A stretch of 44,824 nucleotides of DNA, from positions 1 to 44,824 of the forward strand of contig JAILBR010000062.1 in the NCBI GenBank assembly GCA_024680795.1, written 5' to 3'. Below, piece after piece: positions 1 to 44,824 of this stretch. Source of the DNA: Bacilli bacterium (lineage in GTDB: Bacteria; Bacillota_I; Bacilli_A; RFN20; CAG-826). A program made the translations under genes and the position numbers. Position 1 is the stretch's first letter; each line of letters starts with the position of its first letter. A model generated the notes under the pieces. That model searched no databases, had not been told where the DNA came from, and saw nothing but the letters and a program-made list of their open reading frames with translations.

Positions 1-1
1 G

Positions 2-1555
2 ACATTTGAAAACTTCAAAGTTGGTGGCACCGAGTTTAACTTCTCAATAGTTGCTGAAGGAGATGGCGGATACGCTTTAAAGATTGAACTTCAAGGCGAA
101 GATTATTATTTCGTACCAAAAGCTGATGGCGGAGAAGATAACCCAGGTGGTGGAGAACAAGGTGGAGAAGATAACCCAGGCGATGAACCATCTGTAGTGG
201 ATACAAGTGCATTTGCAGGTGTCTATATTGAAGATTTATCTCAATATGGCTCTTCTGGTAGATTAGATCCTGAAAACCGTGAAGGTGGTAGACTCATCAT
301 CAATGATGATGGTACCGCTAGATTATATTATTTCGACGCTGAAGGTGAATATGAATATAGTGATGGTCTTATCATTGAAGGCGATGTAGGCGGCTTTGTT
401 TTCTATGATGCAAATGGTGCTTATGTCGCTACTGAGAATGGTGAAGAGAATCCAGGTGAAACAGGTAATGATATCCGATTCTTATTCAGTTTCTCCCAAG
501 AAGGTGTTTATAAGTTAGAATTGTTTGATGGTAATAATGAAAGCCTATATTTCTATACTTTAGAAGATATATATAACTCTCAAGGAAACGAGGATGAAGC
601 ACTCATCGAACAAATTGCGGGCACTTATCAAGCTTCAGTCCCTGAAAGGCAACAAACTACTTATGGAACTACAGCAAGACTTTCCATTGGTTATGATGGA
701 AACGGTATGTTGTCCTTCGATAACGAAGATTTAACGCCATATTTAGGCTCATTTACTGTTACTGGTGAAAACCAAATCACATTTACTTCCGAAGATAAAG
801 AAGTATCAATTGTCCTCAATATTGATGATAATGGCAATCTTGTTTCTTCTTTCGATGGTGGCCGCTTTACTTTCGTGAAAGCAAATGGTCAAGGCGAAGA
901 TGACAAACCAGAAGGCTATCCACAAGATGAAATTGATAAATCTTATCCAGCTGGTGTAACTGATTATTATCCATCCTTTGAAGTTAATGGCGCTTCCTAT
1001 ACTTTTGAAGAAATTGAAAATCAAACTTACCAATTAGTAGTTATGTTACCTGCTGACCAAATACCAACTGATGTCGCTAGAGGTTATGGCGAACTATTAT
1101 TAAAAGATGACTTATATAGATTTGATAATGGTGTTTACATTTCTCAAAATGATCAAATCCAAATTACTTTACAAGCAACTGAAGATAGTTCAGTATTAGT
1201 CACTATTCAATATCTTTTTGAAGAAGGCAATGTTATTTATACACTTAACCATGTTCCAGCTGAAGATCCATGGGATATTTCTGGCGCTGATGCTCAATTA
1301 TATGCTTATGTTTGGAATAACAAGAGTGAAAATGATTGGATTCCATTAGAGTATAACGCTGAAGAAGATACTTACTATATTGAAATTAGCAATACATGGA
1401 TTGGTTGTAAGATAGTGAGATTTGCTCCTGGATCAGTTATTGATTGGGCAACTGGTGCAGATGGAAGCGTTAATGAAGGCGTTGTAATCTGGAATCAAAC
1501 CAGTGATATTGAATTACCTGGAAAAACCAGCATTATCAATTTCACATTAAGATAA
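2..1555 (+). CDS. Modular extracellular beta-rich protein, 5' end outside window
   Basis: The reading frame is open from base 2, so the true start lies upstream; a GTG at 197 is internal. About 517 residues are visible. They contain the tail of one beta-rich module, a Gly/Glu/Asn/Pro linker (about residues 43-62), then two modules that begin FAGVY and IAGTY and end in a strand like GGRFTFVKA, which look like tandem copies of one barrel-like domain. The last 90 residues, with many Trp and Tyr (LYAYVWNN, NDWIPL, VIDWATGADG), resemble the C-terminal region of the amylase at 2209-4797 and may bind starch-like glycans. The acidic composition and absence of membrane segments suggest a secreted or surface protein. 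No catalytic motif is visible. A strong terminator follows. The function is unknown and sugar binding is inference. Confidence 0.7.
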   Translation, partial: TFENFKVGGTEFNFSIVAEGDGGYALKIELQGEDYYFVPKADGGEDNPGGGEQGGEDNPGDEPSVVDTSAFAGVYIEDLSQYGSSGRLDPENREGGRLIINDDGTARLYYFDAEGEYEYSDGLIIEGDVGGFVFYDANGAYVATENGEENPGETGNDIRFLFSFSQEGVYKLELFDGNNESLYFYTLEDIYNSQGNEDEALIEQIAGTYQASVPERQQTTYGTTARLSIGYDGNGMLSFDNEDLTPYLGSFTVTGENQITFTSEDKEVSIVLNIDDNGNLVSSFDGGRFTFVKANGQGEDDKPEGYPQDEIDKSYPAGVTDYYPSFEVNGASYTFEEIENQTYQLVVMLPADQIPTDVARGYGELLLKDDLYRFDNGVYISQNDQIQITLQATEDSSVLVTIQYLFEEGNVIYTLNHVPAEDPWDISGADAQLYAYVWNNKSENDWIPLEYNAEEDTYYIEISNTWIGCKIVRFAPGSVIDWATGADGSVNEGVVIWNQTSDIELPGKTSIINFTLR

Positions 1556-1575
1556 TTTAAAAAGCATTAATACTC

Positions 1576-1600
1576 AAGAGCGGGACCCCGCTCTTTTATT
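1576..1600 (+). terminator. Rho-independent terminator
   Basis: The arms AAGAGCGGG and CCCGCTCTT are perfectly complementary, separated by two bases (effectively a GACC tetraloop) and followed by TTTTATT. It ends the transcript of the extracellular protein. Confidence 0.9.
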
Positions 1601-1849
1601 ATGGAAAAAATTTATTAACTTTAATCAATAAATTGATTAATGATTTTCTTGTTATTAAAAAGTGAAAATTTTTTAGTCATAAATCGAAAAAAAACACCTA
1701 TTTGTTTTATGAGAGGAGTTTTTTTCTTCTCTAAATCCTGCCTACAGGGCGAGAGTCTTGTAAGTGGGTGGTCTTCGTACGTTTCTCCCAACCATTCCGT
1801 ATAGTCTTAAGCAAATAACTGAAAGGCAGGAAGGAAGGAGGTATATATG

Positions 1850-1911
1850 ATGGATGAGATAATCCTGATTATCTTTTACTAGTGGTAATTCTTCTAATAA
1901 AAAAGTCCTAG
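1850..1911 (+). pseudogene. Frameshifted 20-codon hydrophobic peptide gene
   Basis: From ATG 1850 the frame reads MDEIILIIFY and stops at 1880. Adding one base near 1873 restores a frame ending at TAG 1909-1911 that gives MDEIILII, one restored residue, then LLVVILLIKKS: exactly 20 codons, like the intact copy at 41952-42014 (MDEIFLIIILLVVILLIKKG). The gene therefore appears inactivated by a single-base deletion. The Shine-Dalgarno site AGGAGG and an adjacent in-frame ATG at 1847 are retained. Confidence 0.75.
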
Positions 1912-1969
1912 TCTAACAAACTAGGACACCCACTTAAGAAGCGTACATCAGTAATTAATGTTTCTTCTT
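1898..1969 (-). ncRNA. Candidate antisense antitoxin RNA, copy 1
   Basis: On the minus strand an extended -10 box (TG-C-TATAAT, 1976-1981) predicts a start near 1969. The RNA would run through GTACGCTTCT and end at a perfect hairpin (GTCCTAGT, 7-base loop, ACTAGGAC) followed by a T-run, at 1898-1905. It is complementary to the 3' part of the peptide gene and its downstream sequence. The ends are estimates and no convincing -35 box is visible. Confidence 0.55.
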
Positions 1970-2180
1970 GGTTATATTATAGCATAGCGGATAATTAACA
2001 GACATATATTTCTATTCGAGAAGATTTTCCATCATGTGTTAGACAAGTCTATTTGCTATTATCACAATCAAAAGTAAAATGACAGCGATAGCTAAAGCGG
2101 CTATTGAGAATGAAATGTTATACTTAAATTGAACATTGCACTATAAAAATTAAGATAAAGAAAGAATTATTTTTCGATAA

Positions 2181-2202
2181 GAAAGAAAACCGCCGAAGCG
2201 GT
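2181..2202 (-). terminator. Terminator of amylase gene
   Basis: On the minus strand the hairpin ACCGC-TTCG-GCGGT is followed by TTTCTTTC, just after the amylase stop codon. Confidence 0.85.
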
Positions 2203-2208
2203 CTTCAT

Positions 2209-4797
2209 CTATCTCCATTGGATTGTATTGTAGTCTAATACAACTTGTTTGGTATAATCAGCGTCGTTAGTTTGTTTAACTTTGTTACCCCAATCAAGGG
2301 TTTGTCCTTTATTAACGACCACTAAGATATATTTATAACCATTAGAAACATCAAATCCAATCGCATTTCCTTCTTTTGAAGGACTCTTCCAAACACCCTG
2401 TACGCCTTCTTTCCAAGTCCAGATGCCATAGTCATAGCTAGAATCAATATTAGTGACGATGATTGATTTATTCGCTAAAGTGTTGGATTTACATAATGAG
2501 ATAGTTTGATTGCTACTTCCAAACTTATTGGATGCTGTCACTTTAATAGTGATCGCTCCATCGCTTAAAGAGGAAGGCAAGTTAATAGTGGAACCGCTTA
2601 AAACAGTTTCGACACCATTATTGATTTGATATTTGACACTGGTAGGGTTACCAGAAACATTAACAGTGATATTTTGGCTACCAGAATATATCGCGTTATA
2701 GTCACCAAAACTGATTGATGGTGCTTCACCTAAATCATTAGGATCGATTAAGAAAGCGATGCCACTAGAAGATAGGTTAACAGTAACTTTGCCATTACTA
2801 ACTGTATAACTCTTATTGGTGACTAAATCGGTATAAGAACCATTAGCTAGATTTGGAACGTTAACTTGAATAGAGCTATTATTGTTATTGACTGCGACAA
2901 TCGCGGCACCTTTTTTACCTCTGACATTGACAAAGCATCCATTATCAGTTGATAAAGCTTCGCTTCTACCGACAAAGGCATTATGGAATTTATTAGCGGC
3001 CACGATTTCAGCATCCTTATAATTGGTTTTACCAATTTGGCCCATTTGTCCTCCATCATTTGGACGAGCAAAATATAGACTTGCCGCATCTTTTCTACTA
3101 GCTTGAACGGCATAGGCTTTATGGATTTTATCTATAGATACATCTGTTGTTTCTCTTTCGTCATTCGCGTATGTATCATGACTTTCAGCCCATAGGACAA
3201 CTTTCTCACCTTTTAGACCATCACTATAGGAAGAACTAGATAATCCTCCGACGTTATTTTCTTTGATGGCTTTTAAGACGGTGAAACCAGTACGGTTATC
3301 AGTAACTGACATATATTTGGTATATGAAGAATAACTTCTAGAAGATCCTGGTGCTCCTAAGATTTCACCATAGACATATGGTTTTTCATAACCTTTACTT
3401 GTCGCATAATTAGCCACTCCATTTAAGACAGTTGGCCAATAGTTACTAGCGTATTCTTCTCCATCATCTGGAGTTTCGATATGTTTAGCAGCATCAAATC
3501 TAAATCCATCGATACCACAGTCAACATAGTCTTTAAGCATACCTAAAATACTATTTTGAACAGTAGTGTTTTCAGTTTGAATATCAGGATATCCACCTAA
3601 TGCATATTTAGTGATTTCAAAAGTGGAAGACCAGGCACTACCAATACCATTCTTATGAATGAGTTCGTTATTATAGATTTCTGGTTCATAGTTTCTCGCC
3701 CCATCATTGATGCGATTCCAATCGCCTCCACCTAAGTGGTTGCTAACGATATCAACGATAACTTTGATACCCTTAGCTTCAGCAGCGTCACACATCGATT
3801 TAAGTTCATCTTTAGAACCTAAGACATTTTGTCCGCTTCCGGCAACTTTAAAGCCGAGTGGTTGATATAATTTCCACCATTGGCCACGCCATTCACCTTG
3901 ATAAGGGTCTTTTTGTGGCTGCATAGGTGATAGTTGAATAGTTTTATATCCTGCCGCTTTGATTTCATCAAGATTATTCTTAATTGTATTCATCGACCAG
4001 TTCCAGCAGTGGAGGATAGTGGTATCTTGAATGCCGCGACGTACGATTTCTCCTTCATCATCTTCTGGTTCAACTGGTTTAGCGGTAACAGTGACATTAC
4101 ATGTCGCTTTCTTTGAAGTATCGCTGACACTTGTTACTGTGATGGTGGCAGTTCCTGCTTTTTTAGCAACAACTTTACCAGTACTACCAACAACCGCGAC
4201 AGTTTCGTTACTACTTGACCATTTTATAGTTGGATTAGTAGCGTCATCAGGAGAAACAGTGGCTGATAGAGTTTCACTATCTCCTTCTTCTAACTCTAAT
4301 GAGTTAAGATTTAATGAGACACTGGTGACTTTGACATATGTGGTTGGATCATCAGTTCCAGGTTTCTTTTCAACATTAATAGTGCATGTGCCTTTTTTAT
4401 TACCATCTTCAGAGGTAACAGTTAAAACACATTTACCTTCCTTATAAGCGGTGACATTACCTTCAAAATCGATATCAGCGATATCTGGATTGCTAGAAGA
4501 GAAAGTTACTTTCTTATTAGTAGCGTTACTTGGAAGGATTTCAATAGCGATTAATTCAATGTCACCTTCGGTAAGGTCAGTTTCATCGACTTCAAATTTC
4601 ACACTTTGAACATGAACAGTGGTGTCTACAGGTTGATCATCATCATTTTTATCATCATCAGGATTTACTGGCTTATCATCATCTTGTTTATCAGTATCTC
4701 CTGAAGGGGGATTGACTGGGTTAACATCTGTGTTAGTAGCTCCACACGCACTTAAAGTGAATACTGCGAGTAGAGATAATAGTAATTTGCCTTTCAT
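2209..4797 (-). CDS. Secreted alpha-amylase lipoprotein (GH13, AmyE-like)
   Basis: This 862-residue enzyme should cleave alpha-1,4 bonds in starch outside the cell. A lipoprotein signal ends in LSAC, then comes an Asp-rich linker, two BIG2-type immunoglobulin-like domains (about 60-145 and 155-240), and a GH13 barrel that closely follows Bacillus AmyE: ILHCWNWS, DIVSNH, the nucleophile in GFRFDAAKHIE (about residue 435), the acid/base in YGEILG (about 478) and WAESHDTYAND. The C-terminal 150 residues form further Ig-like and Trp-rich modules, likely starch-binding. I chose ATG 4797 over the ATG at 4812 because GAGG lies nine bases upstream of it and the lipoprotein signal starts there. The divergent AraC gene is the likely regulator. 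The enzyme class is well supported; the binding-module family is not assigned. Confidence 0.95.
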   Translation of the reverse strand: MKGKLLLSLLAVFTLSACGATNTDVNPVNPPSGDTDKQDDDKPVNPDDDKNDDDQPVDTTVHVQSVKFEVDETDLTEGDIELIAIEILPSNATNKKVTFSSSNPDIADIDFEGNVTAYKEGKCVLTVTSEDGNKKGTCTINVEKKPGTDDPTTYVKVTSVSLNLNSLELEEGDSETLSATVSPDDATNPTIKWSSSNETVAVVGSTGKVVAKKAGTATITVTSVSDTSKKATCNVTVTAKPVEPEDDEGEIVRRGIQDTTILHCWNWSMNTIKNNLDEIKAAGYKTIQLSPMQPQKDPYQGEWRGQWWKLYQPLGFKVAGSGQNVLGSKDELKSMCDAAEAKGIKVIVDIVSNHLGGGDWNRINDGARNYEPEIYNNELIHKNGIGSAWSSTFEITKYALGGYPDIQTENTTVQNSILGMLKDYVDCGIDGFRFDAAKHIETPDDGEEYASNYWPTVLNGVANYATSKGYEKPYVYGEILGAPGSSRSYSSYTKYMSVTDNRTGFTVLKAIKENNVGGLSSSSYSDGLKGEKVVLWAESHDTYANDERETTDVSIDKIHKAYAVQASRKDAASLYFARPNDGGQMGQIGKTNYKDAEIVAANKFHNAFVGRSEALSTDNGCFVNVRGKKGAAIVAVNNNNSSIQVNVPNLANGSYTDLVTNKSYTVSNGKVTVNLSSSGIAFLIDPNDLGEAPSISFGDYNAIYSGSQNITVNVSGNPTSVKYQINNGVETVLSGSTINLPSSLSDGAITIKVTASNKFGSSNQTISLCKSNTLANKSIIVTNIDSSYDYGIWTWKEGVQGVWKSPSKEGNAIGFDVSNGYKYILVVVNKGQTLDWGNKVKQTNDADYTKQVVLDYNTIQWR

Positions 4798-4854
4798 AAT
4801 TTTTTGCCTCATCTTCTATTATAAAACATATTTTTATAAAATAAGTATAAAAAG

Positions 4855-4892
4855 GAAGCGTACTCACTAGGGAGACTATGCAAGTACGCTTC
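4855..4892 (-). promoter_or_regulatory. Leader hairpin/attenuator candidate upstream of amylase
   Basis: A perfect 10-bp inverted repeat (GAAGCGTACT and AGTACGCTTC, 18 bases apart) lies in the predicted amylase leader. On the minus strand it is followed by CCTTTTTATAC, so it could act as an intrinsic attenuator; it could equally be a DNA operator. Its arms contain GAAGCGTAC, shared with the two repeat elements and the rimP leader. Confidence 0.5.
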
Positions 4893-4967
4893 ATTTTATA
4901 TAGAGAGATTGCTCTTTATAACTAGGTTTTAGAAATCACAACAATTGTTTTGTTTGATTCCATCTTG

Positions 4968-4997
4968 ATTATATATACGAAAGTGCGCAATTTTCAA
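4968..4997 (-). promoter_or_regulatory. Predicted amylase promoter
   Basis: On the minus strand TTGAAA (4992-4997) is separated by 18 bases from TATAAT (4968-4973). Transcription would start near 4961, giving a leader of about 165 bases. That leader contains a 10-bp palindrome (AACAATTGTT, 4940-4949), a small hairpin near 4900-4917 and the larger hairpin at 4855-4892. Confidence 0.6.
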
Positions 4998-5161
4998 ATG
5001 TTTTCTCTAAATAATATAAAAAATTTGCTTTAAAAAATACAAAAAACGCTATAAATTTTATAAAAAATATAATAAAATTGCTATGTAACGTCTAGAATTG
5101 TTATATTTTTCTAGTTTTTAGATTAAAATAGATAAAAAAATTGTTGAAAGAAGGGAAAAAA

Positions 5162-6028
5162 ATGAGTGAAGAGAAATTATTAGAACTTACTGATAATATT
5201 TTTATTGAGAATAACTGGTTTTTTAATATCGAAGAGAAAGAAGTGATCAATCCATCTCGAAGTGGAATCCATGAACATAACTATGCGGAAATGTTTCTTC
5301 TTCTTTCAGGAAATGTCAGTTATTTAATAGATAATGGAAAATATAACTTAGAAAGTTTTGACTTTTTCATTGTTCCACCTCATACCCTTCATAGATTTGA
5401 GCCACTTAAAAAACAAAGCTATAAGAAAATATCATTTATCATCTATCCTCACTTTTTATCAAAACTATCAAGTGAGTTAACTGACTTGAACATCGATTTA
5501 TTTAAAATGTTTGGTAACCATAATTATATTATTAGAGATCCAGAGTTTTCTGTTTACATCAAATCGTATTTAGAGAAGATTGTGAACTTAGAAAAAGAGA
5601 AGAGTTATGGATATGATTTACTTATTGATAACACGATTAGAGAGATATTTATATCGATGAATCGATATTTCTCTATTAATTTTGATAGTCGCATTGTTCC
5701 TTTACGTAACAAAATCATCAGTGAAATTATTAATTATGTCGATAACAATCTGGACAAAGATTTAACATTAAAAGAAATCGCTGAATATTTAAATTTAGAT
5801 CCATATTATGTATCACATTTCTTTTCCAAAAGAACAGGCATTACCCTTCGCAAATACATCATCAAAAAAAGGTTAATTGTCGCTAAAACGCTTCTAGATC
5901 AAGGAATGGAGATGCAAGAGGTAATTAAAAGGATTGGTTTTAACGATATTTCCCATTTTATCCAGTCTTTTAAAAAAGAATATGGGTTAACTCCAAGAAA
6001 GTATCAGCAGACCTCCTTAGGAAAATAG
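5162..6028 (+). CDS. AraC-family transcriptional regulator
   Basis: The protein has 288 residues. The N-terminal half is a cupin-like sensor (HEHNYAEMFLLLSG and a PPHTLHRFEP stretch) of the kind that binds small ligands such as sugars. The C-terminal 100 residues are the double helix-turn-helix of AraC/XylS proteins, with LTLKEIAEYLNLDPYYVS, FFSKRTGITLRKYI and the family ending GLTPRKYQ. ATG 5162 is preceded by AAGAAGGG at good spacing; an upstream TTG at 5141 is in frame but less likely. It diverges from the amylase gene, so control of starch degradation is the simplest inference. The inverted half-sites CTAGAA (5092-5097) and TTCTAG (5109-5114) upstream may be an autoregulatory site. Confidence 0.9.
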   Translation: MSEEKLLELTDNIFIENNWFFNIEEKEVINPSRSGIHEHNYAEMFLLLSGNVSYLIDNGKYNLESFDFFIVPPHTLHRFEPLKKQSYKKISFIIYPHFLSKLSSELTDLNIDLFKMFGNHNYIIRDPEFSVYIKSYLEKIVNLEKEKSYGYDLLIDNTIREIFISMNRYFSINFDSRIVPLRNKIISEIINYVDNNLDKDLTLKEIAEYLNLDPYYVSHFFSKRTGITLRKYIIKKRLIVAKTLLDQGMEMQEVIKRIGFNDISHFIQSFKKEYGLTPRKYQQTSLGK

Positions 6029-6035
6029 AGGGTGT

Positions 6036-6070
6036 TTGATATTTAAATATATCAATCTATGTGATATTAT
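6036..6070 (+). promoter_or_regulatory. Palindromic operator and promoter of the STAS-kinase operon
   Basis: A perfect palindrome (TTGATAT, six bases, ATATCAA; 6036-6055) overlaps the expected -35 region of an extended -10 box TG-A-TATTAT (6065-6070). The position suits a repressor; the XRE protein at the end of the operon is one candidate. Confidence 0.45.
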
Positions 6071-6094
6071 TAATAACTATAAAAGGTACTTATT

Positions 6095-7252
6095 ATGAGA
6101 TTTGAACTAAAAGAGAAAACCCTCGTTTTATATTTCGATGGGGAATTAAATTCCTATAACGCAGATGGCATTGAAAAAGAGATTGAAGATATCATCTCTA
6201 AGAATAAGTTTGAAAATTTAATCTTAGATTTTTCGCGTTTGAACTATATTTCTAGTGCGGGTTTAAGAACAATCTTAAAACTAAAACAACGATATAATTC
6301 CACAAAAATAGTGGAAGCTTCTTTAGAAGTATATGACGTCTTATCAATGACCGGCTTTGTTAATATCATGTCAGTGGAAAAAGCTCTTAAAAGAGTGGAT
6401 GTTACTGGCGCTGAAATTGTTGGAGAAGGATTTTTCTCCACTGTTTACCGCGTTGATAAAGACACAATTATTAAGGTTTTTAATCGTACTAGCGACACAA
6501 ATCAAATCCAAAGAGAATTACACCTTTCTAAGCAAGCATTCGTTTTAGGAATTCCTACCGCGATATCATTTGATATCGTTAGAGTCGGAGACAAATTAGG
6601 CGTTCGTTTTGAGATGCTTGATTGTGACTCCTTAAAGAATACTTATATCAATAATCCAAATCGTTATGATGAGTTAACCGATAAATACGTTAACTTATTA
6701 AAAACAATTAATACAACCGAATCAATGGATAATGAATTACCAGATTCGAAAAATGCATGGCTAGAAAAGCTTAATTTAATTAAGCCTTATTTTGAAGCTG
6801 ATCAGTTTAATAAATTAGAAAAGCTTATTGAAGGAATTAAGGATAGAAATACTTTTGTCCATGGTGATTGCCACTTTAAAAACATCATGGTGCAAAAAGA
6901 TGAACTTATCCTTATTGATATGGATACCTTATCACATGGTCATCCAATCTTCGAATTAGCGGCTATCTATTGTCCATATGTTGCCTTCGAAGAAGATGAT
7001 CCGGGAAATGTTGAGAAATTCCTTGGTGTTAAATATGATTTCTCTACCAAATTATTTAACGACATTGTTACAAGATATATTGGTAAGAATGACGAAGAAA
7101 CATTCGATAAGATCAGAATCGTGGCCTATTCACATATGATGTGGTGGACTTTAGTAAACCAAAAAGATAACTCTAAACGTTTTAATGGCTGCAAAGAACG
7201 TCTATTAAAACTCCTAGATAAGAATTATAAAAATCTTGATATCGGCTTATGA
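6095..7252 (+). CDS. STAS domain fused to APH-type kinase
   Basis: This 385-residue protein joins two domains that are usually separate. Residues 1-100 are a STAS anti-anti-sigma domain, with the family's phosphosite region at YISSAGLR (Ser53/Ser54). Residues 105-385 are a kinase of the aminoglycoside/choline phosphotransferase fold: a glycine loop GEGFFSTV (110-117), the lysine in IIKVF (Lys127), the catalytic loop HGDCHFKN (256-263, Asp258) and the metal-binding IDMD (274-277). All key kinase residues are present, so it should be active. AAAAGGT upstream fits a ribosome-binding site. It overlaps the phosphatase gene by ATGA, so the two are translationally coupled. By analogy with RsbU/RsbW/RsbV the STAS domain is probably phosphorylated and dephosphorylated by that neighbour. 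The kinase substrate is unknown. Confidence 0.85.
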   Translation: MRFELKEKTLVLYFDGELNSYNADGIEKEIEDIISKNKFENLILDFSRLNYISSAGLRTILKLKQRYNSTKIVEASLEVYDVLSMTGFVNIMSVEKALKRVDVTGAEIVGEGFFSTVYRVDKDTIIKVFNRTSDTNQIQRELHLSKQAFVLGIPTAISFDIVRVGDKLGVRFEMLDCDSLKNTYINNPNRYDELTDKYVNLLKTINTTESMDNELPDSKNAWLEKLNLIKPYFEADQFNKLEKLIEGIKDRNTFVHGDCHFKNIMVQKDELILIDMDTLSHGHPIFELAAIYCPYVAFEEDDPGNVEKFLGVKYDFSTKLFNDIVTRYIGKNDEETFDKIRIVAYSHMMWWTLVNQKDNSKRFNGCKERLLKLLDKNYKNLDIGL

Positions 7253-9156
7253 AACAAAAAGATAGATATTCAGAATATAGTAGCGATCCAAATCGTAAAA
7301 AATATCTCGAAGCTTATTTAGAGAACGAATATAGCGCGAATAAGCAGATGTCTTTTGCTTGTCTAGCTATCGCTATTGTTTTACTTATCGTATGGATTGG
7401 CTATATCACACGTATTTTTACAGTCGATGATCACACATTGATATTAATTAATATCATGGTTCCAATTAATATTGTCTTATTATTATCGACACTGGTTCTA
7501 CAAAGAACAAAATATTTAAGACGACCATGGTTTAAATACTTTGTCTTAGCAATAATTTTAATCGTTATGGGCTTTGCCAATGTCATTTTTCCTAAACACG
7601 CTTATATTGGCTGGGCTATTGTTATAATTTTAACTAACCATTACTATAATCCTAAATTAGGATTAATTATCTTTATTTCCGCAATTATATTAATGTTTGG
7701 TTGTTTATACGCCGGATTATTTATCGGTGAATTCGATCAAAATCTTTTGGATGGTGAAATCGATTCGGCAACAGGCCTAATTTCTTGCCGATATGATTCT
7801 ACTAAGACATGGCCTAACACTATAGAAGGTAGAGTGGATTTCCTCGCATTCATGAGAGAAAATGGGAACGACAGATATTATAAAACCTTCTTATTCTATT
7901 ATTTGCCTCGTGTTTTAACTGCTGGTATTGTTTACTTTATTTCTAACGCTTTAAATATGCGTACTTATAAACTTCTCATTGATGAGATTAAGGTTAATAC
8001 CGAGCAACAAAGAGTGAACAATGAATTAAGTGTCGCTAAAGAGATACAACATAACGCTCTTCCTAGCGATTTTATCGATAATGAAGATGTCGAGGTTTTA
8101 GGGGAACTAGTAGCCGCGAAAGAAGTGGGTGGAGATTTCTATTATTATTCTCGTATTGATAATAATCATATTATGTTCGTGATTGGTGACATATCTGGTA
8201 AGGGTATTCCAGCCGCGATGTTTATGATGAAAACTTTAACCTGCATTAAGAACTTTGCAACTGCCGGAAAAACACCTAGTCAAATCTTAACTGACACCAA
8301 TTCTGCGATTGAGGAAAATAATGATAATAAAATGTTTGTTACCTGTTTCTTGGGTATTTTAAATACTGATACTGGTGAGTTTAAATTCGCTAATGCTGGA
8401 CACAATCCACCTTTAATTGGACAGAAACAAAAGTTTAGCTTCTTAACTTGTAAATCTGGATTCCTTCTAGGAGTTATGGATCCGCCAATGGTGCAAGATG
8501 AAGTCATCACTTTAAATAAAGGTGATGTCGTTACTTTATATACTGATGGTATTACTGAAGCCAGGAATAAAGAAGGGGAGTTCTTTGGCGAAAAGAGATT
8601 ACTTGATTTCTATAATCAAACCGATTTCTCTTGCTTATTACATGTCCATTTAGATTTAAAAGATCGAATTCTTAGTTTTACAAATGGAGCAGAACAAAGC
8701 GATGATATGACTTATCTAGCGTTCGTTTATAAAGGTAATAAGATTGAATATATCACTAAAGAATTCGATGCTGATAAAGAAGAGATTCCTGGTGCTTTAG
8801 AAGAGATTAAAGCCTTTGCCGAGAAATATAATTTCCCAAAAGCATTTACTAATACATTATTAACTGTGGGTGATGAACTTATTTCTAATATTGTGAAATA
8901 CGCTTATAAAGATGAAAATGGCACAGTATATATGCGTTTATTATACGATTTAGATGACAAATTATTTACAATGACAATTATTGATTCCGGTATTATATTT
9001 AATCCGTTTATTACCGATAACAAGCCTCTTCAGGGAGACGTTCAAGAACGAAAAGAAGGCGGACTTGGTATTCTTATTGTCAAACAGGTGATGGATAGTG
9101 TAACCTATGACAATGTTAATGGTAAGAATATCATTGTCCTTAAGAAAAAGTTATAG
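7249..9156 (+). CDS. Membrane SpoIIE/RsbU-type phosphatase with C-terminal RsbW-like ATPase domain
   Basis: The protein has 635 residues. The N-terminus has about six membrane segments (residues 33-240), followed by a short coiled linker. The PP2C-type domain of the SpoIIE/RsbU family shows the metal-binding motifs VGGDF (about 295), GDISGKGIPAAM (about 312), NAGHNPP, YTDGITEAR (about 430) and SDDMT (about 485). The last 130 residues are a HATPase_c_2 domain like RsbW, with the N box DELISNIVKYAY (about 542), IIDSG and GGLGILIVKQ (about 604). Kinase-like and phosphatase activities of a partner switch therefore sit in one membrane protein beside a STAS partner. The signal sensed is unknown. 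A single polypeptide carrying both activities suggests tight local control of the STAS-kinase protein. Confidence 0.9.
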   Translation: MKQKDRYSEYSSDPNRKKYLEAYLENEYSANKQMSFACLAIAIVLLIVWIGYITRIFTVDDHTLILINIMVPINIVLLLSTLVLQRTKYLRRPWFKYFVLAIILIVMGFANVIFPKHAYIGWAIVIILTNHYYNPKLGLIIFISAIILMFGCLYAGLFIGEFDQNLLDGEIDSATGLISCRYDSTKTWPNTIEGRVDFLAFMRENGNDRYYKTFLFYYLPRVLTAGIVYFISNALNMRTYKLLIDEIKVNTEQQRVNNELSVAKEIQHNALPSDFIDNEDVEVLGELVAAKEVGGDFYYYSRIDNNHIMFVIGDISGKGIPAAMFMMKTLTCIKNFATAGKTPSQILTDTNSAIEENNDNKMFVTCFLGILNTDTGEFKFANAGHNPPLIGQKQKFSFLTCKSGFLLGVMDPPMVQDEVITLNKGDVVTLYTDGITEARNKEGEFFGEKRLLDFYNQTDFSCLLHVHLDLKDRILSFTNGAEQSDDMTYLAFVYKGNKIEYITKEFDADKEEIPGALEEIKAFAEKYNFPKAFTNTLLTVGDELISNIVKYAYKDENGTVYMRLLYDLDDKLFTMTIIDSGIIFNPFITDNKPLQGDVQERKEGGLGILIVKQVMDSVTYDNVNGKNIIVLKKKL

Positions 9157-9158
9157 GT

Positions 9159-9956
9159 ATGGAATTTGAGAAGAAGTTAAGAAATTTAAGAGTTAGTAAT
9201 GGCATGACTAGAGAAGATCTCGCCGAGAAAAGCGGGATTCCTTTAAAGTTGATTATAAGTTATGAAAAAGGCAGAAGATATCCCAACCACGAAAACATGG
9301 ATAAACTTTGTGATGCCTTAGGGATCAAAGAATATCAAATTTTAACTGATGTTGAATTCGATGAAGCAGAATATAATCGAACCTTGCAGTTTAGAAGAAT
9401 CTTTATTTATGCGACAGGCGGAACGGCAATTGCCTTTTTAATCGCCTTTATTATTGTTTTTTCTATTTATCTATGGAAAGGAACAACTTCGATAGTCTCG
9501 GTTTTCTTATTAGGAATATTTGCGATTATCTCTTTAGCGGCCTATGACGTATTGATTATTACCTTATTAAAACGCAGAAGAGAGAAGATGGCGTTATCGA
9601 TTTCTGTTAACCTACTAATGATATTAGCCGCTAGCGCAACATTCTTAATAAATTTATGGTCTTTTAGCGACTTTGTTTCTTATTCGAAAGAAAAATGGCT
9701 CACCATATCTCAAGAATATAAATATTATGTGGCCGAAGATTTCTTAAACAAAAATAATATTATCGATATGACGACAGAACAGATTAAATCATATCTAGAC
9801 CAACCAGAAATCGAAAATGGACCAGATTTTCAAGGCTATACATTCTTTGTTTATGAATGTGGGCATCCGGTTAGAAAGCCATCGGTTGATCCATATACAT
9901 TAAGGATTACATTCCATAATAACAAAGTTATTAATTACACGTTTAAAGATAGATAA
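9159..9956 (+). CDS. XRE-family helix-turn-helix protein with three membrane segments
   Basis: The protein has 265 residues. Residues 4-60 are a Cro/C1-type helix-turn-helix (LRVSNGMTREDLAEKSGI, then LIISYEKGRRYP). Three hydrophobic segments follow (about 80-108, 112-140, 146-172), then a 90-residue tail rich in aromatic residues, ending in a short beta-like stretch (LRITFHNNKVINYTF), probably outside the cell. It starts two bases after the phosphatase stop codon, without a strong ribosome-binding site, so it belongs to the same operon. A membrane-bound DNA-binding protein could be the output of the upstream switch or its autoregulator; this is inference. Confidence 0.8.
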   Translation: MEFEKKLRNLRVSNGMTREDLAEKSGIPLKLIISYEKGRRYPNHENMDKLCDALGIKEYQILTDVEFDEAEYNRTLQFRRIFIYATGGTAIAFLIAFIIVFSIYLWKGTTSIVSVFLLGIFAIISLAAYDVLIITLLKRRREKMALSISVNLLMILAASATFLINLWSFSDFVSYSKEKWLTISQEYKYYVAEDFLNKNNIIDMTTEQIKSYLDQPEIENGPDFQGYTFFVYECGHPVRKPSVDPYTLRITFHNNKVINYTFKDR

Positions 9957-9957
9957 A

Positions 9958-9986
9958 AACCTCCTAGACTTCATAATCTGGAGGTT
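9958..9986. terminator. Bidirectional terminator
   Basis: The arms AACCTCC and GGAGGTT flank an inner AGA/TCT pair. T-runs follow on both strands (ATCTTTTATTA on plus, TTTTTATCT on minus), so it serves both converging operons. Confidence 0.85.
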
Positions 9987-9994
9987 ATCTTTTA

Positions 9995-10738
9995 TTATCG
10001 GTTTTTAAGTACTTCTTCGACGTGTTTCGGATCCAAGAACTGATAGGTAACTACGTCTGCAACTTTAACAACTTTCTGTAGCTGCTCTTCCTTTTGAATG
10101 GTCCAGCAGTTCACAAAGTGATTTTTTGCGTATCTTTGTACCCGTTTTTGTTCTAACATCACATCTTCTAAATCAACGGAGTCGAACATGAATTTTAGAT
10201 GATATATCCATTCGTAGTTTGGTTCATGATTTTTCACTACAAGTAGTGAATTAACGAAACCATGATGACGGGTAGCTGCTAAAGCGCGCGGATCAAAGGA
10301 GATAATAATGATATTTTTCTTATCTTTGATTCTTTCTAATTTTTTAAGTAGAAGGGCCGCTAAAGGCTTATGGTTTTTGCGATAAGCTTTTAATTCGACG
10401 ACGATTGGTACTTGTTCATTAATTAAATCAAATACCTCATCTAAGGTCGGAACTTCCCCTCCGTCAAGGAGTTTATAGTTCTCTTTTATTTCCTTAACGG
10501 ATAAATCTTCAATAATACCTTCTTTTCCGGTTGTGCGTTTTAAGTCTTCGTCATGACAAACAATTAAATCATTATCGGTAGTTAGATGAACATCTAATTC
10601 GATTGCCACTTTATGATCCAAAGCATTCTTAAAAGCTTTTAATCCGTTTTCGGTAAATTTATCGTTATGAAGTCCTCTATGCGCTATTCCATTAAGGAAT
10701 AGAGGATTGATTTTACTTATAAATCTCTTTTTATTCAT
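9995..10738 (-). CDS. Glycerophosphodiester phosphodiesterase
   Basis: This 247-residue cytoplasmic enzyme should split glycerophosphodiesters into glycerol-3-phosphate and an alcohol. It has the family signatures AHRGLH near residue 20, ELDVHLTTD and VCHDEDLKRTT, followed by GEVPTLDEVFDLI and IVVELKAY, which provide the metal-binding and catalytic His, Glu and Asp residues. The length is normal for UgpQ-like enzymes and no signal peptide is present. It starts two bases after the stop of the transporter gene, so the two are co-transcribed. The substrate of the transporter may be linked to it, but nothing in the sequence proves this. Confidence 0.93.
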   Translation of the reverse strand: MNKKRFISKINPLFLNGIAHRGLHNDKFTENGLKAFKNALDHKVAIELDVHLTTDNDLIVCHDEDLKRTTGKEGIIEDLSVKEIKENYKLLDGGEVPTLDEVFDLINEQVPIVVELKAYRKNHKPLAALLLKKLERIKDKKNIIIISFDPRALAATRHHGFVNSLLVVKNHEPNYEWIYHLKFMFDSVDLEDVMLEQKRVQRYAKNHFVNCWTIQKEEQLQKVVKVADVVTYQFLDPKHVEEVLKNR

Positions 10739-10740
10739 CT

Positions 10741-12180
10741 TTAGTCGTCAACGTCTAATGCTTCTAGACCTTTCTTGATATCGGTCTTATTGAGTTTAAC
10801 ACTCTTAACAAACATAAAGACAGCAAGAGAGAAGCCACAGCAAACAAGTGCGTAAAGTGGTAAATAACTCCAGTCAAAGTCTGGGATTAACATTAAGCTA
10901 CCTAAGGCAATTGGAGTAATGGTTTGTGCTAACATACTGGCCATATAGTAGTAACCAGTGAATTTACCGATTTTCTTAGCTGAACATAGTTCAACAACCA
11001 TTGGGAACGAGTTAACGTGGACCAAGGACATGCCAAATCCTTTTAAGACGAAAATGACATAGATATAGAATGGGAATGTGCCATTAGGAGCAATTGATAA
11101 TCCTAAGATAAACCATAATACATACGCTAAAACTGTGAGGGCTAAACCACCAGTAAGTGTCCATTTACGGCCAATCTTAGCAGCGATAATACCACCAACA
11201 GCAAAGCCAGCAACTGAGCATAAGCCAGATGCAATTGTGTTAATTGCTAATTTAGATGTATCTGTATTTAAGTGATAAAGGGTGTAGTTAGTCATAAATG
11301 TACCGACACCATTATCGGCCATGAACCAGAAGAATTCAGCGATAAGGATGAGCCAAAGCATGGTTTTATTTGCTTTGGACATTGGTTTATTTTCATCGTC
11401 AGCAACGCTATCTTGAATTTCAGCTTCTTCTTCACCTCTAGCGAGTTCATCTTTAATCTCATCTTTAATCTTATTTTCTTTAATAAGGATAAATAAGACG
11501 ATGACGGAAGCAATCATCAAAACTGATGCGAGTAAGAATGGAACTTCAATAATCCAAATGTTTCCTGTTTGAGCGGTTGGCACCCAAGTATCTGTTGCGG
11601 CATCATATTTGCCTTTTAAATATTGAGATAAGACTAAGAACATACCTAAGACGGTAGGAACTGCGCCACCGATGTAGCCCATGATATTGATGATACCATT
11701 AGCCTTACTTCTTAATGGTTTAGGTGTTAAATCAGGCATTAATGCAACTGCAGGATTACGATACATCATCGCAAAAAATACAGTAATAATCATTAAAATG
11801 ATTAAAGCAACTAAATTGTTATAGTGGAAGGCGATTGGAATAAATGGGAATGCCACAGAAACAACAAATGTTCCGATTAAAATATAAGGCATACGTTTTC
11901 CAAATCGTGTGTTGGTTTTGTCTGATAAATGACCAAAAATAGGCATCATGATTAAAGCCGCAATATTATCAACTGCCATCATAACACCGACAAGATATTG
12001 AACTTGTTTTGGATCATCTGTGCCAAGAGATTTCATAAATAGTTCGCTTAAGAATGAAGAACAATATGAATCCCAGACTTGCCACATTAAAAGAATACCG
12101 AAAAATGCGAATCCGATAATCATTGTCCTTTTCATATTCAATTTAAAAGGAAAGGAATTCGCTTGAGCTTGTTTTTCCAT
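10741..12180 (-). CDS. MFS transporter, GPH/SLC45-like sugar symporter
   Basis: This 479-residue membrane protein has about twelve hydrophobic segments and a charged central loop (residues 225-265) between the two six-helix halves. The loop after helix 2 reads GHLSDKTNTRFGKRMPYILIG, the form seen in sugar:cation symporters of the GPH and SLC45 groups. Its likely role is uptake of a glycoside or disaccharide. ATG 12180 is preceded by AGAGGA at suitable spacing. It is the first gene of an operon with the phosphodiesterase and diverges from the NagD-like phosphatase gene. The substrate cannot be read from the sequence. Confidence 0.85.
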   Translation of the reverse strand: MEKQAQANSFPFKLNMKRTMIIGFAFFGILLMWQVWDSYCSSFLSELFMKSLGTDDPKQVQYLVGVMMAVDNIAALIMMPIFGHLSDKTNTRFGKRMPYILIGTFVVSVAFPFIPIAFHYNNLVALIILMIITVFFAMMYRNPAVALMPDLTPKPLRSKANGIINIMGYIGGAVPTVLGMFLVLSQYLKGKYDAATDTWVPTAQTGNIWIIEVPFLLASVLMIASVIVLFILIKENKIKDEIKDELARGEEEAEIQDSVADDENKPMSKANKTMLWLILIAEFFWFMADNGVGTFMTNYTLYHLNTDTSKLAINTIASGLCSVAGFAVGGIIAAKIGRKWTLTGGLALTVLAYVLWFILGLSIAPNGTFPFYIYVIFVLKGFGMSLVHVNSFPMVVELCSAKKIGKFTGYYYMASMLAQTITPIALGSLMLIPDFDWSYLPLYALVCCGFSLAVFMFVKSVKLNKTDIKKGLEALDVDD

Positions 12181-12241
12181 TATATAAGTCCTCTTTTCAA
12201 ATATAATTATGACAAAGTAATGATAATACTTCTAGTATTTT

Positions 12242-12251
12242 ATGCTATAAT
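12242..12251 (+). promoter_or_regulatory. Extended -10 promoter giving a near-leaderless mRNA
   Basis: TATGCTATAAT places a TG-C-TATAAT extended -10 box only seven bases before the ATG at 12259. Transcription would start at or one to two bases before the start codon. There is no Shine-Dalgarno site. Confidence 0.65.
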
Positions 12252-12258
12252 TAACCAC

Positions 12259-13080
12259 ATGCAGGACTATTTTGGCAAAAATTCTGATTCATTAAAAGAT
12301 AAGAAATTATTTCTATTTGATATGGACGGCACCATTTATATGGACAACGACATATTCGATGGAACTTTAGATTTGCTTGATTATATCGATTCAATTGGTG
12401 GAAAATACGTTTTCATTACTAATAATTCCTCAAAAAGCGTTGATGCTTATATTCAAAAAGTTAGAAATATGGGTATCAAAGCCAATGAATTAAATTTCTA
12501 TACATCCACTCAAGCAAGTGCTGCCTATCTTAAAAAGAACTATCCAGATCAACTTGTTTTTGCTATGGGCACAAAGTCCTTTTTGGATGAATTAGGAAAA
12601 TTAGGAATCAAATATACAACCGAAGCAACCGATAAGGCTAAAGTAATTTTAATGGGTTATGATAATGAATTGAATTATGAGAAGCTAACAAATATATGCA
12701 AGATGTTAACGTTTTATGATTTACCATACATTGCTACAAATCCAGACTTGGTTTGCCCGGTGTCTTTTGGCTATGTTCCTGATTGTGGATCTGTTGCTAC
12801 AATTATTAAAAACGCAACAGGAAAATATCCGATATTTATTGGCAAACCAGAACCAACAATGATTGAATTCGTGATGGATTCATTGGGCTATTCCAAACAA
12901 GAAACCGTTGTTTTAGGCGATAGAATATATACTGATATTGCAAGCGGACTTAACGCTGGAGTATGTACTATTTTGGTATTAAGCGGAGAAGCCACATTAA
13001 AGACATTAGAAGAAGAATCTAGACAACCTACATTTGTATATGAAAATGTAAGAGTGCTAGTTGATGATTTAAAAAGATAA
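12259..13080 (+). CDS. HAD-superfamily phosphatase, NagD/YutF-like
   Basis: This 273-residue cytoplasmic protein has the HAD motifs of the NagD (class IIA) group: DMDGTIYMD near residue 21, the Thr/Asn motif FITNNSSKS, a cap domain, the lysine in GKPEPTM and the acidic motif VVLGDRIYTDIASG. It should dephosphorylate sugar phosphates or nucleotides; the group is broad. Upstream in-frame TTG and ATG codons exist, but the promoter -10 box at 12246-12251 lies after them, so ATG 12259 is the only start compatible with that promoter. It converges on asnA through a shared terminator. Confidence 0.9.
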   Translation: MQDYFGKNSDSLKDKKLFLFDMDGTIYMDNDIFDGTLDLLDYIDSIGGKYVFITNNSSKSVDAYIQKVRNMGIKANELNFYTSTQASAAYLKKNYPDQLVFAMGTKSFLDELGKLGIKYTTEATDKAKVILMGYDNELNYEKLTNICKMLTFYDLPYIATNPDLVCPVSFGYVPDCGSVATIIKNATGKYPIFIGKPEPTMIEFVMDSLGYSKQETVVLGDRIYTDIASGLNAGVCTILVLSGEATLKTLEEESRQPTFVYENVRVLVDDLKR

Positions 13081-13107
13081 AAAGAGAATTTTGCTTCTCT
13101 TTTATAA
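13081..13107. terminator. Bidirectional terminator
   Basis: AAAGAGAA, TTTTGC loop, TTCTCTTT, with T's on plus and the matching A-run for minus. It lies between the converging phosphatase and asnA genes and overlaps the asnA stop region. Confidence 0.8.
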
Positions 13108-14088
13108 TAGTTTTATGCCGTTATCTTCGGCATATTTTATTTGCTCTTCGTTCCATATTGAAGCTTGAACTTCGCCGATATGGGCTTTTTCTAGATAGAA
13201 CATACATAATCTAGATTGTCCAATACCGCCTCCGATTGTATAAGGAAGTTTTTCTTCCATTAATTCTTTAGCGTATGGTGTTTCTAATAATTCTGGTTTA
13301 TTTCTTTTAATAACTTGTTTTTTAAGTGATTCTGCATCAACCCTAATACCCATGGATGATAATTCAAACGGAATATCGAGGACTTTATTGTAAACAATAA
13401 TATCTCCATTTAAGTTCCAATCATCATAGTCAGGCGCGCGGCCATCATGTGGCTGGCCATCTTTAAGATCCCAACCGATTTGATACAGGAAAACTGCTCC
13501 ATATTCTTTAGCAGCCATATGTTCTCTTTCTTTTCTAGAAAGATTTGGATATCTATCTTCAAGTTCGCTTGTTGAGACAAAAGTGATTTTTTCAGGAAGC
13601 TTTTTCTCAAAACAAGGATATTTAGCATTAACTTTTGTTTCAACTAGTTTCATGGTGTCGAAGATGATGCCGACGATTTCAAAAAGAAGGTCAAGATTTC
13701 TTTCTTTTTTATCTATAACCGCTTCATAATCCCATTGATCGACATAAATCGAATGAATCGCATCCATATTTTCATCTTTACGAATCGCATTCATATCGGT
13801 GTAGATACCTTTATGAGATGTGATTTGATATCTCGCTAAAGCCTCTCTTTTCCACTTGGCTAATGAGTGAACAATTTCGACATTACCATCAACACCTTTA
13901 ACTTTAAAATGTACTGGTTCTTCAACGCCGTTAAGGTTGTCGTTTAACCCACTTTCTTTAATAACAAAAAGAGGAGCGCTGACACGGATGAGATGTAAAG
14001 CGTCTGCTAATTCTCTCTCGAATATATCTTTGATGTATTTGATTGCGACTTCAGTTTCAACTAAGTCAAGTTTACTTTTGTAATTCAT
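13102..14088 (-). CDS. asnA: Aspartate-ammonia ligase (asparagine synthetase A)
   Basis: This 328-residue enzyme makes asparagine from aspartate, ammonia and ATP. It resembles class II tRNA synthetases and matches the AsnA family from end to end: the N-terminal ISAPLF-type segment (RVSAPLFVI), KWKREALARYQ, GIYTDMNAIR, VDQWDYEAV, FLYQIGWDLKDGQPHDGRAPDYDDW and the ATP-site region GGGIGQSRLCMF. The length is normal. Its own near-leaderless promoter (TATAAT at 14099-14104 on the minus strand, ten bases before ATG) lies in the gap after the GH13 gene, and no ribosome-binding site is visible. Confidence 0.97.
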   Translation of the reverse strand: MNYKSKLDLVETEVAIKYIKDIFERELADALHLIRVSAPLFVIKESGLNDNLNGVEEPVHFKVKGVDGNVEIVHSLAKWKREALARYQITSHKGIYTDMNAIRKDENMDAIHSIYVDQWDYEAVIDKKERNLDLLFEIVGIIFDTMKLVETKVNAKYPCFEKKLPEKITFVSTSELEDRYPNLSRKEREHMAAKEYGAVFLYQIGWDLKDGQPHDGRAPDYDDWNLNGDIIVYNKVLDIPFELSSMGIRVDAESLKKQVIKRNKPELLETPYAKELMEEKLPYTIGGGIGQSRLCMFYLEKAHIGEVQASIWNEEQIKYAEDNGIKLL

Positions 14089-14098
14089 AACGCGTTTT

Positions 14099-14104
14099 AT
14101 TATA
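14099..14104 (-). promoter_or_regulatory. -10 box of asnA
   Basis: TATAAT on the minus strand lies ten bases before the asnA ATG, predicting a leader of about three bases. The -35 match (TTAAAT at 14122-14127) is weak. Confidence 0.45.
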
Positions 14105-14118
14105 TATGTAATGAAAAC

Positions 14119-15231
14119 TTAATTTAAGTTTAAATTGAAAATTCTTTCTTCTTTGGTTCCATCAACATAGAGATTGACAACTTTAATGCTATATTTATCT
14201 ACTAACGCATAGTTGGAACTGATAATTTCCTTTTGTGCCTTCTTATCAGCAATACATTTCCTATATAGCATTGCTATTTCTTCGTTCTTATAGCTAAAAT
14301 CGACAGGGTCTTTTTCGAATAGTTCTGGTTTATGATCATTTCCATATTCTTGACCAGCGTATATGAAAAGTTGACCTTTTATAAAAGAATAGAAATCTAG
14401 TAATCTTTCTAATCCTAACTTGTTAACTTGATTAACTATGCGCTCTGTGTCGTGATTTTCCAAACATAATAGCCTTAGATTAGCCTGATCTTGGCTTAAA
14501 CGTTTGACTATAATATCTAGTCCATTTTTATTTTTAAAATAACCAAATAGCTCATGGAAAAAGTTGTAATTATATAATGAATCAAATGTTGGAAACATAT
14601 CATCGTCATTTGTAGGCTTATCGCCAATAGAAACTAAATAATCATGAAAGTTAAAATCGATAGATTCTCCAATAAAGATAATATCTTTTAACTCTTCTCT
14701 AGCCCTTTTGAAAAATGATAAAGGGATCATGCTAGCTACATCAAATCTAAAACCATCAACACCAAGAGAAACCCAATATTTCAATACATCTAAAAGATAA
14801 TCTTGAGTTTCTTTTTTATATGTATCTAAGTCAACAATGTCACTCCAGTCTCCGACACGATTACCGAGTTTTCCATTTTTATGATAGTAATAATCTTCAT
14901 GATTCTTTAAAAGCACATTATCAGGAGCGGTATGATTAAATACCATATCGAGAATAATCTTCATTCCAAATCTATGGGTTTCTTTGACTAGTTTCTTGAA
15001 GTCAGTTAACCTACCTAAATCTTTAGAAATGGAGTAGTAATCCTTGATTGCATAAGGCGATCCATATGTCCCTTTCCTATTCTTAACACCGATTTCATGA
15101 ATTGGCATAAGGTAAATAATGTTAACGCCTAAATCTCTGATACGTTCCAAATCTTTGGTTATTTGTTTAAATGTTCCTTCTTTAGAATAATTTCTTGGAA
15201 AAATCTGATAAATAATTTCGTTTTGTTTCAT
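14119..15231 (-). CDS. Cytoplasmic GH13 alpha-glucan hydrolase
   Basis: This 370-residue protein begins directly with the GH13 barrel (IIYQIFPRNYS) and has no signal peptide, so it acts on imported maltodextrins. It shows the four conserved regions: DMVFNHTA, the nucleophile in GVDGFRFDVA, the acid/base in FIGES and CLENHDTER. It lacks the N-terminal domain of neopullulanases, has a compact B domain and keeps only a short C-terminal beta domain, so it is small for the family. The exact specificity (maltogenic, oligo-1,6-glucosidase or other) is not readable. It complements the secreted amylase at 2209-4797. Its promoter gives a near-leaderless transcript. Confidence 0.88.
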   Translation of the reverse strand: MKQNEIIYQIFPRNYSKEGTFKQITKDLERIRDLGVNIIYLMPIHEIGVKNRKGTYGSPYAIKDYYSISKDLGRLTDFKKLVKETHRFGMKIILDMVFNHTAPDNVLLKNHEDYYYHKNGKLGNRVGDWSDIVDLDTYKKETQDYLLDVLKYWVSLGVDGFRFDVASMIPLSFFKRAREELKDIIFIGESIDFNFHDYLVSIGDKPTNDDDMFPTFDSLYNYNFFHELFGYFKNKNGLDIIVKRLSQDQANLRLLCLENHDTERIVNQVNKLGLERLLDFYSFIKGQLFIYAGQEYGNDHKPELFEKDPVDFSYKNEEIAMLYRKCIADKKAQKEIISSNYALVDKYSIKVVNLYVDGTKEERIFNLNLN

Positions 15232-15238
15232 ATCTAGA

Positions 15239-15267
15239 ATTATGCATTATTTCTTCTATATAATCAA
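15239..15267 (-). promoter_or_regulatory. Promoter of GH13 gene, near-leaderless
   Basis: On the minus strand TTGATT (15262-15267), a 17-base spacer and CATAAT (15239-15244, preceded by TG) lie only seven bases from the ATG. There is no Shine-Dalgarno site. Confidence 0.65.
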
Positions 15268-15310
15268 AAACATTTTTATATGTTTTCTATTGTGATAGGA
15301 TATTGAAAGT

Positions 15311-16045
15311 ATGTCAGAGCTATTATTGACCGTTAAAGAATTAAAAGATATAGAAAAATATTCAGCTGATGGATATGTTTTGGGATATGAAAAATACACA
15401 TTTTTTGGCGCGAGTAGATTTTCTTATGATGAAATAGCATCTATTTCCAATAAAGCGAACGTTTTTGTTTTATTAAATGCATTAATACATGAAAATAACA
15501 TTGAAGATTTTAATAGCGAAATCAATAAGTTGGCCAAACTAGATGTCAACTTTATTGTCCAAGATACGGGGGCTCTGTCGTTAATTTTGAAACAAATTAG
15601 CCCAAAACGAGTGGTTTTTAATCCATACACAATGATATGCAATAAAAATGATTTTAGTGCTTATCAAAACGAAGGAATATTAGGCATTGGTATTTCAAGT
15701 CAACTTTTTATAGAAGAAACTATTGAACTATCTAAATTAGATAACGCTTTAATTTTGCTATATGGCTATGAACCAATATATCAATCTAATAGAAAAGTAT
15801 TATCCCTATATCAAGAAGCTAAAAAAGTTAGATTTCCAAATGGACAACTATATTTGAGGGAAGATACAAGAGATGTCTTATATTCTATTATCGAGAACGA
15901 GTATGGTTCTGTAATCTTTAACTGTAAAAAAGTTAATCTTATTAGAAGAATTAAAGATATTAAAGAGGCAAAGTATCTATTAATAGATACATTCTTGTCA
16001 AGTGAAGATGAAATTGATAATGTCATCAAGGAGTTGAACGAATGA
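15311..16045 (+). CDS. U32-like TrhP1 (YrrN-type) tRNA hydroxylation protein
   Basis: The protein has 244 residues. It forms an operon with the full U32 protein that follows, overlapping it by ATGA. The pairing and sizes match Bacillus yrrN-yrrO, whose products TrhP1 and TrhP2 act in making 5-hydroxyuridine at the wobble position of tRNA. This member lacks the cysteine cluster of U32 proteins; it looks like a reduced TIM-barrel half (FVLLNALIHE, IVQDTGALSLI, VFNPYTMI). It is probably the non-catalytic or substrate-binding partner. An extended -10 (TG-A-TAGGAT, 15296-15301) lies nine bases before ATG, so the mRNA has almost no leader. The assignment rests mainly on gene order. Confidence 0.7.
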   Translation: MSELLLTVKELKDIEKYSADGYVLGYEKYTFFGASRFSYDEIASISNKANVFVLLNALIHENNIEDFNSEINKLAKLDVNFIVQDTGALSLILKQISPKRVVFNPYTMICNKNDFSAYQNEGILGIGISSQLFIEETIELSKLDNALILLYGYEPIYQSNRKVLSLYQEAKKVRFPNGQLYLREDTRDVLYSIIENEYGSVIFNCKKVNLIRRIKDIKEAKYLLIDTFLSSEDEIDNVIKELNE

Positions 16046-17229
16046 AAAGGGTGGAATTATTAGCTCCTGCTGGTGACTTAGATAGATTAAAGCTTGCTCT
16101 TATATATGGGGCAGATGCAGTTTATATTGGCGGTAAAACACTATCGCTTAGAACTTTTGCATCGAATTTTTCTTTAGAAGATATCAAAGAAGGAGTGGAA
16201 TTTGCTCACTCATTAAATAAAAAAGTTTATGTTGCCTGTAATATGGTTCTTCATGATGAAGACGATAAAGAGACGTTAGAATATTTAAAAACTCTTAAAG
16301 AGTTTGACGTTGACGCAATTATCATCTCATCTTTATATTTGCTCGGATTAGCTAAGAGCATTAATTTAGAAGCACATATGTCTACTCAACTTTCGATTTT
16401 AAATATTGAAGCTGTTAAATTCTTTGCGGAAAGAGGCAGCGCAAGAATAGTGTTGGGAAGAGAGCTTTCCATTCCTGAAATTGGCCAAATTTGCCGACAG
16501 AGCCCCTCTGAAATAGAAGTTTTCATCCACGGAGGTATGTGCTCTTCGTATTCTGGAAAATGTATGCTTTCCAATGTAATGTGCGAAAGAGATCCAAATC
16601 GTGGTGGATGTGCCCATTCATGTCGCTGGAAATACCATGCATACGATGAAAATGGGTCTTTAGAAGATGAAGACAAATATTTATCTATATCAAGCAAGGA
16701 TTTATGCACTATTAAAGAAATACCTGCTCTAATTGAAAGCGGAGTTTCATCTTTAAAGATTGAGGGAAGAATGAAATCCCATAATTATTTAGCGTTTATC
16801 GTCAGTGCTTATCGTAAAGCGATTGATGATTATTATGATGGAAAAAAATACGATGAAGAATACTACATGTCTTTAATTTCATATGGAGAAAATCGTTTGA
16901 CTGGTCATGGATTTTTGCATGGAAATGTAACAGTAAATGAAATGCTATTTGATTTATCAAATAAATTTGACCACGCTGGTGAATTTATTGGAATTGTAAG
17001 ATCTTTTGATCATTATAACAAAATTGCTAAATTAGAAGTTAAGAACAAGATAATAAAAGGCGATAAGTATTATGTTATTTCTCCTAATTCAGAAATTAAA
17101 GAAGTGAAGGTTTTAGAAATGAAATATAAAGATAACGATGTCGAACAATACACAATTGCAGGAGATGTAATTGATATTCAAGTAGATATTGATTTGAAAG
17201 AATATGATTTAATACATATTATTCGCTAA
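16042..17229 (+). CDS. trhP2: Peptidase U32 family protein, TrhP2 (YrrO-like)
   Basis: This 395-residue protein follows the U32 family from ELLAPAGDLDRLKLALIYGADAVYIGG through LVHEKK-type barrel strands to the signature HGGMC and the cysteine-rich stretch at about residues 165-195 (cysteines in MCSSYSGKC, VMCERDPN, GGCAHSC). It ends in a C-terminal beta domain that may bind tRNA. In Bacillus and E. coli (YegQ) these proteins are required for prephenate-dependent tRNA hydroxylation at U34; protease activity is not expected. It is coupled to the TrhP1-like gene by a four-base overlap. Confidence 0.88.
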   Translation: MKRVELLAPAGDLDRLKLALIYGADAVYIGGKTLSLRTFASNFSLEDIKEGVEFAHSLNKKVYVACNMVLHDEDDKETLEYLKTLKEFDVDAIIISSLYLLGLAKSINLEAHMSTQLSILNIEAVKFFAERGSARIVLGRELSIPEIGQICRQSPSEIEVFIHGGMCSSYSGKCMLSNVMCERDPNRGGCAHSCRWKYHAYDENGSLEDEDKYLSISSKDLCTIKEIPALIESGVSSLKIEGRMKSHNYLAFIVSAYRKAIDDYYDGKKYDEEYYMSLISYGENRLTGHGFLHGNVTVNEMLFDLSNKFDHAGEFIGIVRSFDHYNKIAKLEVKNKIIKGDKYYVISPNSEIKEVKVLEMKYKDNDVEQYTIAGDVIDIQVDIDLKEYDLIHIIR

Positions 17230-17283
17230 AAGAATAATTAGGTGGTAATATATTAAAAAATCGCTTAAATGAGGTTAAACATC

Positions 17284-18459
17284 ATGATTAAAAGATTAGG
17301 ACTCGTAGAATTTGAAAACATATTTCCAAGAATGGCGGATGCTTTTCCACCGGAAGAGATTAAATCTTATAATCAATTTGTTAACTTATTAAGCACCGAT
17401 AATTACGTACTATATGGATATTTCGATGAAGAGAAACTTGTCGGATATGCTTTATTGTGCGTGAAAGACAATTTGTTGTGGCTTGATTATTTAAACATTT
17501 TTAGTGAATATCAAGATAAACACTACGGCAGTAAATTTGTTAGGGAAATATTAAAATTTGCTCCTGATACGCAAGGCATGTTTTTAGAAGTGGAAGCGAT
17601 AGAATCCGACGATTATAACGATAATAAAGTTAGAAGAATGAGATTCTATAATAGGTTAAATATAGTTCAATTAGATGTTAACTATTTATTTCCAACAGTA
17701 GAAGGATCTGTTCCACTAAATTTATGCTTCATTCCTAATGATACAATCACCTTTTTAGAAAAGGAATCAATCAAGGATATGGTGGCTTTTGTCGTCAAAA
17801 CTGTGCATAAAGATATTCCGCACGCTTGGCAAGTGATGAGAACATATTATGACGATATTAAGGATGTTGAGATATTCCATTTTTCGATGAGTGATATTGA
17901 TGTTGAAAACGAAAATGAGGTTAATGCTTTAGGAAGATTAATCTATCACACCGATCCATTTATTTATCCAGCTTTATTAGATAGTATTGATAATTCAGTA
18001 GCTTGCGCAAAAGCATTATTGCTTAGCGATTCCATGTTTAATACTCGTTATATCAAGGTGGCAAAAATTAACGGAAATGTCGCTGGATATATGCAAATCT
18101 TAGAAGAGGCTACACCAGAAACTAACCATAGTGAAATAGAAAGAGCAATTAAAGAATCATTAGGCTATCTCCCTCGCGACTTTAACCAAGTCATGGAAGG
18201 ATATTTTGATTTATTTGATGGTAACTGGGAAGGAACGCAAATCGTTTCCTTAGCGGTTTTGCCAGAATATAGAGGAATGAAGATAGCGAGTAAAATGCTA
18301 TATTCCCTATCTAGCAAAAAAACATATTCTTTAGCGTGCATCAAAGATAATTTCGCTGCTAGAGAACTTTACCGTAAATGTGGATTCGTATTATTATATG
18401 AATATCCAGGCTACACTGATGTTCCTTGTGTGGAATTAATCAAAAAAGGAGATAACTAA
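17284..18459 (+). CDS. Tandem GNAT acetyltransferase
   Basis: The protein has 391 residues and two GNAT folds. The first (about 1-150) has a weak acetyl-CoA loop (QDKHYGSKF). The second (about 250-391) has the good motif VSLAVLPEYRGMKIASKML followed by NFAARELYRKCGF. The N-acetylation substrate is unknown. I chose ATG 17284 because GAGG sits nine bases upstream, overlapping an earlier ATG at 17269. The stop codon overlaps the start of the TIR gene by one base (TAATG), so the two are translationally coupled and probably act in one process. Confidence 0.8.
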   Translation: MIKRLGLVEFENIFPRMADAFPPEEIKSYNQFVNLLSTDNYVLYGYFDEEKLVGYALLCVKDNLLWLDYLNIFSEYQDKHYGSKFVREILKFAPDTQGMFLEVEAIESDDYNDNKVRRMRFYNRLNIVQLDVNYLFPTVEGSVPLNLCFIPNDTITFLEKESIKDMVAFVVKTVHKDIPHAWQVMRTYYDDIKDVEIFHFSMSDIDVENENEVNALGRLIYHTDPFIYPALLDSIDNSVACAKALLLSDSMFNTRYIKVAKINGNVAGYMQILEEATPETNHSEIERAIKESLGYLPRDFNQVMEGYFDLFDGNWEGTQIVSLAVLPEYRGMKIASKMLYSLSSKKTYSLACIKDNFAARELYRKCGFVLLYEYPGYTDVPCVELIKKGDN

Positions 18460-19823
18460 TGGCGGATGTATTTATTTCCTATCAACACGATAGTATAGAC
18501 AAAGTCGTTGAATTAGCGGAATATCTAGAAAATAATGGCAGAAAATGCTGGTATGCTCCTAGAGATGTTTCCTTTTCTTATGCTTCTGACATTGTAGACG
18601 CAATTTCTACATGCCGTGTATTTGTAGTTCTTATTGACGATAATTGTTTTAATAGTGTCCATGTTCTCAATGAAATTGAACAAGCATATAAATACTTTAG
18701 TCGACATAGTTGCATGATTTTGCCTGTCATCTTCACACAAAATCCACTTTCTAAAGAGTTAAATTATTATTTATCTAGAATCCAATTTATAATTGGATAT
18801 GATCGTCAATTCTTTGAAGTTAAAAGTGAAATTCTTGCAAAGATTAATCTCTGCTTTGGCTGTTCTACTGGAGTGAATAATAGTGTTAACATTGATGAAG
18901 CCGGTATTAATAACGCTGTTTATAATAAAGTGCAACAATTTAATAATGGTGGTGAAGAAGAAGTAAGACTCGCTAATCGTTATTATGATGTTGATGATCG
19001 ATATGAAAAAAGAAGACTAAGAACCGAAGCGGAACTACTTTTGCCTTTTGAAAAGAAAGCATGTGATGAGCTTTTAGAAGGTAAAGAGCATATGAAGGGC
19101 TTAATTGTCACTTGTATGTACGCTCATGCCAATATGGACAAGTTAGATTTATCTAAATTTGATAAGATTATTGGCTTCTGCTATAACGAAAAAGCAGTTT
19201 TTGAAGCAAACTATGATTTTAAGAGTGACAAATGTTGCTTCTATAACCTTGATGCTGAAGACTCGGAATTTGAAGATAAACTTATCGGTTATATGAAAGC
19301 AAACGAAATCGATAAATTTGATTATATGGATATCACAATGGGATTTTTAGATTGGAAAAAACCATTTAATGTATTAAAAATCTTAAAAAGATATATGAAT
19401 AAAGATTGCCGTATTTTTGTAAGAGATGTCGATGATGGAGTGGTTTTTGCCTATCCAGATAAAGATGGCTTATTTAAACAATTTAAAAAGTTCTATGTCG
19501 TCAATCCAATCGCAGGATTTAGAAGTTCTGGAAGAAGAATTTTTGGATATTTCCAAAAGATTAAAGCTAGAGAAATTAAACTAGTTCATTCTGGCATTGA
19601 TATTAGTGATTTAGATTACGAGCAAAAAGAAAAGATGTTCTTCTCTTATTTTGGTTTTATACCAAATGACTTCAGAATTTGCTATAACGAAGATCCAACT
19701 AAAGAAGAATATAAAAAGATTATTGAGTGGTGTGATTTATATTATGATGACTTAGAAGAAGCGTTTATGGATAATGATTTCTTCTATAATTCAGGCTATT
19801 TCATCTATACGATTAAAATGTAA
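18459..19823 (+). CDS. TIR-domain protein with methyltransferase-like C-terminal domain
   Basis: The protein has 454 residues. Residues 1-135 are a TIR domain: the first strand DVFISYQHD, RKCWYAPRD, VFVVLIDDN, then HVLNEIEQAY, where Glu72 occupies the place of the catalytic glutamate of NAD-cleaving TIRs. A short linker leads to residues 190-454, which resemble a class I SAM-dependent methyltransferase (KIIGFCYNEKAVFEAN, FYNLDAEDSEFEDKL, CRIFVRDVDDGVVFAYPD). The usual glycine-rich motif is degenerate (LIVTCMYAHANM) and the acidic residue after strand 2 is Cys, so this half may bind a nucleotide-like ligand rather than methylate. It is co-translated with the GNAT gene. A defence role is possible, since bacterial TIRs often act in antiphage systems, but it is unproven. 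Confidence 0.8.
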   Translation: MADVFISYQHDSIDKVVELAEYLENNGRKCWYAPRDVSFSYASDIVDAISTCRVFVVLIDDNCFNSVHVLNEIEQAYKYFSRHSCMILPVIFTQNPLSKELNYYLSRIQFIIGYDRQFFEVKSEILAKINLCFGCSTGVNNSVNIDEAGINNAVYNKVQQFNNGGEEEVRLANRYYDVDDRYEKRRLRTEAELLLPFEKKACDELLEGKEHMKGLIVTCMYAHANMDKLDLSKFDKIIGFCYNEKAVFEANYDFKSDKCCFYNLDAEDSEFEDKLIGYMKANEIDKFDYMDITMGFLDWKKPFNVLKILKRYMNKDCRIFVRDVDDGVVFAYPDKDGLFKQFKKFYVVNPIAGFRSSGRRIFGYFQKIKAREIKLVHSGIDISDLDYEQKEKMFFSYFGFIPNDFRICYNEDPTKEEYKKIIEWCDLYYDDLEEAFMDNDFFYNSGYFIYTIKM

Positions 19824-19828
19824 AAGAA

Positions 19829-19857
19829 AACCTCCGAAATTTCTCGGAGGTTATTTA
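19829..19857. terminator. Bidirectional terminator
   Basis: AACCTCCGA and TCGGAGGTT form a perfect 9-bp stem with a six-base loop. It is followed by ATTTATTTT on plus and by TTTTCTTTTA on minus. It separates the converging TIR and pyruvate kinase genes. Confidence 0.9.
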
Positions 19858-19870
19858 TTTTATAAATAAT

Positions 19871-21286
19871 TTATCGAACTGTCTCTAGTTTGATGAGGTT
19901 TGTGGTGCCAGCTTTTGCGCCTGCTCCTCCACCAGTTAAGACCACATGATCACCAGGTTTTAATCCAAATGTCATTTTTGCTAAGTTAAGAGCGTTATTA
20001 AACATTGGGGTGGTGTGTTCGAAGTGACCCGCCATAGCTGGAGTGACGCCCCAAGAGAGTGCAAGTCTATACCAAATCTTTTCGCTAGTGGTAACACCGA
20101 GAATATCAACTGGGCAACGGAATCTAGCGACCATTCTAACGGTAACGCCGCTAACGGAAGAGATAACGATGGCTTTTGCATCGATATCCATAGCCATATC
20201 ACAAGTTGCATGGCTAATTGCATCAACTGTATTTCTAATTTCGAAACTAGTTTCGTTAAATAATTTCTTATAGTTAATTGTTCTTTCAGTAAATTCAGCA
20301 ATGGCAGCCATATTTTTAGTAGCTTCGACAGGATATTTTCCTTGGGCGGATTCGCCAGAAAGCATAATAGCGCTGGTTCCATCATAAACGGCATTAGCAA
20401 CGTCAGAGATTTCTGCTCTAGTTGGACGTGGATTATTAATCATCGACTCTAACATTTCGGTAGCGGTGATAACAATCTTACCCATCATACGGCATTTCTT
20501 GATGAGGTGTTTTTGGATGGAAGGGACTTCGATAAATGGAACTTCGACGCCTAAGTCACCTCTAGCAACCATGATGCCATCAGCGATTTCACATATTTCA
20601 TCGATATTATCGACACCAAATCTATTTTCAATCTTAGCGATGATTTGGATATTTTGTCCGCCATGTTCATCTAAGAAGCTTCTCATATCAACCATATCTT
20701 GTTTACAAGATACGAAGCTAGCAGCAACAAAGTCGACATCCTGTTCAATACCGAATAATAAGTCGCTCTTATCTGCTTCAGAGAGGAAGACTTGTTTTAA
20801 ATGTTTCTCTGGGAAGGACATGGATTTACGGTTAGATAATTTGCCACCATTTGTGACAACTGTATAAATATCTTTACCTTCAATCTTTGTGACTTTAAAT
20901 CTTACTAGTCCATTGTTAACTAGAATGACATTGCCTGGTTCTAATTCTTCTGGTAATTTCTTATAACTGACCGATACTTTCTTTTCGTTGCCTTTGATAT
21001 CTTCGGTTGTAAAAATGAATTCTTCCCCGTTCTTTAAGAAAATTTCATCATTTTCAAATAAACCGATACGATATTCTGGTCCTTTGGTATCGAGCATGAT
21101 GGCGATAGGTAAGTTGAGTTCTTCTCTAACTTTTTTAATCATGTCGAAACGAGCTTTGTGCTGCTCATGATTTCCATGAGAAAAATTAGCTCTTGCGACA
21201 TTCATGCCTGCTTTTGCCATCTCAATAAGAGTTTCTTCGGCATCACTAGCAGGCCCGATAGTGCATATAATTTTTGTTTTACGCAT
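19871..21286 (-). CDS. pyk: Pyruvate kinase
   Basis: This 471-residue enzyme converts phosphoenolpyruvate and ADP to pyruvate and ATP. It starts RKTKIICTIGPAS and contains ARANFSHG, MLDTKGPEYR, the catalytic lysine region IIAKIENRFG, the metal-binding GIMVARGDLGVEVP, TATEMLESM and the MLSGESAQGKYP segment. It has the A, B and C domains but lacks the extra PEP-utiliser-like domain that Bacillus enzymes carry at the C-terminus. AGAGGA precedes ATG at a good distance. It is transcribed alone. Confidence 0.98.
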   Translation of the reverse strand: MRKTKIICTIGPASDAEETLIEMAKAGMNVARANFSHGNHEQHKARFDMIKKVREELNLPIAIMLDTKGPEYRIGLFENDEIFLKNGEEFIFTTEDIKGNEKKVSVSYKKLPEELEPGNVILVNNGLVRFKVTKIEGKDIYTVVTNGGKLSNRKSMSFPEKHLKQVFLSEADKSDLLFGIEQDVDFVAASFVSCKQDMVDMRSFLDEHGGQNIQIIAKIENRFGVDNIDEICEIADGIMVARGDLGVEVPFIEVPSIQKHLIKKCRMMGKIVITATEMLESMINNPRPTRAEISDVANAVYDGTSAIMLSGESAQGKYPVEATKNMAAIAEFTERTINYKKLFNETSFEIRNTVDAISHATCDMAMDIDAKAIVISSVSGVTVRMVARFRCPVDILGVTTSEKIWYRLALSWGVTPAMAGHFEHTTPMFNNALNLAKMTFGLKPGDHVVLTGGGAGAKAGTTNLIKLETVR

Positions 21287-21368
21287 ATGATGGTCCTCTA
21301 TATTTAAAATTATAAGTCAAAAGCTCATATGTAGTTTATATTTTTTATATTTTTTACTATTAAAAGAT

Positions 21369-21395
21369 GTAAATATATTTACGTTTGGCTAAAAT
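21369..21395 (+). promoter_or_regulatory. Palindromic operator and -10 box of the two-component operon
   Basis: A perfect 14-bp palindrome (GTAAATATATTTAC, 21369-21382) lies at the -35 position of TAAAAT (21390-21395), which is only six bases from the ATG at 21402. The transcript would be leaderless, and no ribosome-binding site is present. The palindrome may be an autoregulatory site for the response regulator. Confidence 0.55.
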
Positions 21396-21401
21396 AATGT
21401 C

Positions 21402-22793
21402 ATGAAAGCGAAGATTAATCCGATAATTATATTAGTTATAGATGCGTTTTTTTTCTTACTGATTTTCGCAGTTGGTATTGTTTCTGCTTTGCCTTCTATA
21501 AGTGGAAACGAAGCATCTACTTATGTAGCTAATACAATTACCATCTTTGCGTTATTTGCACTTTTATTATTAATAATTATTGAAAGTATAGCGCCTTTAT
21601 TTATCAAACAAGCTAATCGTAGTAATTTAGTTTTTATGGTTGGCTTATTTTTCACTATCTTCTTTTCTAAAGATGCACTTAATCTCTTTAGATCTTGGGG
21701 CCTACCTCCATATGTTGTTGATGGCACTTTTGTTGACATATATCGAAATCTGCAATTCGCTTCATTTATGGTTGTAGCATTTTCTTTCTATATCAAAGTT
21801 ACAAAAAAATACGGTGTTAGTCTTCTTAAAGGCGAAAACGTTACCGGTGTCGCTGTTTTGATTGTGTGCCACCTCCTATTTATAGGATTAACTTTTGCGG
21901 ATCAAGAATTCGTTGCTTTCGTCTTGCTTTTTGTCGCTTTATCGTATTTCTCTATTAGAGTGTTTTATTTAATAACAAAAGAAAAAAAGCAGAATCTTAG
22001 ATTTTTCATTTATACAATTATCGTCTCTACTCTTCTTGCTGAGGAGTTATTAACTCCTCTATCGGCTGTTTCCCCTACTTTATCAACAAGAAGTGTTTTA
22101 CCAATCGGCGCGTTAATTATCTTCTTTGCTTATTTCATTGCTTATCTTGATCTAACAATTTCAATTCAATCTAAAGCCCATCTTCAAGAAGAATACGAAA
22201 GAAAAGTAAATGAACTACAGGCTAACGTTTTAAAAAATCAGATTAAGCCACATTTTATTTTTAACGCTTTAAATGTCATTAAAACTTTGTATATGACAGA
22301 CCATGAAAAAGGGGAAGAAGCATTAGATTTATTATCAAAACATTTAAGAATGTATGTTTCAGCAGCCGATGTATATTTGGTTCCTTTAGATAAAGAATTA
22401 GAGATAATTGAAAACTATCTTGAACTTGAAAATATGAAGGTCTCTAAACCTTTTAATATTATTTATAATATTGATGTCTATGATTTTGAGGTTCCATATT
22501 TTTCCATCCAGCCGTTAATCGAAAATATTGTTCATTATTCTAAAATTAATGAAAAAGAAGATGGCACGATTGAGATTATCACTTATAAAGAAGACGATTA
22601 TTATTTCTTAATTGTCGCTGATAACGGGGTTGGTTTTGATGTCAAGCAAATCAAAGAAACATCAGCTGGACTAAAAAACTGTGTAGAAAGATTTAAAATT
22701 TTGCTTAACGCTTCGGTGGAAGTTACGAGTAAAATTAATAGCGGAACAAGAATTATTATCAAAATTCCAATTAAGAAAGTAGGACAAAAATAA
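21402..22793 (+). CDS. LytS-type membrane sensor histidine kinase
   Basis: The protein has 463 residues. The first 260 carry seven or eight hydrophobic segments with almost no extracytoplasmic domain, so sensing is probably within the membrane. The kinase half is of the His_kinase (LytS/YesM) type: phosphoacceptor His in LKNQIKPHFIFNALN, then SKHLRMY, PLDKELEIIENYLELE and a HATPase domain with FSIQPLIENIVHYS, VADNGVGFD and GLKNCVERF. Its stop codon overlaps the regulator start (TAATG). The output regulator is not of the usual LytTR class. Confidence 0.9.
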   Translation: MKAKINPIIILVIDAFFFLLIFAVGIVSALPSISGNEASTYVANTITIFALFALLLLIIIESIAPLFIKQANRSNLVFMVGLFFTIFFSKDALNLFRSWGLPPYVVDGTFVDIYRNLQFASFMVVAFSFYIKVTKKYGVSLLKGENVTGVAVLIVCHLLFIGLTFADQEFVAFVLLFVALSYFSIRVFYLITKEKKQNLRFFIYTIIVSTLLAEELLTPLSAVSPTLSTRSVLPIGALIIFFAYFIAYLDLTISIQSKAHLQEEYERKVNELQANVLKNQIKPHFIFNALNVIKTLYMTDHEKGEEALDLLSKHLRMYVSAADVYLVPLDKELEIIENYLELENMKVSKPFNIIYNIDVYDFEVPYFSIQPLIENIVHYSKINEKEDGTIEIITYKEDDYYFLIVADNGVGFDVKQIKETSAGLKNCVERFKILLNASVEVTSKINSGTRIIIKIPIKKVGQK

Positions 22794-23572
22794 TGAAGAT
22801 CATAGTAGTGGATGATGAGATTAGTTCCCTTCATGTTTTCTTAGATCAAATTATTGAAAATAAAGACATCGAGTATAAGTTTTTTAAGGACGACTTAAAC
22901 GCGATTATTTCCTATTTAAAGAGCAACACTATCGATGGAGCCTTCCTAGATATCAATATGCCTAACGTTAATGGGGTGGAGCTTGCTAAGAAAATAATTG
23001 CTTCTTCTCCGTTTACTAAAATTGTTTTTGTCACAGGTTTAAATTATAAGATTAACGATTTACCCGAAGAGGTTAAAAAGCATACTCAGGGAATCATCTA
23101 TAAACCAGTCAAAGAAAGCGAACTAGAAAGATACATCAATATTATTGTTGATGTTAAACCAGTTCTCCACGTAAAGACTTTAGGACATTTTGATTGTTTT
23201 ATAAATAATCATGTTGTGAAATTCTCTTCTAACAAAAGTAAGGAACTATTTGCTTTACTAATTGCGATGAATGGCAAAAGCTTAACAATGGAACATGCGA
23301 TTACTTGCCTATGGCCTGATAAGCCTTTAGATAAATCTAAAATTTCATACCGAGACGCGGTTTGGAGATTAAGAAGCACTTTAAAAGAAATCGGATTCCC
23401 TTGCGTAGAGTTCTCACGTGCTTTGCTAACTTTAAATAAAGAAAATATCGAATGTGACTATTACGATTTATTAAATGGTAAGGATGTTTTTTATAACGGT
23501 GAATTCATGGTTTCGTATGAATGGTCACTCGATTATGAAAACGAAATTGAATACTATTTAGACAACAAATAA
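22793..23572 (+). CDS. Response regulator with SARP/OmpR-like winged-helix output
   Basis: The protein has 259 residues. Residues 1-120 are a receiver domain with the acidic pair in IIVVDDE, phosphoacceptor Asp in FLDINMPNVNG and the lysine in IIYKPVKE. Residues 125-230 begin LHVKTLGHFDCFINN and continue KSKELFALLIAMNGKSLTMEHAITCLWPD, the pattern of SARP/BTAD-type winged helices rather than LytTR. The bacterial transcriptional activation (TPR) domain of true SARPs is missing. It is partner of the kinase by overlap and order; the targets are unknown, though the 14-bp palindrome upstream of the operon is a candidate. Confidence 0.88.
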   Translation: MKIIVVDDEISSLHVFLDQIIENKDIEYKFFKDDLNAIISYLKSNTIDGAFLDINMPNVNGVELAKKIIASSPFTKIVFVTGLNYKINDLPEEVKKHTQGIIYKPVKESELERYINIIVDVKPVLHVKTLGHFDCFINNHVVKFSSNKSKELFALLIAMNGKSLTMEHAITCLWPDKPLDKSKISYRDAVWRLRSTLKEIGFPCVEFSRALLTLNKENIECDYYDLLNGKDVFYNGEFMVSYEWSLDYENEIEYYLDNK

Positions 23573-23616
23573 TGCCGTTAGCGTTTTTTTAGCGCTTGCT
23601 AGTATAAGATAGTGCT

Positions 23617-23668
23617 GCATCTGAAGAAGCGAACCTACCTATATGCTTCTACGATGCATTTTTATTTT
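23617..23668 (+). terminator. Large terminator-like hairpin
   Basis: The arms GCATC plus AGAAGC pair with GCTTCT plus GATGC around a 14-base loop, then ATTTTTATTTT. It ends the two-component operon. TATAAG at 23603-23608 sits just upstream, so a short separate RNA is possible, but no good -35 box is visible. Confidence 0.65.
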
Positions 23669-23679
23669 CGTTAAAAAAT

Positions 23680-23713
23680 AGACTTCGTCCTACGAAATAG
23701 GATGTCTTTTTAT
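23680..23713 (+). terminator. Second terminator-like hairpin
   Basis: AGAC and TCCTA pair with TAGGA and GTCT across a small asymmetric bulge, followed by TTTTTATTC. It forms a tandem arrangement with the preceding hairpin. Confidence 0.6.
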
Positions 23714-23730
23714 TCTATATAGAATATAAT
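23711..23730 (+). promoter_or_regulatory. 16-bp palindromic operator overlapping -10 box of TerB operon
   Basis: TATTCTATATAGAATA (23711-23726) is a perfect palindrome that runs into TATAAT (23725-23730). It sits where a repressor would block RNA polymerase. The gene at 23753 has AGGAG upstream of its ATG. Confidence 0.6.
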
Positions 23731-23752
23731 TAATCTATTAGGAGTATTAAAC

Positions 23753-24178
23753 ATGAAGTTTGAATTAGATGATGTTTTTAACAAATATTTACATATGACT
23801 TATCGTGAAAAAGTCGAAGTAGCTAGAGAAATGATTGGTGATATGGCGCCTTTCTTAATGAAACTTGATTTAGGAGAAGAAGACCGCATCAATTTCTATA
23901 TCAGTCTTGTCAGATTATTTGCGGGCGCTGATCAAAAGCTTTCTTTAGAAGAGTGCAAACTTTTTAACGATATATTTTCTATCGACTTAACTTTAAAAGA
24001 ATTTTCAACTTTGATGGTTGGCAATGATGAAGAGTTTGTCACTAGTATGGATAAAATTATCGACATGATGGATGACGAAGTAAAAGTTGCTGCTTGCTCG
24101 TTCGGTCTCGTATTTTTATCAGTTGATCGCAATATCAACGAAAGTGAAAGAAAAGTATTTGAACGCATTTTAGCTTAA
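23753..24178 (+). CDS. TerB-like helical protein, paralog 1
   Basis: This 141-residue, all-helical, cytoplasmic protein resembles TerB domains: FYISLVRLFAGADQKLSLEECKLFNDIF carries the acidic residues around the family's metal-binding helices, and a second half ends in FGLVFLSVDRNINESERKVFERIL. Two paralogs of similar length occur at 25165-25593 and 40245-40679. It is first in an operon and overlaps the transglutaminase-like gene by one base. The TerB name comes from tellurite resistance, but nothing here indicates that role. No signal peptide is present. The function is unknown. Confidence 0.7.
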   Translation: MKFELDDVFNKYLHMTYREKVEVAREMIGDMAPFLMKLDLGEEDRINFYISLVRLFAGADQKLSLEECKLFNDIFSIDLTLKEFSTLMVGNDEEFVTSMDKIIDMMDDEVKVAACSFGLVFLSVDRNINESERKVFERILA

Positions 24179-25128
24179 TGTTGAGGGATTACTACTATAA
24201 TTTATTAAATAATTATCAAAAAAGAATCTATGATTCTGTTTTAGCCGCTGCCAAAAGATTCGAAAAAAACGCAAAAGTCGGTGGTGGTGTCTTTTTAAGC
24301 AATGCTGATTTTGAAAAAACCATTGATTCATTAAGATGTGATCATCCAGAGCTTTATTATATGAATTTCAACATGTCAGTGACTGGTGGATTCTTTTCTA
24401 CGACTTTGCATCTAAATTACACAATTAGTAAAAACGACAGAAAGAAATATGATAATGCCCTTGAAAATTTTATAAATTTTGTTAAAGCAAAATGCCAAAA
24501 TCTTAAAGGTGAATATGAAAAGGCATTATTTGTCCATGATATTTTTGCTGAGAATGTAGTGTATGACCTTAAAGAGAAAAATGCCTATGATATGCTCGGA
24601 CCTATCCTTCATAAACGAGGGGTCTGTCAGGGAATTGCATTTGCATATAAATATATTTTGGATGAGCTTGGCGTTGATTGCATTACCGCTGTAGGTGATG
24701 TTCATTCTTCAACTACTAACGGACCACATGCCTGGAACTTAGTCAAAGTAGCAGGCCGATGGTATCATGTTGATGTTACTTTAGACCTCAAGCAAGGTGA
24801 CACTTTCTTCCATGCTTATTTTATGAATAATGATAGCGATACCTTCATCAACCACAAATATAAGTACCGCATGAGTATTGAATGTCGTTTTATCAATGAC
24901 AATTATTTCTATAGAAATAAATCGTTTTTTACTGATGTTGATAAAGCGGCCCAATATATCGTTGATAAATGGAGAGATTCTAACATTGTAGAAGTAAAAA
25001 TATTACGCGCCGATAAAGCAAACAATATCAAGAATTTGATGAATGCAATTGCTAGAACTGGTGGGATGTATCAATTCTTTATTTATCCAATCGATCAACT
25101 AGATGTATATGCAGTCTATAAAAAATAA
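24178..25128 (+). CDS. Cytoplasmic transglutaminase-like protein
   Basis: The protein has 316 residues and a transglutaminase/protease-like core with a complete catalytic triad: Cys in KRGVCQGIAFAYK (about 149), His in GPHAWNLVKV (about 183) and Asp in WYHVDVTLD (about 198). The N-terminal 100 residues (LLNNYQKRIYDSV and a DHPELYYMNF segment) resemble those of other bacterial transglutaminase-like proteins. No signal peptide or membrane segment is visible, although many relatives are exported. It lies between two TerB paralogs, with a one-base overlap at the first. It may cleave or cross-link proteins; the substrate is unknown. Confidence 0.85.
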   Translation: MLRDYYYNLLNNYQKRIYDSVLAAAKRFEKNAKVGGGVFLSNADFEKTIDSLRCDHPELYYMNFNMSVTGGFFSTTLHLNYTISKNDRKKYDNALENFINFVKAKCQNLKGEYEKALFVHDIFAENVVYDLKEKNAYDMLGPILHKRGVCQGIAFAYKYILDELGVDCITAVGDVHSSTTNGPHAWNLVKVAGRWYHVDVTLDLKQGDTFFHAYFMNNDSDTFINHKYKYRMSIECRFINDNYFYRNKSFFTDVDKAAQYIVDKWRDSNIVEVKILRADKANNIKNLMNAIARTGGMYQFFIYPIDQLDVYAVYKK

Positions 25129-25164
25129 AATGTCTAGTTTATAATTGAAAAAGGAGCAAAAATT

Positions 25165-25593
25165 ATGAACGCAAAATTACAAGATATTTATTCAAATTAT
25201 TTGAATCAAACCGAAGAAGAAAGAATTGCTGTTGCTCAAAAAGCAACTGCCGCTATTGCGGGATTCTTTTCTGAATCAGGTTTAACCCAAAAAGAAAGTT
25301 TAAATTTCTACATCAACATCGTGAGATTATTCGTTTCCGCTGATCGTAGATGTTCGCAACAAGAAGTAAATTTATTTAATAAGATTCTTGGTGTTGATTA
25401 TAGTTATGAAGATTTCTTCAATCTCACCAATGGTGGTTCTAATCCAGAATTTGTGAAAGCGATGGATGATATTATCGATACCATGCCAGAAGAACCAAAA
25501 ATCGCTGTCTGTGTATTAGGCTTAACTTTATTGGCCGCTGATGGCGAACTAAAAGAAAGTGAAATTGATATTTTCGAAAGAATCTTAGAATAG
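25165..25593 (+). CDS. TerB-like helical protein, paralog 2
   Basis: The protein has 142 residues and is closely related to the products of 23753 and 40245: FYINIVRLFVSADRRCSQQEVNLFNKIL, a central FFNLTNGG turn and an ending LLAADGELKESEIDIFERIL. A strong AAGGAG precedes ATG, and TATAAT at about 25141-25146 hints at an internal promoter. It ends the TerB/transglutaminase/TerB cluster before a strong terminator. The shared motifs suggest the paralogs bind the same type of partner or metal. Confidence 0.7.
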   Translation: MNAKLQDIYSNYLNQTEEERIAVAQKATAAIAGFFSESGLTQKESLNFYINIVRLFVSADRRCSQQEVNLFNKILGVDYSYEDFFNLTNGGSNPEFVKAMDDIIDTMPEEPKIAVCVLGLTLLAADGELKESEIDIFERILE

Positions 25594-25613
25594 AAAATTA
25601 GCGCAATAAAAAT

Positions 25614-25637
25614 GACCACCTTAGGTGGTCTTTTTTT
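25614..25637 (+). terminator. Rho-independent terminator
   Basis: GACCACC-TTA-GGTGGTC is a perfect 7-bp stem followed by TTTTTTT. It ends the TerB cluster. Confidence 0.92.
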
Positions 25638-25640
25638 CTT

Positions 25641-26162
25641 CTAGAAATTCTCGTCTATTCGATGCGCAACTCTATACGCTGCCACATCATTTATCAAAGA
25701 TGAAGTGAAACCAACGACAAGTAGGAAAGGAATGCTAATCAAGAAAGTCATCAAGGCTTGCTTTGGAGAACTATAAACCTTCAAAACAAAGTAGTTAAAT
25801 AAAACAAGAGCAGGGGTGATAGCTAGATAATAGATTATTGTGATGATTAAAGTCGCTAATAATCTATAACGCATATTTCCTTCATAAGTCTCATTTTTAA
25901 TTCCAAATAAGCCAGTGAACCATCTTCCTATTTGCAATAAAGGCACATATAGCGAAACTAGAGTAGCGATAGTCATACCGACTAAAAAGTTATATAGAAT
26001 GTTCAGCCAGTTAAAAGATAAAAAGTTGATTGTTAAAACGCCAGCGTCAAAATCACTAGCGCCAATAATCGCTGAAGTTAAGCATAAAGCAAAACAAACT
26101 GGGATATTAACTAATAGTCCATAGACAAATGTTGCTAAACGGAAAGTGTTAATTTTCTTCAT
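25641..26162 (-). CDS. Four-helix membrane protein of unknown function
   Basis: The protein has 173 residues and four hydrophobic segments (about 8-33, 52-76, 100-124 and 134-158), with short charged loops and both ends probably inside. It has no motif that I recognise. On the minus strand TATAAT (about 26195-26200) gives a leader of about 30 bases, but no good ribosome-binding site is seen before ATG 26162. It diverges from the HAD phosphatase gene at 26237. Confidence 0.65.
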   Translation of the reverse strand: MKKINTFRLATFVYGLLVNIPVCFALCLTSAIIGASDFDAGVLTINFLSFNWLNILYNFLVGMTIATLVSLYVPLLQIGRWFTGLFGIKNETYEGNMRYRLLATLIITIIYYLAITPALVLFNYFVLKVYSSPKQALMTFLISIPFLLVVGFTSSLINDVAAYRVAHRIDENF

Positions 26163-26236
26163 AAGGCTACAATTTTAAATGTCTAGTGAAATTATATCAA
26201 TATTTCTTTTATAATTAGTATCTTTTCTGTAACATA

Positions 26237-26869
26237 ATGGAGAAGATGGATAAGCATAACGTATTTTTCTTTGATTTCGATGGCACTTTAGTGGATTCAA
26301 GAGAATCGCTTGAGCTAGTTTTTAAAGGTGCTTATAACGCAGTTGGAGTGGATGTCAGCCCTGATTACATTGTCAGACTAATGAGAGTTCAGCTCCAACA
26401 AGGCTATAAAGAACTTAACGCTCCAGAAGATAAAATCGATATTTTCGCTAGTGAGATTATTCGCCTACTAGATGATGAAGAAGTATTAAAAAAGACAAAA
26501 ATATTTTATGATACGATAGAGACCCTAGAGGGCTTATATAAGGCTGGAAAAACTCTCGCAATTGTTACTAGTAACAATAGGAAACATGTTGGTGATGTAT
26601 TAAGATTCTTAGGAATCGATGAGAAATTATTCTCAATTGTTATCGGAAATCAAGAAACAAAAAGGCATAAACCGTTTCCTGATCCAATCTTAAAAGCCAT
26701 AGAAGAACTAAATGTTTCTAGAGAAGGTGTATGTTACGTTGGAGATGGACTAGATGATATGACTAGTTCGGTTGCTGCGGGTATCGACCCAATTTTATTA
26801 GATAGACGCAGGGAATATGACAAAGAGAGTTATAGTAAAATATATTCCCTAAAAGATCTATTAGACTAA
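26237..26869 (+). CDS. HAD hydrolase, phosphoglycolate phosphatase-like
   Basis: This 210-residue cytoplasmic protein has HAD motif I FFDFDGTLVDS near residue 12, a helical cap, motif II IVTSNNRK, the lysine region RHKPFPDP and motif III/IV YVGDGLDDM. It fits the Gph/PpaX subgroup that dephosphorylates small phosphates. An alternative start at ATG 26246 would give a protein three residues shorter; neither has a well-spaced ribosome-binding site. A TATAAT about 22 bases upstream suggests a short leader. Confidence 0.87.
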   Translation: MEKMDKHNVFFFDFDGTLVDSRESLELVFKGAYNAVGVDVSPDYIVRLMRVQLQQGYKELNAPEDKIDIFASEIIRLLDDEEVLKKTKIFYDTIETLEGLYKAGKTLAIVTSNNRKHVGDVLRFLGIDEKLFSIVIGNQETKRHKPFPDPILKAIEELNVSREGVCYVGDGLDDMTSSVAAGIDPILLDRRREYDKESYSKIYSLKDLLD

Positions 26870-26871
26870 TG

Positions 26872-26895
26872 AGCCATCGTAAAGATGGTTTTTTA
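26872..26895 (+). terminator. Rho-independent terminator
   Basis: AGCCATC, GTAAA loop, GATGGTT, then TTTT. It begins just after the HAD hydrolase stop codon. Confidence 0.85.
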
Positions 26896-26913
26896 ATAGG
26901 CGAAAAAATAAAG

Positions 26914-26957
26914 TTATAAAACAAAACATTGTTTTATAAAATATTTATATGTATAAT
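26914..26957 (+). promoter_or_regulatory. Promoter of Sel1 gene with overlapping inverted repeat
   Basis: TTGTTT (26929-26934), a 17-base spacer and TATAAT (26952-26957, preceded by TG) lie six bases from ATG 26964. A 9-bp inverted repeat (TTATAAAAC 26914-26922, GTTTTATAA 26931-26939) covers the -35 box, suggesting repressor control. Confidence 0.65.
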
Positions 26958-26963
26958 AAAATT

Positions 26964-27749
26964 ATGATAGAAACAGAATTAGAAAGATATCACACATTAT
27001 CCAATCTTGGTGACATTGAAGCCATCCATCAGCTTATCGATTACTATTTAGAAATAGGTGATCAGAAAAAAGCCTTTTTAAATGCGAAAAGATTTGAATA
27101 TATTGAAGATAAAGAGGGTTATCGTAAACTAGGATATTTCTATGAACACGGAATATCCACTGATGTTGATTTAGAAGTGGCAAAAGACTATTACCTAAAA
27201 GCATATTTATTGGGTGATTATCTTTCTGGATATAATCTAGCCTTAATATTTTTAAGAGAAGAAAGATTTTTTGAATGTGCGATGTATTTACCTCTAGCGG
27301 TTTATAACAATCACTTACCTTCAGTTAAACTTTTAGCAACCCTTTATCTAAAAGGTGATGGGTTAGAAAAGAATGTGGAAGTAGCATTAAACTTATTTAA
27401 GTTAGCGGTCTCACTAGGAGATAAAACTTCTTTTTATAAAATTGGAAAGATACTTTTTGAACGTGGCGATCATATTGAAGCATCTAAATATTTATTAGAT
27501 GCAGTCAAAAATAATGATTATGATGCCTGTTATTTACTAGCTACCTCTTATTTAAGAGGATTAGGCGTTTCAATCAATGTGCAAAAAGCGATGGAACTAT
27601 ACGAAATCGGCGCTGATCATGACAATATTAAATGTATGCATGCTTTAGCTATGCATTATCAAAAAGGCATAGGAGTGAAGCAAGATTTAGAAAAATCTCA
27701 AACTCTTTTAGAGAGGATAAAAATAGTTAAAGAAGCCAAGCAAAAGTAG
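26964..27749 (+). CDS. Sel1/TPR-like repeat protein
   Basis: This 261-residue soluble protein is built of helical Sel1-like repeats: GYRKLGYFYEHGISTDVDLEVAKDYY, then units with LATLYLKGDGLEKN, LATSYLRGLGVSIN and LAMHYQKGIGVKQD, each of about 36 residues. Such repeats mediate protein-protein contacts. An upstream ATG at 26949 is in frame, but it lies inside the promoter between the -35 box and the -10 box, so the real start is ATG 26964, making a leaderless mRNA. The partner is unknown. Confidence 0.8.
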   Translation: MIETELERYHTLSNLGDIEAIHQLIDYYLEIGDQKKAFLNAKRFEYIEDKEGYRKLGYFYEHGISTDVDLEVAKDYYLKAYLLGDYLSGYNLALIFLREERFFECAMYLPLAVYNNHLPSVKLLATLYLKGDGLEKNVEVALNLFKLAVSLGDKTSFYKIGKILFERGDHIEASKYLLDAVKNNDYDACYLLATSYLRGLGVSINVQKAMELYEIGADHDNIKCMHALAMHYQKGIGVKQDLEKSQTLLERIKIVKEAKQK

Positions 27750-27816
27750 GTTTTAGTAAAAAAAGTTTATAAAAATCTCAATATATGTAATAATTTACAT
27801 AGATTTAGGGAATTTT

Positions 27817-28860
27817 ATGGAAAAAGCAGATATTAAAACAATTAAAGAAGTTGGCGGAAGAAAAGTCATCCATCCATTCATGGCTGGAAATATAGTATAT
27901 TCATTATTAATTTTGCTCATTATTGGTTTTCCAGTGGGCGTATTTTTTGTACCACTCGTCTATTTCGGCGGATTTGGTGCTGAATTACAATTAACAGGTC
28001 TTGAACTTTTCAAGTATTACTTGATTGATTTCTGGCAAAAGTTGGAACCTCCGGCGGGCATTATGGCTCTTATTGCTACCGCTAAAGATGAAATGATGGC
28101 GGAAGTTTACCGCTATATCATGCTTGGACAAGCAGCATTCATCGCAGTTTTCATTATTACTGCTTTTATCGCTTTAATCATTTTTATCGTCAGTTTATCT
28201 AAAGGATATTTAAGACATCCAAGAGGAGTGAAGAGCTTAGCAACTATTAACTTTATCTTCTCAATCTTCTTCTCGTTATCTTTCTTATTCTACTATATCG
28301 CCGGCCTTGTAAATGGCTTAGCTCCTGAGACAATCTTTATGTGGTTCTCATTTGTGGTCATGGGTGGAGCGTTAATTTTCTTGATTATTATCTCAATTGT
28401 TTATACACATCACTACGCTGATTGCTTATATGAAAATGATCTTGAATTCCATGAAGATGAGACCAAAGAAGTGGTTACTCATGTCACTGAAGTCCATGAA
28501 GTTACTAAAGTAAACTATGAAGCACCTACTACTTTACCACAAGATATTACCTCTATTGGTGGACATGAATTCTCCGCTAATCAAAACTTACAAGTTGCTA
28601 ATATCCCAGTTGGTATTGAATCTCTTGGTGCTAGCGCTTTCTCAAACTGCTTAAAACTTAGAGTTGTTTCTCTTCCGGATTCCGTTAAAGAAATCGGATA
28701 TAACTGTTTCTATAACTGTGTTTCATTAGAAAGACTTAACTATGCTGGAACCAAGGAACAATGGAGACACATTAAAAGAGGTAGTAACTGGTTAGCAAAA
28801 GCTAAGACTACCGAAGTTGTCTGTGTTGACGGACCAATCATTGTTAACCCATATCATTAA
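27817..28860 (+). CDS. Membrane protein with C-terminal BspA-like leucine-rich repeat
   Basis: The protein has 347 residues and four hydrophobic segments (about 26-52, 105-130, 143-170 and 178-200). Residues 238-347 contain LRR_5/BspA-type repeats (LPQDITSIGGHEFSANQNL, LPDSVKEIGYNCFYNCVSL) capped by the usual ending with TKEQWRHIKRGSNW. BspA repeats bind host or bacterial surface molecules when exposed; the topology here is not certain. TAGGGA precedes ATG. It overlaps the LicD gene by one base, so the two are co-translated. Confidence 0.82.
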   Translation: MEKADIKTIKEVGGRKVIHPFMAGNIVYSLLILLIIGFPVGVFFVPLVYFGGFGAELQLTGLELFKYYLIDFWQKLEPPAGIMALIATAKDEMMAEVYRYIMLGQAAFIAVFIITAFIALIIFIVSLSKGYLRHPRGVKSLATINFIFSIFFSLSFLFYYIAGLVNGLAPETIFMWFSFVVMGGALIFLIIISIVYTHHYADCLYENDLEFHEDETKEVVTHVTEVHEVTKVNYEAPTTLPQDITSIGGHEFSANQNLQVANIPVGIESLGASAFSNCLKLRVVSLPDSVKEIGYNCFYNCVSLERLNYAGTKEQWRHIKRGSNWLAKAKTTEVVCVDGPIIVNPYH

Positions 28861-29741
28861 TGGAAAACTATATTGTTGATAACAACATATATACACTTGC
28901 TAAAAATAAGAATAAAGACAATGTCACAAATAAACAAATACAGGACATTGTTTTTAAAATTATCTTAGAAATTGACCGCGTCTGTCGCAAACATAACATC
29001 CCATACGCACTTAGCTTTGGCAGCGCTTTAGGGTTAAATAATTATGGCGGATTCATCCCCTGGGATGATGACGCTGATATATCAATGGAATATAGCGATT
29101 ACCTGCGCTTTGTCGATGTACTTACTAAAGAAATCAGTGAAGATTTCACATTTGAATGCTATGAAGTCGATAATCGAGCCTCGGTTTTAATTCCGGCAAT
29201 GAAGGTTAGATATAAGCATTCTTTTATAAAAGAAAAAAATGATTTCACTTTGCCAAATAGAACCAAACGCGGAAATGGTATTTTCGTCGATGTTTCACCT
29301 TTAATTAATGTTCCTAATAATGAAAAAGAACTAAAAAAGTTAATTTGGAAATCGAAGTGGTCACTCATTCCTTTTATGGCTTTAGAGACTTTATGCCATA
29401 TCAACCTTAAAGGCTTAAAAAAGAAATTAAAGAATTTTGAAAAAGAAGTTAATGAAAAATATAAAGATAGTGGTTATGTTTCTCAAACCGTGATTATTCC
29501 TTTCCAAGAATATCCAAAGAAGATTGTTGAACATCTCTCTTTCCCTAAAGAAGTTATCTATCCTTTTAAAGAATATATATTTAATGGAAAGAAACTTTAT
29601 TCGTTTAATAATGTCGAGGAATTTTGTCGACTTAGATATGGAGAAAAGTCTCTTAAGATTAAAGATGGTGATAAATATAAAGCACCATTCAGCCAAAGTG
29701 AATCCGGCGGCCATCTAAAGATTGTGGAAATTTATAAATAA
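28860..29741 (+). CDS. LicD-family phosphotransferase
   Basis: The protein has 293 residues. The LicD nucleotidyltransferase-like core is clear: CRKHNIPYALSFGSALG, then GGFIPWDDDADISMEYSDYLRF with its metal-binding acidic cluster. LicD enzymes transfer phosphocholine or a similar group from a CDP-activated donor onto surface glycans or teichoic acids. The coupling to the membrane LRR gene points to a shared role at the envelope. No choline-uptake genes are seen nearby, so the donor is not certain. Confidence 0.88.
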   Translation: MENYIVDNNIYTLAKNKNKDNVTNKQIQDIVFKIILEIDRVCRKHNIPYALSFGSALGLNNYGGFIPWDDDADISMEYSDYLRFVDVLTKEISEDFTFECYEVDNRASVLIPAMKVRYKHSFIKEKNDFTLPNRTKRGNGIFVDVSPLINVPNNEKELKKLIWKSKWSLIPFMALETLCHINLKGLKKKLKNFEKEVNEKYKDSGYVSQTVIIPFQEYPKKIVEHLSFPKEVIYPFKEYIFNGKKLYSFNNVEEFCRLRYGEKSLKIKDGDKYKAPFSQSESGGHLKIVEIYK

Positions 29742-29749
29742 TTATTTAT

Positions 29750-29780
29750 ATCCTTATATATTAATATAGGGATTTTTTAT
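29750..29780 (+). terminator. Rho-independent terminator
   Basis: ATCCTTATAT, loop ATTA, ATATAGGGAT (10 bp, one wobble pair), then TTTTTT. It ends the LRR-LicD operon. Confidence 0.8.
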
Positions 29781-29788
29781 AATACCTC

Positions 29789-29816
29789 TTGAAACAAAAA
29801 TAATATGGATTATAAT
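29789..29816 (+). promoter_or_regulatory. Promoter of htpG
   Basis: TTGAAA (29789-29794), a 16-base spacer and TATAAT (29811-29816) give a start near 29823, right at the edge of the CIRCE element. Confidence 0.8.
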
Positions 29817-29824
29817 ATCATGTG

Positions 29825-29851
29825 TTGGCACTCAAAAGGTGAGAGTGCTAA
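29825..29851 (+). promoter_or_regulatory. CIRCE operator for HrcA
   Basis: TTGGCACTC, nine bases, GAGTGCTAA matches the CIRCE consensus with one change in the left arm (G for A). It lies just after the -10 box and before the htpG ribosome-binding site, so HrcA should repress htpG. In Bacillus htpG is not a CIRCE gene; this arrangement differs. Confidence 0.93.
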
Positions 29852-29866
29852 AAGGAGTGAAAAACA

Positions 29867-31786
29867 ATGAAAGAAGTCAAAAAATTTGAAACTGAATCGA
29901 AACAGTTATTATCTTTAATGATCAACTCTATTTATTCTAATAACGAGATTTTCTTACGTGAACTTATCTCTAATGCGAGTGACGCAATTGATAAATATCG
30001 TTATCAGTCTTTAACTAACGTTGAAAAGTTCCCTTTAAGAGAACATGAAATTAATATCAGCGTCGATAAAAAGAAAAGAACTATATCTATTTCTGATAAT
30101 GGTATTGGTATGAATAAGGAAGAACTTATCAACAATTTAGGTACCATTGCTAAAAGTGGTTCTAAAGAATTCTTGGAAAAACTAAATGAGGCCAAAGAAA
30201 AAGAAGATGTAAATATCATCGGTCAATTTGGTGTCGGCTTCTATAGCGCTTTTATGGTCGCTAATAAGATTTTAGTGGAATCTAAAAAAGAAGGCGAACA
30301 AGCTTATAAATTCACAAGTGATGGTGAAGACTCATATACCATCGAAGAAAGTGATAAGGCTGATGGAGGTACATCAATCACTATTTTCTTAAAGAAAAAT
30401 GAAAAAGAAGTGAACTATGATCGATATTTGGAAGAATATGAGATTAAGTCACTAGTCAAAAAATATAGTGATTACATCCGTTATCCAATCAAAATGTTAG
30501 TGACAAAGAGTCGTCCAAAACTCGATAAAGATGGTAAAGAAATCGAAGGAAAGAGTGAAGAATATCAAGAACTCGAAACCCTTAACTCCATGATTCCTTT
30601 ATGGAAGAAGAATAAAGGTGATGTCACCGAAGAAGAGCTCAATAATTTCTATAAAGAAAAATTTGGTGATTATGAAGATCCACTCATCTCTTTGTTCGTC
30701 AAAGTTGATGGCTCAATCGTCTATGATTCTTTACTATATATTCCAAGCCATCAACCATATAACTTATATAGCGATAGTTATGAAAAAGGCTTACAATTAT
30801 ATTCCAAAGGAATATTTATTAAAGAAAGAGCCCCTGAACTCGTTCCTGATTATCTGAAATTCGTTAAAGGTTTAGTGGATTCTCCAGACTTTAATCTAAA
30901 TATTTCTCGTGAGATTCTTCAAGAGACTCCAATGATGAAGAAAGTCAGTGAGAATATCGAAAAGAAGATTGTCGCTGAGCTTAAGAAAACTAAGGAAAAC
31001 GATAAGGATAAATATAAGAAATTCTGGGAAGCTTTTGGAGAACATATCAAGTTTGGCATTTATCAAACATATGGGATGAAAAAAGACCTTCTTCAAGACC
31101 TACTTATCTTTAAATCTTTAAATAGTGAAGATGAATTTATCTCTTTAAAGGATTATATCGATAAAAAAGAAAAGGATCAAAAATACATCTACTATGCTTC
31201 TGGCGAAAGCGCTGACGCCATCAAGAGATTGCCTCAAATTGAGAAGTATCGTAAAAATGGTATCGATGTTCTTCTTCTCGACCAAAAGATTGATGAATTC
31301 GCCATCATGATGCTCAGAGAATATGAAAAAGTGGAATTCAAATCTATCTCTGATGAAGCAAATGATGAAATGAGTGATGAAGAAAAAGAAAAGATTGAAA
31401 ACATTACCACAGATAATAAGAGACTCATTGATAATCTAAAAGAAGCTCTCGCTGGCGATGTTGACGATGTCGTTATATCTAATAAACTTGTTGATTCCCC
31501 AGTTTGTTTATCCACCAAAGATGGCTTATCTCTAGAAATGGAGAAAACTCTTAATGAACAACCTGGCATGGAAGAAGAAGTGAAAGCGCAAAAAGTATTA
31601 GAGATTAATCCTTCCCATGAGTTATTCCTCGCTTTATCTGAAATTCAAAATGATGACGAACTCGTTAAAGCATATGCATCGATTTTATATGATGAAGCTA
31701 TGCTTCTTGAAGGAAGAGATATTAAAGATACATCTGAATTTGTCAGAAAAGTAAACGAATTATTCTCTAAAGCAATAAAAAAATAA
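29867..31786 (+). CDS. htpG: Molecular chaperone HtpG (Hsp90)
   Basis: This 639-residue, ATP-driven, dimeric cytoplasmic chaperone has the full GHKL ATPase signatures: ELISNASDAIDKYR, ISDNGIGMNKEEL, and GQFGVGFYSAFMV. The middle domain (SLFVKVDGSIVYDSLLYIPSH, NLNISREILQE) and the C-terminal dimerisation domain are both complete. AAGGAG precedes ATG. A CIRCE site places it under HrcA control. No clear terminator follows; the AT-rich gap contains the promoter of the next gene. Confidence 0.98.
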   Translation: MKEVKKFETESKQLLSLMINSIYSNNEIFLRELISNASDAIDKYRYQSLTNVEKFPLREHEINISVDKKKRTISISDNGIGMNKEELINNLGTIAKSGSKEFLEKLNEAKEKEDVNIIGQFGVGFYSAFMVANKILVESKKEGEQAYKFTSDGEDSYTIEESDKADGGTSITIFLKKNEKEVNYDRYLEEYEIKSLVKKYSDYIRYPIKMLVTKSRPKLDKDGKEIEGKSEEYQELETLNSMIPLWKKNKGDVTEEELNNFYKEKFGDYEDPLISLFVKVDGSIVYDSLLYIPSHQPYNLYSDSYEKGLQLYSKGIFIKERAPELVPDYLKFVKGLVDSPDFNLNISREILQETPMMKKVSENIEKKIVAELKKTKENDKDKYKKFWEAFGEHIKFGIYQTYGMKKDLLQDLLIFKSLNSEDEFISLKDYIDKKEKDQKYIYYASGESADAIKRLPQIEKYRKNGIDVLLLDQKIDEFAIMMLREYEKVEFKSISDEANDEMSDEEKEKIENITTDNKRLIDNLKEALAGDVDDVVISNKLVDSPVCLSTKDGLSLEMEKTLNEQPGMEEEVKAQKVLEINPSHELFLALSEIQNDDELVKAYASILYDEAMLLEGRDIKDTSEFVRKVNELFSKAIKK

Positions 31787-31794
31787 AATAACCA

Positions 31795-31822
31795 TTGCTA
31801 TTTTAAAAAATAGGACTATACT
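31795..31822 (+). promoter_or_regulatory. Promoter of the 75-residue orphan gene
   Basis: TTGCTA (31795-31800), a 16-base spacer and TATACT (31817-31822) predict a start near 31829 and a leader of about 77 bases. Confidence 0.6.
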
Positions 31823-31839
31823 TATGTGTTCCAAATAAA

Positions 31840-31898
31840 AGGGATACCTCCAACGTCCCAAGCAAGACGTTAAAAGGCTAGAAGACTGAAAGGAGGCA
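31840..31898 (+). promoter_or_regulatory. Shine-Dalgarno-sequestering leader fold
   Basis: GATACCTCC near the 5' end can pair with GGAGGCATC, which contains the ribosome-binding site, with one A-C mismatch. Inside, AACGTC and GACGTT form a 6-bp hairpin. The leader could thus hide the translation start until heat or a ligand opens it. Confidence 0.5.
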
Positions 31899-31905
31899 TC
31901 TTGAA

Positions 31906-32133
31906 ATGAAAAAGTATAGATTAGAAGCAGTTATCGACGGCAAGTTTATTAGCTTTGACCGCGAATTCGGTTCAAGGAACTCCGCCATTGCGTACTTATA
32001 TGGATATTGCGACATGCATTTCATCCCTGAACCTGTCATCAATGACGAGTATCAAATCGACGATAATAAGCATGATATTGAATACATGACTGACTATGAC
32101 AATAGATTTAGAGTCACAAGAATCGAACAATAA
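31906..32133 (+). CDS. Small acidic protein of unknown function
   Basis: The protein has 75 residues and I do not recognise the family. It starts MKKYRLEAVIDGKFISF and is rich in Asp and Tyr (YCDMHFIPEPVINDEYQID, MTDYDNRF), with a likely beta-alpha-beta content. GGAGG sits upstream of ATG inside the 3' strand of a predicted leader stem. It has its own promoter and a strong terminator, so it is a single-gene unit between htpG and the rimP operon. Confidence 0.65.
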   Translation: MKKYRLEAVIDGKFISFDREFGSRNSAIAYLYGYCDMHFIPEPVINDEYQIDDNKHDIEYMTDYDNRFRVTRIEQ

Positions 32134-32145
32134 CTACTAAAAAAT

Positions 32146-32180
32146 GGGCCATTTCGATATAGAAGTGGTCCTTTATTTTG
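32146..32180 (+). terminator. Rho-independent terminator
   Basis: GGGCCATTTC, loop GATATA, GAAGTGGTCC (10 bp with two wobble pairs), then TTTATTTT. Confidence 0.88.
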
Positions 32181-32198
32181 AAAAAAGATAAAAAAGTA

Positions 32199-32228
32199 TT
32201 GATATATATTTAAAATATAAAGTATATT
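32199..32228 (+). promoter_or_regulatory. Promoter of rimP-nusA-infB operon
   Basis: TTGATA (32199-32204), an 18-base spacer and TATATT (32223-32228). The leader would be about 75 bases long, nearly all of it folded. Confidence 0.6.
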
Positions 32229-32232
32229 ATAT

Positions 32233-32297
32233 GTGCGTTTCCACGGAAGCGTACAATACTCTGAATAAGAGTGGCCAGGTTGCCACTCTTTGTTTTT
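32233..32297 (+). promoter_or_regulatory. Transcription attenuator in the rimP leader
   Basis: A first hairpin (GTGCGTTTC, CACG loop, GAAGCGTAC) is followed by ACTCT (32258-32262), which can pair with AGAGT (32268-32272). The same AGAGT begins a perfect terminator stem (AAGAGTGGC 32267-32275, GCCACTCTT 32282-32290) followed by TTTGTTTTT. The two pairings exclude each other, so this is an antiterminator/terminator switch ahead of the whole operon. NusA-dependent feedback is a plausible control, as reported for the Bacillus nusA operon. Confidence 0.65.
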
Positions 32298-32310
32298 GAA
32301 GGAGATAGGG

Positions 32311-32769
32311 ATGGATATTAACTATTTAAAACCATTACTTGAATCAAAGATTAATGAGCTTGGTTATGAACTAATTGAGATTAAAGTAAGAAGGGAACAA
32401 GGAGACTTAGTCTTATCAATCGTTGTTGATCGCGTTGAACCAATTGACATGAACGCCATCGTCGAAGTTTCTGGAGCAATCTCTAGCTATCTAGATGAGA
32501 TTGATAAGTCAGAAGAGAAATATTTCCTTGATGTTTCTTCCTTAGGAGCGGAAAAACCCCTCAAAGTGGAAGACCTTCCTAAATATGTATCTCGATATGT
32601 TAATGTTCATATCACTAATCCGATCGAAGGAGAAAACATCTTCGAAGGTGAATTAAGTGAAGTTAATGATGATTCAATCACTATCACATATAAAGTCAAA
32701 ACCAGAGTAAAAAAAGTGGTTATATTACAAAGTAATATATATAAAATTCGTTTAGCAATTAAATTTTAA
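32311..32769 (+). CDS. rimP: Ribosome maturation factor RimP
   Basis: This 152-residue protein helps 30S subunit assembly. Its N-terminal domain has the typical ESKINELGYELIEIKVRREQGDLVLSIVVD-like layout and a VSGAISSYLDE segment, then YFLDVSSLGAEKPL and a small C-terminal Sm-like barrel (EGELSEVNDDSITI). AAGGAGA lies six bases before ATG 32311; an in-frame TTG at 32290 lies in the T-run of the attenuator and is rejected. It is first gene of the operon. Confidence 0.93.
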   Translation: MDINYLKPLLESKINELGYELIEIKVRREQGDLVLSIVVDRVEPIDMNAIVEVSGAISSYLDEIDKSEEKYFLDVSSLGAEKPLKVEDLPKYVSRYVNVHITNPIEGENIFEGELSEVNDDSITITYKVKTRVKKVVILQSNIYKIRLAIKF

Positions 32770-32782
32770 GGAGTGATTATTT

Positions 32783-34462
32783 ATGGCTATTAACGTAGTA
32801 GAATTCAACGCTGCTCTTGAACAGCTTGAAATTACGAAAGGAATCAGTAGAGAAACCGTCTTAGCTGCTTTAAAAGAAGCGATGATTAAAGGCTTCAAAA
32901 AAGAAATCGGTGATGACGAAGCAATCGTTGAAGTCAATATTGACTTAGACCGTGGCACTATCGAAATGTTCCAAATCAAAACCGTCGTTGAAGACGCAGA
33001 AGACATCTTATTAGAAATCTCATTAGAAGACGCTAATAAGGATGGGGGCAAGTACAAAATTGGAGATGAATATAGAATCCCAGCTAGCCCAGAGAATTTA
33101 AGAAAGGCAATCGTTTTGTCAATAAAGAGTATTCTCAAACAAAAGTTTGCAGAAGCTGAAAAAGAAATCTTATTTGAACAATTTAGAGATAAGATTGGCA
33201 CCATGATTACTGGTAGAGTCGAACAATTCGATGATAGAGGTGCTTCTGTTAATATTGGTAAGACCAGTGTCTATATGCAAAAGAAAGACATGATCAAAGG
33301 CGAAAGATTTGCAGTTGGTGACACTATTAAATTATTTGTTGTTGATGTTGAAAGTAATACCAAAGGTGCAAGAATCCATGTCTCACGTTCACACGAAGGT
33401 TTCTTAAAGGCGTTAATGACTGAAGAAATCCATGACATATATGATGGTACAATCGTCATCAAAGCTATCGCTAGAGAAGCTGGCGAAAGAAGTAAAGTAG
33501 CAGTGTACTGCGAAGATCCTACAATTGATCCAGCTGGTACATGTATTGGTCCTAATGGCAGTAGAATCCAAAAAGTTGTTTCACAACTTGGTAATGGACC
33601 AACCAAAGAAAAGATTGATATTATCAGCTATTCTAGCAATACTCCATTATTCATTATGGAAGCACTTAAACCTGCTCAAGTTTCAGGTATTAAGATTGAT
33701 GAAGAATCTAAATCCGCAGTGGTTATCGTTAAAGACGATTCATTCTCTTTAGCTATCGGTAAGAAGGGTGTCAATGTTCGTTTAGCAGTTAAATTAACCG
33801 GCTATAACATCGACATAAAGACTGAATCTGATGCAGTTGAAGAAGAAATCGAATACACATCATTTGATGAAATCAGCGCAATGGAACTTGAAGAAAAGGC
33901 AGCAAGAATTGCACAAGCTCAAAGAGAAAGCCTTGTCTATCAAGATAATAGAGGGTCATTACCAGGACTTCCTGAAGGATATGTGGCTCCACAAGAAAGA
34001 ACTTATGAAGAAGAAGCTAACGACTTCGATAGTGCTTTAGAAGAACAAGCAGAACGCGAAGAAGCAGCTCCACAAGTTAATGAAGAACCAGTTCAAGAAG
34101 AAGCTGAAGCTGAAGTTGAAGAAACTACAGTGGAAGCCGAAGCTGAACAAGCTCAAGAAGAACCTGCTGAAGAAGAAGCTCAAGAAGAAGCAGTGGAAGT
34201 CAAGACCACAACTACTCTTGAAGACCTCGAAAAATCACTTGAATCTTCCGCTAAGAAAGAAACTAAAGGCAAAGGTAAGAAAACCAAAAAGAAAGCCGAA
34301 GAAGAAACAAGTGAAAATGTCGTTGTTCATGAAGGACCTCGTATGTCCATCTATACCGAAGAAGAACTTCGTGAAATGGAAGAAGAGGAAGAAGAATACG
34401 ATGAAGTCGATGATGAAGACATCGATTACGATGAATACGACCAATATTACGACGAAAATTAG
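32783..34462 (+). CDS. nusA: Transcription factor NusA with long acidic C-terminal tail
   Basis: This 559-residue protein binds RNA polymerase and modulates pausing, termination and antitermination. It has the N-terminal polymerase-binding domain, an S1 domain (VGDTIKLFVVD region) and KH domains (DPAGTCIGPNGSRIQ, FSLAIGKKGVNVRLA). From about residue 380 it continues with an unusual 180-residue tail: Glu/Ala-rich, then a Lys-rich patch (KGKGKKTKKK), then an extremely acidic Tyr-containing end. Bacillus NusA is about 370 residues and stops near the KH domains. Mycoplasma NusA also has an extended C-terminus, which there helps link polymerase to the ribosome. Confidence 0.95.
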   Translation: MAINVVEFNAALEQLEITKGISRETVLAALKEAMIKGFKKEIGDDEAIVEVNIDLDRGTIEMFQIKTVVEDAEDILLEISLEDANKDGGKYKIGDEYRIPASPENLRKAIVLSIKSILKQKFAEAEKEILFEQFRDKIGTMITGRVEQFDDRGASVNIGKTSVYMQKKDMIKGERFAVGDTIKLFVVDVESNTKGARIHVSRSHEGFLKALMTEEIHDIYDGTIVIKAIAREAGERSKVAVYCEDPTIDPAGTCIGPNGSRIQKVVSQLGNGPTKEKIDIISYSSNTPLFIMEALKPAQVSGIKIDEESKSAVVIVKDDSFSLAIGKKGVNVRLAVKLTGYNIDIKTESDAVEEEIEYTSFDEISAMELEEKAARIAQAQRESLVYQDNRGSLPGLPEGYVAPQERTYEEEANDFDSALEEQAEREEAAPQVNEEPVQEEAEAEVEETTVEAEAEQAQEEPAEEEAQEEAVEVKTTTTLEDLEKSLESSAKKETKGKGKKTKKKAEEETSENVVVHEGPRMSIYTEEELREMEEEEEEYDEVDDEDIDYDEYDQYYDEN

Positions 34463-34468
34463 TATTTT

Positions 34469-34738
34469 ATGAATAAAAAGGCCCCGATTTATCGCACTTG
34501 TATTGTCACGCGTGAAAAGATATTAAAAAAGGATATGTTTCGCGTAGTGAGGACTAAATCCGGAATTTATTTTGATATTAATCAAGATATGGAAGGTAGG
34601 GGCGTCTATATCAAAAAAGATTTATCAACAATATTATTAGCTCAGAAGAGACACTCCTTATCTAAAGGGCTATCTAAGGAAGTTGATGACTCGATATATT
34701 TGGAACTAATACAAGCATTAAGTAGAGAAAGGAAGTAG
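34469..34738 (+). CDS. ylxR: YlxR family RNA-binding protein (RnpM)
   Basis: This 89-residue protein shows the family signatures RTCIVTREKI near the start and GRGVYI. YlxR proteins are nucleic-acid binding; in Bacillus YlxR was identified as the RNase P modulator RnpM. It starts six bases after nusA and ends four bases before infB. The ylxQ (L7Ae-like) gene that normally follows in Bacilli is absent. Confidence 0.9.
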   Translation: MNKKAPIYRTCIVTREKILKKDMFRVVRTKSGIYFDINQDMEGRGVYIKKDLSTILLAQKRHSLSKGLSKEVDDSIYLELIQALSRERK

Positions 34739-34742
34739 AACA

Positions 34743-36575
34743 ATGGGTAAAAAGACTAACAAGAAAACTGATCGCGAGACTAACGTTTCTACGAAAATCA
34801 GTGCTGAAAAAACGAGAACAAAAGTCAATGGTGGAGTCTTCATCTACACGGGTGCAATTTCCACTGGCGAACTTGCTAAAGCTCTCAACGTCTCTGTTGG
34901 AGAAATTATCAAATTCCTTTTCTTACAAGGAAAGATGATTACCATTAATACCGTCTTAGATGACGAATTAATCGGTTTAATTTGTTTGGAATTCGGCTAT
35001 GACTTCCAAAAGAAAAATATCGTTGCCGCCGAGAATTTTGAAGAAGTGGAAATCAATGATGACCCTTCTAAACTTAAACCTCGTCCACCTGTGGTCACCA
35101 TCATGGGTCACGTTGACCATGGTAAAACCACACTTATCGATGCGATTAGAAACTCTAATCTTGTCGCTGGTGAAGTTGGTGGAATCTCTCAAGAGATTGG
35201 TGCTTATCAAAAAGAAATTAACGGGCATAAAATCACCTTTATTGACACTCCTGGGCATGAAGCTTTCACCCAAATGAGAAGTAGAGGTGCTTCTGTCACT
35301 GATATCGTTGTTTTAGTTGTTGCCGCTGATGATGGTGTTATGCCTCAAACAGTGGAAGCAATTGACCACGCAAAAAGTGCTAATGTCCCAATCATTGTTG
35401 CTATTAACAAGATGGATAAGCCAGGTGCGGATCCTGATCGAGTTAAAAATGAACTCATGCAACATGATATTATTGCTGAAGATTTTGGTGGAGATGTCAT
35501 CTGTGTTGAAATTTCCGCTAAGAAAAAGACCAACATTGATGGTTTATTAGAAACCATCATCTTAGTCAGTGAAATGAAAGAACTTAAGGCTAACCCAGAT
35601 CGCTATGCTTTAGGTACTGTTCTAGAAGCTAAACTTGACCGTAACGAAGGTCCTAAGGCTACCTTACTTATTCAAAACGGTACCTTAAAAGAAGGCGACT
35701 TCTTAGTTGTTGGTACTTCTTATGGTAAGGCACGTCGTATGACTAACGAATTTAAAAAAGTTTTAAATGTTGCTACTCCTTCTACTCCAGTATCAATTAT
35801 CGGTTTAGCAGAAGTTCCAGAAGCTGGTGATAGATTTATGGCTTTTGCTGAAGAGAGCGAAGCCCGTTCCATCGCTTTAAAGCGTAAACAATTAAAAGAA
35901 GCAAAAGAAAAATCAAAGACTAGCGCCGCAAGCTTAGAAGATTTATTCGCAATGGCCAATGCTGGCGATGTTCAAACTATCAATGTGATTGTCAAAGCTG
36001 ATTCTACTGGCTCGGCAGAAGCGGTTAAGAATAGCTTAGAAAAATTAAATAATGATCACGTAAAAATCAATGTTATCCGCGCTACCAGTGGTGCTATCAC
36101 TGAAAGTGATGTTCTTCTCGCTAGTGCTTCTCACGCTATCATTTATGGCTTTAATGTCAGACCTGATGCTAAAACAAGAAGCAAAGCAGCAGAAGAAAAA
36201 GTGGAAATCAGATTACATAACATTATCTATGCTTTAATTGAAGAAATTGAAGCAGCGATGAAGGGTATGCTAAAGAAAGAACTTGTCGAATCAGTGACCG
36301 GACAAGCTGAAATTAGAAAACTATTCAAAGTTTCTAAACTTGGAACTATTGCGGGTTGTATGGTGACATTTGGATTTATTAAAGGCACCAACCCAGTCAG
36401 AGTTCTTAGAGATGGTATTGTCATCTTTACTGGCGAATTAGCGGGTCTACAAAGAGAAAAAGACCAAGTTAAAGAAGTTAGAGAAGGCTTTGAATGCGGT
36501 ATGCTTGTCAAAGGATTCAACGATATCAAAGAAGGCGATATCATTGAAGGATATGAAATGGTGGAGAGCGAGTAA
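34743..36575 (+). CDS. infB: Translation initiation factor IF-2
   Basis: This 610-residue GTPase brings initiator tRNA to the 30S subunit. After a short N-terminal IF2_N domain ([19 protein letters not shown]) come the G motifs GHVDHGKT (122-129), [15 protein letters not shown] and SAKK, then domains II to IV. It lacks the long N-terminal extension of many bacterial IF-2 proteins, a size typical of Mollicutes and related small genomes. Its stop overlaps the rbfA start (TAATG). Confidence 0.98.
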
Positions 36576-36901
36576 TGGCTAATAAACAAGAAAGAATTGC
36601 AACCATCATTAGAAAAAATATTGCTGAAATTATCCAATTTCAGATTAAAGACCCAAATCTTGGTTTTGTCTCGATTCCAGAGGTAAAAGTCTCAAAAGAT
36701 TTTTCTTATGCGACTGTTTATGTCTCCTTCATCAAAGAAGAAGATATCAAACCTTCTATGGAAGTATTAAACAAAGCTAAAGGATTTATTAGAAGTGAAC
36801 TCGCTCAAAAACTTGATATCAGAAGAGTGCCAGAAATTAGATTTGTAGTTGATGATGGCTATCAAAGAGAAGCGAGAATCACCGAATTATTAAATAAATA
36901 G
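36575..36901 (+). CDS. rbfA: Ribosome-binding factor A
   Basis: This 108-residue, KH-like protein binds the 30S subunit near helix 1 of 16S rRNA and helps late maturation. It shows the family start (NKQERIATIIRKNIAEIIQ), DPNLGFVSIPEVKVSKDFSYATVYVS and the ending RVPEIRFVVDDGYQREARI. It is translationally coupled to infB. Confidence 0.96.
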   Translation: MANKQERIATIIRKNIAEIIQFQIKDPNLGFVSIPEVKVSKDFSYATVYVSFIKEEDIKPSMEVLNKAKGFIRSELAQKLDIRRVPEIRFVVDDGYQREARITELLNK

Positions 36902-36910
36902 GAACAATAT

Positions 36911-37498
36911 ATGTATTTTTATTTAGATGAGTTTCATTCATCAAAGCCAAGAGGCATCGAATATAAAAGCAATATGCCTGGAGCAAGCATAGTGATTGGC
37001 ATGCTTCCAGGAGATACTTTTGATTTCACGTCAAAAAATTATGTTAATTGCACACTGGTTATCGAACATAGTGGAAGTGTTAAGCACTCATCTTGTGCAT
37101 TATCTGTTGGAAAAGATTGGGAAGATGAATATCGAATTCATCACACAACTGGAGGCGCTCCTCTAGCAATTAAAATTGAAAGATATAAGAATTACACAAA
37201 CCAACAAACGATTGAGTTTAAAGCGAATATGAATTACTCGCCTGATGGCCAATTTGTTAAAAAATTAGGCAACATTGCGGTTGAGTATATTGTTAAACTA
37301 TATAGCACTAATTATCGTTTTGATTTGCCAGCTGTGCTTTTCATTGATGGAAAGAAACAATTTTTCAAATATAGTTATGTGACATATCCTTCTACAAAGC
37401 GCATTAGTAAATTAACATTTGTTGGTTTAACTGATAACTTTCAAGAGGTTAAAGAACTACAAAGTATTTTATCTGAAATGGGGTATCATTATTACTAA
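36911..37498 (+). CDS. Unknown protein inserted in the translation operon
   Basis: The protein has 195 residues and I do not recognise it. It has no signal peptide or membrane helix and is probably mostly beta (SIVIGMLPGDTFDF, TLVIEHSGSVKHSS, KLTFVGLTDNFQEV). AGGA lies seven bases before ATG, nine bases after rbfA, so it is the operon's next gene. Its stop codon lies within the loop of a strong terminator. Bacillus has no gene at this position. Confidence 0.6.
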   Translation: MYFYLDEFHSSKPRGIEYKSNMPGASIVIGMLPGDTFDFTSKNYVNCTLVIEHSGSVKHSSCALSVGKDWEDEYRIHHTTGGAPLAIKIERYKNYTNQQTIEFKANMNYSPDGQFVKKLGNIAVEYIVKLYSTNYRFDLPAVLFIDGKKQFFKYSYVTYPSTKRISKLTFVGLTDNFQEVKELQSILSEMGYHYY

Positions 37499-37510
37499 TA
37501 CCCCTTTTTT
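37480..37510 (+). terminator. Terminator overlapping the end of the unknown gene
   Basis: GGGGTAT (37480-37486) pairs with ATACCCC (37498-37504), and TTTTTT follows. The stop codon lies in the loop. It should separate the upstream rimP-rbfA part from truB. Confidence 0.85.
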
Positions 37511-37592
37511 ATAAAAAGGAGAAAGCAGTGTAAGGAAAGTGGCAGTTTTCTATAAAGACTTAATTCTCTCCTACATAAGCAAATAATAAAAT
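37511..37592 (+). other. Folded gap upstream of truB
   Basis: AAGGAGA at 37516 can pair with TCTCCT near 37572, around a smaller GAAA/TTTTC hairpin. The strand after the terminator may be a truB leader or a read-through element. No clear promoter is visible and no ribosome-binding site immediately precedes ATG 37593. Confidence 0.3.
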
Positions 37593-38444
37593 ATGGATGG
37601 CGTTTTATTAATTAACAAGCAAAAAGGAATCACATCAAGAAATGTCTGCGACCAAGTTTCTAAAATATTAGAAACTAAAAAAGTTGGTCATATTGGCACG
37701 CTTGATCCTTTTGCCACTGGTTTATTAATTGTTTTAGTTGGAAAAGCCACTAAATGTTTACAGTATTTTGATGATTTTGCTAAAACTTATACCGCCACAA
37801 TTAAGTTAGGTGAGAAAACATCAACGATGGACACCGAAGGTAATATTATTGAGCAAAAAGAAACTCCTTATTTATCTAGAGAAGATATTGAAGATGTTCT
37901 TAGTTCCTTTTTAGGAAAGCAAAAACAACTTCCTCCAATGACCAGCGCTATCCATGTTAATGGCACTAAATTATATAAACTGGCTCATCAAGGAATAGAA
38001 GTGGAAAGGCCATTAAGAGATATTGAGATATTTGATATCAAACTAATTGATTTTAGTGATGAAGAAATAACTTTTAAAGCGACTGTCTCAAAAGGAACAT
38101 ATATAAGAGTGCTAGGAAATGATATCGCTGAAAGGCTTAAAACAGTTGGTCATTTATCGAGCTTAAATAGAGATGAAATTGGACCTTTCAGTTTAAAAGA
38201 GGCGGTCTCTGTCGGTGAATTTGATTCTAATTCGCTCCATAATATAGTCGACGTTTTATCGAGATTTTGTGCCGTATTAAAAGTTGATGAACAAAAAGCG
38301 AAAGATATAATGGATGGCAAGATTAAAGAAATTGACGGCGATTATAAAGGGGACAAACTTTTTATAATTGATATAAACAATAATCCAATTGCCATGTATA
38401 ATAGAATAAATGAGAAATTCATTTTCTCACGAGGGCTATTCTAA
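37593..38444 (+). CDS. truB: tRNA pseudouridine-55 synthase
   Basis: This 283-residue enzyme makes pseudouridine 55 in the T-loop of tRNA. It has GVLLINKQKGITSRNV, the catalytic aspartate Asp38 in HIGTLDPFATG, KTYTATIKLGEKTSTMD and the SKGTYIRVLGNDIA segment. The C-terminus carries a short PUA-like extension. No ribosome-binding site is evident; the AT-rich stretch before ATG (AATAATAAAAT) may include a -10 box. Confidence 0.96.
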   Translation: MDGVLLINKQKGITSRNVCDQVSKILETKKVGHIGTLDPFATGLLIVLVGKATKCLQYFDDFAKTYTATIKLGEKTSTMDTEGNIIEQKETPYLSREDIEDVLSSFLGKQKQLPPMTSAIHVNGTKLYKLAHQGIEVERPLRDIEIFDIKLIDFSDEEITFKATVSKGTYIRVLGNDIAERLKTVGHLSSLNRDEIGPFSLKEAVSVGEFDSNSLHNIVDVLSRFCAVLKVDEQKAKDIMDGKIKEIDGDYKGDKLFIIDINNNPIAMYNRINEKFIFSRGLF

Positions 38445-38446
38445 TC

Positions 38447-39352
38447 ATGAAGATAATCGATGTTGACATTAATGATATCAAGTTAGAAGAAGTAAAAAAT
38501 CTTCATCTTTGTCTTGGCTATTTTGATGGTTTACACCTTGGTCACCAAAAGATTATTAATGAGGCGCTTAAAAATGGTGTGACTGGTGTGATGACTTTTG
38601 ATAATCCACCTAATTTCGCTCTTGGTAAGAATATCGTCAACTGTTGTCTAACTTCTTTATATGATAAATCCGTTCTTTTAGAAGATATGGGCGTTAAGCA
38701 CCTCTACATTTTAAGAATGTCAAAAAAGCTTTTAGATACTCCGCGTGATGTTTTCGTAGAGAAAGTACTTAAAGCGATTAATCCTGCCGCAATATATGTC
38801 GGAGATGATTATCGTTTTGGCAAAGATGCGAAAGGAACACCAAATTATTTATCAAACTTTTTTGAAGTTCATTCAATGCCTTTACTTCAATGCAAAAATA
38901 GAAAAATATCATCTCGATATATCAAGGATCTAATTTCAGAAGGAAAAGTGGAACAAGTATCAGAATATCTAGGAAGAAACTATTCTTTGGTAGGACTAGT
39001 TGTCGAAGGAAAAGGAAATGGCAAGAAAATTGGCTTCCCAACCGCAAACCTTGATTTAGATTATCCATATGTTTTACCTAAAATTGGCGTATATATGGGT
39101 TATGTTAAAGTTCTTAGCAGTACTTATAAAGCAATTATGTGCATTTCAACCCATCCTACCGTGATGGAGTTAAATAAACCTTTAGTGGAAGTTCACCTTT
39201 TATATTACAAAGGTGACCTATATGGTAGAGAGATTGAAGTTGAATTTGTTAGTTTTATGAGAGACGTCATTAAGTTTGATTCGATTGAAGACTTACAAGA
39301 ACAACTTAAAATAGATCGCGAAATTGCAAAAGATACCTTAAAGAATTTATAG
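38447..39352 (+). CDS. ribF: Bifunctional riboflavin kinase/FAD synthetase
   Basis: This 301-residue enzyme turns riboflavin into FMN and then FAD. The N-terminal adenylyltransferase domain has CLGYFDGLHLGHQKI and YVGDDYRFGKDAKG; the C-terminal kinase domain has GLVVEGKGNGKKIGFPTANL, VYMGYVKV and VEVHLLYYKGDLYGREIEVEF. It starts two bases after truB. Its place between truB and rpsO matches the Bacillus order. Confidence 0.96.
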   Translation: MKIIDVDINDIKLEEVKNLHLCLGYFDGLHLGHQKIINEALKNGVTGVMTFDNPPNFALGKNIVNCCLTSLYDKSVLLEDMGVKHLYILRMSKKLLDTPRDVFVEKVLKAINPAAIYVGDDYRFGKDAKGTPNYLSNFFEVHSMPLLQCKNRKISSRYIKDLISEGKVEQVSEYLGRNYSLVGLVVEGKGNGKKIGFPTANLDLDYPYVLPKIGVYMGYVKVLSSTYKAIMCISTHPTVMELNKPLVEVHLLYYKGDLYGREIEVEFVSFMRDVIKFDSIEDLQEQLKIDREIAKDTLKNL

Positions 39353-39366
39353 GAGAATAGAGAATT

Positions 39367-39741
39367 ATGATGAAATTATTTTCGTTCGGTGATGGTGTAA
39401 CTGGCAAAGTTTTAATGAGAGTAAAATGTTCAGATCCGCTCTATATCGATGAACACCTAAATTTATATTTAGAAGGTTATGATAACGCGAATATCACTAG
39501 AGAATATGATGGCATGCCTTGCTATATTGGTGACATCCATATCGTTTATGAATATGATCGTAGACCTTTCTGCATTGGCAATACACGTATCACCTACGAA
39601 TACGATAGAAAACCATTTTGCATCGGTGATACAAGAATAACCTATGAATACGATAGAAAACCTTATTGTATCGACAATACAAGAATCGTCTATCGCTATG
39701 ACAGAACGCCTGAATGGGTAGGAGATAAACATCTTTACTAA
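39367..39741 (+). CDS. Protein of 16-residue tandem repeats, unknown function
   Basis: The protein has 124 residues. After a 36-residue lead, five and a half repeats of 16 residues follow, on the pattern CIGDTRITYEYDRKPF. The repeats keep Cys/Tyr at position 1, Gly-Asp at 3-4, an Ile at 7, Tyr-Glu-Tyr-Asp-Arg at 9-13 and Pro at 15. The alternating hydrophobic pattern predicts two short strands per unit, giving a small solenoid or meander. Most units carry one Cys. It lies 14 bases after ribF and ahead of the rpsO promoter. AGGAG is upstream, and a second ATG at 39370 could also be used. I know no family match. Confidence 0.65.
   Translation: MMKLFSFGDGVTGKVLMRVKCSDPLYIDEHLNLYLEGYDNANITREYDGMPCYIGDIHIVYEYDRRPFCIGNTRITYEYDRKPFCIGDTRITYEYDRKPYCIDNTRIVYRYDRTPEWVGDKHLY
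39475..39738 (+). repeat. 48-bp tandem coding repeats
   Basis: Five full units and one half unit of 48 bp encode the 16-residue repeats. Neighbouring units 3 and 4 (39571-39666) are nearly identical at the DNA level, which suggests recent expansion; outer units have drifted. Confidence 0.8.
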
Positions 39742-39774
39742 AAAACACTTTTCAAATCATAATATTTATATTAA

Positions 39775-39865
39775 TATAATGGTCGCGACTTACCTCTAGG
39801 ATTAGCGATTCCTCAACGCTTATCCCGGGCCTAAGTTAAGAAAGCAAAAATAGGAGGAATTAACG
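39775..39865 (+). promoter_or_regulatory. rpsO promoter and folded leader, candidate S15 autoregulatory element
   Basis: TATAAT (39775-39780) is followed by a leader in which GGATTAGCG (39799-39807) pairs with CGCTTATCC (39817-39825) and ACTTA (39788-39792) pairs with TAAGT (39832-39836). CCTC in the leader can also pair with GAGG of the ribosome-binding site. S15 commonly represses its own mRNA through such folds in Bacilli. Confidence 0.55.
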
Positions 39866-40135
39866 ATGGCACTTTCAAAAGAAAGAAAAGCAGAAATTGT
39901 TAAACAGTATGGTAAAAACGAAAAGGACACAGGTTCAACTGAAGTCCAAGTCGCTCTCCTTACTGAACAAATCAGAGCGTTAACCGAACACTTAAAGAAG
40001 AATCACAAAGACGCAGCAAGCAAACGTGGTCTTATGATCCTTGTCGGTCAACGTAGAAGCTTACTCAATTATCTTGCAAGAACTGACAGAGACGCTTACG
40101 TCAAACTTATCGTTTCTCTCGGCTTAAGAAAATAA
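39866..40135 (+). CDS. rpsO: 30S ribosomal protein S15
   Basis: This 89-residue protein is of normal length and binds 16S rRNA in the platform. It shows the family core EKDTGSTEVQVALLTEQI, HLKKNHKDAASKRGL and VGQRRSLLNYLARTD. AGGAGG precedes ATG. It has its own promoter and terminator. Confidence 0.98.
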   Translation: MALSKERKAEIVKQYGKNEKDTGSTEVQVALLTEQIRALTEHLKKNHKDAASKRGLMILVGQRRSLLNYLARTDRDAYVKLIVSLGLRK

Positions 40136-40153
40136 GATAGTTATAAAGCGAAC

Positions 40154-40184
40154 AAAGTTGGTAAACAATACCAACTTTTTTATT
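40154..40184 (+). terminator. rpsO terminator
   Basis: AAAGTTGGT, seven-base loop, ACCAACTTT, then TTTATT. Confidence 0.9.
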
Positions 40185-40191
40185 ATCTTAT

Positions 40192-40220
40192 TTAACAATT
40201 GTCTCATTTGGTTGTAATAT
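40192..40220 (+). promoter_or_regulatory. Promoter of third TerB gene
   Basis: TTAACA (40192-40197), a 17-base spacer and TAATAT (40215-40220). AGAGG follows at the ribosome-binding position of ATG 40245. Confidence 0.55.
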
Positions 40221-40244
40221 AAAACGTGATAAGAGGTATAACTT

Positions 40245-40679
40245 ATGGCAAACATTGATAATTTAGTGGTTTCGTTCTTATTACTTGATGAAAAAACCAG
40301 ACTTAGAAAAACTCAAAAAGCTACAAATAGATTAGCGAATTATTTAAACGATACAAACGAATACACCGATAAACAAGTGTTTAAATTCTTTGTTGATGTA
40401 GTTAGCTTATTCGTCTCTGCTGATCATGGTTGTGGAGAAGAAGAGTGGAAGCTATTTAATGATATTCTTGATACTGATTATTCTTACCCTCAATTCGCTC
40501 AAGCTACCGACGGTGGTAACGACCCAGTTTTCAAAGAGAGAATGTTTGACAAAATCGCCGCTCTACCAAGAAGAATTAGAAATGATGTCGTGACAATTGG
40601 CTTAGCATTCCTAGTTTCTGATAAAGAATTATCTCCAACTGAAAAAATCCTCTTCAAGAGAGTGCTAAACGCAAAATAA
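40245..40679 (+). CDS. TerB-like helical protein, paralog 3
   Basis: The protein has 144 residues and is related to 23753 and 25165 but more diverged: FFVDVVSLFVSADHGCGEEEWKLFNDIL, then FAQATDGGNDPVF and the ending LAFLVSDKELSPTEKILFKRVL. The spacing of the acidic residues and the two helical halves is kept. It is transcribed alone from its own promoter and closed by an elaborate terminator. Its function is unknown. Confidence 0.68.
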   Translation: MANIDNLVVSFLLLDEKTRLRKTQKATNRLANYLNDTNEYTDKQVFKFFVDVVSLFVSADHGCGEEEWKLFNDILDTDYSYPQFAQATDGGNDPVFKERMFDKIAALPRRIRNDVVTIGLAFLVSDKELSPTEKILFKRVLNAK

Positions 40680-40731
40680 AAAAGGAGCAGCCTTAACTTT
40701 ATAAGTTAACTGGGGCACATGCTCCTTTTTT
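40678..40731. terminator. Two-tier bidirectional terminator
   Basis: AAAAAAGGAGCA pairs with TGCTCCTTTTTT over 12 bp, and inside it TTAACTT-TAT-AAGTTAA forms a second perfect hairpin. T-runs exist on both strands, so it serves the TerB gene and the converging flavin reductase gene. Confidence 0.85.
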
Positions 40732-40738
40732 AATGCTA

Positions 40739-41662
40739 TTATTTCTTCTTTTCTTTATTACGTTTGTCTCTAATCTCTTGCATTTCTTTAACATCGATCA
40801 AGGTCCAGCCTTGCTCTCTAGCGTAATCCACCATCTGAGTAAGAGCAGCCTTTAAAAACACACGTGGAATCTTAACACACATTTGGCAAGCTTCTTTAGT
40901 GAACTTAATTTTGTCATCGATACGATTAGCAGCGTACATGACTGATTCGACACTTGCTTCTTTTCCGGCTGGGATTGGCTCCTTAATTGGGCGAGATCTA
41001 AATCTTGTATACCAGAAATATTGAGAATCACGATAACCATAATCAACAGGAACTTTAGGGAAACTACTCGCTTTCACACCATTGATGATGGCGTTATAGA
41101 ACTTTTCTTTCATCAAAATCTTGTCAATTTTTAGGATAAAATGACAACCGAATTTAGATGTAACTCCGTTAAAGTTACGATATGGTCCTTCAATTCCTTC
41201 AAGTTGACCGATTTTTTCTTTATCTAAATAAGCATCTTCTAAAGTATCATCCCATGTACATTCGAATACTTGATATGCCTTTTGAATAACAAGTGGTCTA
41301 TTCCCTTCAGTTTGACCTTTTTCTAAAACCCAGTCACATTTAGCCATTTTTTCTTTTGGCGTTTCTCCAGGAAAGCCTAATTTAACAGTAGTGGAAAAGT
41401 CTTTTTTTGAATCTTCCAAGAAATTAAGTGCACATTTTCCAGTTCTCAATATGTTTTGAGCGGTATTAGATGAATTACGGCATTCTAAAATCATCGCATA
41501 ATAACTTTTTCCTGCGATGTAATATGGAAAGCAAAGCGAATATGCACCTATTGTGGTGTTACCTTCTTCGTCTAATGTAGAAATCAAAACTGTAGGCATT
41601 GGAAAGAACGCGCTAGTTTGATAAAAATTGTCAACAATTCTTAAATCTTTAAATGAACTCAT
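40739..41662 (-). CDS. Flavin reductase-like FMN-binding protein
   Basis: The protein has 307 residues. The first 200 follow the flavin reductase (FMN-binding split barrel) family: PMPTVLISTLDEEGNTTIGAYSLC, SYYAMILECRNSSNTAQNIL and TGKCALNFL. The C-terminal 100 residues are an extra helical region with the cysteine pair spaced as in ACQMC, and a Lys-rich end. The substrate is unknown; a role in flavin or iron-related redox chemistry is likely. GGGAG precedes ATG 41662. Confidence 0.82.
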   Translation of the reverse strand: MSSFKDLRIVDNFYQTSAFFPMPTVLISTLDEEGNTTIGAYSLCFPYYIAGKSYYAMILECRNSSNTAQNILRTGKCALNFLEDSKKDFSTTVKLGFPGETPKEKMAKCDWVLEKGQTEGNRPLVIQKAYQVFECTWDDTLEDAYLDKEKIGQLEGIEGPYRNFNGVTSKFGCHFILKIDKILMKEKFYNAIINGVKASSFPKVPVDYGYRDSQYFWYTRFRSRPIKEPIPAGKEASVESVMYAANRIDDKIKFTKEACQMCVKIPRVFLKAALTQMVDYAREQGWTLIDVKEMQEIRDKRNKEKKK

Positions 41663-41701
41663 GATTATTTCTCCCTTATTATTAATAATTTTACATCTTT
41701 A

Positions 41702-41741
41702 TTATTACTTTTCTATAAAATTATAATCAACTTAGTTGATT
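41702..41741 (-). promoter_or_regulatory. Promoter/operator upstream of flavin reductase and element copy 2
   Basis: On the minus strand TTGATT, a 17-base spacer and TAATAA (41702-41707) form a candidate promoter. Its -35 box lies in a palindrome (AATCAACT-T-AGTTGATT, 41725-41741) that is also the left end of the repeat element. Confidence 0.45.
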
Positions 41742-41951
41742 AGAAATATAAATATATAAAAAAAATAAAATTTTTTGGTCATAAAATCGAAAAAAATCAC
41801 TATTTGTTTTATGAGAGGAGATATTTTTCTTCTCTAAATCCTGCCTACAGGGTGAGAGCCTTGTAAGTGGGTGGTCTTCGTATGTTTCTCCCACCATTCC
41901 GCAAAGTCTTAAGCAAATAACTGAAAGGTAGGAAGGAAGGGGGTAGATAAG

Positions 41952-42014
41952 ATGGATGAAATATTCCTTATTATCATTTTACTAGTGGTAATCCTTCTAA
42001 TAAAAAAAGGCTAG
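41952..42014 (+). CDS. 20-residue hydrophobic peptide, candidate type I toxin
   Basis: The frame encodes MDEIFLIIILLVVILLIKKG: an acidic start, a 14-residue hydrophobic core (Ile, Leu, Val and one Phe) and a Lys-Lys-Gly end. That is enough for one short membrane helix. AGGAAGGGGG lies eight bases upstream of ATG. The same 20 codons occur in copy 1 with a single-base deletion, so the frame was under coding use. Size and composition resemble type I toxins such as Ibs, Fst or AapA, although I see no clear sequence match. A convergent antisense RNA overlaps its last codons. Synthesis is probably blocked by the leader fold and by the antisense RNA. It could also be a small regulatory membrane peptide. 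Confidence 0.65.
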   Translation: MDEIFLIIILLVVILLIKKG

Positions 42015-42072
42015 TGATTAACAACCACTAACCATAACCCTTTAAAGAAGCGTACATCAGTTATACTCTTCT
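42001..42072 (-). ncRNA. Candidate antisense antitoxin RNA, copy 2
   Basis: On the minus strand TG-A-TATAAT (42080-42085) predicts a start near 42072. The RNA contains GTACGCTTCT and ends at a hairpin (GGTTAGTG with CACTAGCC, one mismatch) followed by seven T's, which are the complement of the Lys-Lys codons. It is fully complementary to the peptide mRNA end and downstream region. Confidence 0.6.
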
Positions 42073-42110
42073 TATATATATTATATCACGAATATTGTAG
42101 AAGAAGAATG

Positions 42111-42149
42111 AACAAATTAAGCGATAAATCGCTTAAAATCAAATTTGTT
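42111..42149. other. Compound hairpin between element copy 2 and DUF3800
   Basis: AACAAATT pairs with AATTTGTT on the outside, and AAGCGAT-AA-ATCGCTT forms a perfect inner stem. Its purpose is unclear; on the minus strand T-rich sequence follows, so it could stop leftward transcription. Confidence 0.45.
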
Positions 42150-42207
42150 GTTGCGTGGCATCCTAGTAAAAGTTATTATTATAGGGCAGATACATTGTAT
42201 GCTGTAT

Positions 42208-42288
42208 ACCTGATTAGCCGAATTAACGTTTAAGTGATCTATAAGGTCATCGGCATTGGGGAAGCCACGGAAAGGTGGCTTTTTATTT
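42208..42288 (+). promoter_or_regulatory. Folded leader and terminator directly before DUF3800
   Basis: GCCGA (near 42217) pairs with TCGGC (near 42250) around a small hairpin TGATC-TATAA-GGTCA. It is followed by a terminator (AAGCCAC 42262-42268, GTGGCTT 42275-42281, T-run to 42287) one base before ATG 42289. AAAGGTGG, the only ribosome-binding candidate, lies in the 3' arm. This may be an attenuator, or the end of a separate small RNA. Confidence 0.5.
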
Positions 42289-43029
42289 ATGACAATTTAC
42301 ATTTATTCAGATGAATCAGGTACATTCGATTATATTCATAACGAATTCTTTGTTTTTGGTGGGTTAATATGTTTTGATAGACGAAACAAAATTGATATCA
42401 CTAGAAAATATTCGCACGCGGAAAAATCATTAAGAATAAATAAGGAAAAAGGAGACAAAGAACTTAAGGCATCAAACATATCTAATGCAAGCAAAGGCAA
42501 ATTATATCGATGCTTAAATGGGGCGTATAAATTTTGTGTAGTAATCAAGCAAAAAGAAGTAAATAAGAAAGTATATGATAATAAGAAGCATAAACAAAGA
42601 TATCTAGATTACGCCTATAAAATAGTTTTAAAGAAGTGCATGGAGTTACTAATAAAAAGTGAAAAGATAATTCCATATGATGTACGTATCATTTTTGTTA
42701 ACGCTGATGAACATTCGACAGCAACAGATGGGGTTTATGAATTAAGAGAAAATCTCTTAAACGAGTTTAAAAACGGAACCTTCAACTTAACTTGGGATGT
42801 CCATTATAAGCCTATATTTCCAAGATTAAAAATAGTGGATGTCAAGTTTTGTAATTCGTCTACAACTTATTTAATTAGAGCAGCAGATATCATCGCTAAT
42901 CACTGCTATCATAAGGTTCTCTCTAATAATGGAATAATTGAAGAAGAGAGAAACATGTTTGTCTATTATTTGCCGAGCAATTTGATGGGTAGTGGTGGGT
43001 TAGAATACTTTGATAATTATTTGTCCTAA
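42289..43029 (+). CDS. DUF3800 protein
   Basis: The protein has 246 residues. DUF3800 signatures are clear: the N-terminal IYSDESGTFD with conserved acidic residues, FFVFGGLI, and the C-terminal IRAADIIANHCY. The family is predicted to have an RNase H-like fold and is often found in phage, plasmid and defence neighbourhoods; its activity is unknown. ATG 42289 is chosen because an in-frame TTG at 42256 lies in the terminator region. It sits next to the toxin-like element, suggesting a small accessory insertion between the conserved operons. Confidence 0.83.
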   Translation: MTIYIYSDESGTFDYIHNEFFVFGGLICFDRRNKIDITRKYSHAEKSLRINKEKGDKELKASNISNASKGKLYRCLNGAYKFCVVIKQKEVNKKVYDNKKHKQRYLDYAYKIVLKKCMELLIKSEKIIPYDVRIIFVNADEHSTATDGVYELRENLLNEFKNGTFNLTWDVHYKPIFPRLKIVDVKFCNSSTTYLIRAADIIANHCYHKVLSNNGIIEEERNMFVYYLPSNLMGSGGLEYFDNYLS

Positions 43030-43048
43030 TATTTTCTTATATTTGTGT

Positions 43049-43070
43049 TATAATATTACTCAAGAGTAAT
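43049..43070 (+). promoter_or_regulatory. -10 box with overlapping palindrome
   Basis: TG-T-TATAAT (43049-43054) is followed by ATTACTC-AA-GAGTAAT (43055-43070), which covers the predicted start site. It is a likely operator for the membrane protein gene. Confidence 0.55.
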
Positions 43071-43073
43071 CTT

Positions 43074-43643
43074 ATGGCAAAAATGAAAACAGAAACTAAG
43101 GTCAAACTCATCTATGCAGGTGAATTGGCTGTTATTGCAATTATTGCAATTGTGATTGGCGTTTTGAAATTGACTGGCGTTATCACCACCAAACCTATTA
43201 GACTACTTATCTATAACATTATCACTTTTGTTGGTGGCTTATGGTTTATCGTTGATTTAATTTGGACACTTAAAAGCGAAAAAAGAAGAAAGAAATCTTC
43301 CTTGCTTGATAAAGTGTGTGTAATTCCAATCAGTGCTTATCTTTTATTCTTTGATATCTACTGCTTTATGTATAAAGCACAGGGCATCGAAGTTAATGAT
43401 ATGTTAGTTAGAATCAGTGTTGGTGTTGTTCTACTTTATGTCGGTGTTTTATATACCTTCCAAGCTATCTATCATTATAGTCATCCTGTGCCAATGCTTA
43501 TCGAAGCAATCGAAGAAGCTAGAAAAATGGATGAGGAAGCCGCTAATCCAAATAGCGATGAGCAAATAGAAGAAAAACCAATCGAAAATGATTCTTCTTT
43601 AGAAGAAAATAAAGAACCAGAAAAAGAAAATATCGATGCCTAG
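43074..43643 (+). CDS. Four-helix membrane protein with acidic tail
   Basis: The protein has 189 residues: a Lys-rich start, four hydrophobic segments (about 12-36, 42-66, 80-100 and 108-132) and a 45-residue acidic tail rich in Glu, Asn and Asp. I recognise no family. The short leader carries a palindrome instead of a ribosome-binding site. Confidence 0.6.
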   Translation: MAKMKTETKVKLIYAGELAVIAIIAIVIGVLKLTGVITTKPIRLLIYNIITFVGGLWFIVDLIWTLKSEKRRKKSSLLDKVCVIPISAYLLFFDIYCFMYKAQGIEVNDMLVRISVGVVLLYVGVLYTFQAIYHYSHPVPMLIEAIEEARKMDEEAANPNSDEQIEEKPIENDSSLEENKEPEKENIDA

Positions 43644-43670
43644 TGTATCTAATTTTTTGTTAAAAATAGT

Positions 43671-43698
43671 TTGACATTATTATAAAAAAGCATATTAT
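43671..43698 (+). promoter_or_regulatory. Promoter of GT8 gene
   Basis: TTGACA (43671-43676, consensus), a 16-base spacer and TATTAT (43693-43698). The inverted repeat AGCAT/ATGCT (43689-43706) covers the -10 box. Confidence 0.75.
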
Positions 43699-43731
43699 GT
43701 AATGCTTAGCTATATGAAAGGAGATGATTAT

Positions 43732-44824
43732 ATGGCTAAATACAAAACAAAAGTACCAGTCTTCTTCACAGTCGATGATAACTACATTCCATACTTATCT
43801 ATCGCCTTAAAAAGTTTGATTGATCATTCAAAGAAAATTAATAAATATGATATCTACGTCGTCCATGATGAACTTTTAGCGCAAAGTAAAAAGATTATTA
43901 GAGATCTCATAAAAGGTCACGAGAATTTTACAGTTAAATTCTTCAATGTCTCATTAAGATTACAAGAACTCTCTATTAAATTGGACGTCCGTGACTACTA
44001 TACATCTAGTACATATTATCGTTTATTTTTACCAGAATTATTCCCTTTAATTAATAAAGCCTTATATATCGATAGTGATGTCGTTTTAAGAAGCGATGTT
44101 GCAAATTTATTTGCAACTGAATTAGGAGACAACTTATTAGGTGTTGTTCCTGATGCTTCTGTCCAACTCATTCCTGAATTCCAACAATATGTCACACAAG
44201 TCATTGGCATGCCTTATCAAGATTATTTCAATGCTGGTGTGCTTGTTATGAACTTTAAGGCATTAAGAGAGTTCGGATTAGAAAAGAAATCGATTAAATT
44301 ATTAAAACATGTAACCTTAAAAGTTGCACAAGACCAAGATATTTTGAACTGGTTAACCAAGGGAAGAGTGACATTCGTTGATCCAAAATGGAACGTCATG
44401 CCTTTAGGAGAAAAAGTTGATAATCCTAAACTTGTTCACTATAACTTAATCTTCAAACCATGGAAACACGAAAACATCATGTATGAAGAATACTTCTGGG
44501 ATGTTGCAAGTAAATTAAATTTAACTGTTTTCTTACTCGGACAACTTCATATGATTCCTAAAGAATATAAAGAAAAAGATTTCTTAGGCGTCGAAATGGT
44601 TAAAAAACTATGTTTAGAAGAGTGTAAGAAAGCTGATACATATTACGCTTATCTCCGTAAAGGCGATAAGAAAGAAGAAAAACGTGTTAGAGAAAAGAAT
44701 CCATTGCTAGTTAGCGATGAAGAATTACAAAATATTCAAATTCCTCAAAACTCTCAACGCGCCGCTATCTTAGAAAAGATTAAAGTTTTAGAAGCAGAAG
44801 GCAAATTTGATCAAGATGTTGAGG
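43732..44824 (+). CDS. Family 8 glycosyltransferase, 3' end outside window
   Basis: 364 residues are visible before the window ends. AAAGGAG lies eight bases before ATG. The fold is GT8: PVFFTVDDNYIPYLSIALKSL at the start, YYRLFLPELFP, the metal-binding DSD in KALYIDSDVVL (about 114), DYFNAGVLVMN, QDQDILNWL and VHYNLIFKPW. It should transfer a sugar from a UDP donor with retention of configuration, most likely onto a cell-surface glycan. About 120 residues after the catalytic domain are Lys/Glu rich and continue beyond the edge. Confidence 0.9.
   Translation, partial: MAKYKTKVPVFFTVDDNYIPYLSIALKSLIDHSKKINKYDIYVVHDELLAQSKKIIRDLIKGHENFTVKFFNVSLRLQELSIKLDVRDYYTSSTYYRLFLPELFPLINKALYIDSDVVLRSDVANLFATELGDNLLGVVPDASVQLIPEFQQYVTQVIGMPYQDYFNAGVLVMNFKALREFGLEKKSIKLLKHVTLKVAQDQDILNWLTKGRVTFVDPKWNVMPLGEKVDNPKLVHYNLIFKPWKHENIMYEEYFWDVASKLNLTVFLLGQLHMIPKEYKEKDFLGVEMVKKLCLEECKKADTYYAYLRKGDKKEEKRVREKNPLLVSDEELQNIQIPQNSQRAAILEKIKVLEAEGKFDQDVE

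Follow-up and report, generated by a model that had tools for sequence, protein, structure and literature searches.

The window analysed here is a whole stretch of DNA of 44,824 nucleotides, to which coordinates refer unless a contig or another locus is named. On its plus strand, at 41952-42014, lies an ORF of 20 codons for a hydrophobic peptide, the putative toxin (MDEIFLIIILLVVILLIKKG, then a stop codon); its ATG at 41952 is placed 8 nt past a strong Shine-Dalgarno-like purine tract (AGGAAGGAAGGGGG, plus strand, 41930-41943). ORF and tract are established by sequence and satisfy one criterion for a type I toxin-antitoxin (TA) system, a small (<60 aa) hydrophobic peptide gene with a Shine-Dalgarno (SD) site. 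A 58-bp late-competence-type promoter, TTTTTTGGTCATAAAATCGAAAAAAATCACTATTTGTTTTATGAGAGG, occupies 41761-41818 of the plus strand (model R1 match, E 2.9e-16); the same element stands before recA, dprA, comEA-comEC, radC and a comG-type operon. The ~140-nt leader of the peptide mRNA (41811-41951, plus strand), whose start is inferred from this promoter, has a weak to moderate fold signal: against shuffles it is modestly more stable in copy 1, as this locus is called (z -1.3 to -2.1), and reaches z -2.9 in copy 2. One leader stretch, GTATGTTTCT (41880-41889, plus strand), can pair over 10 bp, G-U included, with the 3'UTR at 42046-42055 (AGAAGCGTAC). This complementarity, found by inspection only, is common to copies 1 and 2 and might reflect a long-distance interaction, for which the evidence is weak (an inference from sequence alone, in two close copies only). 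A terminator scan found no plus-strand terminator for the copy 1 peptide mRNA.

The opposite strand holds a predicted cis-antisense RNA of ~72 nt, the putative antitoxin (42002-42073, minus strand). Its promoter has an extended -10, TGATATAAT (42080-42088, minus strand), with TATAAT at 42085-42080 and TG one base upstream; the equivalents are TATGCTATAAT in copy 2 and TACTATAAT in copy 3. It ends in a minus-strand terminator-like site with a stem of 11 pairs (42033-42009) and a T-run (42008-42002) that faces the AAA AAA Lys codons of the peptide ORF. (Terminator-like sites around copy 1 number two per 900 bp vs 0.4 expected, the second one lying outside the element.) The predicted RNA has a fold of two hairpins (-22 kcal/mol; z -3.7 to -4.0 vs shuffles). 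A further type I criterion, an antisense gene with its own promoter and terminator overlapping the peptide mRNA, is met as a prediction from the sequence, transcription being inferred.

Right behind the antisense promoter of copy 1, at 42179-42292, is a DUF3800-I RNA (RF02969, 80 bits), directly upstream of a DUF3800-type ORF (42256-43029). At locus L175 the same flanking genes appear, by reading, to lack between them the segment that holds the peptide locus and the DUF3800 gene, which therefore looks like a recent insertion or loss. The closest named records of the neighbouring protein are from uncultured Erysipelotrichaceae MAGs (e.g. RUG14851, 93% identity).

A sequence-only reading of this locus had described the 20-residue hydrophobic peptide, the strong SD site, and the minus-strand TATAAT and terminator with T-run opposite the Lys codons; that description is accurate. 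Its failure to recognise the peptide as one of a known family also held: no Pfam or NCBIfam family, known type I toxin profiles included, scored above cut-off for nine small peptides, a null limited by the weakness of protein profiles on 20-mers. It had left a covariance match to a known non-toxin RNA to be looked for, and an Rfam search yielded none over the element, the neighbouring DUF3800-I RNA being the only family matched in the window; weak matches to P26, rli38 and IMES-5 were rejected as far below gathering scores. The long folded leader that it proposed held in part, stability over shuffles at copy 1 being only modest, and its description of the plus-strand terminator as not clear stands to the extent that none was found. 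The same judgement of the plus-strand promoter failed, since the promoter is clear on genome comparison, and the most informative part of the locus, its late-competence promoter control, was missed.

The promoter element and its regulon

The initial ~60 bp of the repeat are found again at ~10 further places in the own genome. Sites were located by search with models, not by full genome scan: model R1 is sequence-only and built from 12 sites, and the wider model R2 from 39. R1 finds 14 strong sites in the own genome (E 2e-17 to 2e-7), preceding genes for RecA, DprA, RadC, ComEA (then a ComEC-type protein), a C39 peptidase and a thioredoxin-like lipoprotein, and also for an ABC protein, RhuM-like proteins and a probable RelB/RelE pair. 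A T2SSE (ComGA-like) ATPase is encoded ~2 kb downstream of a site in the own genome (G000) and in G160, G166, G167, G172, G173, G176 and G177. With R1 and R2 a diverged element is found in 14 of the 19 genomes of the genus. Under a stricter limit the count for the family is 27 of 216 genomes, distributed over 7 genera. The relatives' elements precede the same genes, plus rpsF and a gene for a comFA-like helicase; rpsF usually opens the ssb operon. Gene composition of this kind is that of a Gram-positive late-competence regulon, and the criterion for such a regulon, a promoter common to com machinery and recombination genes, is met. The element and the set of genes that share it are established by sequence; its role as a promoter is an inference, drawn from the constant spacing of 15-20 nt between it and the start codon in most of the genes that it drives directly. 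An SOS regulon is not the favoured reading of the 5' element, because comEA-comEC, dprA, radC and the comG-type operon carry it as well.

Several other observations bear on this regulon. Besides the housekeeping protein, a second protein with a sigma-70 region 2 is encoded in the own genome (L256, G000 C51:15221-15427, in an open frame of 206 aa); it might be the competence sigma factor, with no experimental link. A RelB/DinJ-like and RelE-like pair, possibly a type II TA system within the regulon, lies behind a weaker competence-type promoter (L033, 1501-1950). A 60-aa peptide of the MKYELLSDSEMEQQVSGEALTLTAVMAVLATAIIAVIVYKMFLSDKGNATVPGGWKFSWN type is placed under a competence promoter just before radC (L007 at ~1690-1875, L038, L039, L041, L082); its N-terminus resembles a double-glycine leader and a C39 peptidase belongs to the same regulon, so that it is possibly a competence-linked bacteriocin. 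Competence promoters also drive a multi-copy family of proteins of 100-140 aa with a GGHPA / HPAYIVDEEG-like core (L004, L073, L079, L098, L101, L114, L129, L134, L159, L164), without Pfam match among those tested. Proteins of ~100-140 aa with an NNDFF..GWW motif (L017, L040, L043, L115, L120, L166; no Pfam match for L017 and L040) are encoded by the first gene after a competence promoter, in several genomes upstream of the comGA-like gene. Proteins of the DUF1016/YhcG type, RhuM and ORF6N are repeatedly found behind competence promoters (L045, L070, L116, L142, L014, L015, L130), a possible sign that the regulon includes defence-related or mobile genes.

Copies and related loci

Copy 2 (1653-1984 of the window) has promoter, leader and antisense unit in common with copy 1, in blocks that are 81-96% identical (the leaders, 96% over 70 nt and 88% over 90 nt). 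On the plus strand it comprises a late-competence-type promoter (1660-1716; model R1 match, E 5.9e-14), a leader (1709-1846) and a peptide ORF (1847-1882) that is cut short by a 1-nt deletion (MMDEIILIIFY, then a stop codon). Its predicted antisense RNA, on the minus strand at 1897-1969, has a terminator stem at 1927-1905 and the -10 TATGCTATAAT at 1986-1976. Copy 3 (L003, contig C50) is partial: its leader and promoter are missing, and only the 3' peptide codons, KIFLTIILLVVILLIKKA, and the antisense unit remain; over 17 codons it differs from copy 1 at five synonymous and two nonsynonymous positions. The full peptide frame is kept in one of the three own-genome copies. Decay of the toxin frame with retention of the antisense unit is established by sequence for copies 2 and 3 and for L111, which has lost the toxin body and kept the antisense end; of other decayed loci, L052 is truncated and L059 retains the leader start only. 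Toxin loss with antitoxin retention is the pattern that toxicity would produce; it is suggestive and unquantified, and for single-base frame changes MAG errors cannot be excluded. DNA similarity search of 224 genomes of the family found only the own-genome copies (matches of 26-27 bp at L010 and L011 look like chance), and neither phages and plasmids searched for the element nor viral contigs searched for the leader pattern gave a match.

Search by promoter reaches further. In 11 genomes, from genera g1, g31 and g26, the competence-type promoter drives 27 more small hydrophobic ORFs, all of 20-29 aa except one of 47 (for example, MKEIIVALFEIIIILLIIKKDPPSDKR, METLLILLILCLLVHVIKAPSDRR, MEYSLNFILLLLILIVVKKILSPKD, MVLVAIAAILIITIPVRLLK and MQELVIILVVILLMLEYVKRH). 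In the g26 frames L089, L090 and L095, which have no clear SD of their own, starts were assigned by reading the sequence. Most of these ORFs are faced at the 3' end by a minus-strand terminator, its T-run falling within the final codons or immediately past the stop, and by a minus-strand sigmaA-like promoter, e.g. TTGACA-N17-TATCTT or extended TATAAT. One fixed rule, requiring jointly an antisense terminator at the ORF end and a sigmaA-like promoter downstream, is satisfied by 15 of 27 tested loci (copy 1 included) vs 0.67% of 2700 dinucleotide shuffles of the same regions; 0.82% of 488 ordinary ORF ends of the same genomes satisfy it. The other 12 loci fail, in part because the -10 (TACTTT) or the terminator of some of them is weaker. 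Among the longest invariant blocks past the ORF in subfamily A is the antisense -10 region, AAAAGATAACTG. Compared pairwise within seven subfamilies, the peptide genes have pS > pN in every informative pair (pooled, 0.46 vs 0.19), which indicates purifying selection on the peptide frames. Because loci of one genome or one subfamily are not independent of each other, these figures, like those of the joint test, give direction rather than exact significance. Conservation across species is established in this sense of shared arrangement; the peptide sequences have little in common across genera, so that the family rests on architecture and promoter, not on demonstrated homology.

The leaders are long, at ~140-162 nt in g1 and 63-70 nt in g31. 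The SD of subfamily A lies in a long helix with the leader, and two-sided changes are seen in 7 of 46 pairs over the whole leader. The cost of opening the SD relative to shuffled leaders exceeds z 2 in only 3 of 18 loci (L051, L056, L058) and is negative in several; occlusion of the SD as a family-wide feature was rejected on this count, and leader control is therefore a subfamily feature at best. At L089, L090, L095, L153 and L167 the hydrophobic peptide is overlapped, in a different frame, by an upstream ORF (MRHFKGHL.., MKEAFRIRW..; noted by eye, without statistics); no such ORF is present at copy 1.

The existence of two copies, asserted by the sequence-only reading, thus held, though the peptide of copy 2 is shortened. 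Its proposal of a type I-like layout, with convergent cis-antisense RNA over the 3' end, is supported by recurrence with diverged sequence in related genomes, toxicity and antitoxin action remaining inferences. It had also left conservation of the peptide frame among homologs to be ascertained; frames do recur, with pS > pN.

Comparison with known systems

In type I systems of Gram-positive bacteria, the mRNA of a small membrane peptide is usually overlapped at its 3' end by an antisense RNA that has a promoter of its own (PMC8167048). The txpA/RatA and bsrG/SR4 systems of Bacillus share with the present loci a hydrophobic toxin and a convergent cis-antisense RNA over the 3' end, but their toxins, of 59 and 38 aa, are unrelated in sequence to the present peptides of mostly 20-29 aa, and no report of their competence control was found in the open-access literature searched. 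Fst/par and fst-Sm/srSm likewise combine a small Gram-positive membrane toxin with a convergent antisense RNA. On the other hand, par is defined by shared direct repeats and a bidirectional terminator, whereas the antisense terminator of the present loci lies at the ORF end; that criterion is unmet, with only a minus-strand hairpin at the ORF end and the 10-bp complementarity as sole shared repeat, and no Fst motif was seen in the present peptides. The ~19-aa hydrophobic Ibs toxins of E. coli are close in size and paired with the cis-antisense Sib RNAs, but no sequence relation is apparent, and Sib pairs through target recognition domains, as described in PMC8309996 and generally known, not only at the 3' end; Ibs/Sib is not known to share a promoter with DNA-uptake genes. 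In AapA/IsoA of H. pylori the mRNA of a small peptide is controlled by its own structure, and copies 1 and 2 may be comparable in pairing 5' to 3' over a long distance, but this is a 10-bp match in two close copies only. The upstream overlapping ORFs noted by eye in g26 and g31 loci resemble hok/sok in layout (mok overlaps hok), but here the antisense lies at the 3' end, the peptide is about half the size, sequence is unrelated and the overlap is absent from copy 1.

No type I system tied to competence was found in the open-access literature searched, and the word 'competence' is absent from two reviews of type I systems. A competence-regulated TA system, toxTA of H. influenzae, is of type II (PMC6957337). 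It resembles the present loci as a TA locus under a competence regulator, patchy in distribution and with frequent toxin deletions, and differs in having a protein antitoxin in an operon under CRP/Sxy control instead of a tiny membrane peptide and an antisense RNA, in several copies, in Bacilli.

Readings of the locus

The locus is likely a member of a new family of type I TA-like modules in which the toxin mRNA belongs to the competence regulon; transcription, RNA pairing, toxicity, antitoxin action and purpose are inferred. The label 'type I TA-like' is used because toxicity and repression rest on inference. In growing cells, only the housekeeping minus-strand promoter would be active, yielding an antisense RNA of ~70 nt that covers the 3' end of the peptide gene. 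In competence, the regulator of comEA-comEC, the comG-type operon, dprA, recA and others would also start the peptide mRNA, the ~140-nt leader would slow its translation, and the antisense RNA would anneal to the 3' end of the mRNA, leading to block or degradation. Peptide would be produced only when the mRNA outruns the antisense RNA; the 20 residues would then insert in the membrane, and the competent cell would be slowed, depolarised or killed.

The rival that has most in its favour takes the peptides for non-toxic small membrane proteins of competence (regulators or uptake accessories), silenced outside competence by the antisense RNA. The promoter in common with uptake genes, selection on the peptides, the absence of proof of toxicity, and a weak resemblance of subfamily METGNALVCLILFVIALVALAIIFKR to Flp1-like pilins (below the Pfam cut-off) speak for it. 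Against it, genomes carry several divergent paralogues each, frames have been lost where the antisense unit stayed, and the peptides have the size, the charge and the convergent antisense that are typical of type I toxins (PMC8309996, PMC8167048); it is considered unlikely. Less probable still is that the peptides serve as competence-induced bacteriocins or as pheromones, set free to kill neighbours or to signal to them. The regulon does hold a C39 peptidase protein, a MacB-like ABC protein and, before radC, the 60-aa peptide with its GE/GG-like leader, but the peptides of 20-28 aa have neither a double-glycine leader nor a signal peptide, and a secreted bacteriocin would not normally have an antisense RNA of its own.

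There is even less to recommend the view that what functions is a regulatory RNA, either the structured leader or the antisense RNA, and that the ORF is incidental: the leaders of copies 1 and 2 are nearly identical, and the helices of subfamily A have their two-sided changes (7 of 46 pairs), but SD-bearing frames recur with diverged sequence and pS > pN, and there is no Rfam match. Matches to promoter consensus are common in AT-rich DNA, and a chance arrangement in AT-rich intergenic sequence can be imagined on that basis; recurrence in 12 genomes, the controls of the joint test and peptide selection all but exclude it.

The preferred reading, a competence-linked type I TA-like module, has a bolder extension, toward which the balance of evidence tilts slightly unfavourably: that this uncultured lineage of Bacilli couples DNA uptake to several self-acting membrane toxins under antisense RNAs, so that competence would bring with it a programmed arrest of growth or the altruistic lysis of some of the population. 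Why bacteria keep toxin genes in a competence regulon is an open question, for which the case found in the literature is the one type II system of H. influenzae (PMC6957337), and a recurrent, multi-copy, RNA-controlled counterpart in a different phylum allows it to be tested by comparison. The late-competence promoter defined here for an uncultured group of Bacilli exposes much of its uptake regulon from sequence alone. If the preferred reading is true, these gut-type Bacilli make a possible self-toxin during DNA uptake, and this would explain how competence might lead to a growth pause or to cell death.
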